Shown in pieces: positions 1 to 64,000 of a DNA stretch of 64,000 nucleotides. The stretch covers positions 268,151 to 332,150 of the forward strand of contig CANEZP010000001.1 in NCBI GenBank assembly GCA_947444305.1, in the 5' to 3' direction. The notes below the pieces were generated by a model that was not told the DNA's origin, searched no databases, and worked only from the letters and a program-made list of their open reading frames with translations. The stretch comes from Pseudobdellovibrionaceae bacterium. Its GTDB lineage: Bacteria; Bdellovibrionota; Bdellovibrionia; Bdellovibrionales; UBA1609. Position 1 is the first letter of the stretch; the number at the start of each line of letters is the position of its first letter. The translations under genes and the position numbers were made by a program.

Positions 1-257
1 TTCGCATCTCAACTTCAAAGCTCAACAAGTTCTTTACCGACGTCATCAAGATGGCGCCGGCCCCGGTTTACGGCGTGCACGACGTGAAGTTTTACTACCT
101 CACGCAAACGCAGCAATCGCCGCCCAGCTTCATCGCGTTCGCCAATCACCCCGAAGGTGTGACGCCCGCGTACCGCCGGTTCCTAACGAAGAAGATCCAG
201 GAAAACTGGAACCTCAAGGGGATCCCGTTAAGAATTTTCGTGATGGAGAAGCACTAA
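1..257 (+). CDS. der: GTPase Der, C-terminal end (partial)
   Basis: The frame is open from the window edge and ends at TAA 255-257; codons can be read from base 3, giving R-I-S-T-S-K-L-N-K-F-F. The visible 85 or so residues match the C-terminal KH-like domain of Der/EngA: the I-S-T-S-K-L-N-K entry helix, the P-P-S-F-I-A-F-A-N strand, Y-R-R-F-L, and the closing G-I-P-L-R-I-F-V. Der is a double-GTPase needed for 50S ribosome maturation. Both GTPase domains lie upstream of the window, so activity cannot be judged. An internal ATG at 51 is not a real start, because the family sequence continues upstream of it. The next gene begins 4 bases after the stop. Confidence 0.88.
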   Translation, partial: RISTSKLNKFFTDVIKMAPAPVYGVHDVKFYYLTQTQQSPPSFIAFANHPEGVTPAYRRFLTKKIQENWNLKGIPLRIFVMEKH

Positions 258-261
258 GTCC

Positions 262-1665
262 ATGCCCCACCAGAAGGTCCCGGTCTTCGGCACGCGTTTA
301 GGTTTTTATCTCGCGGCGATCGGCTCGGCCTTCGGACTCGGTAATCTTTGGCGCTTTCCCTACGTCGTGACCGACAACGGGGGCGGCGCGTTCGTTCTGC
401 TTTATTTATTTTTCGTGTTCCTGCTCGGCATGCCGTTCCTTATCGCAGAGCTTACGCTCGGTAAAATCTCACGATCTTCTTTAAGTCCCGCGTTGGCCAA
501 GCTCGCCGGCAATCGCTATCAAGTGCGCGAGATGCGAGAGGTCGCCGTCATTCCCGGTTGGGTCAGTTGGTGTTTGCGTCACTTGAGTTGGATGAGTCTC
601 TTGATCACGGTCGTCGTGCTTGCGTACTACGCGGTGATCAGCGGCTGGGTGCTGCATTTTTTCATGCAGCTGTTGGTGGCGTTGGTCGACCCGGCGTCGT
701 TCCAACCCGAGAACGCTTTGCGCGTGCTTTTAAAAAACGGTTGGCTGCAGGTGGCGTTGACCAGCGTTCACTTGCTGGTCGTGGCCGTGATCGTCGCTAA
801 GGATCTTGAACTTGGTTTGGAAAAGTGGGTCGGCTACTGTATGCCGGCCTTCGTGCTTTTGTTGCTGGCGCTCGCCGTGCAAAGCGTGCAACTGCCGTCG
901 AGCCCCGAGGCCTTACGCTTTTTATTTTACCCTGACTTTTCTAAGTTAACGTTAGCTTCGCCGGGTCAAGCGCTCGGGCATGTGTTCTTCACGCTCTCGG
1001 TCGGGTTCGGCAGCATGGTGACCTTCGGTTCGTACCTGCGCGAAAAAGCTTTTATCCCGATGGCGGGCTTCCGGGTTTGTACGCTCGATTCGATGATCTC
1101 GCTTTGGGCGGGTGTCATGATTTTCCCGCTCGTGATTTACGGTAGTGCGGGTTTTAACGGGCCGCAGTTGTTGTTCCAAACGGTTCCGCGCTTGGTGAAA
1201 GAGCTTCCGAACGGAAATTGGTTCGGCGTCGGCTTTTTTCTTTGTCTTTACCTGGCTTCGCTCGGCGCGAGCATCGGTTTATTCGAAACGGTCGTGGCTA
1301 ATATGCGCGAAGTGCGCCGGATCCCGCGGGCGCGCGGGGCCGCGCTGGCGGCCCTTCTTTGCTTCGTCATCGCGGTCGGCCCGGCGCTCTCGAGTAGCGT
1401 GCTCAGCGACGTGAAGATCGGCAAGCGCGGCCTGCTCGAATTTCTGGACGGCGCGCTCATCAATTGGTTTTTGCCGATCTCGGCCTTATTGATCACGCAG
1501 GTCGTCTGTTGGCTTTTGAAAAAAGATTTAGTCATGGCCGAATTCGTCGATCCGAATTCACCCGGCAGCGAAAAGATCTACCGGCATTGGCTTTTTATTT
1601 TGCGTTACCTCGCGGGCCCGATCGTCGCGATCGCGCTGCTGTTGCAATTCATCGCTTTATTTTAG
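262..1665 (+). CDS. Sodium-dependent transporter, NSS (SNF/LeuT) family
   Basis: 467 residues, strongly hydrophobic, about 11-12 predicted membrane helices. Residues 14-50 carry the family hallmark of TM1 (AAIGSAFGLGNLWRFPY, then N-G-G-G-A-F), the unwound helix that holds substrate and Na+ in LeuT-type symporters. Residues about 240-260 (F-F-T-L-S-V-G-F-G-S-M-V-T-F-G-S-Y) match TM6, the second binding segment. The family imports amino acids or related solutes with Na+; the substrate cannot be told from sequence. It follows der by 4 bases and may be co-transcribed, although the ribosome-binding site is weak. The stop lies 12 bases from the convergent lytic transglycosylase. Confidence 0.9.
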   Translation: MPHQKVPVFGTRLGFYLAAIGSAFGLGNLWRFPYVVTDNGGGAFVLLYLFFVFLLGMPFLIAELTLGKISRSSLSPALAKLAGNRYQVREMREVAVIPGWVSWCLRHLSWMSLLITVVVLAYYAVISGWVLHFFMQLLVALVDPASFQPENALRVLLKNGWLQVALTSVHLLVVAVIVAKDLELGLEKWVGYCMPAFVLLLLALAVQSVQLPSSPEALRFLFYPDFSKLTLASPGQALGHVFFTLSVGFGSMVTFGSYLREKAFIPMAGFRVCTLDSMISLWAGVMIFPLVIYGSAGFNGPQLLFQTVPRLVKELPNGNWFGVGFFLCLYLASLGASIGLFETVVANMREVRRIPRARGAALAALLCFVIAVGPALSSSVLSDVKIGKRGLLEFLDGALINWFLPISALLITQVVCWLLKKDLVMAEFVDPNSPGSEKIYRHWLFILRYLAGPIVAIALLLQFIALF

Positions 1666-1677
1666 CTTCAGATTTTT

Positions 1678-2484
1678 TTAAGAAGTAGCGGGGATGCGGC
1701 TCGGGCGCTTCTGCTCGGCTTTTTTCGCCGCTTTGGCTTCGGCGTCGATCTCAGAATAAAATTCGACGTAGTACTTCATGACGTGGCTCGGGTAATCCTT
1801 CGGCCAAATCTTTTCCGCCAGCGCTTCGTTCACGTTGCGCGCGCCCATATTGTAGGCGGCGAGGTAAAGCTGCGCGTGCGAATCAAATTTGCCGCGCAAG
1901 TGGTGTAAGAACGCGGTTCCGATACGTACGTTTTGGACCGGATCGAGCAGCGATTTGTCGCCCTTATATTTCAAGCCGTACATCTTGGCGATCCATTCTC
2001 CCGTTGCGGGACGGATCTGCATTAAACCGATTTCGTCTAGTTTGCCGAGCATCGCGGGATTGAAACTGCTCTCGCCCTGGATGACCGACATGATGAACAC
2101 GGGATCGAAGCCGTAGCGTTGGCTTTCGTCGATGATGGCCTGCGCGAGTTGTTCGTGCTTTTTACGGAATTTCTTCGGCAGGCGGGTCTTCGTCCACTCG
2201 TAAACGCGTGCGTTGATCTTCTTTACTTTTTCGCCGGAACGAACGGCGCTCGTCGGATAGTATTTGCCCAACAGTTCACGGGCGTGATCCAGGCGGACTT
2301 CACGTTGTATCACGCCGGCGGGTTTGCGGCGGCTCTTGTCTTTCCCGGCGTCGACGTTGGCGTGGACTTGCACGGTAAACAGAGCGGCGGAAAGAGCGGC
2401 GAATAGCGTGATGAAGCGCGTTCGGAACGGTACGGCCGAGCAAAAAGCCGGTATCGAATTGAGACGAGTTTCAAGTTCACGCAT
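1678..2484 (-). CDS. Lytic murein transglycosylase, SLT domain
   Basis: 268 residues. An uncleaved leader (residues about 22-43, ending V-H-A) precedes a basic linker and an SLT/goose-lysozyme domain from about residue 112. The catalytic Glu is E138 in Q-G-E-S-S-F-N-P; G-L-M-Q-I (about 153-157) and A-Y-N-M-G-A-R-N-V complete the family signature. It should cleave the MurNAc-GlcNAc bond in the periplasm with formation of 1,6-anhydroMurNAc. This fits the LD-carboxypeptidase and Mpl recycling genes elsewhere in the window. The N-terminus before the leader is long for a secreted protein, so a downstream start is possible. It is convergent with the NSS transporter, with a 12-base gap. Confidence 0.86.
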   Translation of the reverse strand: MRELETRLNSIPAFCSAVPFRTRFITLFAALSAALFTVQVHANVDAGKDKSRRKPAGVIQREVRLDHARELLGKYYPTSAVRSGEKVKKINARVYEWTKTRLPKKFRKKHEQLAQAIIDESQRYGFDPVFIMSVIQGESSFNPAMLGKLDEIGLMQIRPATGEWIAKMYGLKYKGDKSLLDPVQNVRIGTAFLHHLRGKFDSHAQLYLAAYNMGARNVNEALAEKIWPKDYPSHVMKYYVEFYSEIDAEAKAAKKAEQKRPSRIPATS

Positions 2485-2590
2485 ACCTTTGAGTAGTGCA
2501 AAGGCACGCCCGTTGAAACACGGGCTAAGTTACTGAAGTATGTGCGTGAAAATGGCGAACTAACAGACAGTGTATGGCGGGCTAGACAGT

Positions 2591-3385
2591 CTAAAAATTG
2601 ACCCCGAGCACGCCGAGCATCGTGTACGTATCGCCGTTCGGGTATTTGCCCGTGGCTTCGTTGTCTTTAAACCGGATTTGGGTGTTCTCATTTTGGAAAT
2701 TGACCATCTGGTACATGAGCTGGCCGCCGAAATACATCTTGTTTCTGAGCAGTGGAAGCTCGATGCCCACGCCGGCGTCGAAGCCCATCGCGCCTTCTTT
2801 ACCAAAACCCTGAACGCCCGCGAGATTCGTCGTGCGGTCCACGCGCGTGAAGCCCGCGATGATGTACGGATTAAATTTAGCGAGACCCTTCGTTACGTTT
2901 TGCGTGTTCAGGTAGTACTTCATGTCGATGCCGAACGACGTAATGCCCACGTTTCCGGTTTGGCGAATACCGCTCGAGGCCGACTTGATTTGGAATTTAT
3001 GATCACTCGTTAAAAAGCTGAATTGCAGGGCGAAACGCAGATCGAAGAAGTAGGCGAGGTATAAACCAAAACCGGGCGAAGTTTGGTAGAGCGAGCCCAT
3101 TCCGCCGGTGAAGCCACGTAAGCCACCCATGAAACCCACGGTGACGAAGCGACCGTTACGGAAGAAGTTGATGTCGGCTTCTTCCTCCTGAGCCTCGTCG
3201 AACTCCGAGTAGTCCGCGAAGGGATCGTAAGTGTCATCGGCATCAAACTGCGCCAAGCGGTATTGCGAATCGGGCGGCTCCGAAGGGCCGCTAAGATTGA
3301 ACTCGCCGGCACGCGCGGGCAGGGCCGCGGTCAGGCCTAAAAGGACTACAAAGCTTGCGATTTTATTAAGCAGACTTACATTCAT
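2591..3385 (-). CDS. Outer-membrane beta-barrel protein, unknown role
   Basis: 264 residues from the ATG at 3385, chosen over GTG 3394 because GAGGG lies at proper spacing from the ATG but abuts the GTG. A signal peptide ends P-A-R-A-G near residue 27. An acidic linker rich in D and E (about 45-75) follows, then alternating hydrophobic strands and a terminal Phe (V-L-G-V-N-F), typical of BAM-inserted small outer-membrane barrels (OmpW/OmpA-like size). Pattern R-F-A-L-Q-F-S-F-L and K-M-Y-F-G-G-Q-L-M-Y-Q support a barrel. I do not recognise a specific family. Monocistronic; its promoter should lie in the 176-base gap shared with purM. Confidence 0.6.
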   Translation of the reverse strand: MNVSLLNKIASFVVLLGLTAALPARAGEFNLSGPSEPPDSQYRLAQFDADDTYDPFADYSEFDEAQEEEADINFFRNGRFVTVGFMGGLRGFTGGMGSLYQTSPGFGLYLAYFFDLRFALQFSFLTSDHKFQIKSASSGIRQTGNVGITSFGIDMKYYLNTQNVTKGLAKFNPYIIAGFTRVDRTTNLAGVQGFGKEGAMGFDAGVGIELPLLRNKMYFGGQLMYQMVNFQNENTQIRFKDNEATGKYPNGDTYTMLGVLGVNF

Positions 3386-3561
3386 GTTTTTCACCCTCGG
3401 CCCGATCTTAAATTAAGCCATACTTTGCCCCTGAGTTCCAAATGGAAACGTCGGCGTATCGTCCTGAGACGGGGCACATTACGTTGAATTCTCCTCCTCG
3501 CTTTGGTAGTTAGACCTCATTCGAACTTATCCCTCACGCTTTCCAATTTTAGGAGGCCAGT

Positions 3562-4584
3562 TTGGCCATCGATTATAAGCAATCGGGCGTTGACGTCGAG
3601 GCGGGTGACGCCCTCGTAGATTGGCTCAAAGCGACCGCGCCGGCCCGCTGGCCCCACCAAGACAAATTGGTCGAGGGCATCGGTGGTTTCGCCGCCCTTT
3701 TCCGCGCCGACTTCAAAGAATACCGCGAGCCTTGCCTGGTTAGTTGCACCGACGGTGTGGGCACTAAAATCAAAGTGGCCGTTCATTTCGAAAGTTACCG
3801 CGAAGTCGCGCAAGATCTGGTCGCGATGTGCGTCAACGACATGGTTTGCTCCGGCGCTAAACCTTTGTTCTTTTTGGATTATTACGCATCGGGCCGTCTT
3901 CGCTTGGACGCCGCGAAGGATTTCTTAGCCGGGGTCCAGGCCGCCTGCATCGAGAGTGATTGCGCGCTCATCGGAGGCGAAACCGCCGAGATGCCCGGCG
4001 TTTACGACGGCAATGACTTCGACTGCGCGGGCTTTTCGGTCGGCGTGGTCGATCGTCCCGAAGTTCTGGGCCGCCAGCGCGTGAAGCCAGGCATGAAGTT
4101 GCTGGCCATTGCGGCCTCGGGATTTCATTCGAATGGTTTTTCTCTTCTCAGAAAAGTATTTGCCGAAGACATGGACGCTTGGCGCGAGCAATTACTCAAG
4201 CCCACCGCCCTCTACGTCAAATTGGTGCACGCGGCGGTCAAAGCCGGCGGCGTCAACGCGATCGCGCACATTACCGGCGGCGGCATGGACAACGTACCCC
4301 GCGCGTTACCCGAAGGTTGCGCCGCACGTTTGAACGCTTGGCCCGTGCCCCCGCAATTTCTTGAAGTTAAAAAACGCAGCGGCATGAGCTGGGCTTCGAT
4401 GCTCACGACATTGAACTGCGGCGTCGGCATGGTTTGGGTCGTTGACGAATCCGCGGTCGAACAATTGATTCGCGTCGCGGGCGAGCAGGGCCACCGCGCT
4501 TGGGAATTAGGCGACGTTCTGGCCGGCGAGGGTGAGTCCTCGTGGCACCTCGCCGATCCGAAGTGGGAAGGTCTCGACACTTGA
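3562..4584 (+). CDS. purM: Phosphoribosylformylglycinamidine cyclo-ligase (AIR synthetase)
   Basis: 340 residues, the normal length. It converts FGAM plus ATP to AIR, step 5 of purine synthesis. Signatures seen: Y-K-Q-S-G-V-D-V near the N-terminus, the ATP/Mg segment C-T-D-G-V-G-T-K (about 55-62), V-A-M-C-V-N-D-M, G-G-E-T-A-E-M-P-G and the H-I-T-G-G-G motif. The start is TTG at 3562, supported by a near-perfect AGGAGG at 3551-3556; no ATG is suitably placed. It is the first gene of the purine operon, and its stop overlaps the start of the next gene (TTGA at 4581-4584). Confidence 0.96.
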   Translation: MAIDYKQSGVDVEAGDALVDWLKATAPARWPHQDKLVEGIGGFAALFRADFKEYREPCLVSCTDGVGTKIKVAVHFESYREVAQDLVAMCVNDMVCSGAKPLFFLDYYASGRLRLDAAKDFLAGVQAACIESDCALIGGETAEMPGVYDGNDFDCAGFSVGVVDRPEVLGRQRVKPGMKLLAIAASGFHSNGFSLLRKVFAEDMDAWREQLLKPTALYVKLVHAAVKAGGVNAIAHITGGGMDNVPRALPEGCAARLNAWPVPPQFLEVKKRSGMSWASMLTTLNCGVGMVWVVDESAVEQLIRVAGEQGHRAWELGDVLAGEGESSWHLADPKWEGLDT

Positions 4585-5786
4585 GCGATACGTGGTCCGT
4601 CAACATGATCAGCGCGTACGGCCGGGGCGAGACCCTCGCCCTCGCGTTGCAGGACATCGGCTTCGACGTTCAGATTATGGATTTCACCGAAGCCCTCGGG
4701 CCGGAGTTTGAGCGCGGGGTCGGGCCTTTTCCGGTCGCTTCGACGGCGTTCATCCCTAAACAAGAATCGTTTTTAAGCGAAGTCCGGCCGTTAAAGCGCG
4801 GCATCACCTTCTGGCTTCCCGACGGACCGCTGGAATTATCCGGTCCAATGAGTGATTTCTTCGCCGGCCGCGATCCCGCGATTAAGCATCTGCGCACTTC
4901 GCCGGGGCCTGATTTTGCTTCCGACTGGCTTCGCCGCTTCATGAAGATGTGGACCTCACCTTACCACTGGGACGCCTGGCAAGCTTCGGTCCCGCCGGTG
5001 ACTTTTCCTTACGCCGATAAAATCGGCTTAGTGCCCCCCACCAAAGAAGCGCGCGTGATGGGTTTCGAGCGTTTCCAGACTCTAGGAAATAAATATTTCG
5101 GCGCGGCGATCTTGCGTGATGTGCAGTTTGAAAATTCACGCATCCTCGAATTAGAAGTCGAAAGCGGACGCCGCGAGGCTTACCGTTCGCCGCAATGGAT
5201 CTGGTGTTTGTCTTCCGACGAAACCGACCGCGTCGGCGTCGAAGTGGCGCAAAGCCTGTTCCACGATAAAATCCGCCGGCCCGAGTGGCGCTGGATTTCC
5301 TTCCAGGGCCGTTGCGATCGCGGGCCGTGGTCTTCGGGTTTTCCTGAGTACACCGTCATGCTTAACGATCTGCATTTGCCGTGGGCCTACGCCAACATGA
5401 TGGTGTTGCGCTGGACCGAAAGCGACGTTTTTCAAGTCTGGATGAAAGTTCCGGCAAGCGCCTGCTTCAAAGAAGAGCGCCGCTTTGAGTGGGCCGAAGA
5501 AGCCCGCGCGCATCTGGTGAAACGTTTGCCGCTCGCCGGTTGGACCCTTGAACATACCGCTTGGTCGGTATGCCCGCATTCGTGCGTTTACGATTTATCC
5601 GTTCAAGAAGACAGCATCCCCGGTTGGAAAAACTGGGATTGGATCGCGCCCGAAACTTTGGCGCGTTTAGATATTTCCGCACGCCTCGAGCGTGAAGCCG
5701 CCGCTTACCAACGTTTGGTGAGTTGGCGCGCGGACCAAATGAAAAAACAAGGAGCCCGCCGTGATCAGCCGTTACACACGCCCTGA
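4581..5786 (+). CDS. Unknown protein in purine operon; degenerate FAD/NAD-binding-like fold
   Basis: About 401 residues if it begins at TTG 4581, which overlaps the purM stop as TTGA; an ATG at 4605 is an alternative, and an upstream start at 4542 would overlap purM needlessly. The N-terminus (S-A-Y-G-R-G-E-T-L-A-L-A-L-Q-D-I-G-F-D-V-Q-I-M-D) has the layout of a Rossmann beta-alpha-beta unit of flavin oxidoreductases, with a GxGxxG loop that is not canonical. Around residue 185-215 a strand/loop like the inner half of amine-oxidase folds recurs (L-R-D-V-Q-F-E-N-S-R-I). Tryptophan content is high. No catalytic residues are assignable. Its position between purM and purB with coupled ends suggests a role tied to purine synthesis or flavin status, but that is inference. 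Confidence 0.72.
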   Translation: MSDTWSVNMISAYGRGETLALALQDIGFDVQIMDFTEALGPEFERGVGPFPVASTAFIPKQESFLSEVRPLKRGITFWLPDGPLELSGPMSDFFAGRDPAIKHLRTSPGPDFASDWLRRFMKMWTSPYHWDAWQASVPPVTFPYADKIGLVPPTKEARVMGFERFQTLGNKYFGAAILRDVQFENSRILELEVESGRREAYRSPQWIWCLSSDETDRVGVEVAQSLFHDKIRRPEWRWISFQGRCDRGPWSSGFPEYTVMLNDLHLPWAYANMMVLRWTESDVFQVWMKVPASACFKEERRFEWAEEARAHLVKRLPLAGWTLEHTAWSVCPHSCVYDLSVQEDSIPGWKNWDWIAPETLARLDISARLEREAAAYQRLVSWRADQMKKQGARRDQPLHTP

Positions 5787-7101
5787 AATGGGTGACCTCT
5801 GGTCACAAGAAGAGCGCTTCCAGTGCTTGCTCGACGTCGAGCTCGCGGTGGCCAAAGCGCAAGCCTCGCTCAAGATCATTCCCGAAAAAGCGTATCGCGA
5901 TTTAAAATCGAAGGCGAAATTTTCCGTCAAGCGCATCGACGAGATCGAGAAGACCACCAAGCACGACGTCATCGCGTTCGTGTCGAACGTCGCCGAGAAC
6001 GTCGGCCCTTCGGGGCGGTACATGCATTACGGCATGACGTCGTCGGATGTGCTCGACACCGCGTTGTCGTTACAAATTTCGCGTGCCTCTTTGGTTTTGT
6101 TCACGCGCTTCGATAAAGTTGAAGCGGCCTTAGAAAAACTGGCTTCGAAACATAAGCATTCTTTGTCGGCGGGTCGTACGCACGGCATGCACGCCGAAGC
6201 GACTTCGTTCGGTTATAAGATGGCCGGTTTCCTGATGGAATTCCGGCGTACGCGCGCGCGGGTCGAACGCGCGGTCGAGCAAATGAAAATCGTTAAGCTG
6301 AGCGGCGCGGTCGGTACGTACTCTACGCAGCCGCCCGAAGTCGAAAAGCTGGTGGGCGAAACTTTAGGCTTCGTTCCAGAAAGCATCGCCACGCAAGTCA
6401 TCCCTCGCGATCGCCACGCCGAAATGATCTGGTCATTAGCCATGACGGGCGCCGCGATCGAACGATTGTGCGTCGAGATGCGCCACCTTCAGCGCACCGA
6501 GGTCGGCGAGGTGATCGAAAGCTTTACGCCCGGCCAAAAAGGTTCGTCGGCAATGCCGCATAAAAAGAATCCCATCAGCGCCGAGAATCTGACGGGCATC
6601 GCGCGTTTGCTCCGCGCCAACGCCGGCGCCGCTTTAGAAAACGTGGCGCTCTGGCACGAACGCGACATTTCACACTCCAGCGTCGAGCGCGTGATCTTTC
6701 CCGATTCGTTCATCATGGCCGACTACGCGCTCGACCGATTGGCTAAATTGCTTGAAGGTTTGTTCGTTAACGAAGACCGCATGAAGCGCAACATGGACCA
6801 ATCGCAGGGCGTTTTATTCTCGAGCCAAGTTTTGCTCGCGATGATCGACAAAGGTTTATCACGCGAAGAGGCCTACAAGTTGGTCCAGCGTGTGTGTCAC
6901 GATCTCGAGCCCGGCGATTCTTTAGAAGCACGTTTGCTCGCCGACCCCGAGGCCAGCCGTTTCGTCACGAAAGCTTCGCTCAAGCCCATTTTTAGCGGCG
7001 AGTCCCAGCGTCAACGTATCGATTCGATCATCGGTAAAGTTTTGAAAGGTAAAGGAAATGGAAAAGGTGAAAGCCGAACTTCTGTACGAAGGAAAAGCTA
7101 A
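5761..7101 (+). CDS. purB: Adenylosuccinate lyase
   Basis: 446 residues. It catalyses two fumarate eliminations, SAICAR to AICAR and adenylosuccinate to AMP. The fumarase/aspartase-superfamily signature G-S-S-A-M-P-H-K-K-N-P is present, as are the T-S-S-D-V-L-D-T and G-R-T-H-G-M-H-A-E active-site segments with the catalytic histidine. Start is GTG 5761 with AAGGAG at 5749-5754, so the gene overlaps the previous one by 26 bases. The last 15 residues (K-G-K-G-N-G-K-G-E-S-R-T-S-V-R-R-K-S) are basic, low in complexity and read through the beginning of purC, an overlap of 44 bases. Confidence 0.96.
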   Translation: MISRYTRPEMGDLWSQEERFQCLLDVELAVAKAQASLKIIPEKAYRDLKSKAKFSVKRIDEIEKTTKHDVIAFVSNVAENVGPSGRYMHYGMTSSDVLDTALSLQISRASLVLFTRFDKVEAALEKLASKHKHSLSAGRTHGMHAEATSFGYKMAGFLMEFRRTRARVERAVEQMKIVKLSGAVGTYSTQPPEVEKLVGETLGFVPESIATQVIPRDRHAEMIWSLAMTGAAIERLCVEMRHLQRTEVGEVIESFTPGQKGSSAMPHKKNPISAENLTGIARLLRANAGAALENVALWHERDISHSSVERVIFPDSFIMADYALDRLAKLLEGLFVNEDRMKRNMDQSQGVLFSSQVLLAMIDKGLSREEAYKLVQRVCHDLEPGDSLEARLLADPEASRFVTKASLKPIFSGESQRQRIDSIIGKVLKGKGNGKGESRTSVRRKS

Positions 7102-7786
7102 GAAGATGTACGCCGTCGTCGGGAGGCCCGAAGAAGTCTGGGTGGAGTATAAAGATTCACTCACGGCCTTTAACGCGCAAAAGACGGGCAGCTTCGCGGG
7201 CAAAGGCATGATCAACGCCAAGATCACTTCGCTGCTTTACGGGCGTTTGAAGAAGGCGGGCATTCCCACGCACTTGATCGCGGATGTTTCCGACACCGAG
7301 ATGATCTGCGAAAAGCTAACGATCATTCCGCTCGAAGTCGTCACCCGTAACCGCTTGGCGGGTTCGACCGCGAAGAAATTAGGCAAGGATGAAGGTACTT
7401 CGTTAGAGAAACCCTTGGTCGAGTTCTATTACAAAGACGATGCGCTCGGTGATCCATTCTTGAGCGATGACCAAGCGTTGATGATGAAAGCCGTGCCCGC
7501 GCGCGCCGATCTCGAAATTTTGAAAACGAAAGCATTAGAAATCAACCGCGTGCTGCGTGCCGAATTTGAGAAAGCCGGCCTTGAGCTGATCGATTTCAAA
7601 CTGGAGTTCGGCCGCAACGCTAAAAACGAAATCGTGTTGGCCGACGAAGTTTCGCCCGACACTTGCCGGCTCTGGGATTTCAAAACCGGCGAGAAGTTCG
7701 ACAAAGACCGCTTTCGCCGCGACCTCGGAAAAGTTGAAGAATCATACCAAGCCGTTTTGCACCGTCTTAAAGGAGAGCAGTCATGA
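7058..7786 (+). CDS. purC: Phosphoribosylaminoimidazole-succinocarboxamide synthase (SAICAR synthetase)
   Basis: 242 residues, standard for the bacterial enzyme. It joins CAIR and aspartate with ATP. Family motifs: L-L-Y-E-G-K-A-K-K-M-Y at the N-terminus (ATP-binding hairpin), V-V-T-R-N-R-L-A-G-S (about 88-97), L-I-D-F-K-L-E-F-G and the Mg/ATP motif L-A-D-E-V-S-P-D-T-C-R-L-W-D. ATG 7058 lies inside the 3' end of purB in another frame; AAAGG at 7045-7049 is its likely Shine-Dalgarno. Its stop overlaps the purS start (ATGA at 7783-7786), so purC and purS are translationally coupled. Confidence 0.96.
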   Translation: MEKVKAELLYEGKAKKMYAVVGRPEEVWVEYKDSLTAFNAQKTGSFAGKGMINAKITSLLYGRLKKAGIPTHLIADVSDTEMICEKLTIIPLEVVTRNRLAGSTAKKLGKDEGTSLEKPLVEFYYKDDALGDPFLSDDQALMMKAVPARADLEILKTKALEINRVLRAEFEKAGLELIDFKLEFGRNAKNEIVLADEVSPDTCRLWDFKTGEKFDKDRFRRDLGKVEESYQAVLHRLKGEQS

Positions 7787-8022
7787 AAATCGGAGTAAAA
7801 ATCCTCCCGCGCAATGAAGTCTTGGACACCCAAGGCCGCGCCGTCGAAGGAACTTTGAAAGCGCACGGCCGTGCCGTCAATCAAGCGCGCGTCGGTAAAT
7901 ACGTGCAGCTCGACGTGGCCGAAACCGACCAGGCGAAGGCGCTGGCCAAGGCCAAAGAGATCGCCGAATTCGTTTTGTACAATCCGTTGATCGAAACTTT
8001 TGAATTGGAAGTGGTGGGATGA
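7783..8022 (+). CDS. purS: FGAM synthase subunit PurS
   Basis: 79 residues, the expected size. PurS bridges PurQ and small-type PurL and helps channel ammonia in FGAM synthase. The pattern matches the family: I-L-P-R-N-E-V-L-D-T-Q-G-R-A-V, G-K-Y-V-Q-L-D-V, and the C-terminal A-E-F-V-L-Y-N-P-L-I-E-T-F-E. A strong AGGAGAG at 7770-7776 precedes ATG 7783. Start and stop are both coupled by ATGA overlaps, to purC and purQ, as expected for a 1:1:1-type complex. Confidence 0.94.
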   Translation: MKIGVKILPRNEVLDTQGRAVEGTLKAHGRAVNQARVGKYVQLDVAETDQAKALAKAKEIAEFVLYNPLIETFELEVVG

Positions 8023-8666
8023 AGCCGGTCGGTATCACACGCTTCCTCGGCACCAACTGCGACCGCGACGTGTGGCAGGCGGTGGAAGCCTTGGGACTTG
8101 CGCCCAAATGGCTTTGGTTCGAGGACCAATTTGATCCTAGTGATTATTCGGCGGTGGTCGTGCCGGGCGGCTTTTCGCACGGTGATTACTTGCGCTGCGG
8201 GGCCTTGGCCGCGAAAGCGCCCGTGATGAAATCGGTCAGCGAAGCCGCGGCTAAGGGTGCGCCCGTTTTGGGCATCTGCAACGGTTTTCAGATTCTTTGC
8301 GAAGCGCGTTTGTTGCCCGGAGTTTTGGTGCGTAATGAATCGCGTAAGTTTATCGACAAGTGGGTGACCCTAGCTCCCGCCGGCAAAACGCCGTGGCTGA
8401 AGCCTTCGGGCGGGCCGTTGCGGCTACCGGTCGCGCACGGCGAAGGTCGCTTTCATTCCGACGCCGAGGCTTTGAAAAAGTTGAATGATCAAGGGCAGAT
8501 CTGGCTCAAGTATAAAGACAATCCGAACGGATCTTTGGAAGACATCGCCGGCGTGACCAACGAAAAAGGCAACGTCGCGGGACTAATGCCGCACCCGGAG
8601 CGCGCGATCCACGACTGGATGGGCGGCGAAGATGGCCGCGCGATTTTAGGGACTTTGCTGAGCTAA
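8019..8666 (+). CDS. purQ: FGAM synthase subunit PurQ (glutaminase)
   Basis: 215 residues. A class I glutamine amidotransferase that supplies ammonia to PurL. The nucleophile is the Cys in L-G-I-C-N-G-F-Q-I-L (about residue 88); the His-Glu pair is in L-M-P-H-P-E-R-A near the C-terminus. G-G-F-S-H-G-D-Y-L-R-C-G-A is typical of PurQ. ATG 8019 overlaps the purS stop (ATGA). Together with purS and the 721-residue purL it shows this organism uses the three-subunit enzyme rather than the fused enterobacterial PurL. Confidence 0.95.
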   Translation: MKPVGITRFLGTNCDRDVWQAVEALGLAPKWLWFEDQFDPSDYSAVVVPGGFSHGDYLRCGALAAKAPVMKSVSEAAAKGAPVLGICNGFQILCEARLLPGVLVRNESRKFIDKWVTLAPAGKTPWLKPSGGPLRLPVAHGEGRFHSDAEALKKLNDQGQIWLKYKDNPNGSLEDIAGVTNEKGNVAGLMPHPERAIHDWMGGEDGRAILGTLLS

Positions 8667-8784
8667 GCGGGCTCGTCGAGGTAGCGGGCGATGCGGTGGA
8701 GAGTGACCGGCACAACGAAGCGAGCGGCAGCGGCCCGCGTTACCGAGTCGGCAGCGCGAAGCGTAAAAACAGTTTTTCGAACGA

Positions 8785-10950
8785 ATGGTGAGTGAAATGA
8801 ACGAGTTAAAAGACAAACTTAAAAAATACCGGCTCTCCGTTTCCGAGTACGAGCAGATTCAAAAGTTGCTCGGGCGCGATCCCGAAGGCGTTGAATTCGC
8901 GCTGTTCTCGGCGCTCTGGAGCGAGCACTGCTCGTACAAAAGCTCGCGCGTTCAATTAAAGAAATTCGCGCAAAAATCGAAGCGCGTCTTGCAAAGCATG
9001 GGCGAGAACGCGGGCGTCATCGACCTCGGCCAGGGTGAGAAAGTCGCTTTCAAAATGGAGAGCCACAATCACCCCAGTTTCATCGAACCGTACCAAGGTG
9101 CCGCCACCGGCGTCGGCGGAATCTTGCGCGACATCTTTACGATGGGCGCGCGGCCGATCGCTCTGGCGAATTTCTTGTGTTTCGGCGACCCTAAGGCCGA
9201 GCGCATGCAATCGATCGTCGAGGGTGTCGTGGCGGGGATTAGCGGTTACGGCAATTGCGTGGGCGTGCCCACGATCACCGGGCAAACCGAGTTTCACTCT
9301 TCGTACAACACGAACGTTTTGGTCAACGCGCTCGCGGTCGGTTTATTCACCAAGGATGATCCCGTCGTTACCTCGCAAGCCAGTGGTGTCGGCAACTGGG
9401 TCGTTTACGTAGGCGCTAAAACAGGCCGCGACGGCGTGCACGGCGCGAGCATGGCCAGCGAATCTTTCGCGGCCGATAGCGCTTCGAAACGTCCCACCAT
9501 CCAGATCGGCGATCCCTTCCTCGAGAAGTTGTTGATCGAGAGCTGCATCGAAGTGATGAAAGAAAATTTGGTCGTCGCGATCCAGGATATGGGCGCGGCG
9601 GGTTTGACTTCGTCGTGTTTCGAAATGGCGGCCAAGGGCAACGTCGGCTTTAAGATTCACCTCGACCAAGTGCCGTTGCGTGATTCGACGATCGGGCCCG
9701 AAGAAATCCTGCTCAGCGAAAGCCAAGAGCGCATGTTGCTCGTGTGCGAACCGGGCAAGTTTGAAGCGATCCAAAAAGTTTTCCACCGCTGGGGCCTCGA
9801 CGCTTCCGTGCTCGGCGAAATTACCGCCGGCAAAGAGGTCGAGCTTTACTGGAAAAAAGAACTCATCAGCAAAATCGATCCCAAGCTTCTGACCGACAAC
9901 GCGCCCATGTACGACCGGCCGTTCGAAGCTTGGAAGCCAAAGCACAAAAGCGAAACGTTATCCGCGCAACCTTTGGCGGTTGAAAAGGCCGCGGCTTCGG
10001 TCGAAGGCACTTCGCGCCGCTGGGTCTATCAACAATATGACCAGCGGGTCGGCGGGCGCACCGTGCGTGATTGCGACGACAGCGTTTCGGTCGTCAAGTT
10101 GCTCGAAAGCGGGCGCGGGCTCGGCCTCGTGCTCGGTTGCCGTCCTTACGTCATGCGAATGGACGCTCGTCTCGGCGGTTACGACGCCGCCTTTTATCCT
10201 TCACTTGAGCTCAGCGCGAAAGGTTTCCAGCCTTTGGCGATGACGGATTGCTTGAACTTCGGTAACCCCGAAAAGCCCGAGATCATGACCGAGTTCGTAG
10301 CCTCCGTCGAAGCGTTGGCCCACGCCGCCCGCGTGCTCGACGCGCCCGTCATCAGCGGTAACGTCAGCTTCTACAACGAAACGTTAAACCAAAACATTAC
10401 CTCGACCCCGGCCACGGGCCTCGTGGGCTTGCGCGACAACGTCGATCATATTCCCCGCTCTGAATTCACGACCGCCGGGGATTCGATCTTCCTGTTGCGC
10501 TTGCCAGGCGTCAGTTTCACCGGCGATCAGCTCGGGCGCAAAACCGCGTACGCCGGCGACCTCGATCCCGACTCCATCGCGAAGTTTATGACCGATCTGC
10601 AGCTCCTCGGAAATCACCGTGATGTGCACAGCACACGCGTGGTGGGTAAGTTCGGGTTGGGCTATACGTTATTCAGAATGTGCGGCGAAACTCTCGGCGC
10701 GACCGTGGAGAAGGGTGAATGGGCCAAAACCCCTGCGCCCTGGAGCGACGAGCACATGTACGAAGTGCTCGTGTGCGGCCCCGCGAACCTTGAAGTGGCG
10801 TTGCGCGCGAACTCGTCGGGCGCGAAAGTTTGGACGCTCGGCAAGGTGACCGCCGGTGATCTTATCATCGACGGGGAATCGAAGAATCTTAAAGGACTAT
10901 CGGACGCTTACGTTAATGGTTGGAGGAATCACTTTGCACAGTTGGCGTGA
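8785..10950 (+). CDS. purL: FGAM synthase subunit PurL (small type)
   Basis: 721 residues, matching the small PurL that needs PurQ and PurS. The N-terminal segment R-D-P-E-G-V-E-F-A-L-F-S-A-L-W-S-E-H-C-S-Y-K-S-S, the K-M-E-S-H-N-H-P-S motif, G-A-A-T-G-V-G-G-I-L-R-D and S-G-Y-G-N-C-V-G-V-P are diagnostic; two AIR-synthetase-type halves follow. It converts FGAR to FGAM with ATP and ammonia. Start ATG 8785 has no clear Shine-Dalgarno; an ATG at 8797 is equally possible. A 118-base spacer after purQ is the only sizeable gap in the operon. The end overlaps purF by about 17 bases. Confidence 0.96.
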   Translation: MVSEMNELKDKLKKYRLSVSEYEQIQKLLGRDPEGVEFALFSALWSEHCSYKSSRVQLKKFAQKSKRVLQSMGENAGVIDLGQGEKVAFKMESHNHPSFIEPYQGAATGVGGILRDIFTMGARPIALANFLCFGDPKAERMQSIVEGVVAGISGYGNCVGVPTITGQTEFHSSYNTNVLVNALAVGLFTKDDPVVTSQASGVGNWVVYVGAKTGRDGVHGASMASESFAADSASKRPTIQIGDPFLEKLLIESCIEVMKENLVVAIQDMGAAGLTSSCFEMAAKGNVGFKIHLDQVPLRDSTIGPEEILLSESQERMLLVCEPGKFEAIQKVFHRWGLDASVLGEITAGKEVELYWKKELISKIDPKLLTDNAPMYDRPFEAWKPKHKSETLSAQPLAVEKAAASVEGTSRRWVYQQYDQRVGGRTVRDCDDSVSVVKLLESGRGLGLVLGCRPYVMRMDARLGGYDAAFYPSLELSAKGFQPLAMTDCLNFGNPEKPEIMTEFVASVEALAHAARVLDAPVISGNVSFYNETLNQNITSTPATGLVGLRDNVDHIPRSEFTTAGDSIFLLRLPGVSFTGDQLGRKTAYAGDLDPDSIAKFMTDLQLLGNHRDVHSTRVVGKFGLGYTLFRMCGETLGATVEKGEWAKTPAPWSDEHMYEVLVCGPANLEVALRANSSGAKVWTLGKVTAGDLIIDGESKNLKGLSDAYVNGWRNHFAQLA

Positions 10951-12352
10951 AGAATGCGCGGTATTCGGCGCTTGGGGCGATCCCGAGGCCAGCCGCATGA
11001 CGTATCTTGGTTTGTATGCGCAACAACATCGCGGACAAGAATCCTCCGGCATCGTGTCTTTGCAAGACGGCCAACACAATGTTCACCGTGGCATGGGTCT
11101 GGTCGGCGACGTGTTCAAAGAAGCCGACCTCATGCGCCTCTCGGGCAAAGCGGCGGTTGGGCATAATCGCTACTCGACCACGGGCGCGTCTTTGCAATTC
11201 AATATTCAGCCGCTCTCCGCGCATTTGTTGAACGGCCCCGTCGCGCTCGCGCACAACGGCAACTTCGTCAACGCCGATGAAATGCGCGAAGAACTCAAAC
11301 AATCAGGCGCGATCTTCCAAGGGACGAACGATACCGAGTGCCTTCTGCACATGCTCGCGCGTAATAAATCGAACGACATCGTTACCTGCTTAAAAGAATC
11401 ATTGCCGCGCCTCGTGGGTGCGTACTCGATGGTCTTGATGACCAACGACCGGCTGATCGCCGCGCGGGATCCGTTTGGTTTCCGGCCCCTGGTGCTCGGC
11501 AAGCGTCCCATCGGCGACGGTAGTTTTTCATGGGTCGTCGCCAGCGAAACTTGCGCGTTCGATTTGATCGGCGCGAAACTCGTACGCGAGATTGAGCCCG
11601 GCGAGATCGTCTGGTTCGATAACTCGGGCGAGCATCGCGATAAAATTCCGCAGCAGGCCCCGCGGTTGGCCAAGTGCGTGTTCGAACACGTTTACTTCGC
11701 CCGGCCCGATAGCCAAGTTTTCGGCTTGAGCGTCTACGATTCCCGCAAGCGGATGGGCGAAGCCTTGGCGCGCGAGAACAAAGTGGAAGCCGACTTGGTC
11801 ATTCCCGTACCCGACAGCGGAACGCCCGCGGCGATCGGTTACGCCCGCGAAAGCGGGATTCCGTTTGAACTCGGCATCATCCGCAACCATTACATCGGCC
11901 GGACTTTCATCCAGCCTTCGCAATCGATTCGCAGCTTCGGGGTGAAAATTAAATTGAACGCGCAGAGCGAGTTGCTCAAGGGCAAACGGGTCGTGGTCAT
12001 CGACGATTCCATCGTGCGCGGTACGACCTCGCAAAAAATTATCCGCTTGGTTCGCGCGGCGGGCGCGAAAGAAGTTCACTTCCGAATCGCATCGCCGCCC
12101 ACGACGGGCCCCTGCTACTACGGCGTGGACACGCCCGGAAAATCGCAACTGATCGCCGCGCAAAATTCTTTGGACCAAATCCGCGAATTCATCGACGCCG
12201 ATTCACTCGCGTACCTATCGGTCGAAGGCATGATGAAAGCGGTAAGGGGAAGTTCGGAAGAATTCTGCTCAGCCTGCTTCGACGGCAACTATCCCACCAA
12301 AATCGATGAGGACCCAAAAGAATCCTCCCGCGACAGCGTAGATAAAAAATAA
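10934..12352 (+). CDS. purF: Amidophosphoribosyltransferase
   Basis: About 472 residues from TTG 10934, chosen because GGAGGA at 10922-10927 sits 6 bases upstream. That gives M-H-S-W-R-E-E-C, a 7-residue propeptide before the N-terminal nucleophile Cys8 that must be exposed by autoprocessing. An in-frame ATG at 10916 would only lengthen the propeptide. The Ntn glutaminase domain (G-L-Y-A-Q-Q-H-R-G-Q-E-S-S-G-I, G-H-N-R-Y-S-T-T-G) is followed by a phosphoribosyltransferase domain with the PRPP loop V-V-V-I-D-D-S-I-V-R-G-T-T-S. It makes phosphoribosylamine, the committed step. Last gene of the operon; transcription probably ends in the hairpin array just downstream. Confidence 0.95.
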   Translation: MHSWREECAVFGAWGDPEASRMTYLGLYAQQHRGQESSGIVSLQDGQHNVHRGMGLVGDVFKEADLMRLSGKAAVGHNRYSTTGASLQFNIQPLSAHLLNGPVALAHNGNFVNADEMREELKQSGAIFQGTNDTECLLHMLARNKSNDIVTCLKESLPRLVGAYSMVLMTNDRLIAARDPFGFRPLVLGKRPIGDGSFSWVVASETCAFDLIGAKLVREIEPGEIVWFDNSGEHRDKIPQQAPRLAKCVFEHVYFARPDSQVFGLSVYDSRKRMGEALARENKVEADLVIPVPDSGTPAAIGYARESGIPFELGIIRNHYIGRTFIQPSQSIRSFGVKIKLNAQSELLKGKRVVVIDDSIVRGTTSQKIIRLVRAAGAKEVHFRIASPPTTGPCYYGVDTPGKSQLIAAQNSLDQIREFIDADSLAYLSVEGMMKAVRGSSEEFCSACFDGNYPTKIDEDPKESSRDSVDKK

Positions 12353-12366
12353 TTCGAAATCTAAAA

Positions 12367-12516
12367 GGCGAGGAACTCGCGTCTGGCTTTAGGAAGAGGC
12401 GAAGGTTTTCGCCCCTGCTTCTAAGTAAAGGCGAACGCTTTCGCCTCTAATTCTGAGAAAAGGCGAAGGTTTTCGCCCCTGGTTCTAGGAAAAAGGCGAA
12501 GGTTTTCGCCTTTTTT
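12367..12516. repeat. Tandem array of five hairpin repeats, period 31-33 bases
   Basis: Five direct repeats begin at 12367, 12398, 12430, 12462 and 12495. Each starts with a 16-base stem-loop (GGCGAA, 4-base loop, TTCGCC in units 2, 4 and 5) and continues with a linker like CCCTGNTTCTANGNAAAA. Unit 1 has GCGAG/CTCGC instead, a compensatory A-T to G-C change that keeps the stem. Unit 3 differs only in the loop. The array lies between convergent purF and the 12519-13298 gene. Confidence 0.85.
12490..12516. terminator. Bidirectional intrinsic terminator after purF
   Basis: The last array unit has A5 upstream (12490-12494), the stem GGCGAA/TTCGCC (12495-12510) and T6 downstream (12511-12516), so it can terminate purF on the plus strand and the cysteine-rich gene on the minus strand. 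Confidence 0.75.
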
Positions 12517-12518
12517 AA

Positions 12519-13298
12519 TTAATGGCGGGCGACGCAGTCTTTCATGCGGTAGCTCGGGCCGGGGTTGCCGCAGCCTAGGTCGTAGCACCAACCGCGTCCG
12601 TTCCAACGGCCGGTGTGGCCGCTGCCGTGACGGCCACCGGTCCACGACGCGACGGCGCCGATCGGGGGATTGCTACAGCTTGCGGTTCTCCAGCCTTGGC
12701 GGCGTAAGTAATTTGTCATTCCGCGACCGCTGCCGGTGGAACCGCTGCAGCCGCCGATCGAGCGGCAAACCGAAGCGACGCAACCGAAGTAGCTTCCGCC
12801 GCGTGCGTTACGGTAGTGAGCGCGTCCACGACGGCGTCCGTAGTGACGGCCGGCGACTTGGACTTCGTCGTACGCAGAATATTTATCAGCCAGATCCTTC
12901 AAGCCGCCGTTGCTCATCATTTGCGTTAAGGATTTTTCGAAATCCTCCGCGCTCACGACGATGGCTTCAGGGATATTTCCGACCTCTTCCTCGGGCAAGA
13001 CGGCTTGAATCAGCGCATCGCCGTTGGCGCGAAATTTAACCGCGACGGGCTCTCCGGCGTTGAAAGACATCGTCTCACGATCGGGCGAAACAATTCGCTC
13101 GCCGTTGATGTATTCAACTTTCGGTAAGAGTTCGGTCGCATTTTGGAAGCGGTAGATACCGTTGAGGCGTAAGCCGACGTTCATAAAAATCGGCGGCGAG
13201 ATCTGAGCCGACGGGGAGACGGGAACTTCGTTGAGCGGACCCGTCGAAGCGGCCGTTTGCAGTGAGCAAGCGAGCATTAAAAAATAGACTACCTTCAT
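12519..13298 (-). CDS. Secreted Cys/Gly-rich protein, possible NlpC/CHAP-like hydrolase
   Basis: 259 residues from ATG 13298, with GGAGGT 5 bases upstream. An N-terminal signal peptide (cleavage near T-A-A-S, or a weak lipobox L-M-L-A-C) precedes a domain of about 120 residues of unknown type (P-K-V-E-Y-I-N-G-E-R-I-V). A Gly/Arg-rich hinge (R-H-Y-G-R-R-R-G-R) leads into a C-terminal region with seven cysteines. In that region G-C-V-A-S-V-C-R-S-I-G-G, then P-P-I-G-A-V-A-S-W and G-S-G-H-T-G-R-W-N-G-R-G-W-C have the order Cys, turn, His, strand, Trp seen in small CHAP/NlpC-P60-like peptidoglycan amidases. That assignment is tentative. The cysteines suggest disulphides in the periplasm or outside. 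It stands alone, convergent with purF. Confidence 0.6.
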   Translation of the reverse strand: MKVVYFLMLACSLQTAASTGPLNEVPVSPSAQISPPIFMNVGLRLNGIYRFQNATELLPKVEYINGERIVSPDRETMSFNAGEPVAVKFRANGDALIQAVLPEEEVGNIPEAIVVSAEDFEKSLTQMMSNGGLKDLADKYSAYDEVQVAGRHYGRRRGRAHYRNARGGSYFGCVASVCRSIGGCSGSTGSGRGMTNYLRRQGWRTASCSNPPIGAVASWTGGRHGSGHTGRWNGRGWCYDLGCGNPGPSYRMKDCVARH

Positions 13299-13533
13299 CA
13301 ATTACCTCCGGTAAGGATTTGTGTTGGCCGACAATGTTGAGTGGCCGGGGGTTTATTCGGATGTTTTGCAGCGGCAATATGTCACAACAGATACAGGCTG
13401 TAAATCGGCGTGCGTCATAGTATATAATATCTATTTATGAAGAAAAAGAAAACGCTGAAGATGTGTGCAGCGAACCGGTTCCATTTTGGTGATAACCGGC
13501 CGTTTAGTAACGTGAAAAAATTAAAATATTTAT

Positions 13534-14850
13534 TTACGTTCGTGGCGCATGCGAGTGCCAATCACGCTCGGTGATCAAACGTGCGCCGCGCTTGTACGTT
13601 ACGTACGAGTAGAACCACTGCCACATCACAAAGATGCGGTTTTTAAATCCGATCAAAAAATAAATATGAATGAGAAGCCAAAGGTACCAAGCGATCATCC
13701 CGCCGAAGTGCAACTTACCGACTTCAACCACCGCGCGCCGGCGGCCGATCGTCGCCATTTGCCCTTTGTCGAGATACGCAAATTGCTCACGCGGTTTATT
13801 TTTGATTTCGCGCGAGATCAAGTCCGCTACGAACTTACCTTGTTGAATCGCGACGGGCGCGAGGCCGGGGAGCGTTTCCCCCTTCGCGTCTTCGAAGTGA
13901 GCTTGATCACCGATCACAAAAATATTTTTCGCGTTCGCGAGCGAACAATCCCCGGTGACGTGCACTCGCCCTTGGCGATCGGTCGGCGCGCCCAACTGCT
14001 TGTTGAGCGGCGAAGGTTTCACGCCCGCGGCCCAGATCACGGTCTTCGCCTGAACCCACTCGGCGCCGATCTTAACACCTTCGGCATTCACGTCGGTCAC
14101 GCGGCAATTTGTCCAAAGTTGCACACCTAAGTTTTCGAGATCACGCTTCGCGCGCTTGCCTAAATCTTCGTGAAACGCCGCGAGCACGCGCGGGCCCGCT
14201 TCGACCAAGATCACGCGCGCGGCCGATGGATCGATGCTACGAAAGTCATGCGACAAAGTGAATCGCGTAATTTCACCGAGCGCACCGGCGAGCTCAACGC
14301 CCGTCGGGCCGCCGCCGATCACTATGAAAGTCAGCCACTGGCGCAGCTCATCGGGATCCGTCGAGGCTTCGGCCTTCTCGAATGCGGTCAACACTCGTCT
14401 TCGAATCTCGATCGCTTGTTCGACGGTCTTGAGGCCGGGCGCGAAATCTTCCCAATCCTCGTGTCCGAAATAACTGTGTTCACTGCCGCAGGCCAATACC
14501 AAATAATCAAACGGAAATTCGCCCGCCGAAGTGCCGACGATTTTAGTTTCTGGGTTGATCGACTCGACCTCGGCCATCAGCACCCGCACGTTATCTTTCT
14601 TGCGAAAAACGCTACGGATCGGTGTCGAGATATCGGCGGGACTTAAACCCGCCATCGCGATTTGGTAGAGCAGAGGTTGGAATAAATGATGATTGCGGCG
14701 GTCTAGAACGAGAACGTCGCAATTTTTGTTCTTAGCGATACGGCGTGCGCAATTCAAACCGCCGAATCCGCCGCCCACCACGATTACTTTTTTGCGCTCT
14801 TGCTTAGCCACGGGGACCACACTTGAAAGAATAATTGATTTCTCCGCCAC
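13534..14850 (-). CDS. ndh: Type II NADH:quinone oxidoreductase (NDH-2)
   Basis: 438 residues from GTG 14850 (GAGG just upstream); GTGs at 14820 and 14811 would remove a non-conserved N-terminus. Two Rossmann folds: FAD motif V-V-G-G-G-F-G-G-L-N (about 25-34) and NAD motif V-I-G-G-G-P-T-G-V-E-L-A; the FAD-contacting I-F-V-I-G-D motif follows. N-H-H-L-F-Q-P-L-L-Y-Q-I-A is characteristic of NDH-2. The C-terminus (A-W-Y-L-W-L-L-I-H-I-Y-F-L-I-G-F) is an amphipathic/hydrophobic membrane anchor. It passes electrons from NADH to quinone without pumping protons. It overlaps the upstream FAH-family gene by 47 bases, implying one transcript. Confidence 0.92.
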   Translation of the reverse strand: MAEKSIILSSVVPVAKQERKKVIVVGGGFGGLNCARRIAKNKNCDVLVLDRRNHHLFQPLLYQIAMAGLSPADISTPIRSVFRKKDNVRVLMAEVESINPETKIVGTSAGEFPFDYLVLACGSEHSYFGHEDWEDFAPGLKTVEQAIEIRRRVLTAFEKAEASTDPDELRQWLTFIVIGGGPTGVELAGALGEITRFTLSHDFRSIDPSAARVILVEAGPRVLAAFHEDLGKRAKRDLENLGVQLWTNCRVTDVNAEGVKIGAEWVQAKTVIWAAGVKPSPLNKQLGAPTDRQGRVHVTGDCSLANAKNIFVIGDQAHFEDAKGETLPGLAPVAIQQGKFVADLISREIKNKPREQFAYLDKGQMATIGRRRAVVEVGKLHFGGMIAWYLWLLIHIYFLIGFKNRIFVMWQWFYSYVTYKRGARLITERDWHSHAPRT

Positions 14851-15409
14851 GAACCTCGACCACGTCGCCCTTCACGAGCGGGCCGACGCCTTCGGGCGTG
14901 CCGGTGAACAAGACGTCTCCGTCACAAACAGGAAAGAAATTCGGCAAGTCTTCGAGCACGTCATCTGGTTTCCAGCGCATATCCAGACCCATCGCGTGTT
15001 GCTTCAGCTTGCCGTTAACGCTGAGCTGAAACGGAATCTCGAGAACCTCGTCGAGCGAAGTGCATTCGCGCCACTCGCCGACAATGCACGAGTTCGGGAA
15101 GACCTTAGCTTTTTCCCACGGTTGCCCGGCCTTTTTTAAAGTCGCTTGCAGGGAACGGAGCGTAAGGTCTAGTCCAAGTGTGTAGTGCGTGATCGAGAGC
15201 TTGCCGGCGGTATTCGCGATGCGGAAGACAAGTTCGATCTCATGGTGAACTTCGCCTCTCGCGGGCAAGTCCACGAATTGATTATTCTTGGTCACGGTGT
15301 GGATCACGCTCGGCGGTTTGAAGAAGTATGTCGCTTCCTCGGGTACGGCGTCGCCGAGTTCGAGGGCGTGTTTCAAATAATTTTTGCCGACGCAAATAAC
15401 TTTGTCCAT
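14804..15409 (-). CDS. Fumarylacetoacetate hydrolase (FAH) family protein
   Basis: 201 residues, the compact single-domain FAH type (YcgM/FAHD1-like acylpyruvase or oxaloacetate decarboxylase). The N-terminal C-V-G-K-N-Y-L-K-H-A-L-E, the F-F-K-P-P-S-V-I segment, the divalent-metal triad in E-V-H-H-E-I-E-L-V-F and the closing strand F-T-G-T-P-E-G-V-G-P are all present. The enzyme should cleave or decarboxylate a small 2,4-diketo acid; substrate unknown. Located directly upstream of and overlapping ndh. Divergent from the LD-carboxypeptidase gene, with a 95-base gap that must hold both promoters. Confidence 0.88.
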   Translation of the reverse strand: MDKVICVGKNYLKHALELGDAVPEEATYFFKPPSVIHTVTKNNQFVDLPARGEVHHEIELVFRIANTAGKLSITHYTLGLDLTLRSLQATLKKAGQPWEKAKVFPNSCIVGEWRECTSLDEVLEIPFQLSVNGKLKQHAMGLDMRWKPDDVLEDLPNFFPVCDGDVLFTGTPEGVGPLVKGDVVEVRGGEINYSFKCGPRG

Positions 15410-15504
15410 TTAGAGGTGCTCCTTGGGCTTAGGGAAAGTTACCAGCGCGCGGCCTTGGCAACAACACGAAAGCACTTTATTCTAGCCTCTACTAAGGGGG
15501 AATT

Positions 15505-16434
15505 GTGCTGCTAGAACCCGTACGCCAAGGCGATATCGTAGACGTGGTCGCTCCGGCCAGCCGTTGCGCATCGTCGGATCTGCAAAGCGCCGTTCGCATA
15601 CTCAAGAACATGGGGCTGCGCCCGCGTGTGCCTAAAAATATGTTCGCCAAAAGCCTGCTGTTTTCAAACAGCGATGAAGTGCGGTTAGCGCAACTCCGCG
15701 AAGCCGTATACGCTTCCGATTCATCGATGATCTGGTGCGCGCGCGGCGGTTACGGGGCCTTGCGCTTGATGCCCGGACTCGAACGCTGGCGGCGGCCTTC
15801 ACGCGCGAAGATTTTTCTAGGCTACAGTGACATCACGACGTTGCACGCTTTCTTTAATCAAAAATGGGGCTGGCCCACGCTGCACGGGCCGCTGCTGGAC
15901 CGGCTAGGCCGTCAGGCGATGTCGGCTGGTGAGCACCGGCAGCTTTTCGGGATGCTGTTCGGCGAAGTGGCGGTGACCGAGTTTTCCGAACTCGAGCCGA
16001 TGAACGCCGCCGCGAAGAAGAGCGGTTCCGTTCGTGGCCCCGTGGTCGGTGGAAACCTTACGGTTTTGCAATCGGGTCTGGGCACAAAATCTTCATTGCG
16101 AGCGGGTAAACATATATTGTTTTTAGAGGATACGGGCGAAAGGCCTCATCGCGTGGACCGCATGCTCTCGCAGTTTGCCCAAAGTGGTCTTTTCAAATCC
16201 GCGCGGGCGGTGGTGTTCGGTCACTTCCAACTTGCCGACGCTAAAGACCGTCGCGGGTTGTGGAACGATGTGATGCCCAGGTTTGCGGCCTCGATGAAAA
16301 TACCCGTTTTGCGTGGGCTGCCGGTCGGTCACGATCCTAAGCGACAGTACACGATGCCGTTCAACACGCCGGCGGTGTTGTCGCTCGGCCGCGCACCGCA
16401 TTTGCTGGTGAAATCGGGAATCGTTTCCGCATGA
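15505..16434 (+). CDS. ldcA: LD-carboxypeptidase (peptidase S66)
   Basis: 309 residues. S66 serine peptidases remove the terminal D-Ala from murein tetrapeptides in the cytoplasm during recycling. Diagnostic segments: D-I-V-D-V-V-A-P-A-S, W-C-A-R-G-G-Y-G-A-L-R-L (about 78-89), the G-Y-S-D-I-T-T-L-H nucleophile turn (Ser near 109), L-H-G-P and P-V-V-G-G-N-L-T; L-E-D-T-G-E-R-P-H-R-V-D-R-M carries the catalytic Glu, and P-V-G-H the His. Start GTG 15505 follows AAGGGG at 15494-15499. The stop overlaps the next gene (ATGA). Confidence 0.93.
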   Translation: MLLEPVRQGDIVDVVAPASRCASSDLQSAVRILKNMGLRPRVPKNMFAKSLLFSNSDEVRLAQLREAVYASDSSMIWCARGGYGALRLMPGLERWRRPSRAKIFLGYSDITTLHAFFNQKWGWPTLHGPLLDRLGRQAMSAGEHRQLFGMLFGEVAVTEFSELEPMNAAAKKSGSVRGPVVGGNLTVLQSGLGTKSSLRAGKHILFLEDTGERPHRVDRMLSQFAQSGLFKSARAVVFGHFQLADAKDRRGLWNDVMPRFAASMKIPVLRGLPVGHDPKRQYTMPFNTPAVLSLGRAPHLLVKSGIVSA

Positions 16435-17495
16435 ACGCCTTCGAAAAGAAATTAGCGAAGCGTTTTGCCGCGCTTGAGTCTTCGGCTTTGGGACCGCTGG
16501 CGGGAATCACGCCCGGCGTGGTCGTCGACGTGCATTTGCGCGGGCGCCGCGTGGGGCTTGTGCGCGCGGGGAAAACGTATCCCTATTACGATCTCGCCTC
16601 GCTCACTAAAATTTTATTCACCGGCTCGCGCGCGATGATGCATTTTTCCAACCACCCCTCGGAACTGCACGAGCCCGTGCGGAGTGTCCTTCCTTGGTGG
16701 AAGCAGCGATCAACGACTCCGTTCGGGTTGATGTCACATCAGGCCGGTCTGGAATGGTGGCTGCCGGTTTACAAAAAACTTCGCGGGCCCGTGCGGCCCG
16801 GCCCCCGCTGGGAACAGATGAAGCGGCAGTTGGCGAAGGTGAAGCCCGCCCGTCGCGCGAAGGCGGTTTATTCCGACATCGACCTATGGATGATGGGCGC
16901 GTATCTCGAAGCTAGGCTCGAGGGTTCGTTGCTCGAGTTGTGGGATGACGTCGCCGAGCGCCTCGAATTAGGTGAGCTCTTTTTTCATCCGGGTAATAAA
17001 CCGGTGAAACCGCGCGCGCAGTACGCACCGACGGAACATTACCCAGGCCGCAAACGAGCGATGCAGGGTGAAGTGCACGATGAGAATTGTTGGGCGCTGG
17101 GCGGGGTCGCTCCGCACGCGGGGCTTTTCGGTGATGTTGAATCGGTGAGCGACTGGGGTTTGAAGCTTCGCGCCGCTTCGCTCGGTGAATACGACGGGTT
17201 TGGCTCCGCGAAAATGGTAAAGCATTTCACCGGGCGCCGTTTGCCGCGCCGGCAAGGGGACTGGGGACTTTGCTTCATGAAGCCCTCGCGGCCGAAAACT
17301 TCGTGCGGCCGGTATTTTTCGCTGCGTTCGTTCGGGCATACCGGATTTACTGGCACCTCATTGTGGTTCGATCCGGTCAAGGATTTGCTCGTCGTTATAT
17401 TAAGTAACCGCGTTCATCCCACGCGCGAAAACGCGAAGTTTGTGCAGTTGCGGCCCATGATTCACGATTGGGTTTGCGAAAGTTTGGCCGATTAA
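16431..17495 (+). CDS. Serine hydrolase, class C beta-lactamase family
   Basis: 354 residues with no obvious signal peptide. The three motifs of the fold are visible: S-x-x-K as D-L-A-S-L-T-K (about residue 56), Y-S-D in A-V-Y-S-D-I-D (about 150) in place of Y-x-N, and H-T-G in F-G-H-T-G-F-T-G replacing K-T-G. This combination is common in EstB/AmpH-like esterases and peptidases rather than true beta-lactamases. Translationally coupled to ldcA through an ATGA overlap, and followed after an HNH gene by mpl, so a cytoplasmic murein-fragment hydrolase is a reasonable guess. Substrate unproven. Confidence 0.85.
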   Translation: MNAFEKKLAKRFAALESSALGPLAGITPGVVVDVHLRGRRVGLVRAGKTYPYYDLASLTKILFTGSRAMMHFSNHPSELHEPVRSVLPWWKQRSTTPFGLMSHQAGLEWWLPVYKKLRGPVRPGPRWEQMKRQLAKVKPARRAKAVYSDIDLWMMGAYLEARLEGSLLELWDDVAERLELGELFFHPGNKPVKPRAQYAPTEHYPGRKRAMQGEVHDENCWALGGVAPHAGLFGDVESVSDWGLKLRAASLGEYDGFGSAKMVKHFTGRRLPRRQGDWGLCFMKPSRPKTSCGRYFSLRSFGHTGFTGTSLWFDPVKDLLVVILSNRVHPTRENAKFVQLRPMIHDWVCESLAD

Positions 17496-17601
17496 CGGTG
17501 GCCTCGTCCGCCGATCGATGCGCGCGGGGCGTGATTCCGGGTTAATTGCGGTGAGGGTATTCGCGCACGTTTGCAAAGTCGTGGTTCGTTGAGGAGAAAC
17601 C

Positions 17602-18483
17602 ATGACGAATTTAGAATTAGAGCAACGCATCCACGTACTCATAAAGAGTGAACGCAAAATCACTTCCGAGATTGTAACCTTGATCCGTGAGGCGGATTTT
17701 CGCCGGCTGTATCTCGAGCGTGGGCACCAAACTTTGTTCGACTGGTTTCAGAAAACGTATAGCTATTCGCATTCATCCGCCTACCGCCGTATCCAGGCCT
17801 CGCGTGTGCAAAAAGACGTGCCCGAGGTCGCGGCCAAAATCGAATCCGGCGAAGTGAGTCTCGCGACGCTGTCGCAGCTCGATTCGGCATTTCGCAACTC
17901 CGAGCGCCACGGTAAGCGTATTCCCGTAAAGCAAAAACGGTCGGTCTTCACGCAGGTCAAAGATTTATCGGCGAACGAAACGCAGAAGGTTCTGGCCGAG
18001 ACCTTCCCGGACTCGGTCGTTCATAAAGAATCGCTCCGTCACGTCGGTCATGAGGATTCGCGGTTAACGTTCGTCATCTCTAACGAAGATCGCGCCGCGC
18101 TCGAACGGGTCAAAGACCTGATTTCCCATTCGCACCCGAACGCGACTTGGGCCGATGTCGTAGGCTACGCGCTTCGCTTCGTCGTAAAAGCTAAGGACAA
18201 AACTTCGACGCGGCCTGCTGCCGCGACGGCAGCGCACGGCGCAAAATCGAAAGCGGCCATTCGCCGCGAAGTGCGCGCCCGCGGTTGCGAATTTCAAGAC
18301 CCGGTCACGAAACGCGTTTGCCGATCCCGTTACCGGGTTGAGGTAGATCACATCATCCCACGTGCGAAGGGCGGCGGCGACGAACTCGAAAACCTACGCT
18401 GCCTCTGCCGCAATCACAACTTACTGATGGCCGAACGCCACTTCGGCAAGAAAAAGATGAAGCGTTACTGGCCTACGTCTTAA
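17602..18483 (+). CDS. HNH endonuclease-family protein
   Basis: 293 residues. A helical N-terminal region (about 1-110; L-Y-L-E-R-G-H-Q-T-L-F-D-W-F, S-S-A-Y-R-R-I-Q-A-S-R) resembles the DUF222-like module in front of HNH domains. The C-terminal HNH domain reads C-E-F-Q-D-P to C-R-S, then V-D-H-I-I-P-R-A-K-G-G-G, N-L-R-C-L-C-R-N-H-N. Two Cys pairs suggest a structural zinc. A paralogue with the same plan lies at 54387-55343. SD GAGGAG at 17590-17595 precedes ATG 17602. It sits between the serine hydrolase and mpl, splitting a peptidoglycan-recycling set, so it may be an inserted gene. Target unknown. Confidence 0.85.
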   Translation: MTNLELEQRIHVLIKSERKITSEIVTLIREADFRRLYLERGHQTLFDWFQKTYSYSHSSAYRRIQASRVQKDVPEVAAKIESGEVSLATLSQLDSAFRNSERHGKRIPVKQKRSVFTQVKDLSANETQKVLAETFPDSVVHKESLRHVGHEDSRLTFVISNEDRAALERVKDLISHSHPNATWADVVGYALRFVVKAKDKTSTRPAAATAAHGAKSKAAIRREVRARGCEFQDPVTKRVCRSRYRVEVDHIIPRAKGGGDELENLRCLCRNHNLLMAERHFGKKKMKRYWPTS

Positions 18484-18568
18484 GTTCAGCCCCGGGCTCG
18501 CCGGGAACTCATCGCAACTCGACCACGATCGGGTTGCCCTGCTGCACGCGTGGGTCTAAACTTTGAGA

Positions 18569-19981
18569 ATGAAAAGTTTAAATCCTGGTTCGCACATTCA
18601 TTTGATCGGCATCTGCGGCACGGCCATGGCCTCGCTCGCGGGAATATTGAAAGATCTCGGTTACAAAGTGACGGGGAGCGATCAAAATGTATACCCACCG
18701 ATGTCCACGCAGCTCGAAGCATTAAAAATCCCGATCATGCAGGGGTTTAAGAAACAAAACTTAACGCCGCGACCGGATCTCGTGATCGTGGGTAACGTCG
18801 TGTCGAAAACGAATCCCGAAGCCGAAGCTCTCCTCGCGAGCGACATTCCCTACACCAGTTTGCCGAAGGCGCTTGGCGAATTCGCGATCGGCTCACGCGA
18901 GAGTTTCGTGGTCGCGGGTACGCACGGTAAAACCACGACGACCTCGATCATGGCGTGGGTCAGCGACGCGATGAATTTAGAAGCCGGCTTTTTGATCGGT
19001 GGGATCCCCTTAAATTACGGCCAATCCTTTCGCGCGCCGAAGGGTAACGCATTCGTGATCGAGGGTGACGAATACGACACGGCCTTCTTCGATAAAGTCC
19101 CGAAGTTCACGCATTATCGCCCGAAACACGTGATCCTAACGTCGGTCGAGTTTGATCACGCCGATATCTACAAAGACCTCGACGACGTTAAAAAAGCGTT
19201 CCGCACACTCATGGAGCTGATCCCCGAAGACGGAACGCTCGTTTACCACGCGCAAGACAAAAACATCGCCGAGCTCCTGCCGTTCTGTAAAGCCAAGAAC
19301 AAAGTTAGTTACGGCGACACCAAGGGCGACTACCACATGTCGGACCGCCAGGTGATCGTCGGCAGAAACCAGTTCGCCGTAGTCAAGAACGGGGAAGCGA
19401 CGGCCGATCTCGCGCTCAAAATTTTTGGCGAACACAACTCGCTTAACGCACTCAGCGTTTTCGCGCTGGCCGACACCTTGAAATGGCCGCGCCAAAAAGT
19501 TTTGCAAGCCCTTGCTGATTTCAAAGGTGTAAAACGCCGGCAAGAGTTGCTGGGCGACGTCAACGGCATCACGGTGATCGAAGATTTTGCGCACCATCCG
19601 ACCGCGGTGGATTTAACTTTGAAGTCGATGCGCGAAAGGTTTCCGGGGCGGCGGATTCTTGCGGTATTCGAGCCCCGCTCGGCGACTTCACGGCGAAGTG
19701 TTTTTCAAGACGACTATTACAAAGCGTTCATGTCGGCCGACGTTATTTTTGTCGCGCAACCTTTTGATCAATCGAAAATTCAGGAAGATGACCGGTTTTC
19801 TACGGACCGTCTCGTTGCGTCTCTGAATGGTTCGGGTAAAATCGCCGAGACGGCCGCCGATGTGCCGGGACTCTTGTCCAGGATGACTTCGCTCGCCCGG
19901 CCGAAAGACGTGATCCTGATTATGAGTAACGGCGGCTTCGACGGGATTTACCAAAAACTCTTCACGGAGTTGAACGCCTAG
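18569..19981 (+). CDS. mpl: UDP-MurNAc:L-Ala-gamma-D-Glu-meso-DAP ligase (Mpl)
   Basis: About 470 residues from ATG 18569; TTG 18563 is in frame just upstream. It ligates recycled murein tripeptide to UDP-MurNAc with ATP. It is Mpl rather than MurC by H-L-I-G-I-C-G-T-A-M-A-S-L-A, the phrase S-D-Q-N-V-Y-P-P-M-S-T-Q-L-E and I-E-G-D-E-Y-D-T-A-F-F-D-K-V-P-K-F-T-H-Y-R-P. The P-loop is G-T-H-G-K-T-T-T-T, and the DAP/ADP domain contains D-F-A-H-H-P-T-A-V. Pairs functionally with ldcA 2 kb upstream. No strong Shine-Dalgarno is visible. Confidence 0.93.
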   Translation: MKSLNPGSHIHLIGICGTAMASLAGILKDLGYKVTGSDQNVYPPMSTQLEALKIPIMQGFKKQNLTPRPDLVIVGNVVSKTNPEAEALLASDIPYTSLPKALGEFAIGSRESFVVAGTHGKTTTTSIMAWVSDAMNLEAGFLIGGIPLNYGQSFRAPKGNAFVIEGDEYDTAFFDKVPKFTHYRPKHVILTSVEFDHADIYKDLDDVKKAFRTLMELIPEDGTLVYHAQDKNIAELLPFCKAKNKVSYGDTKGDYHMSDRQVIVGRNQFAVVKNGEATADLALKIFGEHNSLNALSVFALADTLKWPRQKVLQALADFKGVKRRQELLGDVNGITVIEDFAHHPTAVDLTLKSMRERFPGRRILAVFEPRSATSRRSVFQDDYYKAFMSADVIFVAQPFDQSKIQEDDRFSTDRLVASLNGSGKIAETAADVPGLLSRMTSLARPKDVILIMSNGGFDGIYQKLFTELNA

Positions 19982-20018
19982 ACTTACCCGCGCAGCGATA
20001 AATTCCGAGGAGTTAAGC

Positions 20019-20942
20019 ATGTTTTCACTTAAAAAAACCACCGCTGTGTCGCCTCTTCAGAATGTCCTCGATGCGCTTGATTCCGTGATTCTCGGCAAGC
20101 CCGAACAAGTAAGACTCGCCCTGAGCTGCGTGCTCGCGCGCGGGCACTTGCTGGTGGAAGACGTACCGGGAGTGGGGAAGACCACGCTCGTTAAGTCGCT
20201 CTCGAAGGTCCTCGGCCTCGAGACTAAGCGTGTGCAATTTACGAACGATTTGTTACCTTCGGATATTCTTGGTACGGCAATTTTCGATGCCGCGAACCAA
20301 ACTTTTCAATTTCATCCCGGCCCCGTTTTCACGAATGCTTTGATCGCGGACGAACTCAACCGCGGAACGCCGCGCACGCAAAGCGCGTTCTTGCAGGCAA
20401 TGGAAGAGCGTCGCGTGAGTTTAGACGGTGTCACCCGCGATTTGCCGAATCCTTTCTTCGTCGTCGCTACGCAAAATCCGCGCGAGCAGATCGGTACGTT
20501 TCCGTTGCCCGAATCGCAATTAGACCGTTTTTTGATGCGTGTACAAATGGGTTTTCCCAGTCCGGAATTTGAAATTGAATTGCTCAAAGGGAATCGCAAA
20601 ATGGAAGGCGATATCCCGGCTTTGCTGAGCCCGGCGGACGTGGTGAGCATTCAAGATCAGGTCGAAAAGCTTCACTGCTCCGACCTCGTCGTGAAGTACG
20701 TGCAAAGAATTTTGGTGCAAAGCCGCGCGATGCGCGCGGACTTCACCGGTTTGTCGCCGCGGTCGGGATTGGCGCTGTTGAACGCCGCCCGCGCTTGGGC
20801 TTACTTGGCCGGGCGTGATTTCGTGTTGCCGGAAGATGTGCAGGCCGTGGGCTTGTGGGTCGTCAATCATCGCATGCGTTTACCGACCGTCAGTGCTTAC
20901 GATAAAACTAGGGAATTTTTGGCCGGCATCGCGGTGGAGTAA
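20019..20942 (+). CDS. MoxR-family AAA+ ATPase
   Basis: 307 residues, typical. Walker A G-V-G-K-T-T-L (about 50-56), Walker B L-I-A-D-E-L-N-R, the MoxR signature A-T-Q-N-P-R-E-Q-I-G-T-F-P-L-P-E-S-Q-L-D-R-F and the sensor segment L-S-P-R-S-G-L-A-L-L are intact. MoxR proteins act as chaperone ATPases for partner proteins encoded nearby. SD GAGGAG is 6 bases before ATG 20019. First gene of a MoxR-DUF58-transglutaminase operon; the usual von Willebrand (BatA/BatB) genes are absent. Confidence 0.93.
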   Translation: MFSLKKTTAVSPLQNVLDALDSVILGKPEQVRLALSCVLARGHLLVEDVPGVGKTTLVKSLSKVLGLETKRVQFTNDLLPSDILGTAIFDAANQTFQFHPGPVFTNALIADELNRGTPRTQSAFLQAMEERRVSLDGVTRDLPNPFFVVATQNPREQIGTFPLPESQLDRFLMRVQMGFPSPEFEIELLKGNRKMEGDIPALLSPADVVSIQDQVEKLHCSDLVVKYVQRILVQSRAMRADFTGLSPRSGLALLNAARAWAYLAGRDFVLPEDVQAVGLWVVNHRMRLPTVSAYDKTREFLAGIAVE

Positions 20943-20947
20943 GTCAC

Positions 20948-21901
20948 ATGGCCGACCTCGACCGCTGGATCATGCGCGAAAACCGAATTTATATTATGCC
21001 CACGTCGAACGGCGGGCTTTACCTCGCGGGTATCGTCGTGTTGATCTTGACGGCGAGCACGTACAACAACAACCTCATCTTTATCTTAGCGTTTTTCCTG
21101 TTCGCGGTTTTTTTCGTCTCGATGTTGCAAACGCACTACAACCTGAAGGGCGTAAGGCTACAGTACATCGGCGCCGAAGAAGGTTTTCACGGGGACCGGA
21201 TCGGTCTCAACTATTACATCGTTCAAAAGCGGCCGCGCACGAAAAAATCCTTACAAGTTCGTTCGCGCTCGAAGACTTTCGTAACGCTTAAGCAAGCGCG
21301 CGAAGACATGCGCCCGCAAGAAATGATGAAGGCCGTGCGCGTAGAAGTGCGGGCGTTCCGCCGCGGGGTGCATAAGACGCCGCCCGTGATTTTAGAGACC
21401 CAGTATCCGTTAGGTCTGTTCCGCGCGTGGAAAGTTTATCGTCCCGAAGGCGAGATCATCGTTTACCCGGCCCCGCAATCGGGACCGGCGCTATCGCCGC
21501 GCGCGTTTGATCAAGGTGAACAAGATCAGGGTTTGCGAACGAGCCCGGACGGGGACTTCGGTGAACTGAAAAATTATTTTCCCGGCGAAAGTTATCACCA
21601 GATCGCGTGGAAGCATTACGCCCGTACGCACGAGCTTTACACGAAAGTTCATTGGGGCGCCGAGGACCGGCACTACGTTATCCCGTGGGCGGTCGCGAAC
21701 AAGCAGGACGTTGAAACCTATCTCGAGTACATGAGCGGCTGGATTCGAAAAGCCGTCGATGAGAACGCATCGTTCGAAATGGAAACCGCGCTCACGAGCA
21801 TTCACCCGGGAAGAGGCGGCGAACACGCCCGCCTTTGCTGGCGCGCGCTTGCGATGGTGCCGCCGCCGTCCGCGGGTCGAAAATCCAAGGGTGCATCATG
21901 A
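20948..21901 (+). CDS. DUF58 membrane protein
   Basis: 317 residues. Two adjacent N-terminal membrane helices (about 18-58) and a long soluble domain with the DUF58 core Y-P-L-G-L-F-R-A-W and L-K-N-Y-F-P-G-E-S-Y-H-Q-I-A-W-K-H-Y-A-R. The family nearly always follows moxR and is thought to form a membrane-anchored VWA-like scaffold. It begins 5 bases after the moxR stop, with GGAG nearby. The C-terminal P-P-P-S-A-G-R-K-S-K-G-A-S tail is basic. The next gene starts 13 bases downstream. Confidence 0.9.
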   Translation: MADLDRWIMRENRIYIMPTSNGGLYLAGIVVLILTASTYNNNLIFILAFFLFAVFFVSMLQTHYNLKGVRLQYIGAEEGFHGDRIGLNYYIVQKRPRTKKSLQVRSRSKTFVTLKQAREDMRPQEMMKAVRVEVRAFRRGVHKTPPVILETQYPLGLFRAWKVYRPEGEIIVYPAPQSGPALSPRAFDQGEQDQGLRTSPDGDFGELKNYFPGESYHQIAWKHYARTHELYTKVHWGAEDRHYVIPWAVANKQDVETYLEYMSGWIRKAVDENASFEMETALTSIHPGRGGEHARLCWRALAMVPPPSAGRKSKGAS

Positions 21902-21914
21902 AGAAAGGCGTACA

Positions 21915-23879
21915 GTGAAAGCCGATCTTCGCGCGCTGACCCTTCCGCTGATCGCGCTCGTCGCGTTCAACTTGCTTCCGCAGTTGGCGCTGCGGCCGGC
22001 GTGGTCGTCGGTACTTTGTTTTATATTTCTGTCGTACCGCACGTTCCTCGTTTACGCCAATTTGCCGGTGCCACCCCGTTGGGTCATTTGGCTCGCGCAA
22101 GTGGTCGTAGGCGTAGCGATCTGGCAACATTACCACTCGATCTTCGGCGACGAAGCCGCCGGCACGCTGCTGACTTTGCTGACCTGCTTAAAAACTTACG
22201 AACTCAGGAACAAGCGCGACTACTTCGTAAACAGCATGCTTTGTTACCTGGTCTTGATGAGCAATATGCTCTTAGATCAGTCGCTGATCTTAACCATCTA
22301 CGTCATCGCCGACGTCGTCCTTATCATGGCGTTCCTCTACGCGCTCGAGAGCGAAACGTTTAGCTGGAAGGCGATGCGCGGTTACCTGCAACCCACTTTC
22401 ATGCTGACGTTCAAAGCGGTTCCGATCCTGGTCGTTTGCTTCGTCCTCTTCCCACGGTTCTCGACGGGCTTCGGCTCCGGCCAGCAGACGGTGGGCAAAA
22501 CGGGCATCACCGACGAACTCAAACCCGGTTCGATCAGCCAACTCATAAGCTCCGAAGAGCTCGTGTTTCGAGCTAATTTCCTGAAAGGCGATGTGCCGTT
22601 GCGGCGTTCGCTTTACTGGCGCGGCGCGATTCTCGACCGCTCGAACGGCCTAGATTGGACGAGAGAAAAAACGACCGAACGAATCAACCCGGGCTACGGC
22701 GCCAACGGCGGCGATCAGATCGAAATATTCCTGGAACCCGGCTTCGAAAAATTCTTGTTCTCCTTGGATTCAACCCGCTCGATTTCGTTTCCGAATGACT
22801 TCAACCGTTCGCGGATCACCAAAAAACCGGGCGGCACATTCGAACTGCTGGCCCCCATCCAAAACCGTGAGCGCTATTTTCTAGACACCGCTAAAGAAGG
22901 CGAGGCTTTGCTCGAACAGGGTGACCTCGCCCGCTACCTGCAAACCAACGAAGCTCCGTCAGCGGAAATGAAGAAGCTCTTGCAAACGCTGAAAGGCAAA
23001 GAACAAGGGCAGACGGTGTCGAATATCTTAAGTCACTTCCGTGGCAATGGGTTCGAATACTCCATGGAACCCCCGGCGGCGAAAAGCCTCGACCATTTCC
23101 TTTTTAAAACCAAAATCGGTTTCTGCGAACACTACGCGGCCAGCACGGCGACGATGCTACGTTACTCGAATATTCCGGCCCGCGTGGTCGTTGGCTTTCA
23201 GGGCGGCAATCCGAGTTTTCTGGAAAACTACATGTCGGTACGGGGGCAAGACGCGCACGCCTGGGTTGAATATTTTGACGAGGCCGGCAAACGCTGGCGG
23301 CGCATCGATCCGACCGCGCAGGTCAATCCCGCGCGTTTGGCGTTGGGCAGTCAAACGTATATGCAAAACGGCGAAAGCTGGTTGCCCAATTGGATAATGG
23401 ACTCGAACAACGCCTATTTCCGGGCGCGCGCGGTGATCGACGAATTCGAGGCGTCTTGGATCGGCTTCTTGGTGCGCTTCGATTTGGCGCGCCAAAAAGA
23501 ATTACTGGCGAAATTCGGTATGGAAGAGACGTTGTTCCGCGCGCTGCCGGTGTTCCTGTTGCTGGCACTGGTACTCATCTTGGCCGTATTGTACTTCCTC
23601 GAAGCGCAGAAGCGGGAAAAACTCAGTCCCGAAGACCGCCTTTACCGCGATCTGTTATCCACGCTGAACAAATGGAAGATCGAGCGCAAGCCCGCGGACG
23701 GCCCGCTCACCCTCATGGACAAAGTGCGCGCGATTCAACCGAAAATGGCGGTCCACGTCGAACCAATTTTAGAAGGTCTGATCGAAGCCCGTTTCTCCAA
23801 CCGGCCACTCAACCGCGACCAGATGGACTCTCTATCGCTCCAGGTGCGGAACTTGAGGAAGCTAAGCGTCCCCCGTTGA
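21915..23879 (+). CDS. TgpA-type membrane transglutaminase-like protein
   Basis: 654 residues from GTG 21915, which has AAAGG about 7 bases upstream and lies just after the DUF58 stop; the frame extends upstream to 21759 but that part only overlaps DUF58. Five or six membrane helices (about 8-180), a DUF3488-like region, then a periplasmic transglutaminase core with catalytic Cys in F-C-E-H-Y-A-A-S-T-A-T-M-L-R, His in A-H-A-W-V-E and Asp in R-I-D-P-T. A further helix near 545-570 and a cytoplasmic C-terminal tail follow. Family known from TgpA in Pseudomonas, which is essential; substrate probably peptidoglycan- or envelope-linked. Confidence 0.9.
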   Translation: MKADLRALTLPLIALVAFNLLPQLALRPAWSSVLCFIFLSYRTFLVYANLPVPPRWVIWLAQVVVGVAIWQHYHSIFGDEAAGTLLTLLTCLKTYELRNKRDYFVNSMLCYLVLMSNMLLDQSLILTIYVIADVVLIMAFLYALESETFSWKAMRGYLQPTFMLTFKAVPILVVCFVLFPRFSTGFGSGQQTVGKTGITDELKPGSISQLISSEELVFRANFLKGDVPLRRSLYWRGAILDRSNGLDWTREKTTERINPGYGANGGDQIEIFLEPGFEKFLFSLDSTRSISFPNDFNRSRITKKPGGTFELLAPIQNRERYFLDTAKEGEALLEQGDLARYLQTNEAPSAEMKKLLQTLKGKEQGQTVSNILSHFRGNGFEYSMEPPAAKSLDHFLFKTKIGFCEHYAASTATMLRYSNIPARVVVGFQGGNPSFLENYMSVRGQDAHAWVEYFDEAGKRWRRIDPTAQVNPARLALGSQTYMQNGESWLPNWIMDSNNAYFRARAVIDEFEASWIGFLVRFDLARQKELLAKFGMEETLFRALPVFLLLALVLILAVLYFLEAQKREKLSPEDRLYRDLLSTLNKWKIERKPADGPLTLMDKVRAIQPKMAVHVEPILEGLIEARFSNRPLNRDQMDSLSLQVRNLRKLSVPR

Positions 23880-23909
23880 CCCCCGATTCATTTGCGATAG
23901 GGTCGGGCC

Positions 23910-26396
23910 ATGCAACCAAAAATGACCCCGCTCATGCAACAATACTGGGATATCAAATCCCAACATAACGATAAAGTCGTCCTCTTCCGGATGGGCGATT
24001 TTTACGAGATGTTTCACAACGACGCCGAAGTGGCGGCGCCCATTCTGAACATCGCGCTGACCCAACGGAACAAAAAGGCCGCCGACTCGGCCAAGATGTG
24101 CGGGGTTCCCCATCACAGCATCGCGGGCCCGATCGCCAAATTACTCGCGGCCGGTAAAAAAATCGCGATGGCCGATCAGATCGAAGATCCCGCGCTCGCC
24201 AAAGGCATCGTTAAACGCGCGGTCACGCGGGTGCTTACGCCCGGGATGGTTTACGATCCCGACACGCTCGATCAACTGAGCGCCAATTACCTCGCCTCGT
24301 ACGACGACGGGCAGTTAGCCTTCGCCGACCTTACGACCGGTGAAGCGTTTTGCTACGAAGTCACCGATCCGAACGAGCGCGAAGAATTGCTCGCGATGCT
24401 TTCGCCCGCCGAACTCGTGTTGCCGGCCCCGCGCTGGACCGACCGGCGCAAGGCCGATCACGGCACGCACGGCGTGGTTTCCGAATTCGGCGACCACAAA
24501 TGCGGCTGCGCCGACTTGCTCAGAAAATACATCGCGCACATGCAAGGCGACGAAATTCTAAAATCCCTCGGCGAATTCGAAATTCGCCGGCGCCAATCGC
24601 ACCTGCGCCTTAGTGCGACCGCGATCCGCCACCTGGAACTCTTCGAAGGGTCGAAAGGCGAGCGGGAAGGCACGCTACTCGCGGCGGTGAATCGCACGCA
24701 AACTTCGGCGGGCGCACGCTTGTTGAAAAACTGGTTGTCCGCGCCGCTCTTGAACGAAGAAGAATTACACAAGCGCCACAACGAAATAGAAATGTGGACG
24801 GGGCGCACCGCCGAGCTCAAACGCTTCCGCCAAACCTTAAACCAACTCGGCGACGTCGAGCGCCGGCTCGGTAAAGTACACAGCACGACATTCAACGCCC
24901 GCGATCTCGCGGCCATTTCGCAATCGATCGTGGTCGGCGAAGCGCTCAGTCAATCACATCCGCAGCAGGCGGAGGCCAACTTAAGCGGCCTACTTGATGT
25001 CGTAAAACTCGCGCGCAAAATCGAAGCAACCCTCAATGACGAATTGCCGATGCTCGTGAAAGAGGGCGGCCTCATCAAGCAGGGCGTGCACCCCGAACTC
25101 GATGAACTCATCGCCTTGACGCAAAATACACAGAAGCTGCTGCTCGAACTCGAGACCCGTGAAAAGCAAGCCACCGGCATCGCGAATCTCAAAGTCCGCT
25201 ACAACAGCGTCTTTGGTTTCTACATCGAGGTGACCAAAACGCACGCGCACAAAGCCCCCGAGCATTACCGTCGCAAACAAACATTAACCAACGCCGAACG
25301 CTACACGACCGACGAACTCGATCGTCTCGAAGAAAAAGTGCTTTCGGCACGCGCCAAACGCGACCAACTTGAATTCGAAATCTTCAGTAACTTGCGCCAG
25401 GAAGTGATCGCGTTCACCACAACGCTGCTTTCGCTCGCGCGAACGTGGACCCGGTGGGATGTACTCGCGGGCCTCGCGTGGTTGGCGCTCGAACGCGGGT
25501 ATAAACGTCCTGTATTCAGCAAAGACGGCGTGCTCAATCTTGAGCTTAGCCGTCACCCCGTCGTCGAACAAACGCTCGGTAAAGGTTTCGTGCCCAACAC
25601 GATCAAACTGATCCCGGGCGAATGCATGCTCCTGACCGGTCCTAACATGGCCGGTAAAAGTACGTTGATGCGGCAGGCGGCATTGATCGCGATTCTCGCG
25701 CAGGCCGGCTCGTTCGTACCGGCCGAAAAAGCAGAGCTGCCTTTGTTCACCGAAATCTTCACGCGGATCGGCGCGAACGATGCGCTCAACGAAGGTCTTT
25801 CCACTTTCATGGTCGAAATGACCGAGACCGCGCAGATCCTGAAACGGGTGGGCCCGCAATCGCTCGTCATCATGGACGAAATCGGCCGCGGCACCAGCAC
25901 TTACGACGGTATGAGCCTTGCGCAGGCGATTCTTGAACACATGGTCGGTTTAAAAAAGCCTTACTTACTTTTCGCGACCCACTACCACGAGTTGACCGCG
26001 CTCTCGACCATCCACCCGCAACTGCACAACAAACACATGAGCGTGCAGGAAAAAGGCGGGCACATTCATTTCTTGCACACGCTTCAAGAAGGCGCGGCAA
26101 GCGGTTCGTACGGAGTTCACGTCGCGAAACTCGCGGGCATCCCGGCCGGCGTGACGTCACGGGCCCAAAATATCCTCAGCGGATTCGAAAGCCAAAGTTC
26201 GGGAGGGGGCGTGCAGCTCTCGCTTAGCAGTCTCACCGCTAAGCCCGAACCCGTACCGCCGGCCGAGCTTCCGCCCTGGATCGAAGAAGTCGCGGCAATG
26301 GATCTTTCGCGCATGACTCCGCTCGAAGCATTGAATAAGCTTTCCGTGTGGCAACGAGAAGCTTCCTCCTTAACGACGACCAACCCGAAGGGCTGA
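23910..26396 (+). CDS. mutS: DNA mismatch repair protein MutS
   Basis: 828 residues. Mismatch recognition is by the N-terminal F-Y-E motif (G-D-F-Y-E-M-F, about 28-34). Connector, lever and clamp domains follow in normal order. The ATPase has Walker A T-G-P-N-M-A-G-K-S-T, Walker B L-V-I-M-D-E-I-G-R-G-T-S-T-Y-D-G and the H-Y-H-E-L signature. MutS finds mispairs and recruits MutL; mutL is not in the window. Starts 30 bases after the transglutaminase gene with only a weak ribosome-binding site, and overlaps the next gene by 49 bases. Confidence 0.97.
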   Translation: MQPKMTPLMQQYWDIKSQHNDKVVLFRMGDFYEMFHNDAEVAAPILNIALTQRNKKAADSAKMCGVPHHSIAGPIAKLLAAGKKIAMADQIEDPALAKGIVKRAVTRVLTPGMVYDPDTLDQLSANYLASYDDGQLAFADLTTGEAFCYEVTDPNEREELLAMLSPAELVLPAPRWTDRRKADHGTHGVVSEFGDHKCGCADLLRKYIAHMQGDEILKSLGEFEIRRRQSHLRLSATAIRHLELFEGSKGEREGTLLAAVNRTQTSAGARLLKNWLSAPLLNEEELHKRHNEIEMWTGRTAELKRFRQTLNQLGDVERRLGKVHSTTFNARDLAAISQSIVVGEALSQSHPQQAEANLSGLLDVVKLARKIEATLNDELPMLVKEGGLIKQGVHPELDELIALTQNTQKLLLELETREKQATGIANLKVRYNSVFGFYIEVTKTHAHKAPEHYRRKQTLTNAERYTTDELDRLEEKVLSARAKRDQLEFEIFSNLRQEVIAFTTTLLSLARTWTRWDVLAGLAWLALERGYKRPVFSKDGVLNLELSRHPVVEQTLGKGFVPNTIKLIPGECMLLTGPNMAGKSTLMRQAALIAILAQAGSFVPAEKAELPLFTEIFTRIGANDALNEGLSTFMVEMTETAQILKRVGPQSLVIMDEIGRGTSTYDGMSLAQAILEHMVGLKKPYLLFATHYHELTALSTIHPQLHNKHMSVQEKGGHIHFLHTLQEGAASGSYGVHVAKLAGIPAGVTSRAQNILSGFESQSSGGGVQLSLSSLTAKPEPVPPAELPPWIEEVAAMDLSRMTPLEALNKLSVWQREASSLTTTNPKG

Positions 26397-28681
26397 AACG
26401 GCTCCTCGACGGTTCGGATTTTCCTAAGATCCGAAAGACGCGGGCCGCGTTCGCCGAGTGGCTTGAACAAAAATTAATCGCGCGGCTGGCAACCTACGGC
26501 GATCTGCGCGAGGTAAAGCCGATCTTGATCGGATCGTGGTCACGGCACGAGCTCAGCCCGAAGTCCGACATCGATCTGCTTTTCTTGGGCAACGAAACGC
26601 AAGTGCAAGAGTTCGTCGCGAAGGCTTTTAAGGATGGGCTCAAACTTCGTGCGCGCGTGCCCGAAGATACGGCCGATTGGAGCGCCGGGGTCGAACCGTT
26701 CGACGTGCTGGCGTTGAGTTCGGCCGTACCGATGTTCGAACGAGACGAAAATCTTTTGCTTACGCAGGCCGGTCACGCGCGCAAACAACGGCGCACCATT
26801 CTGAAGGCCATCAAGCTCGAACGCGAAGAGCGCCGCAAGAGACAAGATTCGATCGCGAACCACCTCGAGCCAAATCTAAAGTTCGGCGCGGGCGGGCTGC
26901 GCGATATCGAGCAAGCGCTGGCGCTTAAAGATTTATTCCCCGAAAACTTTCCGGAAAACAACCCGAAGAACCCGCCGGAAAATCTCAGCAAAAACTCGCC
27001 CGCGCAGCTACGCGAACCGGCGGGCGACGCTTACCCGTTCGAAGTCCTCGGTCAAATTAAAGACGAGCTGCTTTTTTTAAGGAACCTTCTTCATCTCATG
27101 GGCTCAGGCGACGTGATGTCGGCGCACGACCAACTCGAAGTAGCGAAGCATCTAAAAATGGATTCGGCGCAAGCGTTGATGAAGTTCGTGCAGGCCGAAC
27201 TTGAGCGCGCAAGCTTTTACGCCGACTGGGTCGTCGCCAATTGTTCGAGTACGAAACAAAAGCGTTCACGCAGTCAAAAAGGTTCGAACGGGATCGACTC
27301 GGCCGTCCACTCGTTGAGGCAAGATCCGAACAACTTGCTAAGGCAGTACCAAATTCGCCGCCTCGTTGATTCTTGGATCAAGAAACTCAGTCCGCAAGAC
27401 GCGGGTAGGGCTTTGCATAAAGCGATCTACAATGATCAACCGGATGCCTTGCTCGTCGCTTTACATCGCACAAGACTTCTCGAAGTCCTTATTCCCGACT
27501 TAAAAAAGCTCAAAGGTCTTGTACAACACGACCATTACCACCGCTTCACGGCCGACGCGCACCTGGTGCAAACGCTCCGCGAAGTGCAGCGCGCAAAATC
27601 CAAACCGCGCATCTTCGGCGTGATCAGCCGCTTGAACAAAGACCTCAGCGCGCAAGATTGGTGGACGCTTAAACTGACCGCGCTCTTCCACGACTTAGCC
27701 AAAGGCCGCAAGGGTGACCACTCGACCGAGGGCGCGAAACTCGTCGATAAATATTTCGAAGCGTGGGGTTATCCCGAAAATTTACGGCTCGACGTAAGAT
27801 GGTTGGTCGAGAGTCATTTGCTGATGTCGACGGCGGCCTTTCGGCAAAACCCGCAGGCGCAATCCACTTGGAAAAGACTTTTCGCACGCGGCGTTGAGGG
27901 CCGAAGACTAGTCTTACTCGCCCTGTTTACCGCGATCGATATTCGCGCGACGAACCCCGAAGCCTGGACTCCGTGGAAAGCGCAGCTGCTGCTCAACTTG
28001 GTGAACAACATGCGCTCCGAAGAAGCGCAAAGCCTGAACGAACATTTGGCCTTCGCGCGCAAAGACAAAGCCGCGACCGAGCTGGAAGATTGGCTCACGC
28101 AGATAGATCCGCTGCTGCTGCAAATGCTGCCGCCGCGTTTGTTAGCGGGCGATCTCAAAGAGGCCGCCGCCGCGAAAACAGATTTGCCGGTCAAAACTTG
28201 GAAGGCGAAGAACGGAAAACTTTGGGTAAGATTTCATCGCAAGGTGGATCAGCCGGGCCTGTTCTTAACTTTCATGCGACAGCTCTTCGGCTTCGGCCTT
28301 AGCGTGCAAATGTCCTCCGTCCACACGATTAACGGCGTCGGCGTTTACGATTGGTTTCAGCTCAAAACCGAAAAGCCGGCTAAGCAAATCGCGAAGTGGC
28401 TAACGCTGCCGCAAACGCAGTCATTAGCTTTGCCGAAGGTGCAGTTTCAATCGGTGGCGGTCATGTCGCAAGACGAAGAAGAATGGATTTTAAGTTTCAA
28501 AGGCCGTGACCAGCGGGGTTTGCTCGTGAATGCGGCCGATGCGTTGGCGAAAGAACAACTTTCCATCCGTTGGGCGCGTGCGCACACATGGGGAAATCAG
28601 GTCGAAGACGTATTTTCGGTCCGACCTTACGGCGATGTTTCGGCGTTACTAGACCGCTTAAACAAACTTTTCGTAACATAA
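26348..28681 (+). CDS. glnD: [Protein-PII] uridylyltransferase-like protein (GlnD)
   Basis: 777 residues. Nucleotidyltransferase domain G-S-W-S-R-H-E-L-S-P-K-S-D-I-D (about 62-76, metal-binding D74/D76), a helical GlnD linker, an HD domain (A-L-F-H-D-L-A-K-G-R-K-G-D-H-S), and ACT modules at the C-terminus (W-I-L-S-F-K-G-R-D-Q-R-G-L-L). GlnD adds and removes UMP on PII in response to glutamine. Residues about 196-218 are an odd low-complexity insert made of P-E-N/P-K-N steps. The GTG start at 26348 overlaps mutS by 49 bases and lacks a clear Shine-Dalgarno, so the exact start is uncertain. No PII gene is near. Confidence 0.9.
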   Translation: MATRSFLLNDDQPEGLKRLLDGSDFPKIRKTRAAFAEWLEQKLIARLATYGDLREVKPILIGSWSRHELSPKSDIDLLFLGNETQVQEFVAKAFKDGLKLRARVPEDTADWSAGVEPFDVLALSSAVPMFERDENLLLTQAGHARKQRRTILKAIKLEREERRKRQDSIANHLEPNLKFGAGGLRDIEQALALKDLFPENFPENNPKNPPENLSKNSPAQLREPAGDAYPFEVLGQIKDELLFLRNLLHLMGSGDVMSAHDQLEVAKHLKMDSAQALMKFVQAELERASFYADWVVANCSSTKQKRSRSQKGSNGIDSAVHSLRQDPNNLLRQYQIRRLVDSWIKKLSPQDAGRALHKAIYNDQPDALLVALHRTRLLEVLIPDLKKLKGLVQHDHYHRFTADAHLVQTLREVQRAKSKPRIFGVISRLNKDLSAQDWWTLKLTALFHDLAKGRKGDHSTEGAKLVDKYFEAWGYPENLRLDVRWLVESHLLMSTAAFRQNPQAQSTWKRLFARGVEGRRLVLLALFTAIDIRATNPEAWTPWKAQLLLNLVNNMRSEEAQSLNEHLAFARKDKAATELEDWLTQIDPLLLQMLPPRLLAGDLKEAAAAKTDLPVKTWKAKNGKLWVRFHRKVDQPGLFLTFMRQLFGFGLSVQMSSVHTINGVGVYDWFQLKTEKPAKQIAKWLTLPQTQSLALPKVQFQSVAVMSQDEEEWILSFKGRDQRGLLVNAADALAKEQLSIRWARAHTWGNQVEDVFSVRPYGDVSALLDRLNKLFVT

Positions 28682-28791
28682 GCGTCCAAGTTTTAGCTTC
28701 GTGGTCTAAGGATTATCCAATGCTAACGAGCTCTTCACTCCGGTCTTCGGGCCGGTTAAACTTAAAGCTAGTCGAGTCGAAATATTCCCCC

Positions 28792-28819
28792 TTGCAGACT
28801 ATCCAAACATCTGTAGACT
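28792..28819 (+). promoter_or_regulatory. Candidate sigma70-type promoter for the LuxR regulator
   Basis: TTGCAG (28792-28797), a 16-base spacer and TAGACT (28814-28819) lie in the 244-base gap before the LuxR-type gene. This would leave a leader of about 100 bases. No other clear element is seen in that gap. Confidence 0.35.
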
Positions 28820-28925
28820 TTCATATAGGCGGGCTGTGCTGGTACGGAAACTGGCGAATCGTCTAGGGAAGAATAACTACACTAAATAGATCGAACGTAT
28901 TCGGTCCATACAAGGGGGAGCAAGG

Positions 28926-29294
28926 ATGCTCAGAGATGTCCTAATTCAAAAAGGTTTGTCGAACAGAGAAGCAGAAGTTGCTGAACTGGTCACCAAAGGA
29001 CTTTCCAACAAGGAAGTTGCCAATCAATTGTTCGTTACGGAAAAGACCGTAAAGTTCCATTTGACGAACATCTACAAAAAAATGAACGTGAAGTCGCGCG
29101 CCCAGTTGATCGTATGGTGCTTGCCCCATCTCGGCTTCGTCGAAAAAGAAGAAAAACCCGCTATCGACAACAACAACGCCGTTAACATGGGCGGACAGTC
29201 GATTCCCTCGGGCACGACCAGCCTCGCCACCGGCGCGGGCAACATCGGTGGCATCGGCCGCCGCAACGATTTCGGCAACGACGCCGGAGTCTAA
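28926..29294 (+). CDS. Small LuxR-type (GerE) HTH regulator without receiver
   Basis: 122 residues. Residues about 10-60 form a complete LuxR/GerE helix-turn-helix: S-N-R-E-A-E-V-A-E-L-V-T-K-G-L-S-N-K-E-V-A-N-Q-L-F-V, then T-V-K-F-H-L-T-N-I-Y-K-K-M-N-V. There is no response-receiver or autoinducer domain. The last 45 residues are Gly/Asn/Ser-rich and probably disordered. A strong GGGGGAG precedes ATG 28926. It stands alone, with a 244-base upstream gap and a 20-base perfect palindrome just after the stop. It should bind DNA, with activity set by level or an unseen partner. Confidence 0.88.
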   Translation: MLRDVLIQKGLSNREAEVAELVTKGLSNKEVANQLFVTEKTVKFHLTNIYKKMNVKSRAQLIVWCLPHLGFVEKEEKPAIDNNNAVNMGGQSIPSGTTSLATGAGNIGGIGRRNDFGNDAGV

Positions 29295-29300
29295 GATCGC

Positions 29301-29320
29301 GGGCTCCAAGCTTGGAGCCC
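29301..29320 (+). terminator. Perfect 20-base palindrome after LuxR gene, probable hairpin terminator
   Basis: GGGCTCCAAG followed at once by its exact complement CTTGGAGCCC begins 6 bases after the stop codon and is followed by TTAATAT. A second imperfect stem (GGCGCTCC with GGAGGCGCC, 29330-29354) follows. There is no long T-run, so termination is likely but not certain. Confidence 0.5.
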
Positions 29321-29442
29321 TTAATATCAGGCGCTCCCCACTGCTGGAGGCGCCCCCCACTCCCAGGAGTACGGGCGGATTCAGTAGTGGCGCGTCATTG
29401 TTTTAAGTTTTAAGTTTTGCGTAAATAGATCGCTTAGAGAAG

Positions 29443-29463
29443 GAGCCGGAATGGCTCTTTTTC
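29443..29463 (+). terminator. Hairpin plus T-run: terminator or RBS-masking stem
   Basis: GAGCC (29443-29447), loop GGAAT, GGCTC (29453-29457), then TTTTTCT. By shape this is a short intrinsic terminator upstream of the thioesterase gene; it overlaps the ribosome-binding site of the candidate leader peptide. Confidence 0.4.
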
Positions 29464-29525
29464 TATTTGTGGGCTTGGGCTACACTTTGGCTTCAACGAA
29501 GTCTTTCGAAGGTAGTGTCCAATGA
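29451..29525 (+). CDS. Candidate 24-residue hydrophobic leader peptide
   Basis: ATG 29451 has AAGGAG 5 bases upstream and opens a 24-codon frame (begins M-A-L-F-L-F-V-G-L-G-Y). Its TGA overlaps the start of the thioesterase gene (ATGA at 29522-29525). The Shine-Dalgarno and start are embedded in GAGCC-GGAAT-GGCTC (29443-29457), which is followed by T5, so the same bases could instead be an intrinsic terminator. Confidence 0.35.
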   Translation: MALFLFVGLGYTLASTKSFEGSVQ

Positions 29526-30007
29526 AGCCCGTTCCCGTTTCCCAATCTCACGTCACCATGACCGAATTAGTTTTGCCCCAGCACACCAACGCGCTCGATT
29601 CCATTTTCGGCGGCGTGATCGTGAGTTGGGTTGATATCGCGGCGGCGATCGCGGCGCAAAGACACTCGAGCATGCCGGTCGTCACCGCGAGCATCGACGC
29701 GCTCAATTTCGTCGCGCCCGTTTATAAAGGCTGGATCGTAAATATTCGTGCGAGCGTGAATTACACCGGCAAAACCAGCATGGAGGTCGGCGTTCGCGTC
29801 GATGCCGAAAATCCCATGACGAAAGAAGTCTTTCACACGGCCTCGGCTTATTTAACTTTTGTGGCTTTGGGAAAAGACGGGAAGCCCGCCGAAATTCCGC
29901 CGCTTCAGACGGAGGGCGAAACGCAAATCCGCCGCTACAAAGCGGCGGAAAGGCGTCGGAAGTTTAGATTACAACAGAGACTTGAGGCCGAAGCCGCTAA
30001 AGACTAG
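29522..30007 (+). CDS. Acyl-CoA thioesterase, hotdog fold (YciA/BACH type)
   Basis: 161 residues. Hotdog-fold hydrolase of acyl-CoA thioesters. Diagnostic segments: M-T-E-L-V-L-P-Q-H-T-N-A-L-D-S-I-F-G-G-V-I-V-S-W-V-D-I-A-A-A (about 13-42, with the active-site Asn/Asp and Gly-rich turn) and V-A-P-V-Y-K-G. The C-terminal 30 residues are charged and likely helical. Weak GAAGG lies 8 bases upstream of ATG 29522. The stop overlaps the stop region of the convergent lipoprotein gene by 4 bases. Fits the acyl-CoA theme of the window. Confidence 0.9.
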   Translation: MKPVPVSQSHVTMTELVLPQHTNALDSIFGGVIVSWVDIAAAIAAQRHSSMPVVTASIDALNFVAPVYKGWIVNIRASVNYTGKTSMEVGVRVDAENPMTKEVFHTASAYLTFVALGKDGKPAEIPPLQTEGETQIRRYKAAERRRKFRLQQRLEAEAAKD

Positions 30008-30870
30008 CGGCGACGACGGGGAGGCGGGGGCGGAAGCTCTTGCTCTTCGGAAGCGGAACCGCCGAGATCGTCGGGCTCGCCCAAGTCCTGCTCGGGAGCG
30101 GGAGCAGGAGCCGGAGGGGGCGGGGGACCGGCAACGGGACCGGGAGCCGGTGCACCCGAACGGTTCAAGCGCGGGTCAAAGTCCTTATCGTCTTCATTCA
30201 ACGGACCACGAGCTTCGGGACCGGGACCAACCGGGCCACGAGGACCGCGGCGTCCACCACCACGACGGTGAATGATTTCTTCTTCGTACACACGACGACG
30301 TTCCGACAAACAACGAGTGACGTTGATCGCGTAGTCTTCGGCGACGATGCGGTTGTGACGCTCGAACACCAAAACTTCGCGGTCTGAATTGACCGTCAAA
30401 ACGTTACCTTGAATTCGCAAAGTCGTTTGCGTCGGCATGTCGTATCTTGAATACGTTTGCTGACCCCAGTTGGCGACGACGCGTCCGTCGGGACCGATCG
30501 TACCCGCCAAGAATTGGCCGGCCGCATTTACGGTACCGATATAGTTGCGTTCGCGAAAACCAACCGCGGTGACCGAATCACCGGCGCGGTAACGGAACAC
30601 TTCGCCGTTCGCTTGCACGAGCATCGCGCGCATGCGGTATTGGCTATCGCCGTAGCGATCTTGATTACGACTAACGCGGCCACAAAAACCACGGCGATCG
30701 TTCGCGTTCAGTTCACCACGGTGACTGGAATACTCTTGAAGATTTTCTTGGCTGATCCAGATGCCGGCGTAGGGATTGCCGGCTCTTTGTTTCTTCTTCT
30801 CTGAGCAGGCCGACAGTGCAACCACTGCGGCGAGCGCGAAGAAACTAACTTTCCATCCTTTGGAATTCAT
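30004..30870 (-). CDS. Lipoprotein with Arg-rich core and Pro-rich tail
   Basis: 288 residues from ATG 30870, selected because GGAAGGTGG ends 6 bases upstream; an in-frame ATG at 30885 has no ribosome-binding site. Lipobox V-A-L-S-A-C places it as a lipoprotein. The middle (about 25-190) looks globular and beta-rich (V-F-R-Y-R-A-G-D-S-V-T-A-V-G-F). A disordered tail of about 90 residues follows, with repeated Pro, Gly, Glu and a final run of P-P-P-P-P-R-R-R-R. I do not recognise the family. The tail could cross or contact peptidoglycan, which is inference only. Confidence 0.65.
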   Translation of the reverse strand: MNSKGWKVSFFALAAVVALSACSEKKKQRAGNPYAGIWISQENLQEYSSHRGELNANDRRGFCGRVSRNQDRYGDSQYRMRAMLVQANGEVFRYRAGDSVTAVGFRERNYIGTVNAAGQFLAGTIGPDGRVVANWGQQTYSRYDMPTQTTLRIQGNVLTVNSDREVLVFERHNRIVAEDYAINVTRCLSERRRVYEEEIIHRRGGGRRGPRGPVGPGPEARGPLNEDDKDFDPRLNRSGAPAPGPVAGPPPPPAPAPAPEQDLGEPDDLGGSASEEQELPPPPPRRRR

Positions 30871-31004
30871 ATAACCACCTTCCATGCGGTTAATTGTTTA
30901 CGGAAGGACGGTATTACACGTCCCGTGCCAGGCGGCCGGGCCGTAAATTGATTAGGAAACCATACAGAGTGAATGGAATTCAGGACTGTCGGGTTTGTAG
31001 CTAA

Positions 31005-32108
31005 CTAGCTGGCTTTGACTTCAAGGACGACGGTGCCCTGGAAGGTGCTCGCAAGATTGCCGTATTGATCCACGGCCTTCACTTGCACCTTGAGCGGGTT
31101 GCCGGCGATCAAATCGGGCGGCCCATCTAATATAAGACGCGCGGCGGGACCGGGATTCCAATCGACAAATTTGATTTCGGGGAGGCGCAAATTGCGGCTA
31201 CCTTTATAGGTGATCGCTACTTCCCACTTTTCGGCTTTCGTATTTTGTAAACGTATCGTCGCGGTGCCGGCGTTGATCATGACCGGAATCGTACGGGGCT
31301 CGGAACCACCGATTTGCACCGCAAACTCATCGGCAAAATGAGTGCAGAGCGTGCCGCGGCCATCGACCGCGTTGATTTTTATTTCAAGATCCTGACCGAC
31401 GGTTTGTTCCGCCGCGAAATTCCAAGTGACCATCTCGGGTTCGAGCGGGAGCACTTGAATCTTCAACGGCTGTTGTAATTTCAAGTGGCCGGCCGAGGAG
31501 TCCTGCAGCACGAGCTCTACGTGCCCCGGATTTTCGGGAGAAAGATCGATCTCACCCACGCCGTTCACGAGATTCACTTTCGCGGGGCGTGAGGCCACGC
31601 GGGCAGGCGCGGGAGCGGAGACAGGTGCGGAAACGGGAGCGGAGACCGGTACGGAAACTTGCGCGACCGGCGCGAGGACCGGCGCGGCAACCGCAACGGG
31701 CGCGGCGACCGGCGCGACGACCGGCGCAACGATTTCCGGAAGCGGTTCAATGAACAAAGGCGCGGCGTCTTGGATGCCGGGGAGATTCAATATCGGCGTG
31801 TGGATAACGATCGTGCTCTCGGCAGGCTTTTGCTGCGTCATCGCGCTCGCCGCCGGTGACGCTTTAGTCATGGCCGGTGCGGGCGGAAGTTTGCGCTCGG
31901 GCACGGGTTTCAACGGGGGAGGAGCACCTTCGGCTTTGCCGGCGGCCCACTCAAAACGCTCGGCGAGTAGGATCCAATCTTTCTTCGCTTCGTCGTAAAC
32001 GTAATCGATCGGCAACAGTTCGCCCTTCGACCATTTGGTTTTAAGTTCGAGCTCGGTAAACGGGCCGATTTGCTGATCAAGATGCGATACGACGAATTTT
32101 GCGTTCAT
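31005..32108 (-). CDS. GYF_2-like N-terminus, Pro/Ala linker and Ig-like C-terminus
   Basis: 367 residues, no signal peptide. Residues about 3-55 (F-V-V-S-H-L-D-Q-Q-I-G-P-F-T, then W-S-K-G-E-L-L-P-I-D-Y-V-Y-D, D-W-I-L-L) match the GYF_2 (DUF4339) module, a small peptide-binding or scaffold domain. A linker of about 120 residues rich in P, A and V includes S-A-P-V repeats. The C-terminal 180 residues carry two beta-sandwich units with filamin/invasin-type phrases (V-K-A-V-D-Q-Y-G-N-L-A-S-T-F-Q-G). How an Ig-like protein without an export signal is used is unclear. Monocistronic. Confidence 0.65.
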   Translation of the reverse strand: MNAKFVVSHLDQQIGPFTELELKTKWSKGELLPIDYVYDEAKKDWILLAERFEWAAGKAEGAPPPLKPVPERKLPPAPAMTKASPAASAMTQQKPAESTIVIHTPILNLPGIQDAAPLFIEPLPEIVAPVVAPVAAPVAVAAPVLAPVAQVSVPVSAPVSAPVSAPAPARVASRPAKVNLVNGVGEIDLSPENPGHVELVLQDSSAGHLKLQQPLKIQVLPLEPEMVTWNFAAEQTVGQDLEIKINAVDGRGTLCTHFADEFAVQIGGSEPRTIPVMINAGTATIRLQNTKAEKWEVAITYKGSRNLRLPEIKFVDWNPGPAARLILDGPPDLIAGNPLKVQVKAVDQYGNLASTFQGTVVLEVKAS

Positions 32109-32216
32109 ACCAAAGATATCGGCACGTTACGCGCAAGCTTTGAGCATTACCGACATACCTCGACGTTCGCCCCGGATCTTGTTATGATTTTTCACGATTT
32201 GCTTTAAGGAGGCTTC

Positions 32217-32810
32217 ATGTCCATTCGTCATTCTGTTTCAATTTGGTTCGCCCTTACTCTCACGCTGACCGCTTGTGGGGTGCAGAGCATCCCCCAATCC
32301 GAAAATGCCGTCGACGCCGCAACGGCCGAAGTCACTAACCAATACAAACGCCGGGCCGATTTGGTTCCGAATTTGGTTAAGACCGTAAGCGGTTACGCCA
32401 AACATGAACAAGAGACGCTGACCGCCGTGACCGAAGCGCGCGCGAAAGCCACTTCGATGAACATCGATCCGTCGAAAGCTTCACCCGAAGAAGTCGCAAA
32501 GTACCAACAAGCGCAGGGTCAACTTTCGCAAGCGCTGGGCCGCCTGATGGTCGTCAGCGAAAAGTATCCTGATCTGAAGGCCGACACCGGCTTCCGAGAT
32601 TTACAAGCGCAACTCGAAGGCACGGAAAATCGCATTACCGTTTCCCGCGGCCGTTTGATCGAGTCGATTCAAGCCTTCAACAACTTGATCACCGTGCCGC
32701 CGACCAGCTTCACGAATTCGATTTTCTACCACAAACCCAAAAAAGTTCAGTGGGACGTCGCCGCCGGCGAGAAAGAAAAAATCGAAGCCGCGCCCGAAGT
32801 GAAGTTCTAA
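32217..32810 (+). CDS. LemA family lipoprotein
   Basis: 197 residues. N-terminal signal with lipobox L-T-L-T-A-C, then the LemA four-helix core: Q-Y-K-R-R-A-D-L-V-P-N-L-V-K-T-V (about 42-57), the coiled region and G-T-E-N-R-I-T-V-S-R-G-R-L-I-E-S-I-Q-A-F-N-N-L-I. LemA proteins are envelope-anchored and commonly found with TPM-domain genes, as here. AAGGAGG precedes ATG 32217; the next gene starts 3 bases after the stop. Possible -10 TATGAT at 32183. Confidence 0.93.
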   Translation: MSIRHSVSIWFALTLTLTACGVQSIPQSENAVDAATAEVTNQYKRRADLVPNLVKTVSGYAKHEQETLTAVTEARAKATSMNIDPSKASPEEVAKYQQAQGQLSQALGRLMVVSEKYPDLKADTGFRDLQAQLEGTENRITVSRGRLIESIQAFNNLITVPPTSFTNSIFYHKPKKVQWDVAAGEKEKIEAAPEVKF

Positions 32811-32813
32811 TTC

Positions 32814-33605
32814 GTGATTTCGTTTCTACGCAGCTTGCTCCCGGTGCGGTCGCTGATGTTCAGCGCTCTGTTCACTAGCGCGATTTTATTTTCGGGGCTT
32901 GCGGAGGCCGAGTTTCGCGCACCCGTGCTAGACAAACCCGTAGTCGACGCCGGGGGCATGCTCTCCGACGGCGCGATCACTCAACTTTCGGATTTCCTCC
33001 AGCGTTTGAAAAATGCCGGAGGATCCGAGATCCAAGTGGTGACGCTGCCCGATCTGGGCGGCCTCAGCATCGAAGAAGCCGGTATAAAAATCGCCGACCG
33101 CGGCGACACCGGCAACGCGAAGGCCGACAACGGCGTGATTCTGTTGCTGAGCAAAGCCGAGCGCAAAGTCCGCATCGAAGTCGGGCAGGGCGTTGAGGGA
33201 ACGTTGCCCGATCTCACGGCCAGCCGGATCATTCGCGAAGTTATCGTTCCGCGCCTTAAGGGTGGGGACATCGATCAAGGCGTGATCGACGGCGTGCTCT
33301 CGATCGTTCACTACACCGATCCTAAATTCTTAGACGGCGAGGGCGCGACCGCACCGGTCCCGAAACGTGCGCGCGGCAAACGCGTCGATTGGATTTTCTT
33401 TTTACTCTTCTTCTTGTTCATCCTCATGCCCGCGATCGGCGGCCGTGGCCGGCGTAGTGGGCTCGGCGGCGCTTTGCTCGGTTACGGTCTTGGCCGTGCG
33501 TTGGGCGGCGGCGGTGGTGGCTGGGGCGGTGGCTCCGGCGGTGGCGGAAGTTGGGGCGGCGGCGGCGGCGGTTTTTCAGGCGGCGGATCGTCGGGGAGTT
33601 GGTAA
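32814..33605 (+). CDS. TPM-domain protein, YgcG-like
   Basis: 263 residues from GTG 32814. Signal sequence or anchor, TPM domain (about 40-180; V-D-A-G-G-M-L-S-D-G-A-I-T-Q-L, E-I-Q-V-V-T-L-P-D-L-G-G, V-R-I-E-V-G-Q-G-V-E-G-T-L-P-D), one membrane helix near 195-212 (F-F-L-L-F-F-L-F-I-L-M-P-A-I), and a C-terminal Gly/Ser/Trp tail typical of YgcG proteins. TPM domains have been linked to acid phosphatase activity and photosystem repair in plants; bacterial role is unsettled. The stop overlaps the start of the next gene (TAATG). Confidence 0.9.
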   Translation: MISFLRSLLPVRSLMFSALFTSAILFSGLAEAEFRAPVLDKPVVDAGGMLSDGAITQLSDFLQRLKNAGGSEIQVVTLPDLGGLSIEEAGIKIADRGDTGNAKADNGVILLLSKAERKVRIEVGQGVEGTLPDLTASRIIREVIVPRLKGGDIDQGVIDGVLSIVHYTDPKFLDGEGATAPVPKRARGKRVDWIFFLLFFLFILMPAIGGRGRRSGLGGALLGYGLGRALGGGGGGWGGGSGGGGSWGGGGGGFSGGGSSGSW

Positions 33606-34252
33606 TGAAAAACGTAAAACAAAAAATCTTGAGCCAAGACGACCTCGACTATCTCGCGAACGCCATCACCGAGGTGGAACTAAAAACTTCGGGCGAGCTA
33701 AGACTCATCATCGCCCGGCGTTCGAGTTCAACCAGTCACGTGGTTCCGCTGCTGGCGTTTATTTTGGCGACCTTGTTCTTGATGTACCTATGGTCTTCGC
33801 GGCATTACCTAATGTTGGGTGATACTTCATGGCAAATGCCGGTGGCGCTCGTCGTGGCGGCGGGATTAGCCTTGTTGCTCGGGCGCTGGCCGCTCTTGCA
33901 GCGCCGGTTAACGTGGCCTTCGGATCTCGAGCAACAAGTCATGACCCGGGCCGAGCTTGAATTCCACCGCGAAGGTCTAAGCGCCACCGCCGACGGCACG
34001 GGCATTTTGATTTTCCTCTCGGTGTTCGAACGTCAGGCCGTGGTCCTCGCCGACAAAGGCATCGCCGGGAAATTAGACCGCACAGTATGGGACGAAGTCA
34101 TCGCGCACATCCTCGATGGTTTCCGGCAAAATACTTTGCGCGAAAACTTAGAGCTGGCGATCCGCCGCTGCGGCGAACTCTTAAACAAACAATTCCCGAT
34201 CCAACCGGGCGATAAAAACGAACTTCCAAACCACGTGTTGGTGAAAGACTAG
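33605..34252 (+). CDS. Second TPM-domain membrane protein
   Basis: 215 residues from ATG 33605, which overlaps the stop of the preceding gene; the frame is open further upstream only inside that gene's Gly-rich tail. An N-terminal half-TPM (L-A-N-A-I-T-E-V-E-L-K-T-S-G-E-L-R-L-I-I) is interrupted by two membrane helices (about 45-62 and 75-92), and the domain resumes with G-I-L-I-F-L-S-V-F-E-R-Q-A-V-V-L-A-D-K-G-I. This split layout is the usual form of the third gene in LemA-TPM-TPM operons. Probably acts as a complex with the two genes upstream. Confidence 0.85.
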   Translation: MKNVKQKILSQDDLDYLANAITEVELKTSGELRLIIARRSSSTSHVVPLLAFILATLFLMYLWSSRHYLMLGDTSWQMPVALVVAAGLALLLGRWPLLQRRLTWPSDLEQQVMTRAELEFHREGLSATADGTGILIFLSVFERQAVVLADKGIAGKLDRTVWDEVIAHILDGFRQNTLRENLELAIRRCGELLNKQFPIQPGDKNELPNHVLVKD

Positions 34253-34259
34253 CCTCGAA

Positions 34260-34408
34260 GCGGTCCGCCGCGCGGCGACTCGTGATCGGACCGCGCAACT
34301 GCCGGCCTGTACGTACCGTATCGTTTAAGCAAGACGGTATGTATAGGGCGCGGGCAACGACCAAAGGAAGCCACCGAGCCAAGCCCGAACTCTGCGCGCA
34401 CAGAGTTC
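34260..34408. repeat. Gap with three inverted repeats
   Basis: The 259-base gap between the TPM gene and the L,D-transpeptidase gene holds GCGGTCCG/CGGACCGC (34260-34267 with 34287-34294), TACGTACCGT/ACGGTATGTA with one G-T wobble (34310-34319 with 34334-34343), and GAACTCTG/CAGAGTTC around CGCGCA (34387-34408). The third belongs to a palindrome family found again near 54000-55100. No gene is seen. Confidence 0.7.
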
Positions 34409-34458
34409 AATCAGGCGCTTTCATCAACGCTTCTCGCCCGGCCCTCGTGCAACGAACC

Positions 34459-34486
34459 AAAAAAAAGGCCGGGTTGCCCCAGCCTT
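34459..34486 (-). terminator. Intrinsic terminator of the L,D-transpeptidase gene
   Basis: Read on the minus strand: AAGGCTGGG, loop GCAA, CCCGGCCTT (9-bp stem with one G-T pair, GNRA loop) followed by eight T. It lies 26 bases after the stop codon. Confidence 0.85.
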
Positions 34487-34511
34487 TCTTCGAAACTCAA
34501 TTTCAATAACC

Positions 34512-35402
34512 TTAGTTAACAGTGACCCAAGTGTCCGAAACGCCGTACTCACGCACCAAAGCGTTGATGTACTTGCCGGTCGACGGGTGCAAACGGATGC
34601 AGCCGTGCGAGTGAGGTGCACCGAGCGACCAGATCGAGGGCGTACCGTGAAGTGCGAAACCACCGCTGATGAAAACGGCGTAAGGCATGTTGCCTAAACC
34701 TTTCCAGTCTCCGCCCGGGAATTTGCGCGAAGAGTACTTCGTGTAGATACGACCGTCAGGGTGCTTGTCGAAATTCGGGGTCGTGTGACCACGGCCACCG
34801 GTGGAGGTACGGTTGTTCGGCAAACCGACGGGCGAACCGTTGACATAAACAGTAATAGTTTGCGAGCTCTTCTTGACGTGAATCCAGAGCGAGCACGAAC
34901 CGCGAACGCAGCCCGCCGTGCGGTGAATCAGACCTTCGAACGAAGTGCCTTGGCCAAGCAAGACGGCGGGATCGATGTTGCCGTTGTCTACCGTTTTACC
35001 CGTGGGGTAAGCCGACATGCCTGTTTGGGCTTCGTACTCTTGATCTTCGGCCGCGAGGTAAGCCTCGGTTTCGGGATCGGCGGGATCGTACTCTTCTTCA
35101 CCGTCAACTTCGCCGCCGATGTCTTCTTCGTAGTTCTCGAACTCAGAGTGAGCGGCGGCTTTCATCGTGCGAACGATCGTGTCTTCGGTCGTGGTCGGGG
35201 GAATGTAAGCTTGGCCGGGAAACGGGTCGTCTAAAGTGGGTTTTTGAACCGAGGAGTCAGGTCCTTCGTTAGGAGTGACGATGCTAAAAGCCGTCATTTG
35301 CGCAGCGCGCGGGGGATCGATGATGAGTTGTTTAATGGAGCCGGGCAGAGCCATGGACTGATGAGACAGGACGAGGGCAGAGAGCAAAAGAATCGCTTTC
35401 AT
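34512..35402 (-). CDS. L,D-transpeptidase, YkuD family
   Basis: 296 residues from ATG 35402 with AGGAGA upstream; TTG 35423 is in frame but the Shine-Dalgarno lies inside it. Signal peptide (L-L-L-S-A-L-V-L-S-H-Q-S-M-A), an acidic linker rich in D and E (about 80-125), and a C-terminal YkuD domain with the catalytic motif H-S-H-G-C-I-R-L-H-P and the upstream F-A-L-H-G. It forms 3-3 cross-links or attaches ligands to meso-DAP in periplasmic murein. A clear terminator follows. Confidence 0.92.
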   Translation of the reverse strand: MKAILLLSALVLSHQSMALPGSIKQLIIDPPRAAQMTAFSIVTPNEGPDSSVQKPTLDDPFPGQAYIPPTTTEDTIVRTMKAAAHSEFENYEEDIGGEVDGEEEYDPADPETEAYLAAEDQEYEAQTGMSAYPTGKTVDNGNIDPAVLLGQGTSFEGLIHRTAGCVRGSCSLWIHVKKSSQTITVYVNGSPVGLPNNRTSTGGRGHTTPNFDKHPDGRIYTKYSSRKFPGGDWKGLGNMPYAVFISGGFALHGTPSIWSLGAPHSHGCIRLHPSTGKYINALVREYGVSDTWVTVN

Positions 35403-35549
35403 TATTACATTTCTCCTGAGCAACTGGTTCTATTATGGGTCTTTGGAGAGGTCGTAGTAAGCAATCCGTGGGACTTTATCAACGCACTTACATGCGAACT
35501 GAAAAGGTTACAGCTAAGTTGCTCGGTATGTTCCGGTAACTAAACTTTT

Positions 35550-36917
35550 TTAGTATTTCTTATTCTGCACAAGGAATGAGCTCCAACGCGACAGCTGTGC
35601 GGGAGTCAAAGAAGCGTAACAAATGGTGCCGGTGCTCGCCGCTTCGGTCTTCTCAATTCTTGATTCGCGGCTAAGCTCGTAAATCTTATGCTCTTCTTCC
35701 TTCGAGAAGAAAAGCTCTACTGATTCGTTCAGCGCTTGCGCGGCGACGGTCATTTGTTTACGCAGCTTGTCGATAGCTTCACCTTTTGCCGCAGAAACAA
35801 ACACGCGCGGAAAAGCCTTAACCTGAAACTGACGTTCGACCGGAGCCTTGTCGATCTTATTGAAGACATAAATAATAGGCTTCTTCTCCCAGCCAAATTC
35901 CGCGATCAATTCATCGACGACTTTAATTTGCTGATCCATTTGCGGACTGGCCAAGTCGATGACGTGAAGAAGCACTTCGGCCTCGCCGGACTCTTCGAGC
36001 GTCGCTTTGAATGCTTCGATTAAATGCGCGGGGAGTTTGCGGATGAAACCAACCGTGTCGGTGACAAGCGCATCGCCGACTTCGGGCAAGAAAACTTTGC
36101 GCGTGGTCGGATCGAGCGTGGCGAACACTTGGTTCTTCACTTCGACTTGCGAATTCGTGAGCTGATTAAGCAAAGTCGATTTGCCCGTGTTCGTGTAGCC
36201 GATCAACGCAAACGTCGGAATTTTATTTTTCTTCCTGAACGCGCGCTGCTGCGAGCGGTGTTTGCGAACGCCCTCGAGCTGCTTGCGAATAGCCTTCACG
36301 CGCTCACGGATGCGCCGGCGATCGTTTTCAAGCGCGGTCTCACCAGGCCCACGAGTACCGATCCCGCCGCCCTGCCGGGACAACGACCCCATCCACGCGC
36401 CCACCATGCGGGGCAATTGATCGAGCATCTGCGCGAGTTCGACTTGTAGTTTACCTTCGTGGGTCTTCGCGCGCTGGGCGAAGATGTCGACGATCACTTG
36501 GTTGCGGTCTAAGATCGGCACGCCGATGTCTTTTTGTAAGTTGCGCGCTTGCACGCCCGTGATGTTGTGATCGACGATGACGACCGAGGCCGCGCTCTCT
36601 TCCACCATTTCGCGAATCTCTTGCACCTTACCGGAACCGATCAGCGTGGCCGATTGGTACTGCGTCAGGATTTGCACGACGTTGCCGACGACTTCGCCGC
36701 CCCAGGCGCTACAAAGATCTTCAAGCTCGGCGAGACTTTCTTTTATTTCGAGGAAGTTGTCCGTCTTTAAACCGACGCCGACGACGATGGCGCGGTAAGG
36801 ATTTTTCGGAGAGTGGTGACCCTGATTTTTACCCGTCGTTTTGTCTTCGATCTTACCCAGTTTACTAATCTCCTGATATACGGCGGGCTTAATTGCGCCA
36901 CCGGCTTCAAGTTTCAA
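35550..36917 (-). CDS. hflX: GTPase HflX
   Basis: 455 residues. N-terminal HflX domain (A-I-V-V-G-V, L-A-E-L-E-D-L, A-T-L-I-G-S-G-K-V-Q-E-I), the coiled linker with G-G-I-G-T-R-G-P-G-E-T, then the G domain: G1 G-Y-T-N-T-G-K-S-T, G3 D-T-V-G-F, G4 N-K-I-D, G5 S-A-A. HflX rescues stalled ribosomes under stress. Start assigned to TTG 36917 without a clear ribosome-binding site; the first 35 residues are not conserved, so the true start may lie downstream. A 15-base palindrome abuts the start. Confidence 0.92.
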   Translation of the reverse strand: MKLEAGGAIKPAVYQEISKLGKIEDKTTGKNQGHHSPKNPYRAIVVGVGLKTDNFLEIKESLAELEDLCSAWGGEVVGNVVQILTQYQSATLIGSGKVQEIREMVEESAASVVIVDHNITGVQARNLQKDIGVPILDRNQVIVDIFAQRAKTHEGKLQVELAQMLDQLPRMVGAWMGSLSRQGGGIGTRGPGETALENDRRRIRERVKAIRKQLEGVRKHRSQQRAFRKKNKIPTFALIGYTNTGKSTLLNQLTNSQVEVKNQVFATLDPTTRKVFLPEVGDALVTDTVGFIRKLPAHLIEAFKATLEESGEAEVLLHVIDLASPQMDQQIKVVDELIAEFGWEKKPIIYVFNKIDKAPVERQFQVKAFPRVFVSAAKGEAIDKLRKQMTVAAQALNESVELFFSKEEEHKIYELSRESRIEKTEAASTGTICYASLTPAQLSRWSSFLVQNKKY

Positions 36918-36932
36918 ATCTCATTATGAGAT
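36918..36932. promoter_or_regulatory. Palindromic operator candidate upstream of hflX
   Basis: ATCTCATTATGAGAT, arms of 7 with one central base, directly upstream of the hflX start. Its 13-base core differs by one central base from the palindrome at 51665-51679. Confidence 0.45.
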
Positions 36933-37044
36933 CTGAAGTAAATCTGTCCAGTTCAAAACAAGGATCGCTTGCCGGCAATCCGTAATATCAGGTTGCACGC
37001 TCGCAACCCACATCTCGTATCGGCATTTTCCGTCGGAATACGCA

Positions 37045-39324
37045 CTACTCTTTGTAAGCCTGTGCCTCTAACGCCGTTATAACCATTGTATTGATAATAT
37101 CGTCGACCGTACAAGTTCTTTGGAGGACATTCGCGGGTTTTTTGACTCCCATAAGGAAGGGTCCCAGGACCTCGCCGCCGCCTAATTGTTGCACCAATTT
37201 GTAGGCGATATTGCCGGCTTCCATCGTGGGGAAAATCAAGATGTTCGCGCCGTCTTCGATCTCGCAAAAAGGGAAAATTCTTTCGACGATTTCGGGATTC
37301 ACGGCGGTGTCGGCCTGCATCTCTCCGTCTACAATAAGGTCGGGGTGACGCTGCTTCACTAACCGGGCCGCCTCTTGCATCTTCTTTGGCGAAGGCATGC
37401 GGCCGTAAAAGTTGGTGTACGAAAGCATCGCGATTTTCGGAGTAAGGCCGAAATACTTCGCGACCTTTGAAGCGTGGATGGCGATGGACGACAATTGCTC
37501 GGCGGTCGGCTCGATGTTCATCGTCGTGTCGGCGAACAAAAGCATTTTGTCTTTCACCAAAACCAAATTCAGACCCGACGCGATCTTCGAGCGGCCGCTG
37601 CCGATGATCTCAAGGATGGGGCGCACGCAATCGGAATAGTTCATGGTCGCGCCGGTGACCATGGCGTCGGCGTCGCCGCGGTGAACGGCCATGGCCGCGA
37701 AGTAATTGTGATCGACGGTGAGGCGTTCGGCCTCGGCCTTCATGACACCTTTACGTTTGCGCATGTCGAAGAACGCTTGGGCGTAAGCGGCGTAGCGCTC
37801 GTCTTTGCGGGGATGCACGATTTCAACGTCTTTCAAACGGTCGAGTTCGAGTTCTTTGATTTTCGCGCGCACTTGCTCGATGTCGCCCATCAAAACGGGT
37901 TTGCAAACTCCCTCGTCGATGATCGAGTTGATCGCTTTCAAAACTTTGGTGGAACGGCCTTCGGGCAAATAAATACGCGGCAAATTGGATTGCTTAGCGG
38001 CGGCGGCCGTCTTCACGCGATTCATGACCGTGCGTACGAAACCGCGGGTTTTTGACTGCAGCATCTCGAGCGAGTGCGTGTACGCGGTCAAATCTTCGAT
38101 CGGTTTCTGCGCAACGCCCGTCGCCATCGCGGCTTTCGCGACCGCGGGCGCCACTTTCAACAGCACGCGGTTATCGAACGGTTTCGGGATGAGATACTCA
38201 GGGCCAAAATGGAAGATGCGATTGGCGTAGGCCGCCGAAACCGAGTCGGGTACGTCTTCACGCGCGAGCTCGGCCAACGCAAACACCGCCGCCATTTTCA
38301 TTTCTTCGTTAATCGAAGTCGAGCGGGTATCGAGCGCGCCGCGGAAGATCGACGGGAAGCCGAGAACGTTGTTCACCTGATTCGGAAAATCCGAGCGGCC
38401 CGTGGCGATGATGACGTCGGGGCGGATCGATTTTGCGAACGCGGGATCAATCTCGGGATCGGGATTGGCCATCGCGAAGACGATCGGGCTTTTGTTCATC
38501 GCCAAAAGCATTTCTTTGGTCATGACGTTAGCCACGCTCAAGCCGATGAAGACGTCGGCGCCTTGTAGGGCGTCGAGCAAAGTGCGGGCTTCGGTATCGA
38601 CCAAAAATTCTTCTTTGTATTTGTTCATGCCCTTAGTGCGCCCGCGGTAGACGACACCTTGCGAATCACACATCATTAAGTTTTCTTGACGAACGCCGAG
38701 CGCTTTAAAAATTTTAGCGCAAGAGATGGCCGCCGCGCCCGCGCCGTTGAAAACCACGCGCACCGTTTCGGGTTTGCGCTTGGTCACGAGCAGGGCGTTT
38801 AGCAAGGCGGCGCCGCAAATGATCGCGGTGCCGTGTTGATCGTCGTGGAAGACGGGGATGTTCATCTCTTTTTTCAAACGTTCTTCGATTACGAAACACT
38901 CTGGCGCGGCGATGTCCTCGAGATTGATCCCGCCGAAGGTCGGTTCCATTGCCTTAACGGCGGTGCAAAACTCATCGATCGAATTGGCGTTCAACTCGAT
39001 GTCGAAAACGTTGATCCCGGCGAACTGCTTAAAGAGTACGCCTTTTCCTTCCATTACGGGTTTGCCGGCGAGCGGCCCGATGTTGCCTAAACCCAACACC
39101 GCGGTACCGTTCGTAATGACGGCGACCAAATTGCCCTTGGTCGTGTATTCGTAAACTTTCGAAGGATCTTTCGCGATTTCTTTGCACGGGGCGGCTACGC
39201 CCGGTGAGTAAGCTAACGAGAGTGAATGCTCGGTGCTGCACTCTTTGCTCGAAATGACCTCGACCTTACCCGGCTTGGGTTTCGCGTGATATTCGAGGGC
39301 TTCCCGGTCCGAAGTTTCGCTCAT
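37045..39324 (-). CDS. maeB: NADP-dependent malic enzyme with phosphotransacetylase domain
   Basis: 759 residues from ATG 39324, which has AGGAG 7 bases upstream; TTG 39345 is an unlikely alternative. Malic domain (S-L-A-Y-S-P-G-V-A-A-P-C, G-L-G-N-I-G-P-L-A-G-K-P-V-M-E-G-K), NADP domain (F-N-G-A-G-A-A-A-I-S-C-A-K), then a C-terminal phosphotransacetylase-like domain of about 330 residues (L-P-E-G-R-S-T-K-V-L-K-A, D-G-E-M-Q-A-D-T-A). In MaeB the latter domain is regulatory and binds acetyl-CoA. It produces pyruvate and NADPH from malate. Divergent from fadI. Confidence 0.95.
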   Translation of the reverse strand: MSETSDREALEYHAKPKPGKVEVISSKECSTEHSLSLAYSPGVAAPCKEIAKDPSKVYEYTTKGNLVAVITNGTAVLGLGNIGPLAGKPVMEGKGVLFKQFAGINVFDIELNANSIDEFCTAVKAMEPTFGGINLEDIAAPECFVIEERLKKEMNIPVFHDDQHGTAIICGAALLNALLVTKRKPETVRVVFNGAGAAAISCAKIFKALGVRQENLMMCDSQGVVYRGRTKGMNKYKEEFLVDTEARTLLDALQGADVFIGLSVANVMTKEMLLAMNKSPIVFAMANPDPEIDPAFAKSIRPDVIIATGRSDFPNQVNNVLGFPSIFRGALDTRSTSINEEMKMAAVFALAELAREDVPDSVSAAYANRIFHFGPEYLIPKPFDNRVLLKVAPAVAKAAMATGVAQKPIEDLTAYTHSLEMLQSKTRGFVRTVMNRVKTAAAAKQSNLPRIYLPEGRSTKVLKAINSIIDEGVCKPVLMGDIEQVRAKIKELELDRLKDVEIVHPRKDERYAAYAQAFFDMRKRKGVMKAEAERLTVDHNYFAAMAVHRGDADAMVTGATMNYSDCVRPILEIIGSGRSKIASGLNLVLVKDKMLLFADTTMNIEPTAEQLSSIAIHASKVAKYFGLTPKIAMLSYTNFYGRMPSPKKMQEAARLVKQRHPDLIVDGEMQADTAVNPEIVERIFPFCEIEDGANILIFPTMEAGNIAYKLVQQLGGGEVLGPFLMGVKKPANVLQRTCTVDDIINTMVITALEAQAYKE

Positions 39325-39348
39325 ATAGTGCTCCTGTATTTGCAAACG

Positions 39349-39377
39349 AGATTAGAAATAGGCCCCCGTAAAGTCAA
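39349..39377 (-). promoter_or_regulatory. Candidate sigma70-type promoter of maeB
   Basis: On the minus strand TTGACT (39377-39372), 17 bases, TAATCT (39354-39349). It leaves about 20 bases of leader with AGGAG before ATG 39324. Confidence 0.55.
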
Positions 39378-39466
39378 CGCCTGCCTGCGGCCCACAACGT
39401 CTACCCATTGACATTTGAAACCGACCGCCGCAACTTTAATCAACGCGCTTCTAGAGGAGAATCACC

Positions 39467-40816
39467 ATGGCCAACGACCGCGACGTCGTCCTTGTCGAAG
39501 GGGTACGCACTCCCTTCGTAAAATCCGAATCTAAATTCAAAGAGGTCCATCCCGCCGAACTCGGCCGGGTGGCGGTGCACGAGTTGATCGAGCGCTCGAA
39601 CCTTGACGTGAAAATGGTCGAAGAAGTGATCATGGGAAATACGGGCACGCCCAGCGACGCGGTCAATATTTCGCGGGTCGTTGCCTTACGCGCGGGCATT
39701 CCGCAGAGCGTGCCGGCGGTTTCGGTTCATCGTAACTGCGCTTCGGCGTTAGAAAGTATCACAACGGGCTACGAGCGGATCAAAGCGGGCACGCTTGACG
39801 TCGTCATTTCCGGCGGTACGGAGAACATGTCGCAGATGCCGCTCATCATGAGCCGGCCTTTCGTTAAAGCATTTCAAAGTCTAATGGGCGCGCGCAGCAC
39901 GGGTCAAAAGTTGGCGGCGCTCGGTGGATTACTTAAAGCCGACATGAAACAAGTGATCGAATTAGTGACGACCGGCCCCATGGCCGCGACCGCGCACAAA
40001 CCGCGCGTTTCCATCGTCGAGGGCCTGACGGATCCTTTCGTCGGCATCAACATGGGGCAAACGGCCGAGATCCTCGCCAAAGAGTGGGAGATTTCGCGCG
40101 AAGAACAAGATCGCTTCGCCCTCGCCTCGCACAAGAAAGCCGCCGCCGCGACCGCGAGCGGGCGCTTAGCCGAAGAGATGACGCCCGTTTTCTTGCCCCC
40201 GAACTTCAAAGAGTTCGTGGCGCAGGACATCGGCTTCCGTGCCGAGCTAACCGAGGAGCAACTCGCTAAACTGAAACCGTTTTTCGACCGCAAGTACGGA
40301 ACGATCACGGTCGGTAACGCTTGCCCGCTGACCGACGGCGCGGGTGCCGTCTTGATGATGAGCCGCGCGAAAGCGAAAGAGCTCGGCCACAAACCGATCG
40401 CCTCGATCCGCGGGTACGCGTTCGCCGGCCTTGAGCCCGAGCGCATGGGCCTCGGCCCCGCGTACGCATCGCCGCTCGCGCTGAAGCGCGCGGGCCTCAC
40501 GATGAAAGACATCGGCTTGATCGAACTGAACGAAGCCTTCGCCGCGCAAGTCATCGCGTGTTTGAAAGCCTTCGGTAGCGACACGTTCGCGAAAGAAAAA
40601 TTGGGTCTGTCATCTAAAGTCGGTGAGGTGAACCCCGATATCGTGAACGTTAACGGTGGCGCGATTGCCCTCGGTCACCCGGTGGGCGCGACGGGCACGC
40701 GGCTCGTAATTACCTTGATGAAAGAATTGAAAAAACGGGACGTCCAATTCGGTTTAGCCACGCTTTGCATCGGCGGCGGGCAGGGCGGCGCGGTCGTATT
40801 AGAGCGGGAGGCTTAA
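39467..40816 (+). CDS. fadI: Acetyl-CoA acyltransferase (thiolase)
   Basis: 449 residues. Thiolase with nucleophilic Cys in V-H-R-N-C-A-S-A-L-E-S (about 90), the G-H-P-V-G-A-T-G-T-R histidine motif and the second Cys in C-I-G-G-G-Q-G-G-A-V. The length and the extended loop (S-R-P-F-V-K-A-F-Q-S-L-M-G) fit the FadI/trifunctional beta-type thiolase. It cleaves 3-ketoacyl-CoA in beta-oxidation. AGAGGAG is 6 bases before ATG 39467; TTGACA at 39408 may be part of its promoter. The gene ends 1 base before fadJ. Confidence 0.92.
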   Translation: MANDRDVVLVEGVRTPFVKSESKFKEVHPAELGRVAVHELIERSNLDVKMVEEVIMGNTGTPSDAVNISRVVALRAGIPQSVPAVSVHRNCASALESITTGYERIKAGTLDVVISGGTENMSQMPLIMSRPFVKAFQSLMGARSTGQKLAALGGLLKADMKQVIELVTTGPMAATAHKPRVSIVEGLTDPFVGINMGQTAEILAKEWEISREEQDRFALASHKKAAAATASGRLAEEMTPVFLPPNFKEFVAQDIGFRAELTEEQLAKLKPFFDRKYGTITVGNACPLTDGAGAVLMMSRAKAKELGHKPIASIRGYAFAGLEPERMGLGPAYASPLALKRAGLTMKDIGLIELNEAFAAQVIACLKAFGSDTFAKEKLGLSSKVGEVNPDIVNVNGGAIALGHPVGATGTRLVITLMKELKKRDVQFGLATLCIGGGQGGAVVLEREA

Positions 40817-40817
40817 C

Positions 40818-42968
40818 ATGAGTATTCAAGAATCACTTCGCATCGTACCCAAGGGCGATATCGCGTTGCTCGAATGGGATCTGGTCGGCGAAAAGGTCAA
40901 TAAATTATCTTCGCCCGTTATGGTGCGCCTAAAAGAAGTCGTCGAAGAACTCAGCAAGTCGAAATACAAAGCGGTCATCCTCGTCTCCCGCAAACAAAAG
41001 ATATTTATCGCTGGCGCCGACATCGAGGAAATCAAGCGCATCAATTCAAAAGAAGAATTTAAGCGCGTGCTCGATCAAGCGCACTCCATCTTCAACGCGC
41101 TCGAAGACTTGCCCATCGTCACGATCGCGGCGATCAGCGGCGCGTGCCTCGGCGGCGGCTGCGAACTCGTTTTGACTTGCGATTACCGTATCTGCAGCGA
41201 TTCGCCCGACACAAAAATCGGTTTGCCCGAAACTAAACTCGGAATTATCCCCGGCTTCGGCGGCTGCGTACGCCTGCCGCGCACGGTGGGCTTGCCGGCT
41301 TCGCTCGATATCATCTTGGCGGGCAAAGCCGTCGACGGCCGCAAAGCCGAAAAAATCGGTTTGGTCGACGCCTGCGTTCCCGCTTCGCAACTCGAAGCCC
41401 GCGCGATGGATATGGCGCGCGAAAAGATCGCCGCCGGCGGGAAGAAACGTCAAAAACAGTTCAGCCCCTCCGGTCTGATGGACAAATTCATGCACTCGTT
41501 CGCGGGCAAACCCGTCGTTTTCTCGCAGGCTCGCAAGTCGGTGATGAAAGAGTCGAAAGGTTTTTACCCCGCGCCTTTGAAGGCCCTCGAAGTCATCGCT
41601 AAGACGTTCGGGATGTCGAACCGCGAGCGCGCGCTCGGGATCGAAGCCGAAGGCTTTATCGAAGTCGCGACCACCGCCATTTCGAAAAATCTGATCGATC
41701 TGTTCTACATGATGGAAGCGGTCAAGAAACAGACCGGCGTTGAAGGCAAAGAAGTAAAGGTCAAAAAGGTTGAGCATATGGCGGTCCTCGGGGCCGGCAC
41801 CATGGGCGGCGGGATTGCGCAAGTGGCCGCCGACCGCGGCGTTGCCGTCCGCATGAAGGACATCACCAACGAGGCGTTGGCGATCGGCTTCCGCCACGCT
41901 TCCGAAATCTTCACCAAAATGATGAAGCGTAAACGGCTCACGAAGTTCGATTACGACGCGAAGATGTCGAAGATCTCCGGCACTTTAGATTACACCGGCT
42001 TCCAGCAGATGGACGTCGTGGTCGAAGCCATCGTCGAAGACATGAACATCAAAAAGAAGGTCATCGCCGAGACCGTCAAACACGTCCGCGAAGACGCGAT
42101 CATCGCGACGAACACGTCCTCCTTATCGGTGACTGAGATGGCCGAGGCGCATCCGAACCCGGCCAACTTCGTCGGCATGCACTTCTTCAACCCGGTCGAT
42201 AAAATGCCGTTGGTCGAAGTCATCCGTGGCCCGAAAACCAGCGACGAAGCCACCGCCACCATCTTCGAACTTTCGAAGCGCATGGGTAAAACGCCGGTCG
42301 TCGTTAAAGACGGTCCCGGCTTTTTGGTGAACCGTCTGTTAATGCCTTATTTGATCGAAACGATGTTCATCCTGCAAGACGGGATGTCGATCGAGAAAGT
42401 CGATCGCTGGTACACGCACAAATTCGGTATGCCCATGGGGCCTTACCGTCTGATGGACGAAGTCGGTTTGGATGTTTGCTATAAAGTCGTGAAGATCTTC
42501 CGCAAAGCACTGGGTGAGCGCATCGAGATTCCAAAAATCTTGGAACCGCTTCACGATTCCAAACGCCTCGGTAAAAAGAGCGGCCGCGGATTCTACCTCT
42601 ACGACGAGAAGGGTAAACAGCTTTCGGTGGATAAATCGATCTACGCCGAACTCGGACTTTCGGCGCCGACCGATCCGCTGACCGAACGCGAGTGTCTCGA
42701 CCGCGGCGTGTTCACGATGATCAACGAAGCGTCCTTGGCCTTGATCGAAGATCACATCGTCAACCATCCGGAAGACGTCGATCTCGCGATGATCATGGGC
42801 ACGGGCTTTCCGCCGTTCCGCGGTGGTTTGCTCAAGTACGCCGATGCTTTAGGCACTCAGCACATCGCGCAAGAGCTCGAGATCTACGCGAGCAAATGCG
42901 GCCCGCGTTTGAAGCCGTCGCAGCCGTTGGCGAATCTCGCGAAGAATAACCGTAAGTTTTATTCGTAA
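40818..42968 (+). CDS. fadJ: Multifunctional enoyl-CoA hydratase / 3-hydroxyacyl-CoA dehydrogenase
   Basis: 716 residues. N-terminal crotonase domain (I-A-G-A-D-I-E-E-I, oxyanion segment G-A-C-L-G-G-G-C-E-L and catalytic Glu in G-L-P-E-T-K-L-G-I-I-P-G-F-G-G). Then a Rossmann dehydrogenase domain (V-L-G-A-G-T-M-G-G-G-I-A-Q-V, about 315), H-F-F-N-P-V with the catalytic His, and two C-terminal 3HCDH segments. With FadI it forms the trifunctional beta-oxidation complex. FadB-type isomerase residues were not checked, so the FadJ name rests mainly on the FadI partner and order. Confidence 0.92.
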   Translation: MSIQESLRIVPKGDIALLEWDLVGEKVNKLSSPVMVRLKEVVEELSKSKYKAVILVSRKQKIFIAGADIEEIKRINSKEEFKRVLDQAHSIFNALEDLPIVTIAAISGACLGGGCELVLTCDYRICSDSPDTKIGLPETKLGIIPGFGGCVRLPRTVGLPASLDIILAGKAVDGRKAEKIGLVDACVPASQLEARAMDMAREKIAAGGKKRQKQFSPSGLMDKFMHSFAGKPVVFSQARKSVMKESKGFYPAPLKALEVIAKTFGMSNRERALGIEAEGFIEVATTAISKNLIDLFYMMEAVKKQTGVEGKEVKVKKVEHMAVLGAGTMGGGIAQVAADRGVAVRMKDITNEALAIGFRHASEIFTKMMKRKRLTKFDYDAKMSKISGTLDYTGFQQMDVVVEAIVEDMNIKKKVIAETVKHVREDAIIATNTSSLSVTEMAEAHPNPANFVGMHFFNPVDKMPLVEVIRGPKTSDEATATIFELSKRMGKTPVVVKDGPGFLVNRLLMPYLIETMFILQDGMSIEKVDRWYTHKFGMPMGPYRLMDEVGLDVCYKVVKIFRKALGERIEIPKILEPLHDSKRLGKKSGRGFYLYDEKGKQLSVDKSIYAELGLSAPTDPLTERECLDRGVFTMINEASLALIEDHIVNHPEDVDLAMIMGTGFPPFRGGLLKYADALGTQHIAQELEIYASKCGPRLKPSQPLANLAKNNRKFYS

Positions 42969-42979
42969 TTAGCGTTCGC

Positions 42980-43801
42980 ATGGAAAGCTGGTCCTTAATT
43001 CTTAAATCTTTACCTGCGCTTTTATTGGCGCAGGCGGGGATTGTCTTTCTTTTTCACAAATACGTAGCCAAGGACCAATCGAAGACTTCGTTCTTTTCGG
43101 TATACGTGCTTTGTACCATCGTTGCTTTCGCGGCCACGACGATTTCATACCTTCTTTTTGTCATCGGTCGCGGCGACATCAAGACGCCCGTGGATTCTCT
43201 CATCTGGTTTGCAAGGGTATGGCTTGGTTTAGATGTAGTGATCTGCTGGTTCGTGCATAAGGCTTCCAGGGACGCTTACGTCGGTCAGCTGCTGGCGGCC
43301 GTGATAAGTCTTCTTTTCGCTTGGATTCTCATTCCATACGGATCCGCCAAGGTTAATGAGAGAGTGTTAATCTTAAGTAACGGAGAAAAACATGGCGCCG
43401 TCGTTGAACGAAATGATCCAGGCGGATACCGGCGGTCTGCGCGCGTAATTTTGCGCAGCGCTGATAATCAAGTGGCTATCGAGAATGGATTTAGAATTCC
43501 GGATTGTCCCCAAGCGGGCTGTTCCATTTTTTATATGACCGGCACAAACCGGGCCCGCTCGCCCCATCTTTCGTTTTTGTTTAAGGAGCTTGGCGCCGTA
43601 TCGTTCGGACTTTCAATGGGCGGCATAGGACTTATTTTGCTCAATCAAAGCCGGCTTTATTATTTCGGCCGCAAGGTAAGGCCTTCTCTTACGGTAAACA
43701 TCTTAACGGTGCTCTTATTCGTAATTATGCTCGCCCCAATGCTGATCTCGTGGTCACTCACGTTTTTTCCTGACGCGAACTGGCCGTTCTTTCACGGTTG
43801 A
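42980..43801 (+). CDS. Unknown integral membrane protein
   Basis: 273 residues, about six or seven membrane helices (near 8-25, 38-62, 72-92, 99-116, 198-216, 228-252). A soluble, extracytoplasmic-looking segment lies between helices four and five (about 120-195, with C-P-Q-A-G-C that could form a disulphide). No family recognised. Base and codon use look more AT-rich than in fadJ. It starts 11 bases after fadJ, yet the ribosome-binding site is poor. Possible late addition to the fad operon. Confidence 0.65.
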   Translation: MESWSLILKSLPALLLAQAGIVFLFHKYVAKDQSKTSFFSVYVLCTIVAFAATTISYLLFVIGRGDIKTPVDSLIWFARVWLGLDVVICWFVHKASRDAYVGQLLAAVISLLFAWILIPYGSAKVNERVLILSNGEKHGAVVERNDPGGYRRSARVILRSADNQVAIENGFRIPDCPQAGCSIFYMTGTNRARSPHLSFLFKELGAVSFGLSMGGIGLILLNQSRLYYFGRKVRPSLTVNILTVLLFVIMLAPMLISWSLTFFPDANWPFFHG

Positions 43802-43852
43802 CCCCTAACGCTTGAGTCGGGAATGATCTCGGCATCTTAAAAAAGGGGAATC

Positions 43853-44788
43853 ATGAAACGCTCCAATCTCATCATGAAGCTTAGTGGACTCATTTGCGGC
43901 CTGGCCCTCACGGCCACCGCGTGCAGCAGCAGCAAAAACGAAAAGGGCGGTGGCCTACCGGCCGATATCCCGTTCAACGAAAAAGCGCTGCCGCAAATCA
44001 GCGAAGCGGATTTCGTGCAGGCGCAAGCCGTAGCGAAAAACACCGGTGAGGCCGCGGCGCCCATGGTGCAGATTCTAACAAAGAACGACGAGAGCAACGA
44101 CGATCGCCGCAAGCGCGAACAGAAATTTCAGGCTTTGAAACCCGAAGTCCAAACATTAGTACGCCGCTGGCAAATCGATTGTAAACCGAACCACGTGAAA
44201 GACGGGAAGGGGATCGAGGGCAAACCCGAAGTCGGGCGCGTTTATAAAAAAGTAGAATCCGTTGAAGCCACCGGCGCTCAGTGCCCGGTCACGATGAACG
44301 AAAAATCCGAAACGCAATTCACCGTCACGCGCTTTTCGCAAAACCCCGTTAACGTGGCGATGAGCTACTCTTCCGCGGGATCGGCACGCACGGTCTTCAA
44401 CAATACCGCCGACCAACAAACGATCGGCGCGGCGGGCTTCGCCATGACGCTGACCATGAGCGGCCGCCTCGAGCGCGTGGGCGAAACCGAGAGCGGCTAC
44501 GGTCGCATCGACGGCAAAGGCGATATGGCGTCGTTGCTTCACGGCCCCGTCGCCATTCAAATAACGACCGAAAATCTCGCGCGTCCGGGCCTCGAGAAAA
44601 GCCTGACGACCGTGAACGTAAATCAAGGCGGCAAGACATTTGTTTTTACGCAGTATTTAGATAAGGAAGAAAAATCGAAGGCCGGGCCGCGGTACTTTAT
44701 CGGTCATCGCGAACTAACTTTGGCGGAAGTCCGGGCGATGGGTGAATTCCCCTTCGCCCCGAACGAAACTATTCCTCGAGGGCGCTGA
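43853..44788 (+). CDS. Lipoprotein of unknown function
   Basis: 311 residues. Signal with lipobox-like L-T-A-T-A-C-S-S-S, then a charged helical stretch (about 60-105), and a beta-rich region (V-T-M-N-E-K-S-E-T-Q-F-T-V-T-R, F-A-M-T-L-T-M-S-G-R-L). Two cysteines at about 112 and 143 may pair. AAGGGG lies upstream of ATG 43853. Its 3' end overlaps the end of the convergent RND-LolA gene by 20 bases. No family recognised. Confidence 0.7.
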   Translation: MKRSNLIMKLSGLICGLALTATACSSSKNEKGGGLPADIPFNEKALPQISEADFVQAQAVAKNTGEAAAPMVQILTKNDESNDDRRKREQKFQALKPEVQTLVRRWQIDCKPNHVKDGKGIEGKPEVGRVYKKVESVEATGAQCPVTMNEKSETQFTVTRFSQNPVNVAMSYSSAGSARTVFNNTADQQTIGAAGFAMTLTMSGRLERVGETESGYGRIDGKGDMASLLHGPVAIQITTENLARPGLEKSLTTVNVNQGGKTFVFTQYLDKEEKSKAGPRYFIGHRELTLAEVRAMGEFPFAPNETIPRGR

Positions 44789-47700
44789 GCGAAACCTCAT
44801 CGGCGTCGATCTCGTTCATGTTCACTTTTTCCATCGTGAGCATGGTTTTACGCTTGGCCTGCAGGTTTTGTACGAGCATCGTTTTCGCGCGCCAAAATTT
44901 GCCGCCGACTTTCGTGTAGCCTTTAAACTCGGTGCGCTTGAGGAGCTTGTTGCCCTTATCGTAATACTCAATCTTTTCGAGGCGGTATTCAGGCTTCGCA
45001 ACCCAAGTCACGATCTTGCCGTAGCTTGAATCCGAATCGCTCTTCGCTTTGCTTTCGATCTCTAGAACTTTGGCGTCTTCTTTAGTGATCTTATTGTCGA
45101 ATTGCTTGTAGGTCGAGATGCTCAAATCCTCGAAAGAGATTTCGGAATCGAGGAACTTACCCTTTTTATTCGAACCGAGAATGCGGCGGCTCTTTTTGTC
45201 GGAGGGTAGGTAGAGCCACTGTTCTTCTTTGCCTTTCGAGGCGACGGTGAGCAGCGACAAACCTTTCAAATCCGAAGGCTGCATCAAGCGAACAAGTACG
45301 CGGACTTCGCCTTCGTTTTTGCGGGTGATCGTGAGCACGCGTTCTTTTTTAGAGCCGTCGGCGTCTTCGATCTGCATTTTTAATTGCACGCGCTCGTTCG
45401 GGGGCGCGCCTTGCGATTCAATTTGCTTGAGCAAATCTTGAATCGAAGTTTTAGCCTCGCCGGCTTTCGGTGCGCCGTGGGCGAAAGTGTTGTGCATGGC
45501 AATCGCACCGAGTGCGAGAAGCATTAAGATGGGCGTAAGTTTCACTGCGGTCTCCTGAAGTCTGAAAGGGAATTCCTTCAGTCTGACAGAAGGGACTTTA
45601 CCGAGCAAGAGCCAGGGGTAACGACGCAGGATCGCGGGCAGCCAAACCAGATCGCCCAAAAGTCCAGCGAGGATCGAAACGAGTACGAAAAGACCGAACA
45701 GTTTGTTCACCGGGAACACGGAGAACAAGAAGATCGAGAAACCCGCGAACAAACAGAGCGCCGAGACCAGGCAAGGCATCGTTTCTTTCTTCATGAGCGT
45801 GTAGACCGGCAGGGTGGTGGTCCGTGCGTTGTCTTTGAGCAGGTGCTTCAACCGGCCTAAGATATAGATTGTGTTGTCGAACGCAATTCCTAGACTAATC
45901 GAAAAAATAATCGCGATGCCGGGCTTGATCGGCACGTTGAAGAGCGCCAGGAAGCCCAGCAACATCGCCGGCGGCACGAGGTTCGGCACGACGCCGATGA
46001 GCGCCCAGCGCAGCGAGCGGAAGTATACGGCTAAGACCAACACGATGCCGAACAGAGCTTCGAAAAATCCCCACATCAAACGCAACGAAAGCTCTTTGTT
46101 CATGGGCGGAACGATCGCGGCCATGCCGCTCGTGCGCACTTGCATACCCGGGAACTTCGCTAACAACTTTTGTTCGATCGAACCGATAACCGCGGCGTTT
46201 TTGTCGGCCGCAAGGTCGGGGAGCCGGATCGCGACGCGGGTCCATTTTTCACTGCCGCTTAAGAACTGCTTCAGCGGGCTTTCGCCCGACATGCCGTACA
46301 GGAACTGCATCTCGGCGATACCTTCGCGCTTCGTCGGAAGTTTGCCGCCCGTGCTGACAAAGTCGGCGAGGGTGAGCACGCTGCCTACGTCTTTACGCTT
46401 ACGAAGTTCCACCGCGACGTCATTCAAGCGCGCGAGGTTCGACGGGTTCTTCCAAGGATCTTTTAGTTTGTCGCCGCCGATTACAAAATCAACGGTGGCT
46501 ACGCCGCCCAACTTCTTGCTGATCAAGTCGGTCGACAGACCGGCGGGATGGCCCACCGGCAGATCGTCGAACAGTTTAGCCGTCCACGATAAATTCATGC
46601 CGATGATTCCGAAAGTCAGCGTGAACACGAGCATCGCGGGCACGATCACTTTCGAGTGGCGCACTAAAAGGTAAGCGAAGCGCTTCGGCTCGCGCAGAAA
46701 ATCGCGCGGCTTCGGCCACTTTGCCCAAACGTATAACGAGGGCACCAAAATCATCGTCGAAAAGCTCGAGACGAGCACGCCCAGCGAAACCGCCAAACCG
46801 TAATCCGAAATCAGCTGAACGTCCGACGGGATCAAGCACGCAAAGCCCACGGAGGTCGACAAACCGGTGAGCGTCACGATGACCGAAATTTCTTTCACGA
46901 GGTCGGTCAGGTAGTGCATCCGCTTGGCCCAGTCCAACTCGGCCGCTTCGGACATACGAACTAACAAATGGGTGAAAATGCCTAGCGATGAAACCGTAAC
47001 GATGATCGGCAAGGTGCTGGCCAAAATGTTGAACGAGATACCTAAAGCGCCCATCACGCCGAGAGCTAAGGTGTTCCCGATCACCAATACGTAAAAAGCC
47101 TGCCAAAGAATTGAATAACCGTGGAACATAATCTTTAGAACGATGATCGCGCACAAAAGAGCCAAGGCGATGAAGATTAAAATTTCGTGCGAGAGCAGAT
47201 CGATCAATTGCGTGCGGATGGCCGCGGGGCCGCCCACCTGAACCTGCGCTTGCGGCAAAGCTTTGCGAGCCATCTTCTGAATGCTGCCCACGATGGCTTT
47301 GTGCTGATCTTGAGACAGTTCGCCGGGCATAACGAAGAGGGCGGTGTTGAGGCCGTCTTTCGACATTAAATTCGGCGTATATAAAGGATTGAGCGCGATG
47401 TTTTTCGAATCGTAGCCGTTTGCCTGCAAATCATTAAGCGGGCCGACGATCAATTCACCTTTTTGTTCGAACGCAGAAGGAATGTTGCCCAAGCTGATCA
47501 CCGATTTGACACCGTCGATGCCGGTGATCTCTTGGCTAAGCTTGTTCAGTTTTTTCAAGTTCTCAGTTTGATGCCATTGCTGGCCGCTTTTTTTCTTGAA
47601 CGACAATAATAAAATGTGCGGTGAATTGTCGGAAATCTGAAAAACTTTTTTGCTTTCTCGATCCGCTTTCAAGAGCGCGTGTTTCTTCGGTAAGAACTGC

Positions 47701-47819
47701 TCCATCGAGTAATTCGTCGGAATACTCATGGCGTAGTAGGTACCTACGGCGCTACCGAGGGTGAAGACCCACAATGCCGTGAGCGAGAAGATTCTGATTT
47801 TCGTCGAAGACTTGTTCAT
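44769..47819 (-). CDS. Fusion of MMPL/RND exporter and LolA-like lipoprotein-sorting domain
   Basis: 1016 residues. Residues 1 to about 750 are an MMPL-type RND protein: TM1 (12-30), a large periplasmic loop, a block of helices (about 210-370, with the sterol-sensing-like segment I-V-T-V-S-S-L-G-I-F-T-H-L), a second loop, and a second helix block (about 570-750, with F-S-I-S-L-G-I-A-F-D-N-T-I-Y). A hydrophobic stretch resembling a signal peptide (L-T-P-I-L-M-L-L-A-L-G-A-I-A-M, about 765-780) follows. The last 230 residues match the LolA-like sorting fold (V-L-V-R-L-M-Q-P-S-D-L-K-G-L, W-L-Y-L-P-S-D-K-K-S-R-R-I-L-G, F-L-D-S-E-I-S-F-E-D-L, W-V-A-K-P-E-Y-R-L-E-K-I-E-Y-Y). In other bacteria these are separate neighbouring genes. 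Likely moves lipids or lipoproteins across the periplasm. Confidence 0.88.
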   Translation of the reverse strand: MNKSSTKIRIFSLTALWVFTLGSAVGTYYAMSIPTNYSMEQFLPKKHALLKADRESKKVFQISDNSPHILLLSFKKKSGQQWHQTENLKKLNKLSQEITGIDGVKSVISLGNIPSAFEQKGELIVGPLNDLQANGYDSKNIALNPLYTPNLMSKDGLNTALFVMPGELSQDQHKAIVGSIQKMARKALPQAQVQVGGPAAIRTQLIDLLSHEILIFIALALLCAIIVLKIMFHGYSILWQAFYVLVIGNTLALGVMGALGISFNILASTLPIIVTVSSLGIFTHLLVRMSEAAELDWAKRMHYLTDLVKEISVIVTLTGLSTSVGFACLIPSDVQLISDYGLAVSLGVLVSSFSTMILVPSLYVWAKWPKPRDFLREPKRFAYLLVRHSKVIVPAMLVFTLTFGIIGMNLSWTAKLFDDLPVGHPAGLSTDLISKKLGGVATVDFVIGGDKLKDPWKNPSNLARLNDVAVELRKRKDVGSVLTLADFVSTGGKLPTKREGIAEMQFLYGMSGESPLKQFLSGSEKWTRVAIRLPDLAADKNAAVIGSIEQKLLAKFPGMQVRTSGMAAIVPPMNKELSLRLMWGFFEALFGIVLVLAVYFRSLRWALIGVVPNLVPPAMLLGFLALFNVPIKPGIAIIFSISLGIAFDNTIYILGRLKHLLKDNARTTTLPVYTLMKKETMPCLVSALCLFAGFSIFLFSVFPVNKLFGLFVLVSILAGLLGDLVWLPAILRRYPWLLLGKVPSVRLKEFPFRLQETAVKLTPILMLLALGAIAMHNTFAHGAPKAGEAKTSIQDLLKQIESQGAPPNERVQLKMQIEDADGSKKERVLTITRKNEGEVRVLVRLMQPSDLKGLSLLTVASKGKEEQWLYLPSDKKSRRILGSNKKGKFLDSEISFEDLSISTYKQFDNKITKEDAKVLEIESKAKSDSDSSYGKIVTWVAKPEYRLEKIEYYDKGNKLLKRTEFKGYTKVGGKFWRAKTMLVQNLQAKRKTMLTMEKVNMNEIDADEVSLSALEE

Positions 47820-47968
47820 AATTTTTTCCGTTTTTCAATATGAGAGGGCAGCTAGCTTAACGGCCGTAAGGCACACATACTTAAGACATCTTTTGGCCCA
47901 AAATAATTGATCAAAGTTCTTAGGTAGCTTGCCGATGATGTTGCTGGACACAATCGAAGGAAGCATTC

Positions 47969-49498
47969 ATGAAAAGTACTTTAGCATTTTGCAAAACACT
48001 GGTGATCTTAGCCCTCGCGTTGCCGAATCTGTCGTCGGCCGCGAACGATTTGAAAGTTCAGGGCGACTTGATGATTCATCCGGATCAAATTGCGAAGTTC
48101 TTTGATATCGCCGGTAACAAAATCGTTTCGACGACCTCGTGGGCTTGGCCCGCGCTTAGCTTCGCGAAACCTTACCGTACGACCTGGAACAACGTGGCCG
48201 CGAAAGGACCGTTCGGCGTCCGTTTCGATACCGCCGATTTGAAAAACCAAGAAGTAGGCTTCGAGCTAGATTGGCTCGAGCCCACCGTCAGCGTCGGTCG
48301 TTTTGAAATCCACGACACCATTCAACGTCAAGTCGGCGGCGTCAACTTGACGATCCAACTCGACGGTGCGTGCAACAACATGATGATCCGCGTACCGGCC
48401 GGTGCTTGGAAAGTAAAAGGCAACTTGAAGTGGACTTGGACGACGCAAGGGATGCAAGTCGCTTGGAAGGACTTCCAATTCTCGATGAACCCCGGCGCCG
48501 CGGGCGTGGTGGATCTCGGTCAGTGCGAAGGCCCGCTCGGATTACATAAAGAACTGCGCAACGCGATCGAGACGGTAAGCCGCGATCAAGCCTGGATGCA
48601 AGACGTGTTGAAAGACGGCGTGCTTGACTGGGTTAGCGGCTCGCTCGGAAGCTTGCAAAACGAGCTTTTAAAAACCCGCAACGTCGAAGTAAAGAAGGGC
48701 TTAACCTTGAGTTGGATTCCTTCGGATCTCGTCGATGCCGGTCAGGGCGTCTTGCGTATCCCGGGTCAGGTCGTGATTTCGAAAAGCTCGGCCGCGACTT
48801 CGAGCCAAACGCTTGAGCGCGGTTACGATCTGCCGTCTTTAAATACCGTCAAAGAATCCGGCTTCGTGCTTCCCCGCGGCACCGTTCCTCGCGTCATTGA
48901 ATTCATGCAAAAGAACGGTGAGCTAAGCTACCGCGCAAAATCCAACGACATCGAATCGTTCGTGGAGCTGATGCAAAACCAATTCATGCAATTCTTCGTA
49001 TGGCCTGACCTGATGAACTTCGACGAGAAAACTCAGTTCTACTTTGACGTCAGCGCGCAGAAGCCACCCACGTTCTCGAACGGCGTGATGTTGCCCGCGG
49101 GCGGCCTTCGTTACGATGTCAGCGCACCGCTCGTGGTCAATCAATGGGCACCCGCCAAGGGCAAGTACGTGCCTTACGTTGATTTCACTTCGCCGATGCA
49201 AGGTGCGATGAGCGCGAAAATTAAAGACGGTAAGTTCACGGTTCAATTGCAGCCGGCTTCGCTCGAAGTTAGCTCGCGTTTCCGCCGTGAGTATTCGGTC
49301 GTCCGCCAAGTTACCGATTGGATCGCCACATCACTTTTAGGTTCGCGAGTTTCGGATTACTTGGCCTCGAAGCCGATGTCCTTCGACGTGCCCGCGTGGG
49401 ACCTCGGCGACGGCACCATGTCTTTAAGCCCGCGTGACGTTCAATTGTGGAAGTACAGCTTCCGCGTCCCGTTAGATTTTAAAACGAATCAAAAATAG
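47969..49498 (+). CDS. Secreted protein of unknown function, beta-rich
   Basis: 509 residues with a clear signal peptide (L-V-I-L-A-L-A-L-P-N-L-S-S-A-A). The mature part alternates amphipathic beta strands and long helices, with two related halves: each half ends in a strand pair after a helix that reads like E-T-V-S-R-D-Q-A-W-M-Q-D-V-L or R-Q-V-T-D-W-I-A-T-S-L-L. This pattern recalls TULIP/BPI-type lipid-binding tubes, but I cannot confirm it. Only one cysteine pair. GAAGGA precedes ATG 47969. Divergent from the RND-LolA gene with a 149-base shared regulatory gap, and its end overlaps the barrel gene by 10 bases, suggesting a shared envelope task. Confidence 0.65.
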   Translation: MKSTLAFCKTLVILALALPNLSSAANDLKVQGDLMIHPDQIAKFFDIAGNKIVSTTSWAWPALSFAKPYRTTWNNVAAKGPFGVRFDTADLKNQEVGFELDWLEPTVSVGRFEIHDTIQRQVGGVNLTIQLDGACNNMMIRVPAGAWKVKGNLKWTWTTQGMQVAWKDFQFSMNPGAAGVVDLGQCEGPLGLHKELRNAIETVSRDQAWMQDVLKDGVLDWVSGSLGSLQNELLKTRNVEVKKGLTLSWIPSDLVDAGQGVLRIPGQVVISKSSAATSSQTLERGYDLPSLNTVKESGFVLPRGTVPRVIEFMQKNGELSYRAKSNDIESFVELMQNQFMQFFVWPDLMNFDEKTQFYFDVSAQKPPTFSNGVMLPAGGLRYDVSAPLVVNQWAPAKGKYVPYVDFTSPMQGAMSAKIKDGKFTVQLQPASLEVSSRFRREYSVVRQVTDWIATSLLGSRVSDYLASKPMSFDVPAWDLGDGTMSLSPRDVQLWKYSFRVPLDFKTNQK

Positions 49499-50814
49499 TA
49501 AGTCAGATCTAGCGTGGCGTGATCGTTGCGGTCGTAGGTTTTAATCAAACCATCTTCCGCGGCGGAGAAATCACGCCAGCTCAAGCCCCAGCGTAGGCTA
49601 TCGGAAAGTTTATTTTCAAATCCGGCCGACGCAAAAATGCCTTTCGTGTTTCCCTCGAATAAAATAGACGACATCAAAGTTAGATTCTCCGACCACGCCC
49701 AGCGCGTGCCGAGCACCGCCGTGCGATCAAACAACCGGTAGGATGAGGAGATCAAATTGTCGGGCGCCTGAGGGTTTCTAGTGTAATAAATTTGCGCGAG
49801 CACGATCATGCTCGTAGAACCTAGATTCACCGTCGTCTCGGCGGCGGCCACGTTCGACCAGCTCCACGGTTGCAATAGCGGATCTTCGTTGATGGTGTGC
49901 TGGTACGCGCTTTCGACGCGAAAAATTACTTTTTGCAAAGCCCAAACGAAACCCGCGCTCGACGTGCGAACGCGGTAGTACACGGGCCTGAATTTAACGG
50001 GCGAGACGGCCACAAAATTCGGGTTCCCCGATATGATGGTGATGTCCGGCCGGGCTTTCGGTTGCGGCGCCGCACCTTCGAAGTGCATCGCGAAAAGATC
50101 GAGCGAGCCGAGGTGGGAGCTCAAGCGCAGGCCGGCGTTGTGATCGAGCGCATCGGTCGTCAAATTATTGCGCTTCGAGCCACTCCGCATGACCTCGTCG
50201 CCTTCAATTTTGTATTCGATAAAATCGGGGATATCGATATGCCCGTACTCGGTATTCACGTTGATCAAAAACTTGCGCGGCAACCAACGGGAATCTTCCG
50301 ACGGTAAAACCCCGCGGCGTTGGCGAGGGATGTAGAGCGCTTGTACGCCGAACACTTCTTTGTCGTAATTCACTTCGACCATCGGCGAGCCGCGCTTCAA
50401 AATCCGCATGGGTCCTAGAAACGCCGACGGATTGATCACGTCGCTTGGGCTTGCCACGTCGGTCACGCCCCAATTCACCGTGTTCATACCGATTCGTATT
50501 TTCGTCGCCGACGAAGCTTTGACCTCGACGAACGCTTCGGGCACGTCCCAGTACGCTTTCTCAGGGGCAAATTCACTTTCGGGATTGGTCAGCGCGAGGA
50601 GGCGATATTGCAATCGCCACTTTTTAGATAATTTATTTTTACCCGAGCCGTCTAAGATTAAAAACGGCGAAATCGTGTCGGTCGGTTTGCCCAGATCTTC
50701 GGGATAATAATCGGTCGACGATTTGAGCGTGCCCGAATACTTCGCGAACGCGGGCAGCGTGAACATGATCAGCGCGGCCGCAAAAATTCCGCGGCTAAAG
50801 CGGCGGACGCTCAC
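49489..50814 (-). CDS. Outer-membrane beta-barrel, DUF1302-like
   Basis: 441 residues. Signal peptide (I-F-A-A-A-L-I-M-F-T-L-P-A-F-A). The segment E-A-F-V-E-V-K-A-S-S-A-T-K-I-R-I-G-M-N-T-V-N-W-G-V-T-D-V-A-S-P-S-D-V-I-N matches the sequence style of DUF1302 barrels, which are found with LolA-like and RND genes in other proteobacteria. The final strand ends L-D-L-T-Y-Y-F, the BAM signal. GTG 50814 overlaps the stop of the DUF2799 gene (GTGA), so the two are co-translated. Probable outer-membrane partner of the RND-LolA fusion. Confidence 0.75.
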   Translation of the reverse strand: MSVRRFSRGIFAAALIMFTLPAFAKYSGTLKSSTDYYPEDLGKPTDTISPFLILDGSGKNKLSKKWRLQYRLLALTNPESEFAPEKAYWDVPEAFVEVKASSATKIRIGMNTVNWGVTDVASPSDVINPSAFLGPMRILKRGSPMVEVNYDKEVFGVQALYIPRQRRGVLPSEDSRWLPRKFLINVNTEYGHIDIPDFIEYKIEGDEVMRSGSKRNNLTTDALDHNAGLRLSSHLGSLDLFAMHFEGAAPQPKARPDITIISGNPNFVAVSPVKFRPVYYRVRTSSAGFVWALQKVIFRVESAYQHTINEDPLLQPWSWSNVAAAETTVNLGSTSMIVLAQIYYTRNPQAPDNLISSSYRLFDRTAVLGTRWAWSENLTLMSSILFEGNTKGIFASAGFENKLSDSLRWGLSWRDFSAAEDGLIKTYDRNDHATLDLTYYF

Positions 50815-51632
50815 AGTCCGGCCATTTCGGTGCGCATCTTGCTCAACTCGGTACCTAAGGTCTCTTGTTGACCGCGCGTGCGCTGGATCTGGTAGTTCAC
50901 GCTTGAGATGTCGTTCGACAATTGCTGACTGCGCATGCGCGCCTGTTCGTCGGGTGTTTGCGTGACCACTTCTTTGTACGTATTTGTCATCGGATCGAAC
51001 ACGCGTTCGCGCCTCGTCGTCGTATTGTGCGCGAGCGTAGATTGCTGAAAAGTAAGGGCTTGCCGTTGCAACTCAAGTCGGCGGACTTCGCCGTCGAGTC
51101 GGGTGACCTCACGCTCTTTCTCGTCGATGACGGCCTTGAGCCAGATCTTACGGCCGCGGCGGTACTCGGTCATCCACGCTTCTTCGCTATCGTTCGGGCA
51201 CACGTCCAAATAGATTCCGCCCGTGCTGCCGAAGCGGTAACCGTTCGCCGGCGTACAAAAGATGCGGTTGCCTTCAACGTAGCGCGCGCGCATTTTCTTT
51301 TCCGATTCGCCGTCGCACATATCGTAAGAGAACGGTTTGCCCGCTTTGCCGACCGCAAAGACGTTATCTCCCGTGCAGTACTTGCCCATCCCGGCTTTAA
51401 ATCCGGTATCCATATCGGTCCAAGCGACTTTGGCTTCAACCTTTGTGCATTGTTTGACGTGGTCGTCGGCGTCGAGCCTTTTACCCGCCATCGCGACGTC
51501 GTGCCCGTGCTGGTACCAATTGGTTTTTTCGCACTCTTTGCGTTTAAAGTAACTAGCGCAACCCGTGGTGGAGAGGCCGGTAAAGATAAAGACGGTGAGG
51601 ATCGTAGCGGCGCGGACCATTTGCGAAACCAA
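50811..51632 (-). CDS. DUF2799 family lipoprotein
   Basis: 273 residues from TTG 51632, which has AAAGGAG 6 bases upstream; ATG 51620 is too far from it. Lipobox L-S-T-T-G-C. DUF2799 core (about 35-150): N-W-Y-Q-H-G-H-D-V-A-M-A-G, repeated F-K-A-G-M-G-K-Y-C-T, G-S-T-G-G-I-Y-L-D-V-C, with six conserved-looking cysteines. A coiled-coil follows (about 165-273; E-R-E-V-T-R-L-D-G-E-V-R-R-L-E-L-Q-R-Q). Domain function unknown. Upstream member of the pair with the barrel; a 15-base palindrome lies 33 bases before the start. Confidence 0.85.
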   Translation of the reverse strand: MVSQMVRAATILTVFIFTGLSTTGCASYFKRKECEKTNWYQHGHDVAMAGKRLDADDHVKQCTKVEAKVAWTDMDTGFKAGMGKYCTGDNVFAVGKAGKPFSYDMCDGESEKKMRARYVEGNRIFCTPANGYRFGSTGGIYLDVCPNDSEEAWMTEYRRGRKIWLKAVIDEKEREVTRLDGEVRRLELQRQALTFQQSTLAHNTTTRRERVFDPMTNTYKEVVTQTPDEQARMRSQQLSNDISSVNYQIQRTRGQQETLGTELSKMRTEMAGL

Positions 51633-51664
51633 GCGCGACTCCTTTTATATAGAGGGAAAACGAT

Positions 51665-51679
51665 GTCTCATTTTGAGAC
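51665..51679. promoter_or_regulatory. Palindromic operator candidate upstream of DUF2799 gene
   Basis: GTCTCA, TTT, TGAGAC. Same core as the palindrome at hflX (36918-36932) except for one central base. It lies in the gap between the divergent DUF2799 and lipoprotein genes. Confidence 0.45.
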
Positions 51680-51730
51680 GAGCGTCAATATCGTCGTCAG
51701 GTGTGGGCGGAGTTTGTCAGTTTTTGCCCG

Positions 51731-51750
51731 CGAACGTTCAGGCACGTTCG
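51731..51750. repeat. Inverted repeat CGAACGT/ACGTTCG
   Basis: Arms of 7 bases with a 6-base loop, about 80 bases before the lipoprotein gene. Could be an operator or RNA hairpin. Confidence 0.4.
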
Positions 51751-51830
51751 GCCCCCCGCCAAATCGACGGAGACCCCCATGTTTCTGGCATCGCGCTTGT
51801 AATGTCTAAAGGGGAATGGAGGGGCAGCGC

Positions 51831-52544
51831 ATGTCTCCGAATATGAAATTGAATATGAAATCGAATATGAAAAAGGCGTTCTGTTTAGCACTCACGGTCT
51901 TCGTCTTAGTTGGCTGCCAACAGAAGAAGAACAAAAAGCAATCTCTCCGTCAGGGCCGTGGGCTCCGCGGTTCGACGATGGTGAATAACGGTGCAAACTC
52001 GGCCTCCGCCTCTGCACTTCAATGCGGAAGCTACAATCCCGGCAAAGCCTGGGGCGAGATCACTTCGTACCAAGGCGACCAGCAATTCTACCAAGAAGTT
52101 CAATTGTTAACGAACCCCGTTCTGCGCACCTTGCCCTTTGATGATCAACTCGGCATGGTCAGCGGACAAAGCGGTCAGTACACCGGCGTTCGCTTCTGGG
52201 GAAGTGTTCGTATCGCGAACGGCATGGTTGATCCTAACGCATCGGAAATTCGACTCGAGATCTACGATGACCGCGCTTGCCAACCGAAAGCCGACGGAAC
52301 AATTCGCTCGGTCGTTCCGGTTCACATCGGCGCGAATCAACCCGGTTTCCTCGGCGTTGAAGGTTACGTTGCCGGTCAAGCGAAACTCACGTTCCTCGAC
52401 AATTACGGCGCTATTATCTTAGACGGCCAAATTATCAACGGTTATTACTCGGGCACCGTGTCTTACACGACCACCGACACCGGTGGACAGGCACGCATTT
52501 TGGGCCGTTTCCAAATTCCCGCGCAAGGTTTCTTTACTTACTAG
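51831..52544 (+). CDS. Lipoprotein of unknown function
   Basis: 237 residues from ATG 51831, with GGAGGGG at 51818-51824 six bases upstream; ATG 51816 lies inside that site and is unlikely. The first 15 codons include three copies of a 12-base unit (GAATATGAAATY), so in-frame ATGs recur four residues apart before M-K-K-A-F. Lipobox V-F-V-L-V-G-C. After a Lys/Gln-rich and a Ser/Ala-rich spacer, residues about 80-237 form a beta-rich domain (Y-T-G-V-R-F-W-G-S-V-R-I-A-N-G, Y-Y-S-G-T-V-S-Y). Family not recognised. Confidence 0.7.
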   Translation: MSPNMKLNMKSNMKKAFCLALTVFVLVGCQQKKNKKQSLRQGRGLRGSTMVNNGANSASASALQCGSYNPGKAWGEITSYQGDQQFYQEVQLLTNPVLRTLPFDDQLGMVSGQSGQYTGVRFWGSVRIANGMVDPNASEIRLEIYDDRACQPKADGTIRSVVPVHIGANQPGFLGVEGYVAGQAKLTFLDNYGAIILDGQIINGYYSGTVSYTTTDTGGQARILGRFQIPAQGFFTY

Positions 52545-52560
52545 TAATGCTTGCTGATCG

Positions 52561-52584
52561 CCCCAACATTACCTAACGTTGGGG
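52561..52584 (+). terminator. Hairpin abutting the next start codon
   Basis: CCCCAAC (52561-52567), then TTA/TAA inside, then GTTGGGG (52578-52584), one base before ATG 52586. It may end the lipoprotein transcript, or mask translation of the next gene. There is no T-run. Confidence 0.4.
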
Positions 52585-52585
52585 G

Positions 52586-53677
52586 ATGAGCTTAAACCTT
52601 GAATTCGACCCTGAAGTTTTCTGGTCACTCATAGGCGGTCGTGCCGTGGTCGAAACTCCACGTCTTAGTTTGAAATCCAAAGAAGAAGCCTACGCTTATC
52701 TCAAAGCCTACGGCTACGATATGGAAGTGGTCGCCGACCGCGAAAAGCTGTGGGGCATTCACTCCCGCGCCATCATCTACATCCGCACCCAACTTATGAA
52801 AGAAGGCGAACTCATCCCCGATGAGATCTCCGACCCCAAAGCTTTGGCCGACATCGCCAATCTTCTGATGCTCGCTTCGGTGCGCGATGCCGAGCGCGGC
52901 TCCACCGCCGACTCCTTGCACAAGTGGTCCTGCGCACTGCTCCGCGTGATGCACGTCATTTCGCAATTGCACAACGATCTGTTCAATTATTTCTCCCTAG
53001 AAATTCAAGAAGAAATTTTCAGGCCCTATCGCCAGTTCGTACAAAAAGATCCCACGCTCGGCATTCGCCTCGAGGGCGGCACCGATCACGAATCGATTCC
53101 GCTGCAAAAGTTTGATATCAAACCGTTTAAAGATTCCGATTCTTCGATCACCAAGCTCTTAGCGAAACCCGACGAGGTCGCCTTCGGTTTGCTGGACAAA
53201 ATCGGCGTACGATTCGTCACGGCCAATCTCTTCGATACATTTCGCGTCATGCGTTTCTTGGTCAGCAATCACGTCGTCTCACCGGCCAACGTCATTCCGA
53301 ATCAGTCCAACAACACGCTTTACCCGGTAAACTTATTCTTAGACGTGATGGAAGGTCTGCCGAAAGATTTCGACCTGCCCGCCGTAGAAATCGACAAGTT
53401 GCTCCAAGCCCGCATGGAAAAAGACGCCACCAAAGCAAAATTCTTAGAAAAGCCGAACACCTTCACCTCGCGCGATTACCGCTTTATAAAATTCATCACG
53501 CGCCAATTAGTCCGCGTCACCGATCCCAATACCCAAAAAAGTTTTTCGTTCTTCTATCCCTACGAAGTTCAAGTCCTGGACTACGATCACTATCTTCGCT
53601 CCTTAAGCGGCCCCGCTTCGCACGATGAGTACAAAGCCCGTCAGAAGGCGCGGGCGCGTGAACGGGTTTTGAATTAA
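52586..53677 (+). CDS. Conserved-looking soluble protein with RelA/SpoT-like features
   Basis: 363 residues, no signal or membrane segment. The N-terminal half is helical (H-K-W-S-C-A-L-L-R-V-M-H-V-I-S-Q-L-H-N-D). From about residue 175, S-S-I-T-K-L-L-A-K, then L-L-D-K-I-G-V-R-F-V-T-A-N-L-F-D-T-F-R-V-M-R-F-L-V, and near the end Y-P-Y-E-V-Q-V-L-D-Y-D-H-Y, follow the order of the RelA/SpoT nucleotidyltransferase (SI..K, D.iG.R, E.Q). The similarity is faint and assigned by eye. I recall an uncharacterised deltaproteobacterial family (TIGR04552) of this look, unverified. A hairpin abuts the ATG, and the ribosome-binding site (GGGGG) touches it. Confidence 0.7.
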   Translation: MSLNLEFDPEVFWSLIGGRAVVETPRLSLKSKEEAYAYLKAYGYDMEVVADREKLWGIHSRAIIYIRTQLMKEGELIPDEISDPKALADIANLLMLASVRDAERGSTADSLHKWSCALLRVMHVISQLHNDLFNYFSLEIQEEIFRPYRQFVQKDPTLGIRLEGGTDHESIPLQKFDIKPFKDSDSSITKLLAKPDEVAFGLLDKIGVRFVTANLFDTFRVMRFLVSNHVVSPANVIPNQSNNTLYPVNLFLDVMEGLPKDFDLPAVEIDKLLQARMEKDATKAKFLEKPNTFTSRDYRFIKFITRQLVRVTDPNTQKSFSFFYPYEVQVLDYDHYLRSLSGPASHDEYKARQKARARERVLN

Positions 53678-53772
53678 ATTTTTTGTGAATCTGGGATTGT
53701 AGAGTTCGGGTATCTCGGCTTCGAAGCGCCCATGCGTTTGGCGCGGAAGATCGTCCATCCATGCGAGTGCGG

Positions 53773-53797
53773 CCATTCCGCCATCCGGGCGGAATGG
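53773..53797. repeat. Strong hairpin after the RelA/SpoT-like gene
   Basis: CCATTCCGCC and GGCGGAATGG form a perfect 10-bp stem with a 5-base loop, about 95 bases after the stop. No T-run follows, so it is not a standard intrinsic terminator. Confidence 0.55.
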
Positions 53798-53866
53798 GAA
53801 TGAAATGAAGAGATTTAAGTTTTGGTGGGAGGGATAGGACCTTCATCACGCGAAGGTAGCTTTTCA

Positions 53867-53957
53867 TTCTTCTTCCTCTTCTTCCTTCTTTCTTCTCTCT
53901 CTCTCTCTCTCTCCTTTTCTTTTCTTTTCTTTTCTTTTCTTTTCTTCCTCCTCTTCC
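53867..53957 (+). repeat. 91-nt pure polypyrimidine tract with (TC)10 and (CTTTT)6
   Basis: Every base from 53867 to 53957 is C or T. It contains ten TC units (53894-53913) followed by six CTTTT units (53914-53943). Open frames across it on either strand encode only S-L/F-L or K-R-E runs and are not genes. Confidence 0.92.
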
Positions 53958-53988
53958 GCAAAACAACAATCCTCCCCAATATTTCACT

Positions 53989-54012
53989 CTTGCGGCCGCG
54001 GACGGCCGCAAG
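53989..54012. repeat. Strong GC-rich hairpin
   Basis: CTTGCGGCCG, loop CGGA, CGGCCGCAAG: a perfect 10-bp stem with a tetraloop, just downstream of the pyrimidine tract. Confidence 0.6.
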
Positions 54013-54074
54013 AAGCCACTCTCAAGGACGGAACATCTCTGCCAACAGAAGATGAGGCCATCGAAGCCGAAAAC

Positions 54075-54088
54075 TCTGCGCGCGCAGA
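54075..54088. repeat. Palindrome TCTGCGCGCGCAGA, copy 1 of the HNH-linked cluster
   Basis: A 14-base perfect palindrome. Further copies: 54860-54873 and 55075-55094 (extended to a 20-base perfect palindrome) inside the HNH gene, a degenerate one at 54139-54153, and a related site at 34387-34408. Confidence 0.7.
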
Positions 54089-54386
54089 ATTTCTTCCGAA
54101 GGTCTTACAAAAACAATTACCCGGTAAGTCACGAAGCACTCTGCGCGACCAGAACTATTTTACATTTTTTCTCCACGTAAATATAATTTGACGAGTCTTT
54201 CAAGCGAGCAGTGAAGCGCTCCTATGTTTTATTCTCTAAATTTGATTTTGAACTTAAAACGGCAGAGTAGATCGTCGTATTGACTCGAATCGAAGCTTTA
54301 AAGGCGAACTATAAATGTCCTTCGCCAGCCTAAAAAAGACAATTCTAAAACCCATGTTAGCTTCATCGCATCTTAAGGAGTCGAAG

Positions 54387-55343
54387 ATGAATGCTGAGCA
54401 AAAATGGATTCATGAATATGCGTTGGCGGCGAAAGTTCGTTATCATAAATTTGAACTTGAGTTCGTTCAGATCTTGAAAGATGTCGAACGCAGTAAAACT
54501 CATAAGGCCTTGGATAAATCGAGCGTACATGCTTACGCGGTTGGGATCTTAGGATTTACCGATGCGGTCGCTTACAGCTTTATCGCGGTGGCACGCAAGT
54601 CGCGCGAGGTGCCTGAGATACTGGAGTCTGGACTTTCCGTTTTCGTTTTGAATCGCATGGTTTCTACGCTGAAGCCAGAGAATGCGGATGAACTTATTCG
54701 CTTTGCCCAAACTCATTCAAGCCGCGAGCTTGAGCGAGAGTTAGGTCGGCGTAATCCGCGAAGCAAATGTGAAAAGGTTAAATTCATATCTGAAGAGTGC
54801 GTTGAGATTTCGGCGCATGTTTCCGGTGCGTTTCTAGAGAAGCTAAAACGAGTCGAAGCTCTGCGCGCGCAGAAAAGTCAGCCGCACGGTGTTGGGCGTG
54901 CGCTTGAGGCCGCTTTGGAGGAATATTTGCGAAAGCACGATCCCGTACAGAAGGCGGAGCGGGCTCAGCGGCGTCAGACGAAAGCGCAAGCGACGAAACA
55001 CGAAGAGACGCAGCGTAATGAAACCCAATGTGACGAGAGCTCTAAGCAATCGGCAGGCGTCGGTTTGCCGGAAGAACTCTGCGCGCGCAGAGTTGTGAGG
55101 CGTGTGCCGCTGACCGCGGCGCAAAGACACGCGGTGTTCGCGCGTGATTTCGGGCGGTGTACGAATCTGGGCAAGGACGGGAAGCGGTGCGGATCAGATC
55201 AATGGATTCAGGTGCATCACATCGTAGAAGTTGCGAAAGGCGGGGGGAATGATCCCGCCAACCTGACTACGCTGTGTTCATTTCATCATGATCAGATTCA
55301 CCAATTAAGCCTACCTATGGACGAGCGGCAGGCGGTCGGTTGA
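54387..55343 (+). CDS. HNH endonuclease-family protein (paralogue)
   Basis: 318 residues from ATG 54387, chosen because AAGGAG (54375-54380) is 6 bases upstream; ATG 54315 lacks any. Same plan as 17602-18483: a helical N-terminal module (about 1-120, with H-K-A-L-D-K-S-S-V-H-A-Y and V-P-E-I-L-E-S-G), a charged linker rich in K, R, E, Q, and a C-terminal HNH domain (R-D-F-G-R-C, K-R-C-G-S, V-H-H-I-V-E-V-A-K-G-G-G, L-T-T-L-C-S-F-H-H). Two TCTGCGCGCGCAGA palindromes fall within the coding sequence. Upstream DNA and early codons are more AT-rich than neighbours, which suits transfer. Confidence 0.85.
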   Translation: MNAEQKWIHEYALAAKVRYHKFELEFVQILKDVERSKTHKALDKSSVHAYAVGILGFTDAVAYSFIAVARKSREVPEILESGLSVFVLNRMVSTLKPENADELIRFAQTHSSRELERELGRRNPRSKCEKVKFISEECVEISAHVSGAFLEKLKRVEALRAQKSQPHGVGRALEAALEEYLRKHDPVQKAERAQRRQTKAQATKHEETQRNETQCDESSKQSAGVGLPEELCARRVVRRVPLTAAQRHAVFARDFGRCTNLGKDGKRCGSDQWIQVHHIVEVAKGGGNDPANLTTLCSFHHDQIHQLSLPMDERQAVG

Positions 55344-57188
55344 TTACCTCTTCATTGCTAGGTATTCGGCGGAGGACAGCAAAGCGGCGCGGACTTGCGG
55401 TAGCGTCAATTGGCCCGCGATGACGGAATTCACGTTGGCCGCCAATCCACCCGCGTCGGGCTCGCGCTTAAGGATTTGCTGGTAGGCCAACGTCACTTGT
55501 TGGCGCGCCAGTGCGCGATGTTCTGTGGACTCCAGAATCGATTGACGGGCTTGGCCAAAACTCAACAGGCCGGCCTCGATGTTTGCGGAGAAAGCGTTCA
55601 GGCCGCCAATGTCGGGTTCGCGCATTAAGATGTAAAGGTACAACTGGCGGATCGATTCGCGGAGCGGTGTGAATTGCGGTGTCGGATTCAGATTGATGTA
55701 TTCTTGGGATTGCAGAAGTGCCTGACGTACTAGTTCTAAGCTCAACGAGCCGTTGTTCACCGCGTTTAGGTAGTTTTGTAAGCCGGCCGCGTCGGGTTCG
55801 CGCTGAAGGATGTTAACGAAGAGCTGGCGTACGGATTCGCGCAGAGCATTCTGATCGGAAGCCGCGGCCGTCGCGGGCCCGCGAACGACCGTTTCGAACG
55901 GAACGTCCATGTCATGCCATAAGGGCACGGCCAGACGAAATGAAACCGCAGCGTATGAGGCGCGACTGATCTTGGTATCTTCGAAGATCACGTTGGTCGC
56001 GTTTGGAATCGTGTACGCTAAACCGTTTACGGTCGAGAGTGCGCCATCGGTATTGATACGCATCGCGCCGCCTGAGCTATAAACCATATTGTCGCGTATG
56101 CGCATCGGGGCGCCGCCACGCACTTGTTCAATAATGAAACCGGTCAGTGCGTTGCGGACGATGTTGTCGTGGACAAAACCGCCGAACGTGGACGAGGCGT
56201 CCCGGTACCAACTATCGCCCCCAATGTATAAGCCGAAGCCGCAACGCCGGCGAGGGCCACAATCAATTTGGTTTCCGGAAATATCCGAATTTGTATAATC
56301 GCCTGAGGTGCGGCCGGGCCACGATTGAATCATCATCGCCGCGAAAGCCGCGCTTGAAAATGAATCTCCGTGACGGATCAAATTGTTTTGGATTCTACAG
56401 TTTTGACAACCGCCGAAGATGAAATCTACGTCTGAGTTATCGATGAATAAGTTAGAGTTAAATTCAGAATCTTTAGCTTCGAGTACGGTCATGCCATCCG
56501 CGTAGCGGTCTTGGTGAGCGCCGTTAAACGCGACGGTGTTGCCGTTCATTTTGAAGCGTGAGCCTTCGACGGCCAGGGCCGTACCGCATAAAGTGTTCTT
56601 GCTGGTTACGCCTTCGACCGTGATCTCTTTTCCGTTGACGTTAATGTTCCATCCGCGCCCGGCGCCCGCGTTCGGGTTTACGCATTCCGCGGCGGTTGCG
56701 GAACCAAGGCGCGCGGCCCGGTTTCCGTTGACGACTAAATTGCGAACGACCGCGCCGGTACCGGTGATGTTCAAGATGCCGGCCGCGTTGTCGGCTTGCG
56801 TGTTCGGAACCGCGCGCATCTCGAAGCAAGGATGCGCGTCGTTGACGCCGCATGAAAAACCGGCGGGCGTATTTTTAGTTGTGATCGAAATAGCGCGCGC
56901 GATCTTGATCGTGCCGCTAACCAAGGCCACACCGGGAGGAAGTTCTAAGACGGTATTTACCGCGGCACCGTCAATGCAAGCCTGCAACGCGCCGGTCGCA
57001 TCTTGACCGGCTTGCATCGCGCTAATCAAAGTCGCGCAAGAGGCGGGCAGCGAAGCGGGGCTGAAGTTCACCTGACTGCCGGTCACCAGTGACGGCATAG
57101 CCACAACCTTATTCAAAGCCGAGAAATCTCCACAGGCAGTTAAAGTCGCGGTACAAGCCAAAGCGAAAGCCATCTTTATTAAGTTCAC
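55344..57188 (-). CDS. Beta-helix lipoprotein with three DUF4214 repeats
   Basis: 614 residues from GTG 57188 (AGGGGG 5 bases upstream). Lipobox T-L-T-A-C. Residues about 60-430 read as a right-handed parallel beta-helix of pectate-lyase type (repeated short strands: V-V-R-N-L-V-V-N-G-N-R, F-K-M-N-G-N-T-V-A-F-N-G, C-R-I-Q-N-N-L-I-R-H-G), with several Cys pairs. The last 165 residues are three DUF4214 modules (R-Q-L-F-V-N-I-L-Q-R-E-P-D-A-A-G-L; R-Q-L-Y-L-Y-I-L-M-R-E-P-D-I-G-G-L; Y-Q-Q-I-L-K-R-E-P-D-A-G-G-L). DUF4214 often sits on surface or extracellular proteins. Probably a surface-exposed polysaccharide-binding or -cleaving protein; no catalytic residues are assigned. Confidence 0.88.
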   Translation of the reverse strand: MNLIKMAFALACTATLTACGDFSALNKVVAMPSLVTGSQVNFSPASLPASCATLISAMQAGQDATGALQACIDGAAVNTVLELPPGVALVSGTIKIARAISITTKNTPAGFSCGVNDAHPCFEMRAVPNTQADNAAGILNITGTGAVVRNLVVNGNRAARLGSATAAECVNPNAGAGRGWNINVNGKEITVEGVTSKNTLCGTALAVEGSRFKMNGNTVAFNGAHQDRYADGMTVLEAKDSEFNSNLFIDNSDVDFIFGGCQNCRIQNNLIRHGDSFSSAAFAAMMIQSWPGRTSGDYTNSDISGNQIDCGPRRRCGFGLYIGGDSWYRDASSTFGGFVHDNIVRNALTGFIIEQVRGGAPMRIRDNMVYSSGGAMRINTDGALSTVNGLAYTIPNATNVIFEDTKISRASYAAVSFRLAVPLWHDMDVPFETVVRGPATAAASDQNALRESVRQLFVNILQREPDAAGLQNYLNAVNNGSLSLELVRQALLQSQEYINLNPTPQFTPLRESIRQLYLYILMREPDIGGLNAFSANIEAGLLSFGQARQSILESTEHRALARQQVTLAYQQILKREPDAGGLAANVNSVIAGQLTLPQVRAALLSSAEYLAMKR

Positions 57189-57348
57189 GTGATCCCCCTA
57201 ATTCCCCGCGGCTATGTTTTGCAAGCCTCGCGGCAGGGTGGTTGAACTCACATCGAGGCAAAGCGCCGCTCGCCGTCTCAATGCGAGAAGCGGTGTCGAC
57301 GATCAGTTCAGTGAATAAATGATGGCCATGCCAAAGGTCGGGGTAAGG

Positions 57349-57377
57349 TTGTCGCTCGGAGAGGCCTCCGCTACGAT
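57349..57377 (+). promoter_or_regulatory. Candidate promoter placing the porin-like gene as leaderless
   Basis: TTGTCG (57349-57354), 17 bases with a CGGAG/CTCCG stem, TACGAT (57372-57377). The ATG is at 57384, about where transcription would start, and no Shine-Dalgarno is present. Confidence 0.4.
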
Positions 57378-57383
57378 ATTAAA

Positions 57384-58415
57384 ATGAGATTCTTTCTCAC
57401 ATTTTGGACCCTCTTCGCCTGCGCACACGCGAACGCCGCCATTCTGCGCGAAGATATTGGTGAGCTGAAGATTCACGATTTGCTCATACGCCCCAACTTC
57501 ACCCTCAAAGAGCCGACGAACGGCGCCTTCTCGATTGGGGAAAGCTCTTTCGCGCTTCGTTGGGAGCTCGAATCCAAATTCGCCGGAGTTGTGCGCATCG
57601 GGCCGCGCACGCTGCTCAATCCACTAGCGCGTTACGCCAGCACGGTGAACTCCGATATTATTTTGGTCGAAGCTTACGCCGAGTACAATGATCCGTACGG
57701 GCGGTTTCGGTTCGGCCGTTTGCCCGTGGAATTCGGCTACGAGGGCAGGCAATGGGAGCGGGAATTGATCTTTCCCCGCTCGCTGCTGTTCAAGAACCGC
57801 GCGATGATGTTGCGGGACGTGGGTGGATCGTACGAAATTGAACATAACAATTTCTACTCAGGCTTCGTGATTCACAACGGCGAGAGCGATAGCGATCAAG
57901 ACGGGCGCATTTGGTATACGGCGCGCATGGGGTTCAAAGAGGAAAAGTTTGAAATCGGCCTGGCCGGTCAGACGGGGAGCACGAAGCCGCTCGGTACCGC
58001 GGCGAGTTCCGATCCACTTGCGGGCGTTGATCCGACGAAAGATGCGAAGTGGCGGTTGGCCGGTTTGTACACCGCGTTCACCCGCAAACAGTGGGAGTTT
58101 GTGCTCGAGGCCTACTCCGGTGAACGCGAGCAGGACAAAAAGACGGGGCGCTTCGCCACGGGGCACGCCGATCTGGGCTTTATTTTCAGCAAAACTTTTT
58201 CGACTCACCTGCGCTACGATATGTTTGATCCGAATCAGAGAATCGATAACGATATGGAGCGCCAGGCGAGCCTCTCCCTGGTTTTTTCAAACAAAACTCA
58301 CTCCAGCAACATCATAATCGTCGGCACGAAGGTTTTTGAAGAAAACCGGCAGATCGGTAACGATGAATTCCGCCTCATTTGGAGTCTGTCTCCGAGCGGC
58401 GTCGTCCGCTTTTAA
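57384..58415 (+). CDS. Porin-like outer-membrane barrel
   Basis: 343 residues. Signal peptide ending A-N-A-A. Many alternating strands of 8-10 residues with aromatic girdles (L-V-E-A-Y-A-E-Y-N-D-P-Y-G-R-F-R-F-G-R-L-P, W-R-L-A-G-L-Y-T-A-F, Q-W-E-F-V-L-E-A-Y) and terminal Phe. The phrase F-R-F-G-R-L-P-V-E-F-G-Y is typical of porin strands. Substrate unknown. No ribosome-binding site, which agrees with a possible leaderless message. Divergent from the beta-helix lipoprotein gene. Confidence 0.7.
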   Translation: MRFFLTFWTLFACAHANAAILREDIGELKIHDLLIRPNFTLKEPTNGAFSIGESSFALRWELESKFAGVVRIGPRTLLNPLARYASTVNSDIILVEAYAEYNDPYGRFRFGRLPVEFGYEGRQWERELIFPRSLLFKNRAMMLRDVGGSYEIEHNNFYSGFVIHNGESDSDQDGRIWYTARMGFKEEKFEIGLAGQTGSTKPLGTAASSDPLAGVDPTKDAKWRLAGLYTAFTRKQWEFVLEAYSGEREQDKKTGRFATGHADLGFIFSKTFSTHLRYDMFDPNQRIDNDMERQASLSLVFSNKTHSSNIIIVGTKVFEENRQIGNDEFRLIWSLSPSGVVRF

Positions 58416-58427
58416 ACAGACCTTTTT

Positions 58428-58456
58428 TTGACCGGCTCAAGCTAGTCCGCTATAAA
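58428..58456 (+). promoter_or_regulatory. Strong sigma70-type promoter of the hbd-icmF operon
   Basis: TTGACC (58428-58433), a 17-base spacer and TATAAA (58451-58456), 29 bases before the start with AGGAG in between. This is the best consensus promoter I see in the window. Confidence 0.75.
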
Positions 58457-58484
58457 TATCCAAATCTTATTTCAGGAGTGGATC

Positions 58485-59345
58485 ATGGCGATTGGCCGGG
58501 TTGGCGTTTTAGGTGCGGGGCAGATGGGCAACGGGATCGCGCAAGTCTGCGCGGCGCAAGGTTTGAAGGTCGTGCTGGTCGATATCGCGCAACCGGCGCT
58601 CGACAAGGGGATGGCGACGATCGCTTCGAGTTGCGACCGTCTCATTAAAAAAGAAGCGATGACCGACGCCGCAAAAAAAGAATTGCTCGGCCAAATTACC
58701 GCCAGCACTAAACTTGAAGATTTTAAAGACTGCGACATCGTCATCGAAGCCATCGCCGAGAACGTCGACTTAAAAGTGAAAGTCTTCGCGCAGCTCGACC
58801 AAATTTGCCAAAGCCACGCGCTGCTTTGCTCCAACACATCCAGTATCTCCATCACGAAGATTGCGGCGGCAACGAAGCGCCCCGACAAAGTGGCGGGCAT
58901 GCATTTCATGAACCCGGTACCCTTGATGAAGCTGGTCGAAGGTATTCGTGGCTTACAAACTTCCGATGACACGTTCGCGCAAGTTTCGGCGCTGGCGACG
59001 AAGCTCGGTAAAACCTTCGTCGAAGTCAAAGACATGCCCGGTTTCGCGGTCAACCGCATCCTCATGCCGATGATCAACGAGGCGGTCTACACGCTCCACG
59101 AGGGAATCGCCTCGGCGGAAGATATCGATCAGTCCATGAAGCTCGGCACGAACCAACCGATGGGTCCTCTTACGCTCGCGGATTTTATCGGGCTCGACAC
59201 TTGCCTCGCGATCATGAACGTCTTGCATCAAGGTTTGGGCGACACCAAATACCGCCCGTGTCCGTTGCTGGTGAAATACGTTGAAGCCGGCTGGCTCGGC
59301 CGCAAGACGGGCCGCGGTTTTCACACTTACGAGGGATCAAAATAA
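58485..59345 (+). CDS. hbd: 3-hydroxybutyryl-CoA dehydrogenase
   Basis: 286 residues, the standalone short-chain enzyme. NAD-binding V-G-V-L-G-A-G-Q-M-G-N-G-I-A-Q-V at residues 5-20, catalytic His in G-M-H-F-M-N-P-V-P, and the C-terminal signature F-A-V-N-R-I-L-M-P-M-I-N-E-A and G-P-L-T-L-A-D-F-I-G-L-D. It interconverts 3-hydroxybutyryl-CoA and acetoacetyl-CoA. AGGAG lies 8 bases upstream of ATG 58485. Its stop overlaps the start of the crotonase (TAATG). Confidence 0.93.
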   Translation: MAIGRVGVLGAGQMGNGIAQVCAAQGLKVVLVDIAQPALDKGMATIASSCDRLIKKEAMTDAAKKELLGQITASTKLEDFKDCDIVIEAIAENVDLKVKVFAQLDQICQSHALLCSNTSSISITKIAAATKRPDKVAGMHFMNPVPLMKLVEGIRGLQTSDDTFAQVSALATKLGKTFVEVKDMPGFAVNRILMPMINEAVYTLHEGIASAEDIDQSMKLGTNQPMGPLTLADFIGLDTCLAIMNVLHQGLGDTKYRPCPLLVKYVEAGWLGRKTGRGFHTYEGSK

Positions 59346-60142
59346 TGGAACTCAAAGCCGTTCGCTACGAGGTCACCGAGAACGAAGCCGGGCACCGCAT
59401 CGCCGTCATCCGCATCGCGCGGCCCGAGGCTTTGAACGCACTTAACAAACAGGTTCTCAGCGAACTTAAAATTTTACTTCAGGAACTCGGCTCGAAGCGC
59501 GACGTGCGCGCGGCCGTGCTCACCGGCGAGGGCGATAAATCTTTCGTCGCCGGGGCCGACATCAAAGAGATGGAAAATCTAACGATGCCGCAAGCGCGCG
59601 AACTAGCTTTGCAAGGACAAACGCTTTTTTCAAAGCTGGAAGAACTCCCGTTTCCCGTCATTTGCGCGATGAACGGCTTCGCGTTGGGCGGCGGGTTTGA
59701 GCTCGCGCTCGCGTGCGACTTCATCATCGCTTCATCGAAAGCGAAGTGGGGCTTGCCCGAAGTTACGCTCGGACTAATTCCGGGATACGGCGGCACGCAG
59801 CGACTCACTCGCCAGGTGGGCCGCGCGCTCGCAAGGCGCATCGCCATGAGCGGCGAAATGTTCACGGCGCAACAAGGTTTGGATTTTGGTTTGTTCACGC
59901 AAATCTGCGAGCCGGCCGATCTGCTACCAACTGCGATGAAGGTGGCGACGACGATCGCATCACGCGCGCCGAACGCGGTGGCGTGGGTCAAAGAAGCGAT
60001 TAACCACGGCGGCGACAAATCACTGGCCGAAGGTTTGAAGATCGAAGCCGATCTCTTTGCCCGTACGTTCGAAACGAAAGATCACAACGAAGGCATCGCC
60101 GCGTTCATTGAAAAACGCCCCGCTAATTTTCAAGGAAATTAA
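59345..60142 (+). CDS. Enoyl-CoA hydratase (crotonase family)
   Basis: 265 residues. Crotonase fold with V-A-G-A-D-I-K-E-M (about 73-81), oxyanion-hole segment N-G-F-A-L-G-G-G-F-E-L-A and catalytic Glu in W-G-L-P-E-V-T-L-G-L-I-P-G-Y-G-G. It hydrates short 2-enoyl-CoA esters. The position between hbd and icmF suggests crotonyl- or methacrylyl-CoA as substrate. Translationally coupled to hbd (TAATG); 3 bases separate it from icmF. Confidence 0.93.
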   Translation: MELKAVRYEVTENEAGHRIAVIRIARPEALNALNKQVLSELKILLQELGSKRDVRAAVLTGEGDKSFVAGADIKEMENLTMPQARELALQGQTLFSKLEELPFPVICAMNGFALGGGFELALACDFIIASSKAKWGLPEVTLGLIPGYGGTQRLTRQVGRALARRIAMSGEMFTAQQGLDFGLFTQICEPADLLPTAMKVATTIASRAPNAVAWVKEAINHGGDKSLAEGLKIEADLFARTFETKDHNEGIAAFIEKRPANFQGN

Positions 60143-60145
60143 AAT

Positions 60146-63100
60146 ATGAAGAATCCCGTTCGCATCGTCACCGCCGCTTCACTCTTTGACGGTCACGACG
60201 CCGCGATCAACGTCATTCGCCGCGTGCTGCAAGACCAAGGCGCCGAGGTCATCCACCTCGGCCACAACCGCTCGGTGCTCGAAGTCGCCGAAGCCGTTTT
60301 GCAAGAAGGCGCGCAGGGCGTGTGCATCAGCTCGTATCAGGGCGGGCACATGGAGTATTTCAAATACTTAAAGGACCTGCTCGACCAGGCGGGTGCGGGC
60401 TACGTCAAAATCTTCGGCGGCGGCGGCGGCGTCATCGTTCACGAGGAAAAAGCCGAACTCGAGAAATACGGAATCACGCAGATCTTCCACCCCGACGACG
60501 GACGGCGATTGGGTCTCGAAGGCATGATCCAACAAATCATGGTCGCTTGCGACTTCGACATCACCGAGGCGGCTAAAGATTCAAAGTTCGGGGCGGGCAG
60601 CGAAGCCTTCGGCACCGGTCCTATACCGCAAACCGCGTTGGGCGTAGCGCTCTCGGCCATCGAGAACGAAAAATCACCCGCGGGTTTAGAGAAAGAGCTG
60701 GCAAAGTTTAAACGCAAAGACGGCAAGACGCTCGTGCTCGGCATTACGGGCACCGGCGGCGCGGGTAAGTCTTCGTTGATCGATGAATTGCTCGTGCGCT
60801 TCATGAACCAATTCCCGAAAGCGCGCATCGGCGTCGTGTGCGTGGATCCCAGTAAGCGGCGAACGGGCGGCGCCTTGCTCGGGGATCGCATTCGCATGAA
60901 CTCCCTCGCCAGGCGCGGAACGTTCATGCGCTCGGTGGCTTCACGCGGGTCGGGCAGCGAGATCGCTTTGTCGCTACCGAAGATTTTGGATTTTCTAAAA
61001 GGCTACGACTTCGATTTACTTATCGCCGAAAGTTCGGGCATCGGGCAGGCGAGTTCTAAGATTTTGGAAGTTTCCGATTTAAGTTTATACGTCATGACGT
61101 CCGAGTTCGGAGCGCAAAGCCAGCTCGAAAAAATTGATATGATCGACTACGCCGATTTGATCTCAATCAATAAGGCCGATCGCCGTGGGGCGCAAGACGC
61201 CCACCGCGATGTGCAGCGGCAGTACCGCCGCGCGCGCAAAATATTTGATCATCCGGCGCCGGTGCCGGTGTACCTAACGCAGGCTTCAAACTTCAACGAC
61301 AAAGGCGTGAACGAATTGTTCACCGCGCTCGCGCAAGCGTTACAAGCTAAGGGCACCAAAGCCTTCGCCCTCGAAACACCGGTGGCGATCGGCAGCGAAA
61401 AGCAAACCGTCGTCCCGAGTGAGCGGCAAAATTATTTATCCGAGATTACCGGTGCCGTTCGCCAATACAAAAAAGACGTACGGGACCAAGCGCTGACCGC
61501 CTCGAAGATCGGCGCGGCCGAAACATTGAAGGCCGCGTTGAAACAGCTGCCCCAAGAATTGGAAAAGCCGCTCAACGAATGGCAAACTCAATTCAACGAA
61601 GCCAACCTCAAAGAGCTGCGGGGTTTTGAAAAGCTGCGTGCCGATTATGCCGGTAGCGAATTCAGCTACGAAGTGCGCGGTAAGACAATTAAGCAACCGC
61701 TCACGCGCAAGAGCCTATGCGGCCTCGATATTCCACGCGTCGTCTTGCCCGACTACACGGACTGGGGCGATCGTTGGCGTTACCTTAAGCTTGAGAACGT
61801 GCCCGGCAGTTTTCCGTTTACGGCGGGCGTGTTTCCGCTTAAACGCAGCGAAGAAGATCCGGGCCGGCAGTTCGCCGGCGAAGGTACGCCCGAACGAACC
61901 AACCGGCGCTTCCATTACTTAAGTAAAGGCCAGCCGAGCAAACGGCTCAGCACCGCGTTCGACAGCGTTACGCTTTACGGGGAAGATCCCGATCCGCGGC
62001 CCGACATTTACGGCAAGGTCGGCGAGAGCGGCGTCAGCATCGCGACCCTCGAAGACATGAAGAAGCTTTACGCCGGCTTCGATCTCTGCGATCCGTCGAC
62101 GAGCGTGTCGATGACCATCAACGGCCCCGCGCCCATGATCCTCGCGTTCTTCATGAATACGGCGATCGATCAGCAACTTGCTAAGAAAGAAGCGGCCGCC
62201 GGGCGAAAACTGAACGCCGAAGAAATTGCGAAGGTTCGTGCCGAGACCCTGTCCGTCGTCCGCGGTACGGTGCAGGCCGATATCTTGAAAGAGGATCAGG
62301 GACAGAACACTTGCATCTTTTCGATCGATTTCGCGCTGAAGATGATGGCGGATATCCAAGAGTACTTCGTTAAAAATAACGTTCGTAATTTCTATTCGGT
62401 CAGCATCAGCGGTTATCATATCGCCGAAGCGGGCGCGAATCCGATCACGCAGTTGGCGCTCACGCTTTCGAATGCCTTTACTTACATTGAATATTACCTT
62501 TCGCGCGGTTTAAAGATCGACGAGTTCGCACCGAACCTAAGTTTCTTTTTCTCGAACGGTTTAGACCCCGAGTACACCGTCATCGGCAGGGTGGCGCGCC
62601 GGATCTGGGCCATCGCGCTCAGGGATAAATACCGCGCGAACGATCGTTCGCAAAAATTAAAATATCACATTCAGACCAGCGGGCGTTCGTTGCACGCGCA
62701 AGAAATCGACTTCAACGATATCCGCACAACCTTGCAAGCCCTGGTGGCCATCTTCGATCAGTGCAATTCTTTGCATACGAACGCTTACGATGAAGCGATC
62801 ACGACGCCCACGGAAGAAAGTGTTCGCCGCGCGCAGGCGATTCAGCTCATCATAAATAAAGAATTCGGCATGGCGAAGAACGAAAATCCGCTTCAGGGCA
62901 GCTATTTCACCGAGTGGCTGACCGAAGCCGTCGAAGAAGCCGTGCTCGAGGAATTCTTGAAGATCAACGAGCGTGGCGGCGTGCTCGGCGCGATGGAAAC
63001 GCAGTACCAGCGGAGCAAAATTCAAGACGAATCTCACCACTACGAAATGCTCAAACATAACGGCGAGCTCCCGATCATCGGGGTCAATACTTTCGTCGAT

Positions 63101-63370
63101 CCGAAAACTTTGGCGGAAGGTTTTGTCCCGCCGAAGATCGAGATGGCGCGCGCCACGGCCGAGGAGAAAAAGCAGCAGCTCGACAACGTTCGCACCTACC
63201 AAAAACGTTTCGGCGAAGACACGGCCGAGGCTTTGGCCCAATTGAAAAAAACGGCGGTTGAAGGCGGTAATATCTTCGAGGCATTGATGTCGGCGGCACG
63301 GGTCTGTTCGCTGGGACAAATGACCACCGCCCTCTACGAAGTGGGCGGTAAATACCGGCGAAATATTTAG
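60146..63370 (+). CDS. icmF: Fused isobutyryl-CoA mutase (IcmF)
   Basis: 1074 residues. Order of domains: B12-binding (1-135; S-L-F-D-G-H-D-A-A with D15/H17, S-S-Y-Q-G-G-H), a MeaB-type G-protein chaperone (about 195-410; P-loop G-T-G-G-A-G-K-S-S, N-K-A-D), linker, then the substrate-binding mutase barrel (about 560-1074; F-D-S-V-T-L-Y-G-E-D-P-D, Q-T-S-G-R-S-L-H-A-Q-E-I-D-F-N-D). This order and the L-Y-G-E-D-P phrase separate IcmF from methylmalonyl-CoA mutase. It interconverts isobutyryl- and n-butyryl-CoA (often also pivalyl/isovaleryl-CoA) with adenosylcobalamin, and its G domain can guard cofactor loading. Confidence 0.95.
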   Translation: MKNPVRIVTAASLFDGHDAAINVIRRVLQDQGAEVIHLGHNRSVLEVAEAVLQEGAQGVCISSYQGGHMEYFKYLKDLLDQAGAGYVKIFGGGGGVIVHEEKAELEKYGITQIFHPDDGRRLGLEGMIQQIMVACDFDITEAAKDSKFGAGSEAFGTGPIPQTALGVALSAIENEKSPAGLEKELAKFKRKDGKTLVLGITGTGGAGKSSLIDELLVRFMNQFPKARIGVVCVDPSKRRTGGALLGDRIRMNSLARRGTFMRSVASRGSGSEIALSLPKILDFLKGYDFDLLIAESSGIGQASSKILEVSDLSLYVMTSEFGAQSQLEKIDMIDYADLISINKADRRGAQDAHRDVQRQYRRARKIFDHPAPVPVYLTQASNFNDKGVNELFTALAQALQAKGTKAFALETPVAIGSEKQTVVPSERQNYLSEITGAVRQYKKDVRDQALTASKIGAAETLKAALKQLPQELEKPLNEWQTQFNEANLKELRGFEKLRADYAGSEFSYEVRGKTIKQPLTRKSLCGLDIPRVVLPDYTDWGDRWRYLKLENVPGSFPFTAGVFPLKRSEEDPGRQFAGEGTPERTNRRFHYLSKGQPSKRLSTAFDSVTLYGEDPDPRPDIYGKVGESGVSIATLEDMKKLYAGFDLCDPSTSVSMTINGPAPMILAFFMNTAIDQQLAKKEAAAGRKLNAEEIAKVRAETLSVVRGTVQADILKEDQGQNTCIFSIDFALKMMADIQEYFVKNNVRNFYSVSISGYHIAEAGANPITQLALTLSNAFTYIEYYLSRGLKIDEFAPNLSFFFSNGLDPEYTVIGRVARRIWAIALRDKYRANDRSQKLKYHIQTSGRSLHAQEIDFNDIRTTLQALVAIFDQCNSLHTNAYDEAITTPTEESVRRAQAIQLIINKEFGMAKNENPLQGSYFTEWLTEAVEEAVLEEFLKINERGGVLGAMETQYQRSKIQDESHHYEMLKHNGELPIIGVNTFVDPKTLAEGFVPPKIEMARATAEEKKQQLDNVRTYQKRFGEDTAEALAQLKKTAVEGGNIFEALMSAARVCSLGQMTTALYEVGGKYRRNI

Positions 63371-63452
63371 AAGGGAATTGGCACCTTTCCTGCAACTTTT
63401 TTAGACCGTTCAAAAGCAGCTACAAATTGGATTTCACGGAGAATTTTTTCCT

Positions 63453-63494
63453 ATGCTTACCGTTCACGGTCAAACCTGGTACGTAGAAGTATGA
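63453..63494 (+). CDS. Candidate 13-residue leader peptide
   Basis: ATG 63453 opens MLTVHGQTWYVEV, ending in TGA that overlaps the start of the CHASE3 gene (ATGA 63491-63494). GGAG is 10 bases upstream. It provides the only visible ribosome entry for the downstream gene. Confidence 0.4.
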   Translation: MLTVHGQTWYVEV

Positions 63495-64000
63495 TCATTC
63501 GGAATCTCTTTTTCTACTTCGCGGTTTTTGTCGTCGCGATCGTTGCAAACAATTACGCTCTCTACACCAACATGAGCCGCCTCCATGAACACGAAGCGTT
63601 GGTATCGCACACCTTCCAAGTCATCCAGCAGTTGGACCGGATCAATGCCGAGTTTAGGTCCGCCGAGTCGGTCGGTCGGGGCTACGTCGTCAATAGGGGC
63701 GAGGCTAGCTTTTTGCGCGAGTGGGACAATCACATCGCGAACACCTGGAAGTTTGTCGATGTTTTACAAAACCAAACTTTAGATAATCCGAAGCAGCAGG
63801 ATAGCCTCAAACGTCTGCGTGAACTTCTCAATGCTCGTTTCGAGCGCTTGCGTGAAAACATCAATCTCGTGCAAGCGGGTACTCCCTTCACGCAGATGGA
63901 AAAACGGGTAGGCATAGGCAAAGAGTTGACCGACGAACTCCGGCGTTTGCTTACGACGATGGAGAATGAAGAAGTTCGGTTGCTTACTGCGCGAACCGAA
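63491..64000 (+). CDS. CHASE3-domain signalling protein, N-terminal part
   Basis: Open to the window edge, 170 residues visible. TM1 at residues about 7-25 (F-Y-F-A-V-F-V-V-A-I-V-A), then an extracytoplasmic helical domain with the CHASE3 pattern: L-D-R-I-N-A-E-F-R-S-A-E-S-V-G-R-G-Y-V-V-N-R-G, later L-R-R-L-L-T-T-M-E-N-E-E. CHASE3 sensors front histidine kinases, diguanylate cyclases or chemoreceptors; the output domain lies beyond the window. ATG 63491 overlaps the stop of a 13-codon frame. Confidence 0.78.
   Translation, partial: MIIRNLFFYFAVFVVAIVANNYALYTNMSRLHEHEALVSHTFQVIQQLDRINAEFRSAESVGRGYVVNRGEASFLREWDNHIANTWKFVDVLQNQTLDNPKQQDSLKRLRELLNARFERLRENINLVQAGTPFTQMEKRVGIGKELTDELRRLLTTMENEEVRLLTARTE

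Follow-up and report, generated by a model that had tools for sequence, protein, structure and literature searches.

The 64,000-nucleotide stretch of Pseudobdellovibrionaceae DNA analysed here (the window) carries a single reading frame in which an MMPL/RND pump is joined to a LolA-like carrier, and this fusion is genuine. Judging from sequence and predicted structure, we lean towards the view that this one frame yields both an RND pump and a released LolA-like carrier, which would act in lipid or hydrophobe transport with a neighbouring TULIP-fold protein and an outer-membrane barrel. The most likely role of the locus as a whole is to move lipids or hydrophobes between the membranes. Its features are as follows.

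44769–47819, minus strand: fused ORF of 1016 aa (MMPL/RND pump, internal signal peptide, LolA-like carrier)
45615–47819, minus strand: RND/MMPL part, residues 1–735
45546–45614, minus strand: predicted cytoplasmic linker, residues 736–758
45552–45556, minus strand: Shine–Dalgarno (SD)-like AGGAG, 6 nt upstream of the internal GTG
45543–45545, minus strand: candidate internal GTG start, residue 759
45480–45545, minus strand: internal signal peptide, residues 759–780, with predicted signal peptidase I (SPase I) cleavage after Ala780, between T-F-A and H-G
44772–45479, minus strand: mature LolA-like carrier domain, residues 781–1016
47969–49498, plus strand: 509-aa secreted protein with a predicted two-domain BPI/CETP/LBP-like TULIP fold
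49489–50814, minus strand (that of the pump): 441-aa outer-membrane beta-barrel, DUF1302-like

No stop codon interrupts the 1016 aa of the fused ORF, and both Pfam domains were found in it. When the two halves were searched separately, the 760-aa pump half matched MMPL (5.7e-27) and the 256-aa carrier half matched LolA_like (3.8e-42). An AlphaFold2 (AF2) model of the whole chain (pLDDT 87.4) contained an RND fold and a LolA fold connected by a low-confidence linker. Full-length fused relatives with 27–58% identity occur in many genera and families across the Bdellovibrionota, Bdellovibrio bacteriovorus included, where strain kdesi (NZ_CP102930) has a fused orthologue, and orthologues arranged as two adjacent genes for pump and carrier, with stop/start overlaps of 4–8 bp, are also present. 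The existence of both forms excludes an assembly join. The idea that an assembly or frameshift artefact had fused two genes found no support and was rejected as having a negligible chance of being correct, because the same full-length ORF is present in dozens of independent genomes, closed chromosomes among them. Evidence for spread beyond the Bdellovibrionota came from plasmid matches and the literature; in Fusobacteriota and Gammaproteobacteria the MMPL and LolA-like families also occur as separate neighbouring genes. A preliminary description of this DNA had proposed a full-length, two-halved 12-helix RND protein running without a stop into a LolA-like domain, membership of two families that are commonly neighbours, and a signal-peptide-like stretch at the join left by the merging of two genes. 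All of these proposals were borne out by the halves' profile matches, the predicted structure, the survey of fused and split relatives and the junction features described below.

The pump part has 12 predicted transmembrane (TM) helices and two periplasmic loops. MMPL (PF03176) matched two stretches (E=2.9e-26, 92.6 bits against a cut-off of 20.5), the better being residues 42–366. The top structural matches of the RND fold in Foldseek were MmpL4/5, with NPC1L1 and HpnN also recovered. Among RND subfamilies the best score was for HAE3 (TIGR00921), yet at 137.5 bits it lay below the cut-off of 351.9, and the HpnN models TIGR03480 and NF052374 scored 67.3 and 22.4 bits, far below their cut-offs of 751.85 and 1100. 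The canonical proton-relay residues of RND proteins, as in MmpL3, are Asp in TM4 and TM10. The TM4 Asp is absent throughout the type-1 clade, and the TM10 position is mostly Asn, with Asp in 7 of 33 members including the window protein; further invariant acids in the pump are E212, E679 and D723. We count the missing TM4 Asp and the frequent TM10 Asn against our preferred explanation as regards energizing of the pump.

In the carrier half, LolA_like (PF17131) matched residues 838–1015 over profile positions 2–183 of 184 (E=5.6e-41, 140.6 bits against a curated cut-off of 30), in agreement with the earlier assignment of the C-terminal part. The AF2 model of the carrier has the LolA half-barrel fold and matches Porphyromonas gingivalis LolA3 (9tp6; TM-score 0.84–0.86 of target, rmsd 1.9–2.4 Å); a further PDB match of the carrier is 3bk5. 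The LolA3 family model (NF053579) was not reached (17.6 bits, cut-off 83), and the DUF1329 profile gave a weak match only. The same genome has free LolA_like genes, which adjoin FtsX/MacB-type ABC permeases.

Between the two halves, the linker has a mean identity of only 16% among type-1 relatives, versus 34–36% in the domains, and the cleavage motif persists despite this. If started at the internal GTG, residues 759–780 would read MKLTPILMLLALGAIAMHNTFA, followed by HG after the predicted cut, and Ala780 is shared by 90% or more of the aligned relatives. Of 44 non-redundant fused proteins, 89% have an SPase-I-type site at the join and 98% have Ala at -1. Such a site was present in 91% of free LolA-like proteins, versus 32% and 36% in TM1 and TM7 as control in-to-out helices, and 65% in a shuffled null (maximum 80% in 200). 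These sequence features support the view that the join derives from a signal peptide and still looks like a working, cleavable one.

The junction may also contain a ribosome start. Initiation at the candidate GTG would give a free LolA-like preprotein of 258 aa. In the 16 codons upstream of the hydrophobic core, an in-frame start preceded by an SD sequence (duplex <= -5) was present in 19 of the 44 non-redundant fused genes (43%) versus 2.3% of random windows from the same genes; at a stricter threshold (<= -7) the figures were 12/44 and 0.1%. The GTG site in the window is individually modest, as about 1–2% of random windows score equally well, and its candidacy draws on the family-level enrichment and on codon constraint in Bdellovibrio. 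In 19 Bdellovibrio genes (proteins 67–98% identical), adjacent AAG and GAG codons form AAGGAG ahead of an internal ATG; only one of 34 invariant Lys columns is at least 90% AAG and only one of 19 invariant Glu columns is at least 90% GAG, and both lie in this AAGGAG. RNA structure around the internal start was nothing special (z = -0.7), and promoter and terminator scans gave no matches above chance. Taken with the junction features, the internal start predicts that a free carrier is made. A convincing internal start is missing from about half of the non-redundant set, and in those genes the long polypeptide would be the only source of carrier.

Whether the two halves stay joined is the point on which explanations diverge. 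The preliminary description read the fusion as a tether between carrier and pump that implies a fixed hand-over step. In such an arrangement the former signal peptide would be an uncleaved 13th TM helix holding the LolA domain in the periplasm beside the pump. The topology is consistent with this, because the 12 helices of the RND part leave its end in the cytoplasm and a LolA domain outside would need a 13th crossing, and AF2 places a helix at 752–782, though with low pLDDT. Most lineages also keep the frame open: among type-1 lineages 33 are fused versus about five split, far above the expectation for a neutral linker (about 0.35 open by shuffling, multiplied by 1/3 for frame). This suggests that the long product is itself useful, and we count it against our preferred explanation. 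However, an anchor could lose its cleavage motif freely, whereas the motif is about as well conserved as in free carriers and far better than in TM1 and TM7; internal ribosome sites are conserved and split orthologues exist. A single origin of fusion was not supported, as the tree calls for at least about seven changes (about 7–9) between the fused and split states; one member scored as separate, L080, is in fact only cut by a contig end. Since the states interchange so repeatedly, a permanent covalent link is not essential. Thus the tether was not upheld as first proposed, and we regard it as unlikely, although it is the most serious of the rivals. The opposite extreme, in which two independently translated genes share a frame, the carrier arises by internal initiation and readthrough is a harmless by-product, would account for the strong SD and start sites and for the overlaps in split orthologues. 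We judge it improbable in view of the non-redundant members, more than half, that lack a convincing internal start and of a frame open more often than by chance.

The neighbouring genes bear on function. For the 509-aa protein, Pfam and PDB sequence searches found no family, and only a fold search identified the fold: the model (pLDDT 84.5) has a two-domain BPI-like tubular shape and matched BPI (E 4e-15, prob 1.00), CETP (5e-14) and LBP (2e-13) in Foldseek. It is thus predicted to fold like the human BPI/CETP lipid-transfer proteins. Global TM-scores to BPI are just 0.42–0.46, which counts against our preferred explanation. This divergent gene is co-inherited with the pump gene for gene: among 141 genomes of the order, 59 have both, three the pump only, four the TULIP gene only and 75 neither, so that the two occur together in 59 of the 66 genomes having either. 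The order barrel, TULIP, pump is conserved. The barrel had no Pfam match; hhalign aligned it with the DUF1302-annotated neighbour of an MMPL/LolA pair in Haliovirga (Prob 93, E=3e-7).

These partners argue against sorting of lipoproteins to the outer membrane, a role suggested by what is only a family name. The PF17131 annotation (outer-membrane lipoprotein-sorting) and the LolA fold favour it, but the partners are an RND pump, a TULIP-fold protein and a DUF1302-like barrel rather than LolCDE/LolB, and point to lipid or hydrophobe transport. In addition, the locus is missing from 75–79 of the 141 genomes, unlike an essential sorting path, and the free LolA_like genes beside ABC permeases are better candidates. 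We therefore consider this role very unlikely.

Comparable modules have been described. A direct literature search on MMPL–LolA fusions gave no match, and the published case was reached indirectly: TOL_3187 of Thalassolituus oleivorans is described as having the same MMPL/RND plus LolA-like architecture as the gene in the window, and TOL_3187/3188 are up 42-fold on long-chain alkane (C28), although this is a Gammaproteobacterium for which, unlike here, neither a TULIP gene nor an analysis of the junction was reported (PMC6304351). AmeABCD of Castellaniella defragrans, deletion of which lowers monoterpene tolerance, combines an HAE3 RND pump, a LolA-superfamily periplasmic protein and a DUF1302 outer-membrane protein, but from separate genes, with DUF1329 rather than LolA_like and a COG4447-type fourth protein in place of the TULIP (PMC6394551). 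ApeL–ApeM–ApeN, which have been proposed to deliver aryl-polyene lipids (a lipid-like pigment) to the outer membrane, share the LolA-like carrier and RND transporter, but as separate genes and with a LolB-like receptor where our locus has barrel and TULIP (PMC8253772). As these relatives act on hydrophobic compounds, we count them in favour of our preferred explanation. Borrelia BBJ23–29 also combine a LolA-like carrier, an inner-membrane exporter and an outer-membrane barrel, but the exporter is an ABC (MacB-like) protein, the barrel is Omp85 and the genes are separate (PMC13078400). The hopanoid transporter HpnN and the lipid exporters MmpL3–5 have the RND fold in common with our pump (structural matches 5khn, 8zkp and 6ajf), which differs in falling far under the HpnN and HAE3 cut-offs and lacking the canonical TM4 Asp. 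Of the bacterial TULIP proteins DUF4403, YceB and P47/OrfX2 (PMC6791001), DUF4403 has the two-domain BPI-like fold predicted for the 509-aa protein; the latter differs from all of them in being tied to one pump and in that 22 members of its family gave no match to DUF4403 or any other Pfam TULIP family.

The domain content, the conservation, the junction features and the co-inheritance are shown here; in the path that follows, which is our preferred explanation, we infer the cleavage, the use of the internal start in the cell, the cargo and its direction, and the order of hand-over. The gene would encode an HAE3/MMPL-like RND pump and a dedicated LolA-like periplasmic carrier in one frame. The carrier part retains a signal peptide and, in this and many other members, an internal start, which would give two routes to a free carrier: translation could start internally, here at the GTG at 45545, and SPase I could cut the long polypeptide after Ala780. 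The cytochrome b/c1 polyprotein (FbcH of Bradyrhizobium) is a precedent. The pump would draw its cargo, a lipid or another hydrophobic molecule, out of the inner membrane, the LolA-like cup would shield it within the periplasm, the BPI/CETP-like TULIP protein would shuttle or bridge it, and the DUF1302-like barrel would form the outer-membrane end. More tentatively, the frame may give two carrier forms, a long pump-linked one that is selected in frame and perhaps processed by SPase I, and a free shuttle from the internal start, which with a hitherto unrecognized bacterial BPI/CETP-like family and a barrel would form a system for lipid transport across the whole envelope of Bdellovibrio and related bacteria.

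The locus bears on how lipids other than LPS get to the outer membrane, to which modules of RND pump, LolA-like carrier and barrel may be a widespread, barely tested answer. It also carries a caution, that in-frame bacterial 'domain fusions' can conceal a second protein that is complete, cleavable and has a start of its own, so that tethering is not to be read from an ORF alone. Finally, in one order of predatory bacteria such a module is joined by a predicted BPI/CETP-type protein, almost strictly co-inherited with the pump, which would provide a compact and genetically tractable system.

The gene at the pump-carrier locus is a natural fusion of an MMPL/RND pump with a LolA-like carrier, as the preliminary description had proposed. 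It runs for 1016 uninterrupted codons, and its MMPL and LolA_like (Pfam) matches lie far over the Pfam cut-offs in joint scans and when the two halves are scanned separately. The features of the locus are as follows.

44769-47819, minus strand: pump-carrier ORF, 1016 codons with no stop
45552-45556, minus strand: internal Shine-Dalgarno-like AGGAG, from the window sequence
45543-45545, minus strand: candidate internal GTG start, from the window sequence
47969-49498, plus strand: predicted secreted 509-aa TULIP protein, divergent from the pump, from predicted structure
49489-50814, minus strand: outer-membrane barrel, the gene after TULIP, from a profile match to a DUF1302-annotated protein
50811-51632, minus strand: lipoprotein-like gene carrying DUF2799 and, C-terminally, a long coiled-coil region; it overlaps the barrel gene start by 4 bp

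Residues 1 to ~735 constitute an MMPL-family RND protein and the last ~180 the LolA_like domain. Structure prediction of the whole chain using 33 homologues (pLDDT 87.4) yielded an RND fold, with structural matches to MmpL4/MmpL5, NPC1L1, MmpL3 and HpnN, and a C-terminal LolA fold that superposes on Porphyromonas gingivalis LolA3 (9tp6; TM 0.86, 1.9 A); only residues 743-755 and 774-789, both at the join, were poorly predicted. The pump half is nearest to HAE3 among curated subfamilies but is HAE3-like rather than a filed HAE3 member, scoring 137.5 bits where the cut-off is 351.9. In the RND half of type-1, the pump-carrier clade to which this gene belongs, the canonical TM4 Asp is absent (residues 277-284 and 644-652 examined), and where TM10 should carry its Asp most members have Asn, although the window's protein keeps Asp648. 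N649, E212, E679 and D723 are invariant. This pattern suggests that coupling to protons may be atypical or absent.

The window is part of a Bdellovibrionales-type genome. Of 59 near relatives, about a dozen encode a full-length fused protein, with further ones among 141 genomes of the order, and the fused form is present in nearly every listed Bdellovibrio genome, including B. bacteriovorus kdesi. This recurrence in many genomes of the order rules out an assembly artefact. A second, remoter fused set in other families of the phylum (L114-L126, L128 and L129) consists of proteins of about 1036-1116 aa at 20-25% identity, with LolA_like E-values down to 1e-64. Its genes often lie between a TetR gene upstream and an outer-membrane barrel gene immediately downstream, and TULIP was not found beside them. 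The survey of relatives also revealed split forms at the same locus. In some genomes pump and carrier are neighbouring genes with an overlap of 4-8 bp (L081, L082, L087) or about 14 bp (L086). In one (L091/L052) the carrier gene has been relocated beyond the barrel gene, and an additional 445-aa gene lies between TULIP and pump. On a 72-pump tree the fused or separate state requires 9 changes, of which well-supported branches force 7; the figure is to be read as about 7-9 because L080, scored as separate, is merely cut by a contig end. Pump and carrier therefore cannot depend on being permanently joined by a covalent link. The pump-carrier and TULIP locus is absent from G002 and G003, two genomes of the window's genus (94-99% completeness), so its distribution is patchy even inside the genus.

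Comparison of linkers across all fused proteins confirmed the suspected signal-peptide-like stretch at the join. This region is ~16% identical among type-1 relatives versus 34-36% in the domains. Nevertheless, a signal-peptidase-I type site behind the hydrophobic core is retained in 89% of 44 non-redundant fused proteins (Ala at -1 in 98%), close to the 91% in free LolA-like proteins, whereas the two control helices, which cross these pumps' membrane in-to-out and likewise precede a periplasmic domain, carry one in 32% (TM1) and 36% (TM7). Shuffling residues behind the core gave a site in 65% on average and 80% at maximum. Scoring weights were fixed beforehand from the general (-3,-1) rule, without fitting; because the sequences are related, the nominal p-values (5e-9 for the TM1 comparison, 1e-6 for TM7) make the evidence look stronger than it is. 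The join is thus a working-looking signal peptide.

Many fused genes, including several of the remoter set (there SD plus ATG), retain an in-frame start codon and strong Shine-Dalgarno directly ahead of this peptide. We scanned 44 non-redundant genes for ATG, GTG and TTG (with penalties) at most 16 codons ahead of the core, scoring duplex energy. Internal starts were found in 19/44 genes at <= -5 and 12/44 at <= -7, versus 2.3% and 0.1% of random windows from the same genes; about half of the non-redundant fused members lack a convincing one. The codons AAR-AAG-GAG-(K/R)-NNN-ATG specify the peptide K-K-E-K/R-x-M in 19 Bdellovibrio genes whose proteins are 67-98% identical. Across the whole protein only 1/34 invariant Lys columns is at least 90% AAG and 1/19 invariant Glu columns at least 90% GAG, and these sole frozen codons are adjacent, forming AAGGAG; they thus bear the signature of a selected ribosome-binding site within the coding frame. 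The window's corresponding sequence is CAGGAGACCGCA-GTG-AAACTT, by itself moderately unusual (about 1-2% of random windows), and the predicted product of its GTG is a 258-aa preprotein, MKLTPILMLLALGAIAMHNTFA|HGAP...

The proposal that the carrier is tethered to the pump for a fixed hand-over is partly supported at best: the frame is kept open, but the cleavable-looking signal peptide, internal starts and split orthologues stand against a tether. Were the separate proteins all that counted, stops and frame mismatches in the linker should be common. Shuffled linkers are open 35% of the time, with a matching frame 1 in 3, and since 33 fused versus about 5 split non-redundant type-1 lineages exceed this expectation, the long product is probably useful as well as the separate proteins. 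It could be a polyprotein fixing a 1:1 ratio and coupling, or a partly tethered form. The known example of a polyprotein that is cleaved at an internal signal peptide is the cytochrome b/c1 precursor FbcH of Bradyrhizobium.

The 509-aa neighbour has no sequence match in Pfam, NCBIfam or PDB. Its model (pLDDT 84.5) matches human BPI (E 4e-15), CETP (5e-14) and LBP (2e-13) with probability 1.00. On this basis we predict a tubular lipid-binding (TULIP) protein of two domains. Its overall TM-scores of 0.42-0.46 are modest, which is probably due to a difference in bend of the two domains. Of the 141 genomes, 59 carry TULIP together with the type-1 pump; the pump occurs alone in 3 (G095, G012, G140), TULIP alone in 4 (G018, G082, G098, G122; several fragmentary), and both are missing from 75. 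The divergent spacing is 150 bp in the window and mostly under 125 bp elsewhere. Among 22 relatives only C135, C186, G188, Phe357 and the start Met are invariant, and the two cysteines suggest a disulphide.

A profile of the barrel family matches a DUF1302-annotated protein whose gene, on a plasmid of Haliovirga (Fusobacteriota), adjoins separate MMPL and LolA-like genes. In the closest genome (L042), the gene at the position of the lipoprotein-like gene is not recognisably related to it. The same genome as the pump-carrier holds two free LolA_like genes (G000:C1:86138-86677, L059; G000:C6:188809-189327, L060) adjoining FtsX/MacB-type ABC permeases, with an uncharacterised 390-aa flanking ORF in L059 and an ABC ATPase and a nearby barrel-like gene in L060; the carrier family is paired there with an ABC exporter in place of the RND pump.

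By analogy, the pump, carrier and barrel most likely transport a lipid or another hydrophobic molecule between the two membranes, inner and outer, and the TULIP protein would be an extra carrier or bridge for such cargo. RND pumps usually work as exporters. AmeABCD is made up of an RND pump, a LolA-superfamily carrier and a DUF1302-type barrel, and its deletion makes cells less tolerant of monoterpenes (PMC6394551). In aryl-polyene clusters an RND pump is found together with LolA-like and LolB-like proteins (PMC8253772). The fusion architecture itself is already known, since a 2018 description of Thalassolituus gives TOL_3187 two MMPL domains and a LolA-like domain, next to a porin gene; this pump-carrier and porin pair, TOL_3187/3188, is induced on long-chain alkane (PMC6304351). 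The locus is of interest mainly for its join, with an internal start and a signal peptide, and for its TULIP partner.

Follow-up and report, generated by a model that had tools for sequence, protein, structure and literature searches.

An HNH gene of a Pseudobdellovibrionaceae bacterium is paired with palindromes of its own, located upstream of the gene and inside its coding sequence, and related genes in the same genome and in other genomes are paired with different ones. Judged from sequence comparison, the palindrome is probably the recognition site of the ParB-HTH-HNH protein encoded beside it, acting as both operator and rearrangement junction of a mobile REP-like unit of gene and site. 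We analyzed a window of 64,000 nucleotides, the whole stretch to which the positions below refer, together with its own genome (G000; 4.17 Mb), other genomes (G numbers), and individual loci (L numbers). The features in the window were as follows.

34387 to 34408, no strand: solitary palindrome in an intergenic gap, with two unlike halves (CGC and TGC type)
53731 to 53793, forward strand: dispersed REP-like hairpin, copy A
53946 to 54074, reverse strand: copy B of the dispersed REP-like hairpin, reaching to within a few bases of P1
54075 to 54088, no strand: palindrome P1, upstream and distal, adjoining the REP-like hairpin
54140 to 54153, no strand: palindrome P2, upstream and promoter-proximal, two bases decayed, its centre 41 bp before TTGAC
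54188 to 54192, forward strand: TTGAC box, a putative -35 element at a fixed distance from P2 across paralogues
54387 to 55343, forward strand: HNH gene, with the conserved ATG at 54387 as its likely start and an open frame from 54315
54438 to 54761, forward strand: predicted ParB/Noc/KorB-type DNA-binding domain (model residues 18 to 125; the independent model of a relative agrees)
54860 to 54873, no strand: palindrome P3, in the gene, coding A-L-R-A-Q-K and restricted to the four type-1 copies
55075 to 55094, no strand: intragenic palindrome P4, within the low-confidence linker immediately 5' of the HNH domain, coding E-L-C-A-R-R-V
55101 to 55307, forward strand: HNH nuclease domain, in which H-H...N...H-H and the cysteines are conserved
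55344 to 57188, reverse strand: DUF4214 gene, abutting the HNH stop codon

The 14-mer TCTGCGCGCGCAGA was found exactly at P1, at P3, and at 55078-55091, where it forms the core of the 20-bp perfect palindrome P4. These are the three perfect copies, two of them within the coding sequence, that an earlier note on this DNA had described, and both points were confirmed. The degenerate copy that it placed at 54139 exists with two mismatches to the 14-mer and starts one base later, at 54140. The distant copy that it reported at 34387-34408 is also present, as GAACTCTGCGCGCACAGAGTTC, whose core at 34391-34404 differs from the 14-mer by one mismatch. With up to two mismatches allowed, the window held eight matches, compared with a mean of 0.81 and a maximum of 3 in 100 shuffles. 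The genome-wide frequency check proposed in the same note found the exact 14-mer at 12 sites of the 4.17-Mb genome, which form four clusters (C1, C13, C16, and C18) with exactly three sites and an HNH paralogue each. A reversed control pattern had no site in the whole-genome count, and only about 0.03 sites were expected for the 14-mer by our own base-composition estimate, which was not computed by a tool. The frequency is therefore above that predicted by base composition, and every site is linked to an HNH locus.

The link between palindrome and HNH gene was strongly supported and proved to be specific to the gene subfamily. Twelve close HNH paralogues, one of them matched in two pieces, and a more distant one are present in the genome. 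Five paralogues that are 58 to 60% identical to the window protein carry TTCTGTGCGCACAGAA at the same positions, and two that are 45 to 46% identical carry ACTCTGTTTAAACAGAGT there; the twelfth, C2b, has imperfect sites only. Exact sites of types 1, 2, and 3 numbered 12, 17, and 5 in this genome, and of these 34, 6 are solitary and 28 lie at the 11 genes of matching type. The internal site codes for C-A-R-R, C-A-H-R, or C-L-N-R, so that the residues vary and the palindrome is kept. Among 13 internal sites (12 from this genome and 1 from G001; 11 distinct), 96.6% of symmetric positions were paired, compared with 86.3% after shuffling, and changes on both sides were found at four of the eight pairs.

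Next, we examined the occurrence of the pairing across the family. Of 58 genomes, 12 including G000 have a homologue at E<=1e-20, and of 140 genomes in the order, 31 have one in a profile search at E<=1e-40; homologues also occur in named Bdellovibrionales, Oligoflexia, 'Deltaproteobacteria', and Lysobacteraceae MAGs. The plasmid search gave no match, the phage search matched the HNH part only, and the viral contigs gave one HNH-part match. Among 86 loci, a chosen part of the homologue matches, 32 had a palindrome common to at least two of the upstream, gene, and downstream compartments (at most 1 mismatch in 12), compared with 2.1 (maximum 6) for random centres. The sharing loci represent 14 genome-core types, each with 0 to 3 hits in the loci of other genomes. 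A linker palindrome with an arm of at least 7 was present in 24 of 62 non-redundant loci, taken from the 74 of the 86 loci with a located HNH cysteine, whereas synonymous-codon shuffling gave 2.3 (SD 1.4, maximum 9 of 300 shuffles) and the same genes outside the linker held 3 palindromes in 41.6 kb. No shared palindrome was found at this threshold in 54 of the 86 loci and no linker palindrome of this arm length in 38 of the 62, and the pairing is therefore either not universal or has decayed. When a palindrome was assigned to each locus by rule, 42 loci with 23 genome-core types were obtained; the linker counts should be taken from the codon-shuffle test because one assignment rule used the linker position, and L192 and L179 were omitted from one row set selected from the listed loci. 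Examples include CTGTAACGTTACAG in L128 and ACTTCCGGCGCCGGAAGT in L202, each both upstream and inside the gene, and AAAACCCGTCGCGCGACGGGTTTT inside the gene of L192. In G014 and G037, a further copy lies just 3' of the stop codon. Three loci of G093 (L194 to L196) have CTGGATATCCAG in the gene near +300, which is in the N-terminal domain and outside the linker.

The protein consists of a ParB-like N-terminal domain, a helical middle part, a disordered linker, and an HNH domain. Pfam HNH was matched in all 18 members scanned, and residues H301, H302, N316, and H325 were invariant. In the AlphaFold2 model, the N-terminal domain is helical and confidently predicted (pLDDT about 95), residues 213 to 235 form a linker of low confidence, and the HNH domain follows, the P4 coding position being in or at the edge of this linker. 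The best structural matches of the N-terminal domain of the window protein were Noc, ParB, Spo0J, and KorB (for Noc 7ng0, Z 8.7 and rmsd 2.6 over 97 residues). In a second model, from the Kiruna relative L128, whose N-terminal domain is 31% identical to that of the window protein, the first 29 Foldseek rows were ParB, Noc, Spo0J, or KorB, and after realignment 17 of 17 rows were ParB-family chains (Z up to 9.4; rmsd 4.9 over 115). The Foldseek E-values were not significant for either model (0.64 and 0.20), and a sequence profile of the domain found no ParB chain among PDB chains. Pfam HTH_ParB matched weakly in 3 of 23 members (best E 0.0064) and DUF222 weakly in 2 of 23. The N-terminal domain therefore likely has the ParB/Noc/KorB DNA-binding fold, of a family that reads such palindromes; this assignment from models is likely rather than proven because the E-values were not significant and helical folds match easily. 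A CTPase fold at the N terminus was absent from the Pfam scans and the model, the gene beginning at the helical domain. A relationship to IscB/OMEGA was rejected, as the match was confined to the HNH stretch with 27.8 bits against a cut-off of 175, and the window had no Rfam match.

The perfect sites have a self-complementary centre, and their middle step was pyrimidine-purine (C/G or T/A) in all 21 distinct cores, compared with 59 of the 137 further palindromes in these loci. Such a centre points to reading as double-stranded DNA by a dimer. Distances between palindrome half-sites tracked distances between DNA-binding domains (r 0.38, p 0.0003), also after removal of the HNH distance (partial r 0.29, p 0.0007; reverse partial 0.09). 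The putative recognition helix alone did not track the palindrome (partial r -0.08, p 0.79), and two Kiruna paralogues with different palindromes have helices that differ at a single position out of 12. An association of helix Q with CCC/GGG cores in four genomes was a weak, post hoc pattern.

In addition, the upstream palindrome was found at a fixed distance from the putative promoter. In 19 of the 32 loci with an upstream palindrome, TTGAC starts 37 to 52 bp after the palindrome centre, compared with 0.76 (maximum 5) after base shuffling and with 1 of 32 for control motifs. The spacing was 41 to 44 bp in eight genes of G000 and three of G014 and 49 to 51 bp in five genes of G037 and in L128. 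The degenerate copy of the window at 54140 is its promoter-proximal site, with a spacing of 41 bp. A role of the palindrome as operator of other genes was rejected, since TTGAC lay within 70 bp in only 2 of 35 listed rows, in which one site was entered twice and three rows came from the HNH gene C2b.

We also compared the module structure of gene copies. In nine similar copies of G037, the common blocks begin and end at palindromes. Block ends within 20 bp of a palindrome in both copies numbered 64 of 172 in G037 (null 1.9, maximum 7) and 43 of 226 in G000 (null 1.3, maximum 7), and the G037 count was weaker when a palindrome was required in either copy only (69 of 172 against 34); all these counts rest on copy pairs that are not independent. 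The coding sequence of L103 extends as far as the internal palindrome and continues with the DNA that follows a downstream palindrome in L107, the HNH domain being lost exactly from palindrome to palindrome. In the four type-1 genes, the interval between P1 and P2 appears unrelated between copies, and the flanks on both sides are homologous. The hairpin repeat next to P1 has 50 matches in this genome, several of them palindrome-only or on the opposite strand. In the window and in L070 to L099, this repeat lies upstream of HNH genes and also adjoins Y1_Tnp (RAYT-like) genes. A CT-rich simple repeat (tctctc..., ttttctttttc...) is located at 53895-53950, between the two hairpin copies of the window.

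Short palindromes were dispersed in extragenic space and enriched only in genomes with the cognate HNH gene, against a background of 0 to 3. The pattern ACTCTGN6CAGAGT was counted 25 times in G000, 15 in G001, 2 in G002, 0 in G003, where the HNH gene had no match at E<=1e-20, and 0 to 3 in the other 54 genomes; CCTGTCGNNCGACAGG was counted 47 times in G037 and never in 14 others. Solitary copies frequently join two unlike half-sites, several lie between convergent genes, and arrays have a period of about 26 to 31 bp. Tandem palindrome-like arrays with a 30- to 31-bp period were observed in L119 (2548-2740), L120 (2368-2578; in frame inside a 591-aa ORF), and L121 (1500-1785). A stretch of G001 (L228; C3:26000-38000) has six copies within 8.5 kb in intergenic gaps, several of them adjoining another repeated palindrome around CGGCCCGGGCC. 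In L041, type-2 palindromes at 3491-3512 and 5337-5356, 1.85 kb apart, flank a trypsin-like gene, which is possibly cargo; an empty-site search for this gene gave no syntenic match. Rfam showed no tRNA or Rfam link in the window, and ARAGORN detected tRNAs only in the vicinity of two solitary-site loci.

In G003 and G002, the genes flanking the window element abut, with neither HNH gene nor palindrome between them, and the DUF4214 gene is missing there together with the HNH gene. From this comparison, the element of the window appears to be either a gain here or a loss elsewhere. We rejected insertion into a pre-existing palindrome on the basis of these two empty sites; they argue against the solitary palindrome as a target without excluding it, because the relatives are only about 70% identical. 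Of the readings that the earlier note had put forward, target sites in the sense of cleavage sites gained no support, the two empty sites lacking a palindrome. Recombination points gained support from homology blocks that stop at palindromes, and REP-like elements from solitary copies and arrays, whose occurrence in the genomes follows that of the cognate HNH genes. The interpretation of the note as a whole held in part, and it lacked the fixed palindrome-TTGAC spacing, the paralogue-specific palindromes, and the ParB-like domain.

In the explanation that we prefer, each palindrome would be recognized by the HNH protein of the adjacent gene, which would bind it as a dimer through its ParB/KorB-like helix-turn-helix domain, with the HNH domain as the nuclease. 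Protein at the upstream site, with the TTGAC box about 42 or 50 bp further on, would regulate its own gene. The palindromes would also be the boundaries of modules (the REP-like hairpin, the promoter with the DNA-binding domain, the HNH domain, and the downstream DNA), at which copies may have been cut, joined, duplicated, and spread. Gene and palindrome together would form a mobile unit, and solitary palindromes would be its dispersed by-products. Of the accounts covering the pairing, the placement, the promoter spacing, and the junctions, it is the simplest. Binding at the palindrome, autoregulation, and breaks made there by the HNH domain are what we infer from these patterns, and the evidence argues better for a regulatory site of the own protein than for a place of breaking and joining. 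An intact palindrome in the gene would expose the gene to its own cutter, which is a point against this explanation, and for its junction half the main rival is short-repeat recombination. A further-reaching version is conceivable, although we consider it doubtful: a mobile element whose ParB-HTH-guided HNH nuclease would cut its own palindromes at the element ends and between domain modules and compatible ends would be rejoined, so that modules are excised, duplicated, and shuffled, while divergence of palindrome and domain would separate the subfamilies within a genome.

A rather unlikely alternative is that the palindrome is a KorB-like operator only, at which the enzyme is inactive, the palindrome-to-palindrome junctions having arisen by passive short-repeat recombination. 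The fixed TTGAC spacing at 19 of 32 loci, the predicted ParB/KorB-like fold, and the intact palindrome inside the gene all fit such an operator; however, palindromes also occur past the stop codon, at scattered intergenic positions, and in arrays, for the most part with no TTGAC box, and block ends fall at palindromes far above chance. Alternatively, the palindrome could be a REP-like repeat moved by another enzyme, such as the Y1 transposases that share the neighboring hairpin, with the HNH gene as a passenger. The REP-like hairpins beside the palindrome do adjoin Y1_Tnp genes as well, and several solitary palindromes sit between convergent genes. We nevertheless consider this improbable, as most REP-like hairpins without an HNH gene have no palindrome alongside, the palindrome sequence follows the HNH subfamily and its DNA-binding domain, and enrichment is restricted to cognate-HNH genomes. 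Even less credit is given to a function as RNA, in the form of an mRNA hairpin: the palindrome can fold and some copies lie in transcribed DNA, but the would-be loop is self-complementary, always with the pyrimidine-purine step in perfect sites, and copies also occur after genes and in intergenic DNA. The A-L-R-A-Q stretch encoded at P3 is conserved, and this palindrome may partly be an accident, whereas chance, codon bias, or base composition as a general explanation is contradicted by the codon-shuffle and dinucleotide nulls, the sharing between compartments, and the genome-wide counts, and has hardly any probability left.

We compared the own-protein-site account with known systems. DUF222/13E12-HNH proteins consist of an N-terminal domain plus HNH, a likeness to the protein here, and the weak DUF222 hits were far below a family match. 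Free-standing HNH homing endonucleases resemble it as stand-alone HNH genes with a patchy distribution and presumed selfish spread; in contrast, the putative target here, if the palindrome is the recognition site, is uninterrupted and intact beside and inside the gene. REP/REPIN sequences and RAYT transposases, as outlined in PMC3116915 and PMC3686654, pair a gene with a short dispersed palindrome in cognate sets that vary by genome. The system here is similarly a gene with a cognate, dispersed, genome-specific palindrome, but the gene is HNH and no Y1 (HUH) transposase is paired with the palindrome, Y1_Tnp genes lying elsewhere beside the hairpin repeat. The palindromes here are moreover perfect, have no hairpin loop, and also occur within coding sequence and at a constant distance from the promoter. 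ParB/Noc with parS/NBS and KorB with its operator have long palindromic sites as well and probably share the predicted DNA-binding fold; specificity of ParB/Noc shifts by a few residues, as outlined in PMC7383237, and KorB acts in long-range silencing, as outlined in PMC11790492. The case here differs in its HNH domain and its many private sites, and neither a CTPase fold nor, next to the window gene, a partition gene was noted. ParB-CTPase-HNH fusions have been reported (PMC12704722) and, as outlined in that source, carry the other ParB domain, unlike the protein here. A literature search by title and abstract beginning found no published description of such a gene-palindrome pairing.

The pairing is a case of a DNA-level signal retained in coding sequence despite amino acid change. 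It is also a candidate nuclease-driven counterpart to REP/RAYT, and if the self-cutting mobile element considered above were true, it would be a new class. With 23 genome-core types, the family offers more than 20 natural protein-palindrome pairs for studying specificity change in a ParB-type domain; the earlier ParB/Noc specificity study is outlined around one pair of sites, parS and NBS (PMC7383237), and the specificity residues outlined there may provide a route to testing the protein-palindrome code. Altogether, many HNH gene copies in these relatives of predatory bacteria have a private palindromic 'address', which suggests recognition by the protein that each copy encodes.
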